From: Bacillota bacterium
Lineage (GTDB): Bacteria > Bacillota > Sulfobacillia > Sulfobacillales > JAIMBI01
Length of the DNA stretch: 35,148 bases
Direction: 5' to 3'
Assembly: GCA_021846505.1 (NCBI GenBank)
Contig: JAJZWV010000001.1
Span: 101,291-136,438 of the forward strand
Shown here: positions 1 through 35,148 of the stretch, one piece after another
Layout of the letters: every line of letters starts with the position of its first letter
Position numbering within the stretch: position 1 is the first letter of the stretch
The notes under the pieces: model-generated
Database searches by the model: none
Told to the model about the DNA's origin: nothing
Seen by the model: the letters and a program-made list of their open reading frames with translations, nothing else
Program-made: the position numbers and the translations under genes

Positions 1-24
1 GTCCTGCAACAGGATGATTTCCAT
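1..24 (-). CDS. rplI: 50S ribosomal protein bL9, N-terminal fragment (cut by window edge)
   Basis: The first 24 bases, read on the minus strand, open with ATG and encode MEIILLQD, the conserved start of ribosomal protein bL9. A purine-rich stretch (GGAAGGCGGG) about 6 bases before the ATG can serve as ribosome binding site. The gene lies 46 bases downstream of rpsR and is co-oriented with it, which supports the call because rplI is a usual partner of rpsF-ssb-rpsR. Only eight codons are visible, so the identification rests on that short match and the context. Confidence 0.75.
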
Positions 25-70
25 CCCATCCCGCCTTCCGTACCAGTAGACTTGCTGCTCACATCTTGGC

Positions 71-301
71 CTATTCCAGGGTAAATGGCAGGAGCGCCAT
101 AATCCGCGCCTGCTTGATGGCGGTCGTCAGCTGCCGCTGGTGCTTGGCGCAGTTGCCTGACACCCGCCGGGGGAGCATCTTGCCCCGCTCGCTCACAAAT
201 CGCCGCAGCCGGATGACCTCTTTAAAGTCCACCAACTCTATCTTGTCGACGCAGAAGCTGCATACCTTCTTCTTAGGGCGTCGCCCACGTTCCTTTCTCA
301 A
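71..301 (-). CDS. rpsR: 30S ribosomal protein bS18
   Basis: A 76-residue basic protein with the bS18 core, including the motif around residues 26-36 and the C-terminal [13 protein letters not shown]. Cys14, Cys17, Cys51 and His54 are placed like a zinc-binding set, as in C+ versions of S18; this is an inference from spacing. S18 forms a pair with S6 on the small-subunit platform, and both genes are in this operon (rpsF-ssb-rpsR). The start is TTG, chosen because GGAGG lies 6 bases upstream and the preceding sequence has no better start. Confidence 0.96.
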
Positions 302-366
302 CCTGTTCCTCCTCTCTGTGCGTCAGAGTTGAATCGATCTGCAGCCGCCACACGCTGGCGAGCCAC

Positions 367-765
367 CTAAAACGGGATATCTTCGGGCAACTCCACGTCA
401 TTGCGCCGATCGTCCTCGCTGCTCGCGGCACCCCCGCTCTCGCGGGGCCGATCCAGGAACCGCACGTCTTCGGCCACCACCTCGGCCACTCGCCGGCGCT
501 GTCCGTCTTGGGTTTCGTAGCTGCGAATCTGAAGCCGGCCATCGACCGCCACCAGCCGCCCCTTCTTCATGTGCTCCGCTACGGTTTCCGCCAAGCGGCG
601 CCATGCGACGCAATCAATGAAATCCGTCTCGCGCTGGCCCCCCTGAGACTGAAACGGCCGGTCCACGGCCACCGTAAAGGTGGCCACCGATACGCCGGAC
701 TGGCTGGTGACCCGGAGTTCCGGGTCCCGCGTCAGCCTCCCGATGAGAATTACCCGGTTCAACAT
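367..765 (-). CDS. ssb: Single-stranded DNA-binding protein
   Basis: A 132-residue protein starting [18 protein letters not shown], the standard start of bacterial SSB, with an OB fold in roughly residues 1-105 and a short disordered linker. It ends in the acidic tip PEDIPF, which in this family recruits replication and repair proteins. An upstream in-frame ATG at 786 is less likely: the ATG at 765 has GGGGAGG about 8 bases before it and matches the family length. It lies between rpsF and rpsR, the classical order in Firmicutes. Compared with Bacillus SSB the linker is short. Confidence 0.96.
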
Positions 766-802
766 CTTGCCGTGTCCTCCCCGCATGACAAAAGGGCCGG
801 AC

Positions 803-1168
803 CTAAGCCTCCGCCGATTCGGACTGCACGTCGGGTTCCTCCTCCGTGGAAGAGGCCGCAGCGGGCGCTTCGGGAGCGGCTTTCAGATCGCGGCGCACGA
901 CGATAGAGCGCAGCACGTCTTCGTTGATGTTCAGGCGACGGGTCAGTTCATTGGCAATGGCCCCAACTCCGGCAAAAGCCTGCACGATGTAGAATCCTTC
1001 GGTGCGGCCGTTGATCGGGTAAGCCAAGTGGCGGCGGCCCCAGCGCTCCAGCTTATCCAGCGTGCCGCCGGCCGCCGTGACCAGTTCGGCCACCCGGGCA
1101 ATGGCGGCTTCGAGGCTTTCTTCGTCCAGGTCCGGACGCAAGATGCACATGAGCTCATAGCGAGCCAA
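803..1168 (-). CDS. rpsF: 30S ribosomal protein bS6
   Basis: bS6 of about 121 residues. It opens [16 protein letters not shown], has the central [21 protein letters not shown] segment that contacts S18, and ends in an acidic tail rich in Ala, Glu and Ser. The likely start is TTG at 1168, because GGAGGGGGTGA sits about 7 bases upstream and the family begins MxxYE at this point; an ATG at 1195 would add nine residues and overlap the ribosome binding site. First gene of the rpsF-ssb-rpsR-rplI operon, with its own promoter and a hairpin-rich leader upstream. Confidence 0.95.
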
Positions 1169-1258
1169 CAGTTCTTCACCCCCTCCCGTGGACACCCCTC
1201 AGGGCGGCTCCCTCCGAATCGGGGGAGCAGGAAAAGCACACGCCGTCCTTGGACGGCC
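1169..1258 (-). promoter_or_regulatory. Structured leader of the rpsF operon, candidate S6:S18-type autoregulatory RNA
   Basis: The stretch between the predicted transcription start and rpsF can form two strong hairpins. One is GCCGTCC/GGACGGC at 1242-1257 with a 2-base loop. The other, at 1207-1228, has arms GCTCCC/GGGAGC with an inner CCG/CGG stem and one bulged base. Known biology: in many bacteria the S6:S18 complex binds the rpsF leader at a hairpin carrying a CCG element. Position and CCG content fit, but I have not shown a match to the published covariance model. The Shine-Dalgarno lies just downstream of the second hairpin. Confidence 0.45.
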
Positions 1259-1265
1259 GCCACGC

Positions 1266-1294
1266 ATTATAAGGGATCGAGCGCCGCCGAACAA
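1266..1294 (-). promoter_or_regulatory. Sigma-A-type promoter of the rpsF operon
   Basis: On the minus strand, -35 TTGTTC (1289-1294) and -10 TATAAT (1266-1271) are separated by 17 bases. The perfect -10 and ideal spacing place the start of transcription near 1258, giving a leader of about 90 bases before rpsF. Confidence 0.75.
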
Positions 1295-1323
1295 GTTGGC
1301 GCGGGTCGCGCGGCGCGGCGAGA

Positions 1324-1542
1324 TTATTCCCCGGGAAATACCGGCGGAATGATTTTCTGCACCGCGCGCTCAAACTTCTCCCGCGGAATCATGATGCGGT
1401 GGCCGCAGCCAGCACACTTCAACCCAAAGTCAATCCCCGTCCGCGTGATGGTCCACTCGCGGCTGCCGCAGGGATGCGCCTTTTTGAGCTGGACGCGCTC
1501 GTCCAGCTGCCACTGGTGCCGCGGACCCGCTGGCAGCGGCAT
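1324..1542 (-). CDS. DUF951 family small protein
   Basis: A 72-residue protein with the DUF951 core: HPCGSREW, then a GIDFGLKC stretch, CAGCGHRIMIPR and a basic C-terminal helix. The Cys-x2-Cys-x-His and HPCG elements suggest a small metal-binding or nucleic-acid-binding fold; no function is established for the family. The start ATG overlaps the stop of the upstream mscS gene by one base (TGATG), so the two are probably translationally coupled. The family is widespread in Firmicutes and often lies near parB or rpsF, as here. Confidence 0.88.
   Translation of the reverse strand: MPLPAGPRHQWQLDERVQLKKAHPCGSREWTITRTGIDFGLKCAGCGHRIMIPREKFERAVQKIIPPVFPGE
1325..1340. promoter_or_regulatory. Candidate Noc-binding site (NBS)
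   Basis: Read on the minus strand, the 16 bases are TATTTCCCGGGGAATA. The Noc-binding consensus known from Bacillus-type Noc is TATTTCCCGGGAAATA, so 15 of 16 positions match. It overlaps the last codons and stop of the DUF951 gene. The window encodes a Noc-type protein with Noc-type specificity residues at 8172-9059, which raises the value of the match. Binding is inferred, not shown. Confidence 0.55.
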
Positions 1543-2321
1543 CAGGGTGCGGGGGCCAGTGCCAGGCCGTGAGCATGGCACGCCGCCACGGCAGCCTCGC
1601 GGAGGTTCGTGGCCAGCGCGCCCTGCTGCCCGGTGGGCACCGTCGCCGACAGCGTCCACGTCACCGCACCCGGCACCACTGCGGTGAGGCCGGCGACGCG
1701 TACAGCCACCTCAGGTGTTGACAGCTGCTCCGCCACGGCGGCCAGCGCCGCCCGCACGGCCGCGGGGTCGCAGCCGACATCGAGGGGAATCGGCACCGAC
1801 AGCGATACCGCGCCGCGGCTGTAGTTGGCCACCTCAGACACCAGCCGGTTGGGCAGCGTGATAAGTTCGCCCGTGCTGCCGACGATGCGGGTAATGCGGA
1901 GGCCCACTTCCTCCACCGTGCCGGACAGCGCCAGTGCCGGGAAAAACACGCTTTCCCCCACCTGGTAGGTGTCTTCGTACATGAGGGACAAGCCGGTGAC
2001 CACATCTTGGACGAAGTTTTGGGCGCCAAAGGCCACCGCCAGCCCCACAATGCCGGCGGCCGCCAAGATCGACGTGGTGTGAACGCCCAGAAAGTCCAGC
2101 ACGATAATGAGCGCGATGAACACCACCACGTAGCGGGTGGCACTCACAATCAGGCGATAGAGCGTCGCCCGGCGAGCCGCCCGCCTGCGGCCATGCGCCC
2201 GGTCCAGGACTTCCAGCCGCCGAAACACCACTGAGACCACCTCGACGGCGGCCAGCGCCAGCAGCAGGACCAGCACGATCCGCAGCACGATCGACACGAA
2301 AATTCCTCCCGCGATCGTCAT
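1542..2321 (-). CDS. MscS family small-conductance mechanosensitive channel
   Basis: A 259-residue membrane protein with an N-terminal hydrophobic helix (about residues 5-27), a second at about 52-75, and the MscS pore helix region GIVGLAVAFGAQNFVQDVV rich in Gly and Ala. The cytoplasmic beta domain follows, with the VGSTGELITLPN element typical of MscS. It should release solutes on hypo-osmotic shock. The ATG start overlaps the upstream CvpA-like stop as ATGA, indicating coupling. The length is close to E. coli MscS. An open frame extends further upstream but would run through the upstream gene. Confidence 0.9.
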   Translation of the reverse strand: MTIAGGIFVSIVLRIVLVLLLALAAVEVVSVVFRRLEVLDRAHGRRRAARRATLYRLIVSATRYVVVFIALIIVLDFLGVHTTSILAAAGIVGLAVAFGAQNFVQDVVTGLSLMYEDTYQVGESVFFPALALSGTVEEVGLRITRIVGSTGELITLPNRLVSEVANYSRGAVSLSVPIPLDVGCDPAAVRAALAAVAEQLSTPEVAVRVAGLTAVVPGAVTWTLSATVPTGQQGALATNLREAAVAACHAHGLALAPAP

Positions 2322-2896
2322 GCGAGCCAGTGCTCCGCCTGCCACGGCGCCAGCTTGCCGACCCAGCGGACCAAATCCACCGAGATCGGGCTTTGGCGCA
2401 CCACCACCGCGACCGGCCCATGCTGAATCAGCGGCAGCGTCAGCAGCAAGCCCAAAATTACGCCCACCACCAGCATGTTCTCCACGACCCCTCCGGCAGC
2501 GCCGCCCACAGTGTTGGCACTGCGGACCAGCGGAATTTGGCGAACGATCCCGGTAACCGCCTGGCCGAGGGCGCGAATGGCGCCGCCCACGATCATCAAA
2601 ATCAGGAGAAACACCACCACCGCCAAGACCATGTGGCTCCACGCCACCACGTCATTGATGGAGCGGGCATTGGCGGCCACGCCTTGCCGGGGCACCACCA
2701 GTGCGGCCCACTGCTTTAGCGGAAGCACCCCGGCCAGCCAGCGCGTGATGCCTGCCTGCGCGTGCGCCGCCACCACGAGCCCAACGATGTAGCCAATCAC
2801 GCTGGCGGCCACCAGCACCAAGCCCCGCCGCCAGCCAGCAAACGCGCCCAGCAGCAGGTACAGAAACACCAGCAGAGAAAGCCAGTTCAGACTCAT
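2318..2896 (-). CDS. CvpA-like integral membrane protein
   Basis: A 192-residue protein starting MSLNWLSLLVFLYLLLGAFAGWRRGL, which matches the first segment of CvpA/colicin V production proteins. Hydrophobic segments lie at about 4-20, 25-45, 87-112 and 135-160, with a Gly/Ala-rich stretch before the last. The ATG at 2896 is supported by GGAGGAGA five bases upstream and overlaps the upstream stop (ATGA). CvpA relatives occur beside MscS-like or repair genes, but their molecular role in Firmicutes is unclear. The family assignment rests mainly on the N-terminus and topology. Confidence 0.65.
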   Translation of the reverse strand: MSLNWLSLLVFLYLLLGAFAGWRRGLVLVAASVIGYIVGLVVAAHAQAGITRWLAGVLPLKQWAALVVPRQGVAANARSINDVVAWSHMVLAVVVFLLILMIVGGAIRALGQAVTGIVRQIPLVRSANTVGGAAGGVVENMLVVGVILGLLLTLPLIQHGPVAVVVRQSPISVDLVRWVGKLAPWQAEHWLA

Positions 2897-3261
2897 AGCG
2901 GTCTCCTCCAAGCTGGCCAGGCCAGCAGCAGGTACGTGCCCAGCACCGCCAGCAGCGCGGGGTCCACGGGGCCTCCCCCCACCCCTGCCGTCAAGCGCTC
3001 GGCTGCCACCGCCCCGGCTGCCATTAGCACCGCGATTGCGGCATCCTGCAGCCCTGCCAAAGGGTCCAGATAGCCGTGCCGCAGCGTCAAGCCTACATGC
3101 CCCGCCACCGCCGCCGCCACAAATACCGCCCCGACGTACAGCACGCCGCCAATCTGCGGGACCGCGAGCACGGCGACGATGGGCAGAATCACCTGCAGGA
3201 GGGTGCCAAGGGCCGACGCGGCGCGCATGCATCCCGCGAGCCGGCTGCGCGCTGCGCTCAC
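2893..3261 (-). CDS. Small membrane protein of unknown function
   Basis: I do not recognise this protein. About 122 residues with four hydrophobic segments at about 17-35, 40-58, 69-87 and 99-116, and the basic end WPAWRRPL. The chosen start is GTG at 3261, which overlaps the stop of the TPR gene (GTGA); an ATG at 3228 would shorten it by eleven residues. The stop overlaps the CvpA-like start (ATGA). Coupling on both sides shows it is a real gene of the operon, perhaps acting with the CvpA-like and MscS proteins in the membrane. Confidence 0.6.
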   Translation of the reverse strand: MSAARSRLAGCMRAASALGTLLQVILPIVAVLAVPQIGGVLYVGAVFVAAAVAGHVGLTLRHGYLDPLAGLQDAAIAVLMAAGAVAAERLTAGVGGGPVDPALLAVLGTYLLLAWPAWRRPL

Positions 3262-3815
3262 CGGTGAATCACGCGGGACAAAGTGTACAGCACCGCCACG
3301 GCGATTGCCCCCCAATACAGGTATTCGAATCGAAAGCGCCGTCCCCGTCCCGCCCCCGCTCGCTGGGAGCCTGGCGGGGGTGGGCGGCGGCCTCGCACGG
3401 CCAAGCGGTCGCCCTGCTTCAGGTGATGGATCGAGTCGCGCACCCGCCCCTGCTTGCGCAGCACGGCGGCCATGCCTTTGTGAGCCGGAATGCAACTGTC
3501 GTCATAATACAAGGCTCGGCCATATTGTGCCAAGGCCTCTTCGTATTGGCCTCGCTCGAAGTACACATTGCCAATGTTGGCCAGGGCCGGCGCGTGCTCC
3601 GCGTCGCACGCCAGTGCACGCTGAAACCACTCAAGCGCCTCGCCGAGGCGATGGTGCTGCGCAGCCACCACGCCCATCTTGTTGTAGCCCTCCGGGCGTT
3701 CGGGGAAGTTGTCCAACAGCTGCTGAAAGATGGCCAGGGCCTGGGCCTCGTGGGCCGTGTACCAGGCCGACTCTCCGCGCTCCAGGAGTGGCCGCCCTTC
3801 GGTCTCCCAATCCAA
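3258..3815 (-). CDS. TPR-repeat protein with C-terminal membrane anchor
   Basis: A 185-residue protein with about three tetratricopeptide repeats between residues 15 and 130 (for example NKMGVVAAQHHRLGEALEWF and ANIGNVYFERGQYEEALAQY). A basic Pro/Gly/Arg-rich linker follows, then a single hydrophobic segment near 165-180, so the repeats should face the cytoplasm on a C-tail anchor. The start is TTG at 3815, the only start after an in-frame stop, with GGGGG eight bases upstream. It probably serves as a scaffold; the partner is unknown. It follows the YkvI-like gene by 17 bases and overlaps the next gene. Confidence 0.8.
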   Translation of the reverse strand: MDWETEGRPLLERGESAWYTAHEAQALAIFQQLLDNFPERPEGYNKMGVVAAQHHRLGEALEWFQRALACDAEHAPALANIGNVYFERGQYEEALAQYGRALYYDDSCIPAHKGMAAVLRKQGRVRDSIHHLKQGDRLAVRGRRPPPPGSQRAGAGRGRRFRFEYLYWGAIAVAVLYTLSRVIHR

Positions 3816-3832
3816 ATCTCATGCCCCCTGCC

Positions 3833-4813
3833 TCAGCGTGGATGCTGGGGTCCCGCACGGCGGCTCTGCGCCAGCAGCGGCCTCACATAGGCCAGTGCGG
3901 CCAGTCCCATCAGGGGATAGCCCCACCGCACCCAGCCGGCAAACCCGACCCAGGATAAAGGCCACAGCATCCAGGCCCACCGCAGCACCGGCCGCCCGTG
4001 GCGCACCGCCAGCCCGAAGGCTTGGGCAACGCCGGTGGTAAACAGGGCCCCATACATGGCCAGCGCATCCGCCGCCCACCATGGCCCGGCCAGTCGCTGC
4101 GCCAGCACCAGGAGCGGCAATTCGGCCGCACGGCCCGCCGGGGCCCCTAAGAGCGCCGTGTGGATCGCTAAAGCCATCCCCGTCAGCAGACCAGCGCCCA
4201 GCGCCGCCGCCCGCGTCGCCCCCGCACCATGCGGCAGGCCAGCCCCCAGGGCCAGCAGCACCACCAAACCCGTAAAAAGATTGTACGACACGTACAAAGC
4301 CGCCGACAGCCACCAGCCGCTGGTGGGGGTGCCCACCCAAGTGCGCGGCGACCCAAGCGCCACCACCACCGTGACGGCCAGCAGAATGGGCACCAGCACC
4401 ACGTTAGCGGACAACACGCCGCGGGCGCCCCGGCCCGCCACCGCCACCACGGAAAGCAGGGTCGCGAGCGACAGCAGTGGGACCGGCAGTCCCACCAGCT
4501 GGTGCAGCACACTGCCGCCGGCCGCCGCCACGACCACCAATCCGGCGGCCAGCAGCGCGGACGACGCGTGATCAAGCCACCGGGCCGCGGGGGGCCGATA
4601 CAGGCTGGCCAATAGCCGCGGCAGCGTGTCACGCCCCTCGGCGCCGGCTTTCAGCGCCAGGCGCCCCAGAGCAAAGAACAACCCTCCTGCCACCAGAATT
4701 CCCCACGTCCCCACGGCCCCGTGCCGGGAGAAAAACTGATAGATTTCTTGTCCGCTGGCGAAGCCGGCCCCCACCACCGCGCCGGCGTAGGCCAGCCCAA
4801 CCGCCACCCACAC
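3833..4813 (-). CDS. YkvI family membrane transporter-like protein
   Basis: A 326-residue multi-spanning protein with about ten hydrophobic segments. The N-terminal motif VGAGFASGQEIYQFF is the signature of YkvI-type proteins, distant relatives of the amino-acid/sodium symporter superfamily. The substrate is unknown. The GTG start at 4813 is uncertain: the best Shine-Dalgarno (GGGGGGAGG) lies about 24 bases upstream, where only a rare ATT codon in frame could use it. First gene of the overlapping run that continues to DUF951. Confidence 0.8.
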   Translation of the reverse strand: MWVAVGLAYAGAVVGAGFASGQEIYQFFSRHGAVGTWGILVAGGLFFALGRLALKAGAEGRDTLPRLLASLYRPPAARWLDHASSALLAAGLVVVAAAGGSVLHQLVGLPVPLLSLATLLSVVAVAGRGARGVLSANVVLVPILLAVTVVVALGSPRTWVGTPTSGWWLSAALYVSYNLFTGLVVLLALGAGLPHGAGATRAAALGAGLLTGMALAIHTALLGAPAGRAAELPLLVLAQRLAGPWWAADALAMYGALFTTGVAQAFGLAVRHGRPVLRWAWMLWPLSWVGFAGWVRWGYPLMGLAALAYVRPLLAQSRRAGPQHPR

Positions 4814-4858
4814 GGGTCCCGCCGACTGCCGAATAAGCCTCCCCCCGCAGGGATATGC

Positions 4859-5440
4859 CTATCGCCGGGCAGACCGGTTTAGTCCACGCCGCTTTCGCAC
4901 GGACTCTGGGGCGCCGCCCTGGCCGCGGCGGTCGGCGTTCGCCGGCATCTCGCGGTGATGGCGCTCTCGGCGCGCCAACTCCATCGCCTGGCGCTCTTCC
5001 TGCGACAGCACGTGGCTGCTGGCGCCCTCCTCGATCTGCTTGGCATACACGCGCACCTCGTCCCGGCCCCACAGCCCCGTCATGACCAGGCCATTGGCCC
5101 GCTGGTTTAGGAGGGCCAGCGAGAAGGACAAGTCGGAGCCGGTGTCCGAGAAGGGATTGAACCGGACCATGCCCACCCGCGTGATAGCGTACGACAGCTC
5201 GTCCTCCGCAGCTTTCAGCCGCGCTTCCATCTCCGCGACCCGCTCGGTGGCCGCTTTGGCTTCCTCCAGGGCCGACGCGAGCGCCGCCTCCAAACTTTCG
5301 CTGCCTGACGACCCCTGCATCAGACGAGCCAGCCGCCGCCGAAGGCGCGCTGTCGCCTGCGACGCCCCGAATGCGGCAATGAGCGCAACCAGGGCAATGA
5401 CGCCCACTCCATACAGCAAATACGTTCCCGATGCGCCCAC
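4859..5440 (-). CDS. DUF4446 family protein
   Basis: A 193-residue protein: N-terminal membrane helix (about 7-27), a charged predicted coiled coil (about 45-85), then the conserved block VGMVRFNPFSDTGSDLSFSL followed by LWGRDEVRVYAKQIEEGAS, which identifies DUF4446. The family has no known reaction; it is typically found near parB/spo0J in Firmicutes, as here. The C-terminal tail of about 25 residues is basic and looks disordered. GTG start with GGAGGG six bases upstream. Confidence 0.85.
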   Translation of the reverse strand: MGASGTYLLYGVGVIALVALIAAFGASQATARLRRRLARLMQGSSGSESLEAALASALEEAKAATERVAEMEARLKAAEDELSYAITRVGMVRFNPFSDTGSDLSFSLALLNQRANGLVMTGLWGRDEVRVYAKQIEEGASSHVLSQEERQAMELARRERHHREMPANADRRGQGGAPESVRKRRGLNRSARR

Positions 5441-5623
5441 GTGTTGCCCTCCGTCCGCAGAAGAAGTCCTGAGTCACTTTCACCGGCCCAAGCCGTCGGG
5501 CGTGTCCGTCCGCGCCCCATTGTCCCCGAAATCGACACCGCCCGCCAGCCACGACAGCCAGCTCGACTCCTACTATAACGACGCCGCCGGGTTCGCGCCG
5601 GTTGCCGAAACGTGGAGCAGCAG

Positions 5624-6325
5624 CTAAAGAAATCCGATGTGCAGCGCCAGGCCCATCCACCCCAGCCCCACCGCCAGGGCCATCGCCGGCATAAGGTTCG
5701 GCACTTTGAGCAAGGTCTTGCCCGTAAACAGGTTTAGACCAATGCCCGCCACCAAAAGCCCGCCGACCGCAATAAAGTCCGACATTACACGCGAAGGCAA
5801 TGCAGCGGCCAGCTGGTGGGCCAGCAAGCTAATGCCGCCCTCATACAGCAGGGTAACGACTGCCGAGCCCATCACACCCCACCCCAGCGTCGCGGCCAGC
5901 ACCATAGCGGTAATGCCGTCCAGCACAGCCTTGGCCGCCAAGATCGTGGGAGCGTGGCCGGTCCCCGCCTGGATGCTGCCCAAAATCGCCATGGCGCCGA
6001 TGTCGAAAATTAGTGTGGCGGTCACAAATCCCCGGGAGAACCCCCCGCGCCCCATTTTGTTTTCCGCCCAGCGCCCCAAAAGCTCCAAGCCCGCATCAAT
6101 ATGCCACCAGTCTCCGACCCAGGCGCCCATTACCACAGCCAAGAGAATGCTCACCGGGCGGGATACCGGAAAGACCATCTCGGCGCCGATAAGCGCTGCC
6201 ACCAAGCCGGTGGCGCGGATCGCCAAATCTCGGAACGACTCCCCCAACTTGTCGCCTGCCACCAGCCCCAGCAGGGATCCCAGCAAAATAGCCGCCGCAT
6301 TGAGCCCTGCCCCTTCAAGCGTCAT
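5624..6325 (-). CDS. DUF554 family membrane protein
   Basis: A 233-residue membrane protein with about seven hydrophobic segments. It begins LNAAAILLGSLLGLVAGDKL, like other DUF554 (YdfK-type) proteins, and carries the GFVTATLIFDIGAMAILGSIQ block. Function is unknown, possibly transport. The ATG at 6325 sits two bases from a parS-like palindrome (6328-6343), whose right-hand GAGGAAC probably also serves as Shine-Dalgarno, so occupancy of that site could affect expression. The gap 5441-5623 to DUF4446 shows only a lone TATAGT box on the minus strand without a -35. Confidence 0.85.
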   Translation of the reverse strand: MTLEGAGLNAAAILLGSLLGLVAGDKLGESFRDLAIRATGLVAALIGAEMVFPVSRPVSILLAVVMGAWVGDWWHIDAGLELLGRWAENKMGRGGFSRGFVTATLIFDIGAMAILGSIQAGTGHAPTILAAKAVLDGITAMVLAATLGWGVMGSAVVTLLYEGGISLLAHQLAAALPSRVMSDFIAVGGLLVAGIGLNLFTGKTLLKVPNLMPAMALAVGLGWMGLALHIGFL

Positions 6326-6327
6326 AC

Positions 6328-6343
6328 GGTTCCTCGAGGAACA
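6328..6343. promoter_or_regulatory. parS-like palindrome, copy 1
   Basis: GGTTCCTCGAGGAACA, one base different from the perfect 16-bp palindrome of the other two copies. It lies just upstream of the DUF554 start codon. See the parB entry and the finding on variant parS sites. Confidence 0.75.
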
Positions 6344-6355
6344 CCGCCGGTCCAA

Positions 6356-6371
6356 TGTTCCTCGAGGAACA
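6356..6371. promoter_or_regulatory. parS-like palindrome, copy 2
   Basis: TGTTCCTCGAGGAACA, a perfect 16-bp palindrome in the gap between parB and DUF554, 28 bp centre to centre from copy 1. The outer TGTTC/GAACA arms match canonical parS, but the centre is CTCGAG instead of CACGTG. Confidence 0.82.
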
Positions 6372-6483
6372 CTCCGGCTTCCGCCAAAGACCCACCCGCT
6401 CCCCTTGCCGCCGGCCCACCGCACCGCAACTGCCCTTCATCCACCCCGCTCGCCCTCCTGCTCCACTCCACTCTTTCTTCCGC

Positions 6484-6499
6484 TGTTCCTCGAGGAACA
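6484..6499. promoter_or_regulatory. parS-like palindrome, copy 3
   Basis: TGTTCCTCGAGGAACA again, identical to copy 2. It abuts the stop codon of parB and is 128 bp from copy 2 (centre to centre). Three copies within 172 bp of parB, and none elsewhere in the window that I could find, argue for a specific protein-binding cluster. Confidence 0.82.
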
Positions 6500-7369
6500 T
6501 CAAACGGAAAACGAGTCGGGCGGTACTCCTTCCTGAGGCGACCCCTGCAGCTCCGCCAGCAGCGACTCTAACTCCGCCAAACTTCCGTAGCGAATGACGA
6601 TGCGTCCCCGCTCCGCGGTCCCGCGTATCGACACCCTGGCTCGCAGCGCCTTGGCCAGCCGGACTTCCGCCGCCTGCAGGTGCACATCCCGCCTGCCCGC
6701 CCCCGGTGCCTCGCGCGGGCCCTCGGGCCGCAGCGCGCCCGCCGCCAGCTGCCGCACGGTCCATCCCTCCGCGGCCGCCCGCTGGGCCAAGGTGGCCCGG
6801 CGCTCCGGCTCCACTGACAAGAGCGCCTTCGCGTGCGCCATCGTCAGGCGCTCTTCTTCAACCAGCACCCGGATCTCGGGTTCCAAGTGAAGCAGGCGCA
6901 GATAGTTCGCCACATGAGACCGTGACTTCCCAACCCGCTCGGCTGCTTCATCCTGCGTCCAGCCAAACTCCTGAATCAGGCGCCGAAACGCCTCCGCTTC
7001 TTCCATCGGATTTAAATCACTGCGCTGCAGGTTTTCCACCAGCGCCACTTCCATGGTCGTCCGGTCGTCCCAGTCCCGCACGCTCACCGGAATGTCCTTC
7101 AGCCCCGCGCGCCGCGAGGCCATCAAGCGGCGCTCCCCGGCAATGAGCTGCCATCCCCCCTCGTGCTGGCGCACCAGCACCGGGTGAAGTATGCCATGCT
7201 GCCGAACCGACTCCGTCAACTCGGCCAGCGCCGCCTCCTCAAAATGGTGGCGCGGCTGAAACGGGTTCGGCTCTATGCTGTCCACCGGCAGGGTTTTCGG
7301 ATCGCCCGCCGCCGTGGCCTCCGGAATCAGGGCCGACAGCCCCCTGCCTAGCCCTCTCGCCTTAGGCAT
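6500..7369 (-). CDS. parB: Chromosome partitioning protein ParB (Spo0J type)
   Basis: A 289-residue ParB. Residues 6-14 carry the GLGRGLSAL element that stimulates ParA ATPase in this family. The CTPase fold has GERR at 78-81 and ENLQRSDLN at 112-120. The helix-turn-helix spans about 138-160. At positions that set DNA specificity (173, 179, 184 and 201 in Caulobacter ParB) this protein has Arg150, Tyr156, His161 and Ala178, so only the first is of the standard set; this may go with the altered parS sites beside the gene. The ATG overlaps the parA stop by 8 bases and has AAGGAGGTGAT upstream, an almost perfect ribosome binding site. Confidence 0.95.
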   Translation of the reverse strand: MPKARGLGRGLSALIPEATAAGDPKTLPVDSIEPNPFQPRHHFEEAALAELTESVRQHGILHPVLVRQHEGGWQLIAGERRLMASRRAGLKDIPVSVRDWDDRTTMEVALVENLQRSDLNPMEEAEAFRRLIQEFGWTQDEAAERVGKSRSHVANYLRLLHLEPEIRVLVEEERLTMAHAKALLSVEPERRATLAQRAAAEGWTVRQLAAGALRPEGPREAPGAGRRDVHLQAAEVRLAKALRARVSIRGTAERGRIVIRYGSLAELESLLAELQGSPQEGVPPDSFSV

Positions 7370-8123
7370 TGGCCATCACCTCCTTTGCCAGCTGCTCATA
7401 AATCATCGCTGCCTTTGACTTTGGGTCGTACTGCGAGATGGGCTGGCCATGACTGGGCGCCTCCGACAGCCGGACCGCGCGCGGCACCACCGCCTGATAC
7501 ACCTTCGCCCCGAAATGGTCCCGCACCTCGCGCGCGACCTGGCCTGACAAATTCGTTCGGGCGTCGTACATCGTCAGCAGCACGCCTTCCACCTCGAGCG
7601 GCGGGTTCAGATGGCGCCGCACCCGCTCGATGGTGGCCAGCAGCTGCGACAGCCCCTCCAGGGCAAAAAACTCGCACTGAATCGGAATCAGCACCGCGTC
7701 CGCCGCGGTCAGGGCGTTGATGGTCAGCAGGCCGAGAGAGGGCGGGCAGTCCACAAACACGTAGTCGTATCGGCCGCGGATCGGCGCCAAGGCCACCTTC
7801 AGGCGCCGCTCGCGCTCGGGGCGCGCCGTGAGCTCCACCTCGGCGCCCGCCAAGTCCAGTGTCGCGGGAATAACATGCAGGCTGGGCACGGGGCTGGCCG
7901 CCACGGCGTCCGCCACCGGCGCGCTGTCCAGCAGCACGTCATAAATCGACGTGTCCTGCGCCTCTTTGGCCACGCCTAAGCCGGTCGTGGTGTTGCCCTG
8001 CGGGTCGATGTCGACCGCCAGCACGCGTTGCCCGGCTTCCGCCAGATACGCCGCCACGTTGATCACCGTCGTGGTTTTGCCCACGCCGCCCTTCTGGTTG
8101 GCCACCGCCAGCACTCGCCCCAC
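7362..8123 (-). CDS. parA: Chromosome partitioning ATPase ParA (Soj type)
   Basis: A 253-residue deviant-Walker ParA ATPase: KGGVGKTTT at residues 11-19, DIDPQGN near 39-45 and the switch motif DCPPSLG near 125-131. It lacks the N-terminal extension of plasmid ParA, as expected for the chromosomal Soj class. It should drive origin segregation with ParB and may regulate DnaA, as Soj does in Bacillus (inference). GTG start with GGAGGGACAGC before it. It sits between noc and parB, the Bacillus-type order rsmG-noc-soj-spo0J. Confidence 0.96.
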   Translation of the reverse strand: MGRVLAVANQKGGVGKTTTVINVAAYLAEAGQRVLAVDIDPQGNTTTGLGVAKEAQDTSIYDVLLDSAPVADAVAASPVPSLHVIPATLDLAGAEVELTARPERERRLKVALAPIRGRYDYVFVDCPPSLGLLTINALTAADAVLIPIQCEFFALEGLSQLLATIERVRRHLNPPLEVEGVLLTMYDARTNLSGQVAREVRDHFGAKVYQAVVPRAVRLSEAPSHGQPISQYDPKSKAAMIYEQLAKEVMANA

Positions 8124-8171
8124 GCTGTCCCTCCGTTGCTCTGTCCATCGTTCCTGCGCCTCGCGCGGAGG

Positions 8172-9059
8172 CTACGCCTTGGGGATCCGCACCCGGATCT
8201 CCCAGTGAGTCTCATCCTCGCGCTGCTCGACTTCGGGCCGGATGCCTTGGCGCGCCAGCGGCTCCAGCGCCTGCCTCACGGTATTGACGAGAATGCGAAT
8301 GTCGCGGATCCGCCCCTGCACCGCACGCCGCGGCGCCGCCTGTGCCCGCTCACCGACCAGCTGCTCCGCCTCCCGCACGCTGAGGCGCCGGCCAGCCATT
8401 TCCATCGCCGCCTCCATGCGCTCGGCTCCGCCGCCGAGCGACAAGAGCGCTCGCGCGTGCCGCTCCGACAGGCCCTCCCGCTCCAGCAGCTCGCGCACCG
8501 GCCGCTCCAGCCTCAGCAGCCGAAGCTTGTTGGCCACGGCCGATTGGCTTTTGCCCACCCGCCGCGCCACGTCCTCTTGGGTCAAGCTGAAATCCCGCAT
8601 GAGGCGGTGATACCCCTCGGCCTCTTCCCAAAACGTCAAATCGGCCCGCTGCAGATTTTCCACCAGCGACAGCACCGCCCCCGTCGAGGCGTCTGCCTCC
8701 ACAAGCATCACGGGCACCTCCACCAAGCCCGCGCGCTGCGCCGCCCGCCAGCGCCGCTCACCCGCCACCAGCTCGTAGCCGGCACCCCGCGGGCGCACCA
8801 CCAGCGGCTCCAGCATCCCGACTTCCCGAATGGACGCTGCCAATTCCTCCAGGGATGCCTCGTCGAAGTACTTGCGCGGCTGGTACGCATTGGGCACCAC
8901 CGCCCGCACCAGCACTCGCCGAAATTCACTCGGCTTGCTCACCCGCCGCCGCCTCCTGCTTCCTTCGTGATCGCTGAGGTCCTGAAGCTTCTCCCTTCGT
9001 TTCCACAGCGGCCCGCGACATCCTGCCCACAGAGCGCTGTTCGGCGGAATTCCCAGCAC
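8172..9059 (-). CDS. noc: ParB paralogue of the Noc type (nucleoid occlusion)
   Basis: A ParB-family protein of 295 residues from the GTG at 9059, with GERRWRA, ENLQRADL and a helix-turn-helix. Its DNA-specificity residues are Gln172, Lys178, Arg183 and Arg200, close to the Noc set Gln/Lys/Lys/Arg and unlike ParB. Gene position between rsmG and parA also matches Noc, which binds NBS sites and blocks division over the nucleoid. Two starts are possible. GTG 9059 follows the rsmG stop with GGAGG five bases before it and gives a Trp/Lys/Arg-rich N-terminus that could act as membrane anchor. GTG 8942 (256 residues) also has AGGAGG six bases upstream and would lack that segment. Confidence 0.88.
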   Translation of the reverse strand: MLGIPPNSALWAGCRGPLWKRREKLQDLSDHEGSRRRRRVSKPSEFRRVLVRAVVPNAYQPRKYFDEASLEELAASIREVGMLEPLVVRPRGAGYELVAGERRWRAAQRAGLVEVPVMLVEADASTGAVLSLVENLQRADLTFWEEAEGYHRLMRDFSLTQEDVARRVGKSQSAVANKLRLLRLERPVRELLEREGLSERHARALLSLGGGAERMEAAMEMAGRRLSVREAEQLVGERAQAAPRRAVQGRIRDIRILVNTVRQALEPLARQGIRPEVEQREDETHWEIRVRIPKA

Positions 9060-9070
9060 CCCTGCCTCCG

Positions 9071-9796
9071 CTACCGCGGCAGCTGGCCCAGCCGCGGACC
9101 CCGGCGGGGAAATTCCTGACCCGACGCCGCGCGTTTTTTGAGCACCACCAGCGCCCGCCGCCCCTCCGCCCCTGGAAGGTCCAACACCTCCACTCGCTCT
9201 GCCTCCGCACCCAGACGCCGAATCAGCGGCGCCGCCTCGCCCAGTTCCCTCTCCCCGGCCGGGCCGCGCATCAGAAGGGCCGTGCCTCCCACCGCGAGCA
9301 GGGGCACCGCTAACTCCGACACGACCGCCAGTGCGCCCGCGGCGCGTGCCACCGCAAACCGAAACGCCCCGGCCCGTGTGGCTGTCAGCGCCTCCGCCCG
9401 CACATTTTCCACCGTGACGTGCTGGAGCCCCAGCGCGGCGGCCACCTCGGACACAAAGCGCGCCTTCTTGCCGACCGAGTCGACCAGCACCCAGGGAGCT
9501 TCCGGATAGAGCGCCGCCAGCACGAGCCCGGGGTAGCCCGCCCCGGTCCCTATGTCCACCGCTGGGCCCTCCCCGCGGTATACGCGCCCGGCTGTCAGGC
9601 TGTCCACCACTAGCCGCACGAACCCCGCGCGCCCCTTCAGAGCCGTCAGGTTCATGACGCGGCCGGCCTCTTGCACCAGCCTCCAGTGCTCCACGATGCG
9701 AGAGAGCGCCTCAGGACCCAAGAGGCTCGGGGAAACCCCGGCCGCTTGCCCTAAGGCGCTCAGCTCCTCGGCGCTGACCGATTCCTCTGTACCCAT
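9071..9796 (-). CDS. rsmG: 16S rRNA m7G527 methyltransferase RsmG (GidB)
   Basis: A 241-residue SAM-dependent methyltransferase with NLTALKGRAGFVRLVVDSL and motif I DIGTGAGYPGLVLA at about 81-94, both hallmarks of RsmG, which methylates N7 of G527 in the 530 loop of 16S rRNA. The C-terminus is slightly extended with a basic tail. It lies between yidC and noc; the mnmE and mnmG genes usually found just upstream in Firmicutes are absent. The stop is 11 bases before the noc GTG. Confidence 0.95.
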   Translation of the reverse strand: MGTEESVSAEELSALGQAAGVSPSLLGPEALSRIVEHWRLVQEAGRVMNLTALKGRAGFVRLVVDSLTAGRVYRGEGPAVDIGTGAGYPGLVLAALYPEAPWVLVDSVGKKARFVSEVAAALGLQHVTVENVRAEALTATRAGAFRFAVARAAGALAVVSELAVPLLAVGGTALLMRGPAGERELGEAAPLIRRLGAEAERVEVLDLPGAEGRRALVVLKKRAASGQEFPRRGPRLGQLPR

Positions 9797-9815
9797 GCCG
9801 CCGGCTCCCTGCGCT

Positions 9816-10511
9816 CTACGTCCTGGTGGCTTTGGCCTTGGGCTTGGGATTGGGACTGGGCGCGTCGTTGGCGATGGGCCGCCGCAGCAGCAGGGACGTC
9901 TGCGCCAGTTGAAACAGGTTGGAGGTCACGTAGTAGATGGACAGGCCCGCCGCCAGCCTCCAGGCCACGTATCCAAACACGATGGGCATCATCCACGTCA
10001 TCATCTTCTGACTCTGCTCCATGCCCGGCTGCGGCGGTGTCATGCGCATGGTCTGCCGCTGCATGAAGTAGGTCGACGACGCCACCAGAAAGGCCAGCAG
10101 GAAGGTGGGGTCTGGCTTGTTCAGATGCTGCCAGACCCACAGTCCGTGACCCGACACGTAGTGAAACTGCTGCAATACTTCAAACAAGCCGTACATGACG
10201 GGCAGCTGAAGCAGCAGGGGCAGACAGCCCGCCGCAGGGTTCGCTCCCTCTTCCTTGTACATGGCCGCAATCTCTTGTTGCAGCTTCTGCGGGTTGCCCT
10301 TGTGCTGCGCCTGCAGCTGCCGCTGACGTGGTGCCAGCTTCGCCATTTTCTGCATGGAGCGGACTTGGGTCACACCCAGCGGGAACAGCACCAGCCGGAC
10401 CACCAGCGTGAACAAAATCACGCCGAGGACGTAGTTGTGCCCCGCCACCCCGGTAAAAAACACAAACGCGGTTGTCAGCAGATGCAGGAACGCTCCCCAG
10501 ATGGCTTGCAT
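9816..10511 (-). CDS. yidC: Membrane protein insertase YidC/Oxa1 (SpoIIIJ-like)
   Basis: A 231-residue YidC of the short Gram-positive type. Hydrophobic segments lie at about 5-22, 28-48, 108-128, 148-165 and 185-205. Arg39 in the first core helix (VILFTLVVRLVLFPL) is the conserved positive residue of the insertase groove, and AAGCLPLLLQLPV is a family motif. No lipobox cysteine is visible near the N-terminus, unlike SpoIIIJ and YqjG of Bacillus. The tail ends in a basic PKPKAKATRT stretch. It follows yidD in the rpmH operon; no jag gene follows it. Confidence 0.94.
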   Translation of the reverse strand: MQAIWGAFLHLLTTAFVFFTGVAGHNYVLGVILFTLVVRLVLFPLGVTQVRSMQKMAKLAPRQRQLQAQHKGNPQKLQQEIAAMYKEEGANPAAGCLPLLLQLPVMYGLFEVLQQFHYVSGHGLWVWQHLNKPDPTFLLAFLVASSTYFMQRQTMRMTPPQPGMEQSQKMMTWMMPIVFGYVAWRLAAGLSIYYVTSNLFQLAQTSLLLRRPIANDAPSPNPKPKAKATRT

Positions 10512-10543
10512 AACCTAAGCGGCCTCCTCCAAGCTTTTGCCCA

Positions 10544-10756
10544 TCATGGCACCGGGTCGTAGCCGCCGGCGTGCAGCGGGTGGCACCGCAGCACGCGCCC
10601 CGAGGCCAGCCACAGCCCCCGTGCCGCCCCATGCTTCTCCAGCGCCTCCACCGCATACGCCGAACACGTCGGGATGTATCGGCAGCTTGGCGGACGACTG
10701 GCTGCAAAGGCTCGTTGGTACAGCGTGATGGCCGCCACCAGCACCTTCACCACCAT
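10544..10756 (-). CDS. yidD: Membrane protein insertion efficiency factor YidD
   Basis: A 70-residue protein with the YidD core: [27 protein letters not shown], followed by [25 protein letters not shown]. The paired cysteines and CHP motif are diagnostic. YidD aids YidC-dependent insertion, and the genes are adjacent. It overlaps neither neighbour: three bases follow rnpA and 32 bases precede yidC. Confidence 0.95.
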
Positions 10757-10759
10757 TCG

Positions 10760-11098
10760 TCACCCCGCGTCCAGACAGTGAGCTTTCTCCAGCAAGCTCA
10801 CAACGGCTCGACACAACTCGTCCCACGAGGCGTCCAACGCACCCACTTTGCCTAAAACAACAACCCGCCGGCCCGGCCGCACGCGTTGTTGAACCTCCGC
10901 GAGCACGGCGCGAAGCCGACGGCGAATCCGATTCCGCTTGACTGCGGTGCCCACGGCGCGTGCGCTGGCATACCCCACCCGCGTCGCCTCACCGGGCGCC
11001 TCCAACACAATCACAACTGCCAAACGATTACGGTAGGACCGGCCCGCTGAGAACGTCCTGCTGAAATCTCGACGGCCCCGGAGCCGCATGACGGACAC
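10760..11098 (-). CDS. rnpA: Ribonuclease P protein component
   Basis: A 112-residue basic protein. The RNR motif VGTAVKRNRIRRRLRAVL at about residues 48-65 is the RNA-binding signature of RnpA, which assists the catalytic RNA in tRNA 5' maturation. GTG at 11098 lies two bases after the rpmH stop; ATG at 11089 is an alternative with no better Shine-Dalgarno. It lies in the classical rpmH-rnpA order. I saw no rnpB RNA gene in the window. Confidence 0.94.
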   Translation of the reverse strand: MSVMRLRGRRDFSRTFSAGRSYRNRLAVVIVLEAPGEATRVGYASARAVGTAVKRNRIRRRLRAVLAEVQQRVRPGRRVVVLGKVGALDASWDELCRAVVSLLEKAHCLDAG

Positions 11099-11100
11099 TG

Positions 11101-11235
11101 CTAGACGGCCAGACGCTTGCGGCCCTTGGCACGGCGGCGATTGAGCACGGCTCGGCCGGCTCGGGTGGACATGCGCCGCCTGAAGCCATGCACCTTGTGC
11201 CGGCGCCGACGATTCGGCTGATAGGTTCTCTTCAT
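11101..11235 (-). CDS. rpmH: 50S ribosomal protein bL34
   Basis: A 44-residue very basic protein, [20 protein letters not shown] followed by [21 protein letters not shown]. This is the near-invariant bL34 sequence. The ATG has GGGGGGTGA about 7 bases upstream. First gene of the operon continuing to rnpA-yidD-yidC-rsmG-noc-parA-parB. In most bacteria rpmH lies directly beside dnaA; here 10.4 kb of accessory DNA separates them. Confidence 0.98.
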
Positions 11236-11269
11236 GTCTAGGTCACCCCCCGCCGCGCAAATCGGCCTA

Positions 11270-11298
11270 ATTATAGCGGGCGAGCCAGACCCGGTCAA
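11270..11298 (-). promoter_or_regulatory. Near-consensus sigma-A promoter of the rpmH operon
   Basis: On the minus strand, -35 TTGACC (11293-11298) and -10 TATAAT (11270-11275) are separated by exactly 17 bases. The predicted start is near 11262, about 27 bases before rpmH. One mismatch from consensus in twelve makes this the strongest promoter in the window, as expected for a ribosomal and replication-associated operon. Confidence 0.9.
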
Positions 11299-11301
11299 GC
11301 C

Positions 11302-11324
11302 GCCGCGGGCACTAGGCCCGCGGC
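11302..11324 (-). terminator. GC-rich hairpin downstream of the penicillin-binding protein gene
   Basis: A perfect 9-bp stem GCCGCGGGC/GCCCGCGGC with a 5-base loop lies 45 bases past the PBP stop and just upstream of the rpmH promoter. There is no T-run after it on the minus strand, so it is either a weak or factor-dependent terminator or an insulating hairpin between the two transcription units. Confidence 0.5.
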
Positions 11325-11369
11325 CATCAGCGCCGTCCGGCCGCTGGCCCGCTGCAGCCGCCCGCCTCC

Positions 11370-13184
11370 CTACGACTTCGGCGGGATCGAGTTGCCCTGC
11401 GGCACGCCGTTGGGCAGATTGTTGGTGACGTAGGGGGCAATGTGCCAGTACCCCATCAGCCACTTGGCAATCTCCCGCCACAGCGGCGCCGCGACCTGCG
11501 CCCCATATATGCCGTTCTTCGGGTGATTGATCATCACGACCATCGCAAAGCGCGGGTTGGGCATCGGCCCATAGCCAGCGTACGACGCGACGTACACACT
11601 GTTCGAGGTTTTGCCATTGACAATCTGTTGAGCCGTGCCCGTTTTGCCGGCCCACGTATACCCCGGCACCTGCACCGGCACCCCGGTGCCATACCCCACC
11701 TCGCGCTCCATCATCACATGCAGGTCATGCGCTACCGTGCTGTCAATGGGCCGGCCCTCCGGCACCGGCCGAAACCGCTTCAGCACCTGGCCCGTGGGCC
11801 CAATGATGGCGCGCCGGATGCGCGGCTTGTACAGCTCCCCGCCGTTCGCCACCGCCGCAATCATCGTGGCCTCCTGGATCGGGGTGACCGCGATGCCCTG
11901 CCCAAACCCGATGGTGGCCAAATCCACCGCATTAACTTGGCTTTCCGGAATGTAGACGCCGGGGCTGCTGCCCGGCAGCCCAATCTGCGCGGGATGGAAC
12001 AGCCCATAGGCTTTCATCATGGCGTACAGGCGCGGGGCGCCCACCCTGAGCGCCACATCCATAAACACCTGATCCGACGACAGCTCCAGGCCGCGCGTGA
12101 ACGAAATCCTCCCCCACCCATTCGGCATCCAGTCATTGATGCGCACGCCGTTGACGATTTTGTACCCCACGGTGTCAAACATGGTCGTGGGCTTCACCAC
12201 GCCCGCCATCAGGCCGGCGGACGCCGTGACCGGCTTGAAGATAGACCCGGGCGGAACAGGGTCCGACACCGCCCAGTCGGTCAGCGTGGCGGGATTCGCC
12301 AAGTAGTACTGGTTGGGATTGAACGTCGGATAGTTGGCCAGGGTGAGCACCGCACCGGTGTTGGGGTCCATGATAATCACGGCGCCGTTGGCTGCGTGCC
12401 ACTTCTTCACCTGAGCGGCCAACAGCTTCTGCACTTCATATTGAATGTTGCTGTCAATCGTGAGCTCTACGCTGCTGCCCGGCTGGGCTGGCTGCTGAGA
12501 CACCGTGGTGGACGGCAGCGGCGTACCGCTGACGTCGGTCGCCACGGTCCAGTGGCCGTTCTGGCCCGAGAGAATCTTGTTGTCCTGGTACTCAATGCCG
12601 GCGAGTCCGGTGCCGGAGGCGTTGACAAAGCCAAGCACCGGCGCCGCCAGCGTCCCGTTGGGATACACCCGGCGCTCGGTGGGCACCAGCGTAATGCCCG
12701 GCAGCTGGCTCGCCTCCGCCTGCAGCACGTGTGCGCGGCGCGGCGACAGATACGGGTCAATCAGGCGATACCAAAGCTGGCCGGATAGGGCGGAGGCCAG
12801 CTGTCCCACCGTGTACGGCAACGTCTTGGCCAGCAGCACCGCCTCCTGGTGCACGAGCCCCGGGTTGTTGGTCATCTTAGCCGCATTGGCAATGGTGCGC
12901 GGCGCGGCGGTGACCGTGTAGGAGGGCTCGTCCACCGCCAGCACCCGCCCATTGCGGTCCAAAATGGACCCTCGCGGTGCCGTCAGCGTAAAGGTGTGCA
13001 CGTGCTCCTGCCGCGCCAGGCCGGCCAAGTAGGCGGACTGCACCACCTGCACGTCCACCAGCCGCCACACCAGCCACCCCACCCACAGCGCCGACATCAG
13101 CATGATGAACAGCGTCCGCCGCCGAAATCGTGAGCGCATGGTTGGATCGTCCCCCCCGGAAGGTGCCGGCCGCCGCTTCCCCAT
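11370..13184 (-). CDS. Class B penicillin-binding protein, FtsI/SpoVD/PBP2 family transpeptidase
   Basis: A 604-residue protein: N-terminal membrane helix about 24-45, dimerisation domain with [17 protein letters not shown] at 71-86, and a transpeptidase domain from about 240. Catalytic motifs are SIFK at 314-317, SSD at 369-371 and KTGT at 514-517. SxN is replaced by SSD, as in PBP2-type enzymes. No PASTA domain follows. It should cross-link peptidoglycan outside the membrane, in elongation, division or sporulation; the subtype is not certain. Start: ATG 13184, or ATG 13139 (GGGGGGGA about 10 bases upstream). It is 58 bases downstream of the hydroxyproline operon and may be co-transcribed with it. 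Confidence 0.9.
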
Positions 13185-13242
13185 CGTGCTTGGCCTGTTT
13201 GTACCACATGCCCCGCACCGGATCGACCCGTTCGGCGCTAAC

Positions 13243-14004
13243 TCAGCTCAAGACGAATGGCGGCATGGCGCCGGGGCGGTCGTAAAATCGGCGCAGCGCA
13301 ATCAAGTGGGCGCGTGCGCGAAGCGCAGCGCGGCCGTCGCCCTCCAGATGCACGCCGACTGCCAGCTCCGCAGGGCCGGTCCAGTCTCCCGACAGCTCGG
13401 CGGCACCCCACCCCAGCGCCAGCGCGGCCGAGAGAGCTGCCGGCAGGACATCCGCCGGCCCCCGCCAGCACTCGCCGCTGGCCCGGATGCCCACGACGCG
13501 CCGCCGGCCCACATCCGCCACTACCGCCGTCGCGGTTGGACGCCCGGCCTGCTGGCGCATTGCGGCGGCCAGTGCCCCGAGGGCGTCCAGGTGTGCCCAA
13601 TCCAGAGGCATCGGCGGCCGAGAGCCAGCGAGCACCACGGCCCCCAGCGGATCCGGCACCCGATAAAGCCCGCTCAGCGGACCTGGCGCGGGCACCGCCC
13701 GCGCGAGCGCCACCGGGAGCTCCGTGGCCGGGCAATCCCCCTGCTCCCATGCCTGAGCTGCCAAGAGCGCCAGGCGGCCGCTGGCGGAGTCGAGCACCTC
13801 GCCGGCGGCATCCCAAAACACGGGCTCAGCCTTGCGGCTGAGTGCTGCGCCCAACAGCCCAGCAAATCCCCATGGCTCGCACACGCCGCGCCGCCGCGCG
13901 CCCGCCGACAGCTCCCCGGGCGCCCACCCGGGCCGAAAGACCCTGACCGCCTGGCCAGCGACGTGCCAGTCCCAGGCCTCCACCACACTGCCTATCTCCA
14001 GCAT
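13243..14004 (-). CDS. Degenerate proline racemase-family protein lacking catalytic cysteines
   Basis: A 253-residue protein that at first seems unrelated to anything but can be aligned by eye with the racemase encoded just upstream. VVEAWDWHVAGQAVRV matches the start, CEPWGFAGLLGAAL at 42-55 matches YEPRGHGVMSGAVL, the stretch at 62-95 ending GDCPATE matches the catalytic-loop region ending GLLPATE, and the end RPGAMPPFVLS matches the racemase end. Both catalytic motifs are gone: the MCGH position reads LDSASG, and SPCGTGT is replaced by CWRGPADVLP. It cannot do the two-base racemisation, so it may be a regulatory or structural partner, or a decaying gene still open. 29 bases after the racemase, ATG start with GGGGGG upstream. 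The homology is by eye. Confidence 0.6.
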   Translation of the reverse strand: MLEIGSVVEAWDWHVAGQAVRVFRPGWAPGELSAGARRRGVCEPWGFAGLLGAALSRKAEPVFWDAAGEVLDSASGRLALLAAQAWEQGDCPATELPVALARAVPAPGPLSGLYRVPDPLGAVVLAGSRPPMPLDWAHLDALGALAAAMRQQAGRPTATAVVADVGRRRVVGIRASGECWRGPADVLPAALSAALALGWGAAELSGDWTGPAELAVGVHLEGDGRAALRARAHLIALRRFYDRPGAMPPFVLS

Positions 14005-14033
14005 GCCGGCTGGCCCCCCTTGCGTGCCGCTGG

Positions 14034-15038
14034 TCAGGGCACCAGAAACCCTGCCAGCGAATCGTCGGCCTCTTGCACAAACGTGGATTCTCCGTAAAGC
14101 TGCGCCGAGCCCTCCACGGCCACCACCAGGGCGTCAAGCCCGCCCACCTGGGTGGACTCCAGTGCCGTGGCGGTAAAGACGGCGCCGGTGACGCTTTCGT
14201 GCCGAAACGAAGCGCCCAGTGGCAGCTGGCCCGCTGCATGCAGGACGGCCGCCTTGGCGGCCGTCCCGGTGCCGCACGGGGACCGATCGACGCCGCCCGC
14301 CGGCACCACCACCATGTTGCGGACGTCCGCCGCCGAGCTGGAAGCCGGGCCAAAAAACTCGATGTGGGTCAGCCCTTCCACACCCGGAAGGGCCGGATGG
14401 CGCACCGCCCGCATCGGGCTCACGGCGGCCCGGATGGCTTGCGCCACGCGAATCGCCTGCGCTGCGCCGCCCGGCGTCAGCGACACGCCGGCCGCGGCCG
14501 CTTCCACCAGCCCGTAAAAATTGCCGCCCCAGGCAATGTCGAGTGACACCGGGCCCACGCCCGGCACGGCCACCACCACCCCGCGGTGCAGCACAAACGC
14601 CGGCACGTTGGTAAACCGCACCGCCTCCACCACCCCCGCGCGCACGGCGGCCGCGACGCGCACGAGCCCGGCGGGGGTGTCCAGCGCGAGCTCCGTCTCG
14701 GGCTCCGTGGCCGGCAGCAACCCTGTCTCCAAAAGCGCCGTCACCACGCCGATGGTGTCGTGGCCGCACATCGGGAGGTAGCCGCCCACCTCGATGTACA
14801 CCACCCCCACGTCGGCCGCCGGGTCGGCCGGGGGCAGCAGCACAGCTCCCGACATCACCCCATGGCCGCGGGGCTCATACATTAGCACTTGGCGAATGTC
14901 ATCGTGATGTGCTTGGAGCTCCCGCATTTTCTCCAGCATGGTGCGGCCCGGCACCGGGGGCACCCCGGACACAATGGTGCGGGTCGGATTGCCTCCGGTA
15001 TGCGTTTCAATGGTTTGCCACACGCGGGCCCACTTCAC
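14034..15038 (-). CDS. Proline racemase family protein, probable 4-hydroxyproline 2-epimerase
   Basis: A 334-residue protein with both catalytic cysteines of the family: MCGH (Cys91) and DRSPCGTGT (Cys255). Two cysteines exclude the Cys/Thr-type 3-hydroxyproline dehydratases. Neighbours (D-amino-acid dehydrogenase subunits, DapA-like deaminase) make trans-4-hydroxy-L-proline to cis-4-hydroxy-D-proline the likely reaction rather than proline racemisation. GTG start overlapping the stop of the upstream flavoprotein (GTGA). Cytoplasmic, pathway step 1. Confidence 0.88.
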   Translation of the reverse strand: MKWARVWQTIETHTGGNPTRTIVSGVPPVPGRTMLEKMRELQAHHDDIRQVLMYEPRGHGVMSGAVLLPPADPAADVGVVYIEVGGYLPMCGHDTIGVVTALLETGLLPATEPETELALDTPAGLVRVAAAVRAGVVEAVRFTNVPAFVLHRGVVVAVPGVGPVSLDIAWGGNFYGLVEAAAAGVSLTPGGAAQAIRVAQAIRAAVSPMRAVRHPALPGVEGLTHIEFFGPASSSAADVRNMVVVPAGGVDRSPCGTGTAAKAAVLHAAGQLPLGASFRHESVTGAVFTATALESTQVGGLDALVVAVEGSAQLYGESTFVQEADDSLAGFLVP

Positions 15039-16246
15039 GGCCCCACCTCCCGCTCGCTATCCGCCCGATGGCGAAGCCGCGCGGCCCCGAGCCCCGGCTG
15101 AAAGGCAAAGGGCGCGTCGCGCCGCGCCAGCTCCAGGGCACCCTCCGCCTCCCGCCACCGGTCCGCCGGCACGCTGCCGCCCAGATGCGCCACCATGCCC
15201 CAGCCGGCGAGCCGCCCCTGTGCAATCGCCACGCGCGCCGATTCTACGCCCAGTACATTCCCGGCGGCAAACAGGCCAGCCCGCGATGTGGCCAAGCGCG
15301 CCGTCACCAGCGGGACCTCGCCGCCGAGGCCGTCGTAGTGGCCCCGCTGGACCCCTGCCTGCGCCGTCAGCTCCCCTAAGGGCCGGAGCCCTCCCGCCAG
15401 CAGCACGAAGTCTGCTGGCTCCGTCCAGGGTGCCCCGGCGGGGAGGCCCGCCGCATCCACGGACTGCAGCGTGACTGCCTCGACGCAATCGCCACCCTCC
15501 ACCGCCAGCGCCTGCCGCCGCAGCTGGAGGCGGGCGCCCGACACGGCCAGGCCGCCTGGAGGGTAGAGGCGCATCGCCATCCGCTGCCACCCCGCCCGCC
15601 CGTGCAGCAGCCGGGCCACCGGCTGGGCCCAGCGCGGCGCGCCCGCGGCCAGCTCAAACAGCCGATCCCACTGCTGCGGCAGCGAGCCCAGATGCGCCGT
15701 GGCCATGCTGGGCGGCGGCATCACGATGGCCAGCGACTCCACCCCGGCGCCTAAAAGCTCCTGCGCCACGGCAAATCCCAGCGGATTGGTGCCCACGATG
15801 ATGCCCCGGCGCCCAGGCGGAATGTGCCAGCCCTTCCACAGGGTTTGGGCCGCTCCCACCGCCAGCACCCCCGGCAGGGTCCATCCGGGGATGGGCAGGG
15901 GCACCTCGGCGGCTCCGGTCGCTAGGAGCACCGCTCGTCCCACCGCGCCGCCGCGGGCAAGATCCACCTGAAAGCCTTCGGCCGCGGAGCCGGCGATGGC
16001 CTCCACGGAGGTGGACAGGCGCCACTGGACGCCCGGAGCCAGCGCGCTCACCAGCCGGTCCACCTCGTGGGCCCCATCCCACACGGTGGAGCCCAGGCGA
16101 TGCCACTGCGCCCACAGGCGCCCTCCCGGCACTGGCGCCTCATCCACCACCAGGACCGCGTACCCGGCGCGGCTCAGCACGCCCGCCGCCGCTAAGCCAG
16201 CGGGTCCGGCGCCCACCACCACCGCATCAAAGCGCTTCGGGCTCAT
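15035..16246 (-). CDS. FAD/NAD(P)-binding oxidoreductase, alpha-type subunit of D-hydroxyproline dehydrogenase
   Basis: A 403-residue flavoprotein with an N-terminal Rossmann motif GAGPAG at 12-17 and a second dinucleotide-binding region near 140-165 (RRGIIVGTNPLGFAVAQELLG). It resembles the alpha subunit of HcnB or PDH1-type amine dehydrogenases, but stops before the Fe-S BFD-like domain such proteins usually carry at the C-terminus; that domain is a separate gene at 16523-16840. It should pass electrons from the catalytic FAD subunit (16831-18015) via Fe-S centres. Its ATG overlaps the upstream stop (ATGA). Confidence 0.82.
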   Translation of the reverse strand: MSPKRFDAVVVGAGPAGLAAAGVLSRAGYAVLVVDEAPVPGGRLWAQWHRLGSTVWDGAHEVDRLVSALAPGVQWRLSTSVEAIAGSAAEGFQVDLARGGAVGRAVLLATGAAEVPLPIPGWTLPGVLAVGAAQTLWKGWHIPPGRRGIIVGTNPLGFAVAQELLGAGVESLAIVMPPPSMATAHLGSLPQQWDRLFELAAGAPRWAQPVARLLHGRAGWQRMAMRLYPPGGLAVSGARLQLRRQALAVEGGDCVEAVTLQSVDAAGLPAGAPWTEPADFVLLAGGLRPLGELTAQAGVQRGHYDGLGGEVPLVTARLATSRAGLFAAGNVLGVESARVAIAQGRLAGWGMVAHLGGSVPADRWREAEGALELARRDAPFAFQPGLGAARLRHRADSEREVGP

Positions 16247-16530
16247 GGCGCGTCCTCAAACGCGAGCGGAGTAGGCGGCACCTGCCGGCACACCCGCATG
16301 CCGGCCGCCAGCGGCACCAGGCACGCCCGCTGGTCACGCACGCCGTCAATCTCCAGGCGGCACTCAAAGCAGTGCCCGATGCCGCAGTAGAGGCCCCGCG
16401 GCTGGCCGGTCACTTCATTCCACCCGAGCACACGCTCGCCCTGCCCATACAGCACCAGCCCCACGGGCACCCCCAGCGGCCCCTGCCGCTCCTCCCCGTC
16501 GAGCCAGAACCGCACCAGCGGGTTAGCCAT
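16243..16530 (-). CDS. Small [2Fe-2S] ferredoxin-like subunit (HcnA type)
   Basis: A 95-residue protein with a plant-type [2Fe-2S] pattern: GLYCGIGHCFECRLEIDG, then a fourth Cys in QRACLVP (spacing Cys-x4-Cys-x2-Cys-x12-Cys). It resembles the small HcnA-like subunits of amine and imino-acid dehydrogenases. The stop overlaps the alpha-subunit start and the start overlaps the BFD-like gene, so all are translated as a block. Likely electron relay in the dehydrogenase complex. Confidence 0.82.
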   Translation of the reverse strand: MANPLVRFWLDGEERQGPLGVPVGLVLYGQGERVLGWNEVTGQPRGLYCGIGHCFECRLEIDGVRDQRACLVPLAAGMRVCRQVPPTPLAFEDAP

Positions 16531-16840
16531 GTTCCGGCTCCGAACTCTCCGGCAGCACTTGGCCCATCGCCCAGGGCCGCGTGGGGGGGCGCGCAGCTAA
16601 GGCACCCGAGGGATCCCATCCCCAGCTCCGCGCCAGCGACTCCAGCAGCGGCTGGCAGACACGCCCCTGGCACATGCCCATGCCGGCGCGCGTCAGCAGC
16701 TTCAACTGCCGCAGATCGTCAATGGCCCACGCGTTGCGGGCCGCCACCAAGGCGCCCAGCGCCACCGCCTCGCACCGGCAGATGACAGCGTCAACGGCCG
16801 GGGCAGCCGCTTCGGGCCCTCTCGCGCCTGCTACGCCCAC
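16523..16840 (-). CDS. BFD-like [2Fe-2S] protein, detached C-terminal domain of the alpha subunit
   Basis: About 105 residues. ICRCE near the N-terminus and CQGRVC later give the Cys-x-Cys...Cys-x4-Cys pattern of BFD-like [2Fe-2S] domains, with LKLLTRAGMGMCQGRVC typical of the family. In many related dehydrogenases this domain is fused to the C-terminus of the large alpha subunit; here it is its own gene, placed between the beta and gamma genes, as in the four-subunit PDH1 complexes of archaea. GTG start with AGGAGA seven bases upstream, inside the end of the beta gene. Confidence 0.8.
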   Translation of the reverse strand: MGVAGARGPEAAAPAVDAVICRCEAVALGALVAARNAWAIDDLRQLKLLTRAGMGMCQGRVCQPLLESLARSWGWDPSGALAARPPTRPWAMGQVLPESSEPEHG

Positions 16841-18015
16841 TCCGCCGTCTCCTCCTGAAACCGGCCCACCGCCAGCGGCGCCACCGGCAGCGGCGGGGTC
16901 CGCTCCAAAATGAAGTCCCCGATGAGGCGCCCCGTCACGGCCGCCAGCCCGATGCCGTCGCCCTCGTGGCCGGCCGCCACATAAAGTCCCTCCACCCCGG
17001 GCACGGGCCCTACCACCGGCACATGGTCCGGGGTCCAGGGCCTAAGCCCCGCAAAGCCTCGCAGCACCGTGGCGCGCGCCATCCCCGGGTAAAAGCGCAG
17101 CGCCCGCTTGACTATCGCGTGCAGCACGGCGGGATCTGGTTCCGTGTCCATCCCGGCAAACTCGCGGCTGCTGCCCAACACAAAATTGCCCGCCCGCGTG
17201 GGCTCGTACACGAGCGCCACGCCAAATCGCTCGACGTCGGGCGGCACCACCCGCTCGCGGCCAAACTTCGCCATGAGATAGCCAAATTCCATCACTTTCA
17301 CGTCCCCATATCGCGGGCCCTTCGTGCTGACCACCAAGTGGCCGCGCCGGGGGCGGATGGGCAGGCGCACCCCCAGCGGCGCCAAGACGGCCGGCGTCCA
17401 GACGCCGGCCGCCACCACCACCGCATCGGCAACCAGCGCGGTGCCGTCCGCCAAGCCAACGCCGGCCGCGCGCCCCTGCTCGACCCGGATCTCCGCCACG
17501 GGGCTGCGAGCGCGCACCTGAGCCCCTCGATGGCGGCTTTTGGCCAGCAGGGCCGCCACGTACGCCAGCGGGTTCAGCGTGCTGTCCGTCGGCGAATACA
17601 CGCTGCCGGGGACGTCCGCCGCCAAGTCAGGCATCACCCGATGCGTCTCCTCGTACTCCAAATATCTAAACGCCAAGCCCTCGCGGCACTGCGCGTCCAC
17701 CCAGGCGCGCGCGGGCTCTTCCTCGTCCTCGCCGGCCAGCGCCAGATAGCTGCCGGGCCGCCGGTACTCGATGTCTCCCAGGTCGCCCGCCCATTCCCGG
17801 AGCAGGTTTTGGGACAGCATCGCCATCTCCGCCTGGTACCCCGGGTCCTTGTCAATCACCAGCACGTTGCCGTCACAGCGGCTGGACGTGCCGCCCCCCA
17901 GGGGGCCGCGGTCCACCAGCGTCACGCGGACACCGGCGGACGACAGCACGTACGTGACGGCGGCACCAATCACGCCCGCCCCCACGACCACCACCTGCGG
18001 TGCGCGCCCGGTCAT
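16831..18015 (-). CDS. FAD-dependent D-amino-acid dehydrogenase (DadA family), catalytic beta-type subunit
   Basis: A 394-residue DadA/glycine-oxidase-like protein with the FAD motif GAGVIG at 12-17, a central RPRRGHLVVS segment and a C-terminal GLRPWTPDHVPVVGP motif seen in imino-acid oxidoreductases. Expected to oxidise cis-4-hydroxy-D-proline to pyrroline-4-hydroxy-2-carboxylate, passing electrons to the other subunits. The ATG overlaps the deaminase stop (ATGA). The context excludes a hydrogen cyanide synthase as the best call, although the fold is shared. Confidence 0.85.
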   Translation of the reverse strand: MTGRAPQVVVVGAGVIGAAVTYVLSSAGVRVTLVDRGPLGGGTSSRCDGNVLVIDKDPGYQAEMAMLSQNLLREWAGDLGDIEYRRPGSYLALAGEDEEEPARAWVDAQCREGLAFRYLEYEETHRVMPDLAADVPGSVYSPTDSTLNPLAYVAALLAKSRHRGAQVRARSPVAEIRVEQGRAAGVGLADGTALVADAVVVAAGVWTPAVLAPLGVRLPIRPRRGHLVVSTKGPRYGDVKVMEFGYLMAKFGRERVVPPDVERFGVALVYEPTRAGNFVLGSSREFAGMDTEPDPAVLHAIVKRALRFYPGMARATVLRGFAGLRPWTPDHVPVVGPVPGVEGLYVAAGHEGDGIGLAAVTGRLIGDFILERTPPLPVAPLAVGRFQEETAEWA

Positions 18016-18908
18016 TCCGCCGGCAGTGCCGCCAGCGCGGCCCGAATCGCGGCTTGGTGGTGGGGCGCCAGCGGCAGCCGCGGCGCGCGGGTCCCGCCCA
18101 CGTCGTGGCCCCGCTCCGCCATCCCAAACTTAATCGCCTGCACCAGCAGCGGCGTGGAGTCGTAGCGCAGGAGCGGCAACAGCGCCCGATACAAGTCGCG
18201 AGCCGCCTCGAGGCGGCCAGCGCGCGCCAAGTGGTACAGGTGCACCGACTCCCGGGGAATCACGTTGGTCAAGCCCGCAATCCATCCGGTCGCGCCCATG
18301 AGCAAGCTTTCCAGCACCAGGTCGTCGGCTCCCGCCAGCACTTCCAATTCGGTTTGCTCGATGAGGGCGGATATGCGGCGCACATCCCCGGAAAACTCTT
18401 TGACGGCCACCAGATTTTTCAGGTGGGCCAGCGACTGCAACACCTCCGGCGTGAGATCCACCGGCGTGTCGTGCGTGTTGTTGTATGCGATGATAGGCAG
18501 CCCCACCGCATTGAGGGCGGCAAAGTGGGCTTCCACCTCTTCCGAGGTCGGCCGGTACAGCAGCGGGGGCAGGGCCATCAGGGCCGCCGCCCCGTGGTGC
18601 TTCGCATGCGTGGCCCAGTGTACCACCGCGCGCGTGGAGGGAGCCGCCACCCCGACGATGACCGGATGCCCCTTGGCGGCGCCCAGCGCCGTCTCCACCA
18701 CCCGCGCCCGTTCCTCGGCGTCCAGCGACGCGTATTCCCCGCAGGTGCCCGCCACCACCAGCCCGTCCACGCCTTCAGACAAAAGCCAGGCCGCGTGCTC
18801 CGCCAGCCGCCTACAGTCAGGATCCCCTGCCGCATTCATGGGCGTCACCATCGCCACGTAAATTCCAGGAAATCGCGGATCTCCGCTGGGCTTCTCTGTG
18901 TTGGCCAT
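18012..18908 (-). CDS. DapA/DHDPS-family lyase, probable pyrroline-4-hydroxy-2-carboxylate deaminase
   Basis: A 298-residue aldolase-family protein. GTCGEY at 54-59 replaces the usual GTTGE loop, Tyr142 (AYNNT) and Lys170 (VAVKEFSG) are the active-site pair, Lys170 forming the Schiff base. In hydroxyproline pathways this family deaminates pyrroline-4-hydroxy-2-carboxylate to alpha-ketoglutarate semialdehyde. Start ATG 18908 has GGGG about nine bases before it; an upstream GTG at 18926 lacks a Shine-Dalgarno. It is the first structural gene after the regulator, 91 bases away. I see no convincing promoter in that gap. Confidence 0.85.
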   Translation of the reverse strand: MANTEKPSGDPRFPGIYVAMVTPMNAAGDPDCRRLAEHAAWLLSEGVDGLVVAGTCGEYASLDAEERARVVETALGAAKGHPVIVGVAAPSTRAVVHWATHAKHHGAAALMALPPLLYRPTSEEVEAHFAALNAVGLPIIAYNNTHDTPVDLTPEVLQSLAHLKNLVAVKEFSGDVRRISALIEQTELEVLAGADDLVLESLLMGATGWIAGLTNVIPRESVHLYHLARAGRLEAARDLYRALLPLLRYDSTPLLVQAIKFGMAERGHDVGGTRAPRLPLAPHHQAAIRAALAALPAE

Positions 18909-18999
18909 GCTGACCGACCCCTTCACCTAAGTTTTCGCCAAATTCCTGCGGCCGCTCTCCAGGTGCATCGGCCAAGCCTGCCGCCCCCACGGAGCACTG

Positions 19000-19776
19000 T
19001 CACCTAGACCCTTCCTCCTCGGCCGCTGCAACGCCGGTGGTGCGCATCATCGCCTGCACCGCGGCCGCGTTTACCTCTACATGGCTCGCCATCGCGCGCC
19101 GCGCCTCGTCGGCATCCCCCGCCGCCACCGCCGTGGCCACGGCCAGAAGTTGCTGGGCTTGGCCCATCCGCCAGTCGCTGGAGTCCTGATGCACGATGGA
19201 GGCCGACGACTGCCGAAACGCCTCATGCACCGCCAGCATCACGGCCACGCGAATCGGATTTTGGGAAGCGGCGGCCAGCGCTTCGTGAAACTGAATGTCG
19301 CCCGCCGCAAACTCCGGCCAGGACAAGCCAGGGATGGCTGCCCGCCCGCCCAGCTCCGCCGCCAGCGCGGACAGGCGTGCCCGCTCCTTCGCGCTGGCGC
19401 GCTTTGCTGCCCACCACGCGGTCTCCGGCTCAAAGCCGGCGCGAAACTCCGTGAAATCCTGGGCCGTGGCTTCACCGAAGCGAATGAGGGCCAGCAGCGC
19501 CAGGCCCAATCGTCCGGGGTCGGGCTGCGACACAAAGGTGCCGCCGGTCACTCCGCGCCGCACCTGCACCATGCCCTCAGCTTCCAGGCGCCGCACCGCC
19601 TCCCGGATGGTGGCACGGCTCACGCCAAACAGCCGGGCAAGCTCCCGCTCATTGGGCAGCCGCTCTCCCACGGTCAGCGCGCCGGTGGCCACCGCATCTT
19701 GAATCTGCTGTGCCACGCGATCCGAGCCCCGCCGCCGATCCGATGTCTGCACCCCATCGGCCCATTCCTGTGGCAC
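19000..19776 (-). CDS. GntR-family transcriptional regulator (FadR/FCD subfamily)
   Basis: A 258-residue regulator with a winged helix in residues 15-85 (NERELARLFGVSRATIREAVRRLE) and an all-helical FCD ligand-binding domain in 105-240. Such regulators usually repress neighbouring catabolic genes and respond to a pathway acid. It is co-oriented with the hydroxyproline genes and has a promoter with an overlapping palindrome upstream, so autorepression is likely. GTG start with GGGGGTGA upstream. Ligand not determinable; a hydroxyproline-pathway intermediate is the natural guess. Confidence 0.9.
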   Translation of the reverse strand: MPQEWADGVQTSDRRRGSDRVAQQIQDAVATGALTVGERLPNERELARLFGVSRATIREAVRRLEAEGMVQVRRGVTGGTFVSQPDPGRLGLALLALIRFGEATAQDFTEFRAGFEPETAWWAAKRASAKERARLSALAAELGGRAAIPGLSWPEFAAGDIQFHEALAAASQNPIRVAVMLAVHEAFRQSSASIVHQDSSDWRMGQAQQLLAVATAVAAGDADEARRAMASHVEVNAAAVQAMMRTTGVAAAEEEGSR

Positions 19777-19798
19777 GACTCACCCCCAGGCTGCGCTC

Positions 19799-19828
19799 AG
19801 TATATCGTGTGGTCTAAGGTTAGGCCAA
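19799..19828 (-). promoter_or_regulatory. Promoter of the GntR regulator and hydroxyproline operon
   Basis: Minus strand: -35 TTGGCC (19823-19828), 18-base spacer, -10 TATACT (19799-19804). It lies 22 bases upstream of the GTG of the regulator. It overlaps the operator at 19810-19827, which covers most of the -35 and spacer. Confidence 0.65.
19810..19827. promoter_or_regulatory. Probable operator for the GntR regulator
   Basis: TGGTCTAAGGTTAGGCCA: two 8-base inverted arms around a 2-base centre with one mismatch. FadR-type GntR proteins bind short TGGT...ACCA-like palindromes of this size. It overlaps the -35 and spacer of the promoter, the usual position for repression. Confidence 0.6.
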
Positions 19829-19856
19829 TTTCTTTGTGGCTTCCAAGTCGCTTAAC

Positions 19857-19886
19857 TTATCATTAAACACGTTGATGCCTTATGAT
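19857..19886 (+). promoter_or_regulatory. Candidate promoter of the CsoR-family gene
   Basis: Plus strand: -35 TTATCA (19857-19862), 18 bases, -10 TATGAT (19881-19886). The transcript would have a leader of about 100 bases before the GTG at 19990, with a G-run at 19886-19891 that could be part of a CsoR-type operator half-site. Divergent from the GntR promoter. Confidence 0.45.
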
Positions 19887-19989
19887 GGGGGGAGGCGGGC
19901 GGATTAGCGGTGGCGCTGCCGCCGCGGAGAGGCGACGACGGGAAGCAACGCGTGAACACTCGGGGAACACGAGGAGGACAAGAACAGCC

Positions 19990-20280
19990 GTGGCGGACAC
20001 ATCACTACAGGTCAAGAGGGAATGGTATTGGGACCCCGGCGATGTGACCCGCCGCCTCCGGCTATTGGCTGGCCAAATCAGAGGCATTGAGGCGATGGTG
20101 GACCGGGGCACACCCTGCGCGGACGTCCTGACCCAGCTGGCCGCCGCTGAAGGCGCCGTCAAGAAAATCACCCGCATCGTCAACGCCTGCGCGGTAGCCG
20201 AGCAGGTCATGGCTGCGGTGCCCGACCCGAAGCCGCTGGACCACACCGTCCGAAAAGCTCTGGAAAACCTTTTGCGCTGA
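19990..20280 (+). CDS. CsoR-family (DUF156) transcriptional regulator with altered sensing residues
   Basis: A 96-residue four-helix CsoR-family protein: DVTRRLRLLAGQIRGIEAMV (18-37), then Cys43 in TPCADVLTQL, which matches Cys36 of M. tuberculosis CsoR. Counting on from that Cys, the positions of His61 and Cys65 are Ala68 and Gln72; a second Cys (67) falls one residue before the His position. A normal Cu(I) site is therefore absent, and the sensed ligand may be different (other metal, formaldehyde or reactive sulfur). GTG start; GAGGAGG lies about 12 bases upstream, a bit far. An in-frame ATG at 19882 falls within the -10 box, so it is not used. Confidence 0.88.
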   Translation: MADTSLQVKREWYWDPGDVTRRLRLLAGQIRGIEAMVDRGTPCADVLTQLAAAEGAVKKITRIVNACAVAEQVMAAVPDPKPLDHTVRKALENLLR

Positions 20281-20284
20281 GCCG

Positions 20285-20325
20285 CCAGGCCGCCCGGGGA
20301 GGCGGCCTGGTTGGTCGTTCTGCAC
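20285..20325 (+). terminator. Rho-independent terminator after the CsoR-family gene
   Basis: Perfect 10-bp stem CCAGGCCGCC/GGCGGCCTGG (20285-20294 and 20301-20310) with a 6-base loop, followed by the T-rich TTGGTCGTTCT. It starts five bases after the stop codon. Confidence 0.85.
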
Positions 20326-20395
20326 GCCCGTGAAAAGTCCGGCCCTTGCCGCCAGCGCGTACCCAAGCGGTCGCCGAGAGAAGCGGGCCGACGCG

Positions 20396-21434
20396 ATGCC
20401 AGACGCAGCAACCATAGCCCGCCCCTCATAGGGGAGCAGGAGGCAGGCACCCCCACCTGGAACGTGAGGAGCCCGCGGAATTTTCGAGAGCACGGGGGTG
20501 GTGGCGCCAGGCTCCGCGGCGCAGGTGGATGCGGCGGTCGCTGCCTTCCGGCAAGTGGGCCAGCCCCTGGAGGAACTGCGCGGCGGGGCGTCTCCCCCGG
20601 CGGCCATCCTGCGGTTCTGCGCCGGCGATGGGGCGCTCGGAGAGCGAAGGATTTCCGGCCGGCCAGACACGCGGCAGTACACCCGCCGCGTTCCCATCGG
20701 GGTGGTAGGGCTCATCATCCCATAGGTTTTCCCCGCCGCCATTCCGCTGTGGAAGATGGCGCCCGTGCTGGCCTGCGGCAAGACGGTGGTGTGGAGGCCC
20801 GCCGAAAGTTCCTCCCTGACCGCCTGCCGGCTCGCGAAACTTCTGGTGAGCGGGCTGGGGCCGGCAATCGCAAACGCGGTGATAGGGGAGGCCCGGTGGT
20901 GGGGGCGGCGCTGGTTGCGCACCCCGGCGTGGCGGCTGTCAGCTTTGCGGGCTCACCCGCGGCGGTGCTGGCCCACGGAGCCCGCTGTGAGTCGGAGATG
21001 GGCTGCAAAAATCCGGGCTTGGTGCTGGACGATGCGGACTTGGCCGGTGCCGTGGACCCCATCCTCTCGGGCGCGCTGTCCGACGGGTGGTTTGTGCTGC
21101 CGACGCCAACCGCGCCAGCGCCGCCATTGAGATTGCCCAGGAGGAAAGGTTCCCCCCGCCATCACCGTGCTGGAGGCAGCGGTGGCTGTCGCCAACGCCG
21201 TGCGCTACGGGCTGTTGGCCTCCGTGTTGACGCGGGACTGAAAGACGGCCCTCACCGTGGTGGATCAGCGGGAGGCCGGGCTGGTGATGGGTCAGCGAAG
21301 AGACCGCCGGTGTCGAATGCGAGGCGCCTTTTGGGGGTGTCAAAGCCTCGAGACCCCTTTCCCGCGAGCAGGGTCAGGCCGCGCGCGAATTTTGCACCGA
21401 TCTGCGCGCGATCGCGATGCGCCCCGCCCCGTGA
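20396..21434 (+). pseudogene. Aldehyde dehydrogenase pseudogene, probably alpha-ketoglutarate semialdehyde dehydrogenase
   Basis: Pieces of an NAD(P)-dependent aldehyde dehydrogenase can be read in changing plus-strand frames: GEQEAGTPTWNVRSPRNF, AAQVDAAVAAFRQVGQP, RRVPIGVVGLIIP, FPAAIPLWKMAPVLACGKTV, ALVAHPGVAAVSFAGS, MGCKNPGLVLDDADL, ANAVRYGLLASVLTRD and, at the end, APFGGVKAS plus [17 protein letters not shown]. In-frame stops include TAG at 20723 and TGA at 21239, and there are several frameshifts. The segment with the catalytic cysteine (GQxC) is deleted. This class of enzyme oxidises alpha-ketoglutarate semialdehyde, the product of the neighbouring operon, so it looks like the lost last step. 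The specific activity is inferred from context. Confidence 0.85.
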
Positions 21435-21527
21435 CCGCCCGAAAAGCCTTGCGCCGCGCGGCTCGGACCCTCGCGAGCGGCGCAGGGACCCGGCTCAAAA
21501 GTCATTCGCCAAATCATGCACACAGCG

Positions 21528-21556
21528 TTCCGAGCCTCCCAGCAATCTGCTATCAT
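21528..21556 (+). promoter_or_regulatory. Possible dnaA promoter
   Basis: TTCCGA (21528-21533), 17-base spacer and TATCAT (21551-21556). Transcription would start near 21563, upstream of the DnaA boxes at 21629-21649, giving the usual arrangement for DnaA autoregulation. The -35 is poor. Confidence 0.35.
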
Positions 21557-21628
21557 GGCCCTACCTTCTCGAGCGTCCTGATGGCGTGGCGAGGAGGGTC
21601 CGTGTTTTCCGGGCGGATATCAACATTT

Positions 21629-21649
21629 TGTGCATAAGCTTGTGGATAA
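21629..21649. other. dnaA boxes: oriC, upstream part: DnaA boxes before dnaA
   Basis: Two DnaA boxes in tandem on the minus strand, 12 bp apart: TGTGCATAA (21629-21637, one mismatch) and TGTGGATAA (21641-21649, perfect reverse complement of TTATCCACA). A weak third one (TCATGCACA) lies at 21514-21522. Together with the cluster after dnaA this gives a bipartite origin as in Bacillus. Confidence 0.75.
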
Positions 21650-21693
21650 CGCGGTGGGTTCTCTGTGAATTAGCCGTGGGGGGCTCGTGATAG

Positions 21694-23055
21694 ATGGCCG
21701 TGGCACTGGACACTCTTTGGACCGAGGTTTCCGATCGCCTGCAGCGCGAAATCAAAGCCCCGACATTTGCCACCTGGATCAAAGAGGTGGAGCCTCTGTC
21801 GTTCCAAGACGGGGTGTTGGAGCTCACCGTGCCCAACGACTTCACCCGGCACTGGGTGGAAAGCCGATACGGTGCGGTGATCCGCGCGTCGCTGCGGGAC
21901 GTGGCCGGGGAGCCCGTGGGCCTGCGCCTGACGTCGCTTCCGGCTGGCATGGCGCCTGCGGGGCGAGACATGCGGCCCGCCGCCCTCATGGCGCCCCTGC
22001 CGGCAGAGCCACCCACGCCCAGCGACTATGCGCGGCGCCTGAATCCCAAGTACACATTTGACTCGTTCGTGATTGGCAACTCCAATCAGTTCGCTCAAGC
22101 GACCTGCGTCGCGGTGGCGGACATGCCCGGGCGCGCCTACAATCCGCTCTTTATCTACGGCGGCGTCGGCTTGGGCAAAACCCATCTGATGCATGCCATC
22201 GGCCATCGCGTGCTAGCTGAAAACAGCCGGGCGCGGGTGCTGTATGTGTCCGCCGAAACGTTTACCAACGAAATGGTGACTGCCCTGCAGGACAATCGCA
22301 TGGCGCACTTTCGCGAGCGCTACCGCAACATCGACGTCCTCCTGATCGACGACATCCAGTTCGTAGCCGGCAAAGAGCGCACCCAAGAGGAATTTTTCCA
22401 TACCTTCGAGGCTCTGCACGGATCCCGCAAGCAGATTGTGATTTCCTCCGACCGCCCGCCGAAAGACATTCCGACGCTGGAAGACCGGCTGCGCTCCCGA
22501 TTTGAATGGGGGATGCTGTCGGACATTCAGCCCCCCGACATGGAGACCCGTGTGGCCATTTTGGCCAAGAAGGCTCAGCTGGACGGCCTCTCAGCCACGG
22601 CGGAAGTGCTGCAGTTTATCGCCTCGCGCGTGGACACCAACATCCGCGAACTGGAGGGCGCCCTGATTCGCGTCATCGCCTACGCGTCGGTGAAGCGGTC
22701 GCCGCTCACCCTGGAGCTGGCGTACGAAGCGCTAAAAAACGTGGTGGCCCTAAACCACCCGCGGCCCGTGACGATCCATGCCATCCAAGAAGAAGTGGCG
22801 CGCCACTACGACCTGAAGCTGGATGACTTCAAGTCGCGCCGGCGCACACGCGCCATCGCGTTTCCCCGCCAGGTCGCCATGTTCTTGGCGCGGCAACTGA
22901 CCGACGCCAGCTTGCCCAAAATCGGCGAAGAATTTGGCGGGCGCGACCACACCACGGTCATGCACGCCTTTGAAAAAATCAGCGAAGACCAAAATCGGGA
23001 TCCGCACCTGGCGCAAGTGCTGGAAGAAATCGAGCGCCGCGTCAAAAGCCGGTAG
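21694..23055 (+). CDS. dnaA: Chromosomal replication initiator DnaA
   Basis: 453 residues. Domain I at about 1-80, a short linker, AAA+ domain from about 115 with Walker A GGVGLGKT at 156-163 and Walker B VLLIDD at 215-220, sensor region near 250-275, and the DNA-binding domain IV ending in GGRDHTTVMHAFEKI near 408. DnaA-ATP melts oriC and loads helicase. ATG 21694 with GGGGGG about 10 bases upstream. The linker between domains I and III is compact, making the protein about as long as Bacillus DnaA. Confidence 0.98.
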   Translation: MAVALDTLWTEVSDRLQREIKAPTFATWIKEVEPLSFQDGVLELTVPNDFTRHWVESRYGAVIRASLRDVAGEPVGLRLTSLPAGMAPAGRDMRPAALMAPLPAEPPTPSDYARRLNPKYTFDSFVIGNSNQFAQATCVAVADMPGRAYNPLFIYGGVGLGKTHLMHAIGHRVLAENSRARVLYVSAETFTNEMVTALQDNRMAHFRERYRNIDVLLIDDIQFVAGKERTQEEFFHTFEALHGSRKQIVISSDRPPKDIPTLEDRLRSRFEWGMLSDIQPPDMETRVAILAKKAQLDGLSATAEVLQFIASRVDTNIRELEGALIRVIAYASVKRSPLTLELAYEALKNVVALNHPRPVTIHAIQEEVARHYDLKLDDFKSRRRTRAIAFPRQVAMFLARQLTDASLPKIGEEFGGRDHTTVMHAFEKISEDQNRDPHLAQVLEEIERRVKSR

Positions 23056-23074
23056 AGTTCGTTGGGATCCGAGA

Positions 23075-23260
23075 GGGGGATAAGCCGGGGATGAGTAGGG
23101 GACAACCGCGGGAAGGCGTGGGGACAAGTTGGCGGTTGTCCCCACGCCGCTCCTCCTTCCGCCGGCTGTCCACGGCCGCCCTCTGCGCGGGGGATTCTCT
23201 TCCACCGGTTGTCCCAAGCCGCAGCCGCCGCGGAGAAAGGAGTTTCGGCACTTATCCCGG
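23075..23260. other. oriC, downstream part: cluster of variant DnaA boxes between dnaA and dnaN
   Basis: Seven box-like 9-mers in 186 bp. Minus strand: TTATCCCCC (23075-23083), TTGTCCCCT (23097-23105), TTGTCCCCA (23119-23127). Plus strand: TTGTCCCCA (23136-23144), CTGTCCACG (23166-23174), TTGTCCCAA (23209-23217), TTATCCCGG (23252-23260). They resemble the TTGTCCACA boxes of high-GC bacteria with C at position 7. Their density, in the 325-bp gap between dnaA and dnaN, supports this as the main DnaA-binding region. Less GC-rich sequence to the right (23260-23316) is a possible unwinding element. Confidence 0.7.
23115..23148. repeat. 13-bp perfect inverted repeat holding two facing DnaA boxes
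   Basis: Arms GGCGTGGGGACAA (23115-23127) and TTGTCCCCACGCC (23136-23148), 8 bases apart. Each arm contains one TTGTCCCCA box, so the boxes are arranged head to head. It could also form a strong hairpin on single-stranded origin DNA or in the dnaA transcript. Confidence 0.8.
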
Positions 23261-23290
23261 TATCAACAGCCTCTACGGCTATGACGAGCT

Positions 23291-23315
23291 TTAGATCTCT
23301 ACTATAGAGATCTAA
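23291..23315. repeat. 25-bp AT-rich palindrome upstream of dnaN
   Basis: Perfect 11-base arms TTAGATCTCTA and TAGAGATCTAA around CTA, in an otherwise GC-rich region, 65 bases before the dnaN start. It could be an operator, part of the DNA-unwinding element, or a hairpin. It contains CTACTA, reminiscent of DnaA-trio repeats, but only two units. Confidence 0.7.
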
Positions 23316-23380
23316 GGAGCGCAGGCTCCAATCGCTGGAATCCGACCCTTTTTGCAGAAACCACCAGAGGAGTGACATGT

Positions 23381-24511
23381 GTGCGTTTTGTAGCCGACCA
23401 GGCCCAGCTGGCCCGAGCCCTGCAGCAGGTGACGCGAATCGTAAGCCCGCAAAACACGCTGCCCGCGCTGGCGGGCGTCCGCATCGAGGTGCGTGAGGCC
23501 GGCGATGCCGATGGCCACGGCACCGTGCGCCTGGCCGCCACCGACTTGACCTCGGAGATTACCGTCGACGTTTTGGCCAGCGGGGTGGAGCCCGGCGGCA
23601 TTATCTTGCCCGCTGGGCCCCTGACGGACTTGGTGGGGCGGGTGCCCACCGCGGAGGTGCGGGTGGAAGCAGACAGCGCGGTCCATCGCGCGACGGTGGC
23701 TTATGGCAGAAACCGCACCACGCTCCAGGGTTTTGCCGTTCAGGAGATGCCCCAGTTTCCGGTGCGAGAAGAAGAGCCCGCCGTATTTGACTTGGCGCCC
23801 GGTGCGCTGGCCCGGCTGGCGCGGCAAACGGTGTTTGCCACCGCCCACGATGAAAGCCGCCCCGTGCTGAAAGGCACCAGCGTGCATGTGGCCGATGGGA
23901 AGCTGGTCATGGTGGGCACGGACGGCACCCGCCTGTCTCACGCCTGGGTCGCGGTGCCCGACTACCGCGGGCCGGCGCTGGACTTCGTGCTGCCTCAGCG
24001 GGCACTGGCCGAGGCGGCGCGGCTGGCGGGGTCCGAGTCGACCCAGCTTTCCCGCGCGGGCAACCAGCTTGAGATTCGCACGGCCAGCGGCACATTGGTC
24101 ACTCTGCTGCTGGAGGGGCGCTTTCCCGACTATAAGCGGGTGCTGCCGGAGCAGTACCTGTCGCACATTCGGGCAAACACGGACATGCTGCGGGGCGCCG
24201 TCGAGCGCGTCAACTTGATTGCCCACCGCGACCGGGCGGGGTCGATTCGGCTCTCCTACAGCGGCGGCGCCCTGGAAATTCAGTCGGAAGCGGTGGACGT
24301 GGGCCAAGCCTATGAGCTGGTCGAAGTGGAGGGGGAGGGGCAGGCGATGGAGCTGTCGTTCAGCCCGCACATCTTGCTCGACGGCATCAAGTCCCTGGAG
24401 ACCGAAAAGATGGCACTCGATCTGTCTGGCCCAGAAATGCCAGCACGGCTGGCGGAGGTGGAAGGCTCCAGCTACTTTCACATCGTGCTGCCGCTGAGGC
24501 AGATGGTGTAA
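23381..24511 (+). CDS. dnaN: DNA polymerase III beta sliding clamp
   Basis: A 376-residue clamp starting VRFVADQAQLARALQQVTRIV, with three similar clamp domains (about 1-125, 126-250, 251-376) and the family sequences TLPALAGVRIEV, RPVLKGTSVHVADGKL and the C-terminal SYFHIVLPLRQMV. It should tether the replicase. The GTG at 23381 is chosen because AGGAG lies eight bases upstream; the GTG at 23372 is too close to that site. The stop is followed directly by recF. Confidence 0.96.
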   Translation: MRFVADQAQLARALQQVTRIVSPQNTLPALAGVRIEVREAGDADGHGTVRLAATDLTSEITVDVLASGVEPGGIILPAGPLTDLVGRVPTAEVRVEADSAVHRATVAYGRNRTTLQGFAVQEMPQFPVREEEPAVFDLAPGALARLARQTVFATAHDESRPVLKGTSVHVADGKLVMVGTDGTRLSHAWVAVPDYRGPALDFVLPQRALAEAARLAGSESTQLSRAGNQLEIRTASGTLVTLLLEGRFPDYKRVLPEQYLSHIRANTDMLRGAVERVNLIAHRDRAGSIRLSYSGGALEIQSEAVDVGQAYELVEVEGEGQAMELSFSPHILLDGIKSLETEKMALDLSGPEMPARLAEVEGSSYFHIVLPLRQMV

Positions 24512-25573
24512 GTGCGCCTGGAGACCTTGGCGATCCACAACTTCCGCAACATCGAAGCAGCGGAAGTCGAGTGGTCCCCGTCGCTCACGGTGCTGGTGGG
24601 GAAAAACGGCCAAGGCAAAACCAACGTGCTGGAAGCTGCGGCGCTGGCGCTGTCGCGGCAGACACTTCGGGCAAAAAGTGAGCGTGAGCTTGCCCGATTC
24701 GGCACGGACGGGTATCGGCTGTCCGCCGGGCTGGCGGACAGCGCCGGCCTGCAGGCTGCGGCCACCCGGACCGTGTGGCTCCATCCTCCCCGGCGGCAGA
24801 TTGTGGGACCCCAGCTGCCCGTGGTGACCTTTTCCCCTGATGACTTGGCGGTGGTCAAAGGCTCGCCCGATGGCCGGCGAGAGTTTATGGACCGACTGCT
24901 GTCGCAGCTGTTTCCCCGCTACCACCGCCAGCTGTCGCGCTATCAGCGGGCCGTGGCCCAGCGCAATCGAGCGCTCAAGGAAAATGCAGCCGACGCCGTG
25001 CTGGCTGGCTTCGAGCCTCTGCTGGCAGAGGCCGGAGCGTACTGCTGGGAGCAGCGGCAGTGGCTGGTCGCACAGCTTGGCCCCTTGGCCGCAAGCGTTT
25101 ATGACCGGCTGGCCCCCGGTGAAGCACCCACGCTGCAGCTGGCACCAGGCGGGAGCGAGGCCGTCAGCGACCGCGCCGGGCTGGAGCGGCTTTTGGAAAT
25201 CGCTCGGGCGAAAGATCGGATCCGCGGCGCCACCTCCGCCGGCCCGCATCGGGATGAGGTGCGCTTGGCTGTCAGGGGTGTGGAGGCGCGGCTGCTGTCC
25301 CAGGGCCAGCAGCGCACGCTGGTGCTGGCGCTGCAGCTGGCGGCGCGAGCGCTGCTCGAAAGGGAGCTCGGCCAGCGGCCGCTGCTGGTGTTGGATGACG
25401 TCTTTTCAGAGTTGGATGGCCCGCGCCGGCAGGCGCTGCTGGAGGTGGTGACGGTGGGGGGTCAGCAAACGCTGGTAGCGGATGTCGACGCCCGCGCGTT
25501 TCTGCCGCTGGCCACCCGGCGCTATCGGCTGGACGCTGGCCGCGTGCGCGAAGAAGCCGTAGGGGGCCCATGA
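24512..25573 (+). CDS. recF: DNA replication and repair protein RecF
   Basis: A 353-residue SMC-like ATPase: N-terminal LAIHNFRNIEAAEVEWSP, Walker A GKNGQGKT at 30-37, ABC-type signature LSQGQQRTLVLALQL and Walker B LLVLDDVFSELD. It loads RecA at gaps. GTG start immediately after the dnaN stop; stop overlaps the DUF721 start (ATGA). No RNA-binding S4-like yaaA gene lies between dnaN and recF, unlike in Bacillus subtilis. Confidence 0.95.
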   Translation: MRLETLAIHNFRNIEAAEVEWSPSLTVLVGKNGQGKTNVLEAAALALSRQTLRAKSERELARFGTDGYRLSAGLADSAGLQAAATRTVWLHPPRRQIVGPQLPVVTFSPDDLAVVKGSPDGRREFMDRLLSQLFPRYHRQLSRYQRAVAQRNRALKENAADAVLAGFEPLLAEAGAYCWEQRQWLVAQLGPLAASVYDRLAPGEAPTLQLAPGGSEAVSDRAGLERLLEIARAKDRIRGATSAGPHRDEVRLAVRGVEARLLSQGQQRTLVLALQLAARALLERELGQRPLLVLDDVFSELDGPRRQALLEVVTVGGQQTLVADVDARAFLPLATRRYRLDAGRVREEAVGGP

Positions 25574-25953
25574 AAACACTGCACGAGATTTTGTCGGAGA
25601 TGGCGGATCGGTATCGGTGGCACCGAGCCGAACTGCTGCTGGAAGTGGAGCGCGTGTGGCCCGATGCAGTCGGCCCGCAGATTGCCCGGGTCACGCGGCC
25701 CATTGGGTGGCTGGATGGGGTGCTCACCATTGCAGTGCCCAGCCCCGTTTGGACGCAGGAGCTGCGCTACTTGGATGAAGAAATACGCTCGGCGGTCAAT
25801 CGGCGGCTGACCGGGGGCGAGGTGCAGCGCATTCGCACCGTGGTGAGGCCCGGTGTCGCCCAAAACTCCGCCGCCGCTCGCCAACAGGCGTCCCAGCGGC
25901 TGCATGCCGTGTCCGACCGGCTGCATGAACCACCCAGGGACCGAACAGACTGA
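25570..25953 (+). CDS. DUF721 / DciA-like protein
   Basis: A 127-residue protein with VWPDAVGPQIARVTRPIGWL then DGVLTIAVPSPVWTQELRYL, the core of DUF721 (DciA), a family known in many bacteria as loader of the DnaB helicase. Its position between recF and gyrB is typical for high-GC Gram-positives. The C-terminal 35 residues are polar and probably disordered. Coupled to recF (ATGA). Confidence 0.85.
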   Translation: MKTLHEILSEMADRYRWHRAELLLEVERVWPDAVGPQIARVTRPIGWLDGVLTIAVPSPVWTQELRYLDEEIRSAVNRRLTGGEVQRIRTVVRPGVAQNSAAARQQASQRLHAVSDRLHEPPRDRTD

Positions 25954-25985
25954 CCGTAGTCGAAGGGGCCGCAAGGAGTCGACCT

Positions 25986-26273
25986 ATGTTTTTGCATGTG
26001 GGTGGAAATCGCTTAGTTCCGCTGTCTCGTCTGGTGGCCATTCTGGATAGCGGCATTCTCACCCAGTCCCCCGAAACCCGCCAGATGTATCTCCGGCTCC
26101 GCAGCGAAGGCAGTGTGGATCCCGTCGACGCCTTCTGGCGCCGGTCGCTGCTGCTGACAGATGAAGGCATTACCGAAAGCACCGTGGCCAGCACCACGCT
26201 GGTTGGCCGCTGGGACCGGTTGGCGCGCCAGCTGGACGGCCGCCGGCCGTCCGAGGTGCATGATATAATTTAA
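25986..26273 (+). CDS. remB: Extracellular matrix regulator RemB (DUF370 family)
   Basis: A 95-residue protein beginning MFLHVGGNRLVPLSRLVAILD, the RemB signature; RemB/RemA-type proteins regulate biofilm matrix genes in Bacillus, often by DNA binding. Here it lies between DUF721 and gyrB, as in Bacillus (yaaB). The middle and C-terminal parts are longer and less conserved than in short RemA. The last codons contain an extended -10 promoter element for gyrB. Confidence 0.88.
   Translation: MFLHVGGNRLVPLSRLVAILDSGILTQSPETRQMYLRLRSEGSVDPVDAFWRRSLLLTDEGITESTVASTTLVGRWDRLARQLDGRRPSEVHDII
26261..26269 (+). promoter_or_regulatory. Extended -10 promoter for gyrB
   Basis: TGATATAAT: a TG-N-TATAAT extended -10 in the 3' end of remB, with no clear -35. 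Transcription would start near 26276, 100 bases before gyrB. The rest of the 26274-26375 gap shows no other signal. Confidence 0.55.
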
Positions 26274-28292
<2,019 letters not shown>

Positions 28293-28344
28293 CAAAAGGG
28301 GCAGAACTGGCCCAGACTTTCCGCGCGAAGGGCAGGGGGGACCC

Positions 28345-28848
28345 GTGGCGCGACCGGCCTATCGGATGGGACCGCAGCTCCACGAAAGCTCCCGCACCCT
28401 GGTGTCCCGAGCCAGCGCGCCGGATGGGTGCCGGGTGGTGGTCAAGCGGCCCGCCGCCGCCCAGGAATCCCCCGCCCGGCTCGACCAGCACCGCCGCGAA
28501 GCCGAGTTGCTGGACCTGGGCGGATCGTCGGCTCACGTCCCCCAGGGTGCGCACCTCGACGAGGTGGGGGGCGTGCCCTGGCTGGTGATGGACGATGCGG
28601 GCGCCGCGGATCTGACCCGGTGGTGACAGGGGGCGGCCCGCACCCGCGCCGAGCGCCTGGCGGCCGCCATTGAGCTGGCGCAGGCGGTTGCCGAGCTGCA
28701 CCAGGCGGGTGTTTTGCATGGGGCTCTCCACCCCGGCCCTGTGCTCGCCGCGCCGGGTGGACCGATTGCCGCAATCGATTTTCAGGCCGCCCGGCGCTAT
28801 CATCCCGGCAGCCGCGGGATCCGCGTCCACCCTATCTACCGGTTCTAG
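28345..28848 (+). pseudogene. Broken Ser/Thr protein kinase domain (start of a PknK-like multidomain protein)
   Basis: From GTG 28345 (AGGGGGG upstream) the frame encodes YRMGPQLHESSRTLVSRASA, a VVVKRPA segment with the ATP-binding Lys, and RREAELLDLGG. A TGA at 28624 breaks it, then ELAQAVAELHQAGVLHGALH and AIDFQAARRY continue in the same frame to a TAG at 28846. It matches kinase domains that start large kinase/AAA-ATPase/sensor proteins. The catalytic loop reads HGALHPGPV, lacking the usual Asp, and the activation loop is missing. Not functional. Confidence 0.8.
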
Positions 28849-29065
28849 ACTCATGTAGTTGGCCCAATGGGGATCCGGCGTATTGGAAAGCGTCACCATC
28901 GTGCCGCTCATGGAATCAACCAGGGGGGCCTGGACCAGCGGGGCACGCTTCCACGCGTCCAAGCTTCGCGTACGGAGCCGGCGGCGGATGGGGGTAGAGT
29001 TTTTGGCGGCGGCCGGGATCAGCCTGCCGGAGCAGGTGGAGGCGGCGGATGTGCGGCGCCTGTAG
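28849..29065 (+). other. Unrecognised stretch between two pseudogene fragments
   Basis: 217 bases between the kinase piece and the ATPase piece. Plus-strand frames give short peptides such as SVTIVPLMESTRGAWTSG and EFLAAAGISLPEQVEAA, and the minus strand gives PLVDSMSGTMVTLSNTPD. I recognise none of them. It may be foreign DNA that entered when the gene was broken, or a degraded part of it. Confidence 0.3.
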
Positions 29066-30019
29066 CGGCGGGTTGGTGGTGGCGGCCGGCGCGCCGCCCG
29101 CGGCGGTGGCGGCGGCGCGTGGGCGGACGCCCTGGCCGCGTGGGCTCACCACCCCGCCGCTCGAACCGTCAGCCTGGAGCCCCTGTCGCCTCGCGAGATG
29201 TCCGAGCTCTTGGCGGACAGCTTGCATCGACCGGCCGGGGATCTCGAGGAGTTGGCCGTCGTGCTGGTGGACCGATCCCGGGGCAAACCGCGCATAGCAC
29301 GGCAGCAGCTGAATTTGCTTTGGCAGCGCGGCGGCATCCAGTACGATGGGCTGCGGCACCAGTGGACGGCGGACATGGAGCCGACCCGGCAGATGGAGGC
29401 CAATCCCACCACCGTGGGGCGCCCCGCCGCTGGCGTGGAGGCCGACTTGATGAAGCTCGCGGCCGCCGGGATCCTGCACACCAGCGCGGCGCCCACGGCC
29501 ACTGCGACCTTTGTGCATCCGGATCTGCAGCAGGCGGTGTATCGGCGAATTTCCCGGGCGCGCCGCCAGGCGATGCATTTAGCGGCGGCGCGGGCGTTGG
29601 CGGCCACGGCGGCCGCCGGCCCCCAACTGCACCGCCTGATTGCGCCGTACCGCCACGCGGGCGACCTGGTGACCGACCTCGCCGAGCGGCTTCAGATTGC
29701 GGGCTGGCACTTGGAGGCCGCCCGCCTCCTGATGCCGGTGGGGGACTACGCCGAAGCCGTGCGCATTCTCCCCGAGGGCATTCACTACCTGCCTCCCGAT
29801 GCGTGGGACGCGACTTGCCCCCTGAGCTGGGATCTCCACATTCTGCGGGCGGAGGCACTCCTGGCCGACCACCAGGTTGGCGCGCTGATTTCCGAGGCCC
29901 AGCGCCTCCGCACTCTGGCGAAAAACCTGCCCGAGCAGGCGCGGTGCGCGGGACTGCTGTCCAATGTGTACACCGTGATGGATCGGCCGGACCTGATTCG
30001 GCAGGACAGCACTTGCTGA
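29066..30019 (+). pseudogene. AAA-ATPase C-terminal part and TPR start of the PknK-like gene (truncated)
   Basis: Readable in one frame: HHPAARTVSLEPLSPREM, LADSLHRPAGDLEELAVVLV, RGKPRIARQQLNLLWQRGG, then FVHPDLQQAVYRRISRARR and a helical TPR-like tail. These match, in order, the second half of the ATPase and the following repeat region of kinase/ATPase hybrids. The part between about GRPAAGVEADLM and the helix-rich tail is shortened, and the Walker A half is missing. Similarity ends at about 30001, followed by a stop at 30017, where the antisense fragment begins. Confidence 0.75.
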
Positions 30020-30390
30020 AACGTGCGGCGCCAGTCTGTCAGGTCTGGCTGCCCCGCCGGCGGCTCACGGCCGGCCGGCCCTGCCAATGTCCGCCGGTGG
30101 GGGAGGGCCCACAGGAGCGCTTCGTCGCCGACCCACTTGAGGATGCGCTGCCGCCACGCGGCCAGCTCGTCATCCGGCAGGGCCAGGAATCCCACGAGGG
30201 CTGCGTCCATCGCATCGAGCACCCCTGAATAGGGGACCGGGCGCTGGCCCACCTCCCAGGAGCCCGCCGGCGTCAAGCCGGCGGCGCCCCACCGGGTGCG
30301 CGCTTCTTGGAGGCAAGCGGTCTTGCCCTCGCCGGCGCCCCCCCAGCGCCGTTCCGCCCTCGTCCACCGCTTCGAGATGTCTTGGCGCTT
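30004..30390 (-). pseudogene. AAA-ATPase N-terminal (Walker A) part of the PknK-like gene, inverted fragment
   Basis: On the minus strand the P-loop GGAGEGKTACLQEA (GxxGxGKT, about 30342-30301) is followed by PVPYSGVLDAMDAALVGF, DDELAAWRQRILKWVGD and DWRRTFQQVLS. This is the first half of the same type of ATPase whose second half lies on the plus strand to the left. Similarity stops at about 30004, three bases from where the plus-strand piece stops. No start and no kinase precede it; it abuts the end of pdxT. Confidence 0.75.
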
Positions 30391-30394
30391 CGGT

Positions 30395-31009
30395 CTAGGG
30401 CCCGGCGGAGGCGACGGCCGCGGCCTCTTGGGATTGGCGGACCTTGTCGGCGAAGTAGCGGTGAATGCGCAGGTCATCGGTCAGCTCAGGATGAAAGCTG
30501 CTGGCCAACAGCGCCCCCTGCTCCACCAGCACGGGCTCGCCGTCCAGGGATCCCAGCACGCGCACGCCTGGACCGTGGGACAGCACTTTAGGCGCGCGGA
30601 TAAACACCACGCGCACCGGCTCGGGACCCAGTTCTGCCACCGGGATGTCGGCTTCAAAGGATTGCACCTGCCGCCCGTAGGCGTTGCGGGCCACGGTGAT
30701 GTCCAGGCCGGCCAGCCATGCCGGGAAGGGCCCGCGGGCGCCCTCCACCCGGTTGGCCAGGAGAATCATGCCGGCGCAGGTGCCGTAAACCGGAAAACCT
30801 GCGCGAATGCGCTGGCCCAGCGCGTCCAACAAGCCGCTTTCGGACATCAGCATGCCAATGGTGCTGCTTTCGCCGCCCGGCATGATGAGTCCTGCGAGCC
30901 CGTCAAGATGCTGCGGCGCCCGCACCTCCGGGGCGTCTATGCCCAGCCGCTCCAAGTGACGGCGGTGCTCCCGCACGTCACCCTGGATGGCCAATACGCC
31001 GATGCGCAC
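30395..31009 (-). CDS. pdxT: Pyridoxal 5'-phosphate synthase glutaminase subunit PdxT
   Basis: A 204-residue class I-type glutaminase starting RIGVLAIQGDVREHRRHLERL, with the substrate motif PGGESSTIGML, nucleophile Cys in GTCAGMILL and the SFHPELTDD His/Glu pair. It supplies ammonia to PdxS for PLP. GTG start directly after the pdxS stop (TAGGTG). Confidence 0.96.
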   Translation of the reverse strand: MRIGVLAIQGDVREHRRHLERLGIDAPEVRAPQHLDGLAGLIMPGGESSTIGMLMSESGLLDALGQRIRAGFPVYGTCAGMILLANRVEGARGPFPAWLAGLDITVARNAYGRQVQSFEADIPVAELGPEPVRVVFIRAPKVLSHGPGVRVLGSLDGEPVLVEQGALLASSFHPELTDDLRIHRYFADKVRQSQEAAAVASAGP

Positions 31010-31909
31010 CTACCAGCCGCGCTCCTGCATCCGGTCACTCTGCGCCAGCGTCGACATCTCTAAGCCGGGCATTGCCTGGCCCAGGCTTTCCGACACTTCA
31101 GCGATGATGGCCGGGTCGTTGTAGTGCAGCGTGGCGCGCACAATGGCGCGGGCCATCGCCGCTGGGTTCTGCGACTTGAAAATCCCCGAGCCCACGAAAA
31201 TGCCGTCGGCGCCCAGCTGCATCATGAGGGCGGCATCGGCGGGGGTGGCGATGCCGCCGGCCACGAAGTGCACCACCGGCAGGCGGCCCATCTCCTTGAC
31301 GCGGCGCACCAGCTCCAGCGGCGCCCCAAACTCCTTGGCGAGCGTGCCCAGCTCCTCGGAGGGGGCGGCGGTGACGCGCCGAATCTCGCCCAGCACGGTC
31401 CGCAGGTGCCGCACCGCCTCCACCACATTGCCGGTCCCGGGCTCGCCCTTGGTGCGAATCATCGCCGCGCCTTCGGCAATGCGCCGCAGCGCTTCGCCCA
31501 AGTTGCGCGCACCACACACAAACGGCACGTTGAAGTCCCACTTGTCGATGTGGTACTGCTCATCGGCCGGGGTCAGCACTTCGCTTTCGTCGATGTAGTC
31601 CACCTCAAGCGCCTGCAGCACCTGGGCCTCCACGAAGTGCCCAATGCGCGCCTTGGCCATCACGGGAATCTCGACGGCCGCATTGATGGCTTTCACGATG
31701 CCAGGGTCGGCCATTCGGGCCACGCCGCCGGCGGCACGAATGTCCGCCGGCACGCGCTCTAACGCCATGACCGCCACGGCACCGGCCTGCTCCGCAATTT
31801 GGGCCTGCTCCGGGGTGGTGACGTCCATAATGACGCCGCCCTTCAGCATCTCCGCCAAGCCAATCTTCACGCCGGCGGTGCCCTGGTGTCGCTGTGTATC
31901 GGTCGCCAT
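31010..31909 (-). CDS. pdxS: Pyridoxal 5'-phosphate synthase subunit PdxS
   Basis: A 299-residue TIM-barrel protein with [20 protein letters not shown], the active-site lysine regions [14 protein letters not shown] and [12 protein letters not shown], and [20 protein letters not shown]. With PdxT it makes PLP from ribose 5-phosphate, glyceraldehyde 3-phosphate and glutamine. ATG 31909 with AGGAGG eight bases upstream is preferred to upstream ATGs. 63 bases after gyrA, so probably in the gyrA transcript; in Bacillus the same gyrA-then-pdxST neighbourhood occurs with guaB and dacA between them. Confidence 0.97.
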
Positions 31910-31972
31910 CGTCTCTGCCTCCTGTAGCGGTCCACGCATCGGCCGTGGCCGCATCAATCTAAATGCGCCGCG

Positions 31973-34411
<2,439 letters not shown>

Positions 34412-34547
34412 GACTCTCCCCTTCTGGACCCTGGCTGTCTAACCGTCTAAGTATAGCCTGATCGGCCCCGGGGCGGCACGGCGGCCAGCCACTGCGGGCC
34501 GGGTGCGCGCATCTGGCGCCAACCCCCGAGGCGAGTGGCGAGCACGA

Positions 34548-34577
34548 TAGACGATGCGGCCCCCGCTTGCCCATAAT
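34548..34577 (+). promoter_or_regulatory. Possible promoter of the VOC gene
   Basis: TAGACG (34548-34553), 18 bases, CATAAT (34572-34577). Transcription would begin near 34584 and give a very short leader with GGGGGGAGAGG before the TTG at 34598. Confidence 0.4.
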
Positions 34578-34597
34578 TCAGCCGAGGGGGGAGAGGC

Positions 34598-34984
34598 TTG
34601 AAGGCCATCGCGCTGGACCACGTGGTGCTGGAGGTGGCCGATGCGGACCGGGCGCTGGCGTTTTACGCCGGCGTACTGGGCCTGGATCCCGAGCGCGTGG
34701 AGGCGTATCGGGCGGGGCAGGTAAGGTTTCCTTCGGCGCGCCTGGGCTCGCTGCTGGTGGATTTCTTTGTGAGCAGCACCCCCGGGCCCGGCCCCAACCA
34801 CCTCTGTGTGGAGGTGGACGTGTCGGCGCAGGAGATGGTGGCGGCCTTAGATGCTGCGGGCGTGGCGCATGGGGAGCCCACCCACCGCTGGGGGGCGAAG
34901 GGCGACGGGCTCTCGGTCTATGTCCGCGATCCCGACGGCCACCAAGTGGAGGTGCGCACCTACTGCGGCGACGCCACCCCGTAG
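34598..34984 (+). CDS. VOC (glyoxalase/dioxygenase superfamily) protein
   Basis: A 128-residue protein with ALDHVVLEVADADRALAFYAGVLGLD at the start, NHLCVEVDV in the middle and VRDPDGHQVEVRTY at the end, the two beta-alpha-beta-beta-beta modules of the vicinal-oxygen-chelate fold. His8 and the Glu in HQVEV are plausible metal ligands. The substrate (lactoylglutathione-like, antibiotic or other) is not evident. TTG start with GGGGGGAGAGG directly upstream. Confidence 0.85.
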   Translation: MKAIALDHVVLEVADADRALAFYAGVLGLDPERVEAYRAGQVRFPSARLGSLLVDFFVSSTPGPGPNHLCVEVDVSAQEMVAALDAAGVAHGEPTHRWGAKGDGLSVYVRDPDGHQVEVRTYCGDATP

Positions 34985-35005
34985 CACGGTCTGGCCCCAG
35001 CAGAA

Positions 35006-35043
35006 AGGAGCCGCAGCGGCCTTGGAAGGACGCCCCGGCTCCT
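35006..35043. terminator. Inverted repeat between convergent genes, possible bidirectional terminator
   Basis: AGGAGCCG (35006-35013) and CGGCTCCT (35036-35043) form an 8-bp stem with a 22-base loop. It lies between the VOC stop and the stop of the minus-strand gene at the window end, where a shared terminator would be expected. No clear T-run. Confidence 0.4.
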
Positions 35044-35063
35044 GCCTCCGCACTGCCCTCGCG

Positions 35064-35148
35064 CTAGCGGGGCGTCATGACTTCCGAGGGCGCGAGCACC
35101 ACGTTGCTTTCCGTGACGGGCCGCGTGGCGAGCGTCAGCAGCAGCGAC
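35064..35148 (-). CDS. Unidentified protein, C-terminal fragment
   Basis: A minus-strand frame open to the window edge ends SLLLTLATRPVTESNVVLAP then SEVMTPR and TAG (35064-35066). The hydrophobic then polar composition looks coding, and it converges on the VOC gene. I do not recognise the family from 27 residues. Confidence 0.4.
   Translation of the reverse strand, partial: SLLLTLATRPVTESNVVLAPSEVMTPR

Follow-up and report, generated by a model that had tools for sequence, protein, structure and literature searches.

The DNA examined here, hereafter the window, is a 35,148-nucleotide stretch from a Bacillota bacterium of the class Sulfobacillia. It contains a gene run on the minus strand, headed by a GntR/FCD regulator (19000..19776; Pfam). 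This gene is followed by a DHDPS gene (18012..18926) and then by the gene for the FAD oxidase subunit of the dehydrogenase, a member of the DAO family (16831..18015; Pfam). Further along lie the genes for a small cysteine-rich subunit conserved across operons (16523..16840; "BFD-like" is a label given to it without a Pfam search), a 2Fe-2S (Fer2_4) subunit (16243..16530; Pfam) and an FAD/NAD(P)-type oxidoreductase resembling a D-hydroxyproline dehydrogenase subunit (15035..16246; Pfam and NCBIfam). They are followed by PR1 (14034..15038; Pfam and NCBIfam), an intact proline racemase / 4-hydroxyproline epimerase-like enzyme of 334 aa with Cys91 in an MCGH motif and Cys255 in SPCGTGT. PR1 is the sole Pfam-detectable member of the proline racemase family in this genome. 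The last gene of the run (13243..14004) encodes a short protein that we refer to as the pseudo-racemase. This set is established as the part of the bacterial trans-4-hydroxyproline pathway that comprises epimerase, deaminase and D-hydroxyproline dehydrogenase.

The operon adjoins a ParA-ParB-RsmG-YidC-RnpA-RpmH run (7362-13184, named by eye), an arrangement typical of a replication origin. A penicillin-binding-protein-like gene borders the operon and also follows the pseudo-racemase gene in three genus mates. A small open reading frame on the plus strand (19882-20280), by eye similar to CsoR-type metal-sensing repressors, is divergent from the GntR gene.

The pseudo-racemase gene starts with an ATG 29 bp after the PR1 stop codon, and its product of 253 aa is about 80 residues shorter than proteins of PF05544. 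An earlier note on this DNA had given these coordinates, length and spacing correctly. It had also described an intact frame with a plausible ribosome binding site; the purine-rich AAGGGGGG (14014..14021, minus strand), 9 nt upstream of the ATG, agrees with this as a putative site. The loss of both Cys motifs, likewise claimed there, was confirmed at the aligned positions. PR1 Cys91 corresponds to codon 73 (Ser; 13786..13788, minus strand), which reads S/S/L among three orthologues; the register here is alignment-dependent, with a gap in one alignment, and there is no conserved Cys at or near this site. PR1 Cys255 corresponds to codon 184 (Ala; 13453..13455, minus strand), with A/A/Q among three orthologues. 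Near the C-terminus, residues 238-241 form an RRFY motif (13282..13293, minus strand).

The relationship of this protein to the racemases was examined by profile comparison and structure prediction. Searches of Pfam and NCBIfam with the pseudo-racemase gave no match at E ≤ 1, including to the PF05544 profile, and its full-length relatives reach the Pfam cut-off. A PDB sequence search and a plasmid tblastn search returned nothing useful. Pairwise BLASTP against PR1 was weak and N-terminal only (E = 0.03), and direct hhalign comparison gave E = 0.08 against PR1 versus 1e-4 against PR2, a second racemase found in related operons (see below). Since BLASTP was marginal and the family searches were blank, the likeness by eye on which the earlier note had aligned the protein end to end with the upstream racemase is thin when taken alone. 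The direct comparison with PR1 was judged too weak by itself as proof of homology and was replaced by a bridge through PR2. Orthologues are present in three related genomes at 54-59% identity, the copy in G002 being cut by a contig end. In genome G049, a PR2 of about 310 aa occupies the equivalent operon position, is 38% identical to the short protein and is still recognisable as a racemase (Pfam E = 2.6e-14). The first hhalign step linked the short family to the G049 PR2 (E = 2.7e-11, 244 columns) and the second linked the latter to full-length PR2 (E = 7e-26, 305 columns).

An AlphaFold2 model built from the four short orthologues only was of moderate confidence (pLDDT 67, pTM 0.68). Its best PDB matches were hydroxyproline epimerases (Foldseek E = 1.9e-9; Z 18.7 over residues 6-247), and proline racemases were also among the nearest. 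A second model, led by the orthologue at L005, was too poor for use (pLDDT 42.6), so the structural case combines a single model with the sequence bridge. Structure prediction thus returned a racemase fold rather than a different one, and the pseudo-racemase is predicted, at moderate model confidence, to have the proline racemase / DapF-like fold. Its common descent with PF05544 members is shown by the hhalign chain together with the tree, C-terminal motif and synteny described below. The homology that the earlier note had claimed is upheld by this bridge and by the predicted fold, but the direct alignment to PR1 remains marginal.

The changes in the protein extend beyond the catalytic cysteines. 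Relative to PR1, His93 is replaced by Ser, Asp251 by Trp, and Gly256-Thr259 are replaced as well. The protein has neither the Cys/Cys acid-base pair of catalytic proline racemases and 4-hydroxyproline epimerases nor the Cys or Ser base with an opposing Thr of trans-3-hydroxyproline dehydratases, as its first site is variable and Ala or Gln stands opposite. Cys179, which alone among the Cys residues is invariant in the orthologues, lies off the catalytic positions and is absent from the G049 PR2. In a human relative (PMC9309405), dimerisation is assigned to the N-terminal half and the second half moves as a jaw; domain roles for the racemases here were taken from that protein. By this division, the residues of PR1 that are gapped in the pseudo-racemase number 61/177 in the jaw domain, 25/128 in the N-terminal dimerisation part and 1/29 at the C-terminus. 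By substitution, the N-terminal domain is no better conserved than the jaw. The idea of a kept interface marked by preferential N-terminal conservation was therefore not seen in substitutions, only in the placement of deletions.

These losses bear on the earlier suggestion that the protein binds or senses hydroxyproline. A sensor would suit the bilobed fold, which encloses a ligand cleft in active relatives, and the operon context. The suggestion is weakened by the replacement of the substrate-holding, Cys-flanking positions listed above; moreover, no signalling domain is fused to the protein and the operon already has a GntR regulator. We consider a hydroxyproline sensor improbable.

We analysed selection on the gene among its orthologues. 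The dN/dS values were 0.29-0.38, with 0.57 for the closest pair, compared to 0.09-0.12 for PR1, and dS between orthologues reached about 1.2. Differences at the three codon positions were 0.30/0.26/0.54, third positions changing about twice as much as first or second ones. The pseudo-racemase gene is under constraint, though a looser one than PR1. A functionless relic heading for loss would be expected to evolve faster than the active enzyme and to shrink, as this protein has, and the dN/dS of the nearest pair as well as the existence of an operon free of PR2 (in G763) fit such a relic. However, the frame is open in four species (the G002 copy being cut by the contig end), not broken in relatives, at this dS and with dN/dS mostly 0.3-0.4, and altered PR2 proteins elsewhere show dN/dS of 0.09-0.23. 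A relic is thus unlikely. The earlier note had called the protein a pseudoenzyme, and this description stands: with the fold kept, the catalytic residues lost and purifying selection acting on an open frame in four species, pseudoenzyme status within the proline racemase family is well supported.

The origin of the pseudo-racemase was traced by a class-wide search of 154 genomes. Relatives with the operon carry PR2 downstream of PR1, and either PR2 or a pseudo-racemase lies 3' of PR1 in every operon of the class where the contig allows this to be seen. In the tree, the PR1 proteins form one group (100/100) and the PR2 proteins together with the short proteins another (100/100), within which the short proteins join the G049 PR2 at 99/97. 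A C-terminal RRF[FY] motif is present in 12/12 PR2s and pseudo-racemases of the class and in none of 26 other racemases or 31 more. The trans-3-hydroxyproline dehydratase model was the top-scoring one for four of the six PR2s tested, with no score above its cut-off, and in a 75-row tree the full-length PR2s lie close to dehydratase-type sequences of the Cys-Thr kind, at moderate support (91/69). Judging from the tree, the profile scores and the motif common to PR2s, the pseudo-racemase is an extreme, decayed form of the resident PR2, a lineage nearer the trans-3-hydroxyproline dehydratase branch, rather than a fresh copy of PR1. The tree and the profile scores led us to reject a recent tandem duplication of PR1. 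The earlier description of the protein as a paralogue of the upstream racemase is thus right in that it is a racemase relative, but it belongs to the separate PR2 lineage.

Several features of the related loci were observed in passing. The intact PR2s of the class (L038, L039, L042 and L043) have SPCGSC or SPCGNC at the second site, with an extra Cys three residues past the catalytic one. In G006, an M28-family peptidase gene (L039:7454-8782, minus strand) lies between PR1 and PR2, which suggests the use of peptide-derived hydroxyproline; a gap of similar size is present in G005 (L038). A racemase-family protein at L034 (G037), on a very long branch, has MCGD and RTPSGTG motifs, in which the first Cys is kept, the second is Ser and the His is Asp.

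Loss of catalytic residues from PR2 is not confined to the genus of the window. Within the class, PR2 has both Cys residues in G005, G006, G113, G115 and G118 and lacks one or both in G112 (F/G), G098 (D/S), G049 (C/G) and the genus of the window; the partial PR2 of G097 has Ala at the second site. A wider search extended the tandem arrangement to a second order of the phylum, first to G217 and later to 16 more genomes of that order. Every PR1 of these tandems is Cys/Cys. Four of the PR2s are Cys/Cys as well, six read S/G and four C/Y or C/F at the two sites, and N/C, R/D and D/E occur once each. The D/E protein (G725) is also shortened (44/177 versus 5/123 residues gapped, the former in the jaw), and the jaw domain in this order evolves faster in active and altered copies alike. 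Of the 30 PR2-position proteins in the two Bacillota groups, 21 lack at least one catalytic Cys, as does none of the 28 readable PR1s; these counts are non-independent, and the PR1 of G118 was read in two parts from different contigs. When shared descent and the poor resolution of deep branches are taken into account, PR2 losses number at least four. The altered PR2s with the dN/dS of 0.09-0.23 given above are those of the S/G and C/Y-F groups.

The 75-row tree also placed the pseudo-racemases near the PR2s of the second order. Since the RRF motif is shared with them by PR2s of the class of the window only, we treated this kinship as long-branch attraction. The same tree unites the PR1s of tandem loci in a single clade (100/98), to which the PR1 of G763 also belongs; its operon lacks PR2, indicating that PR1 can work alone and that a partner is not always needed. 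G777, G807 and G815 have a single Pfam racemase match each, and a diverged PR2 can escape Pfam, as in G725. G729 (L127), a relative of the tandem-pair genomes, holds pieces of a racemase with an in-frame TGA, which may reflect decay of the whole locus.

A single base suffices for the dehydratases of this family, and one relative, PhzF, is Cys-free. It is thus conceivable that the pseudo-racemase is still an enzyme, with another chemistry carried out by migrated residues such as the conserved Glu43, Cys179 and Asp207. The four orthologues share Cys179 and other polar residues without exception, and several PR2s retain the first Cys or carry Ser there. Cys-Thr, Ser-Cys and Ser-Thr pairs occur in known members of the family, and activity has been measured for several of these (PMC4113996, PMC4364671). 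On the other hand, the replacements vary by lineage (S/G, N/C, C/Y, R/D, D/E, F/G, D/S and S-or-L/A-or-Q), neighbouring active-site residues are lost too, and Cys179 is missing from the nearest outside relative, the G049 PR2. We regard a different chemistry as unlikely, to about the same degree as a relic. A further alternative is that the protein serves as a subunit or assembly factor of the multi-subunit D-hydroxyproline dehydrogenase and not of PR1, given that it shares the operon with the FAD, 2Fe-2S and DAO subunits in relatives. The DHDPS or peptidase gene shifts between loci, however, and PR2 stays beside or just after PR1, which leaves a dehydrogenase subunit as improbable as a sensor.

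We propose instead that the pseudo-racemase, and PR2 more generally, is a non-catalytic partner subunit of PR1, similar to the prozymes of trypanosomes, where dead paralogues can activate live enzymes (PMC5201418, PMC3663545). The constant pairing, the loss of catalysis on one side only and the persisting selection are together what such a partner predicts. We give this reading, in which physical pairing is inferred, a probability of about 0.5. A partner subunit is a plausible role and the best-supported functional guess, strengthened by the recurrence of live and altered pairs. Proline racemase family enzymes with a described assembly are dimers of one subunit, and a PR1-PR2 heteromer would consequently be the simplest form of the partnership. 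Most likely, the pseudo-racemase would bind PR1 through the dimerisation domain of the family, and the resulting hetero-oligomer may stabilise or tune the epimerase in prozyme fashion. The non-catalytic role of the PR2 lineage may have preceded the loss of catalysis. More tentatively, with a likelihood somewhat short of even, the epimerase in these Bacillota may be a hetero-oligomer of catalytic and non-catalytic subunits. On this view an ancestral enzyme already had a structural role before its descendants repeatedly became non-catalytic, and the pseudo-racemase would be the most reduced of them.

The pseudo-racemase resembles the PF05544 enzymes (proline racemase, 4-hydroxyproline epimerase and trans-3-hydroxyproline dehydratase) in predicted fold, operon context and ancestry via PR2; unlike them, it lacks a catalytic Cys or Ser/Thr pair and other active-site residues and falls below Pfam detection. 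PhzF shares the overall DapF fold and the absence of a catalytic Cys, but in the structural search this isomerase comes after the hydroxyproline epimerases, and it has no operon or sequence link to the pseudo-racemase. With the trypanosome AdoMetDC prozyme and the dead deoxyhypusine synthase paralogue (PMC5201418, PMC3663545) it shares the retention of a dead paralogue beside a live enzyme. Those proteins have a different fold, and heteromer formation and activation are proven for them, whereas both are inferred here and the dead copy derives from a sister subfamily. Members without one or both canonical Cys residues were already noted in network clusters of the proline racemase family (PMC4113996); in the parts of that study available to us, the solved structures were of active Ser-Cys or Ser-Thr enzymes and no live/dead tandem pair was described. 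A search of the open-access literature likewise found no paper on a live/dead racemase tandem pair. The pseudo-racemase is of a known kind, the pseudoenzyme, and its setting appears to be new.

The recurrence of an altered or dead copy beside a live racemase suggests that it is a helper subunit and not junk. If this is true, the repeatedly evolved live/dead pair would bring a racemase that works without a cofactor into the circle of enzyme families with partners of the prozyme type. It would also offer, inside one operon type, a natural gradation between an intact partner and a fully degenerate one, and it would give a name to a protein family that is missed by current profiles.
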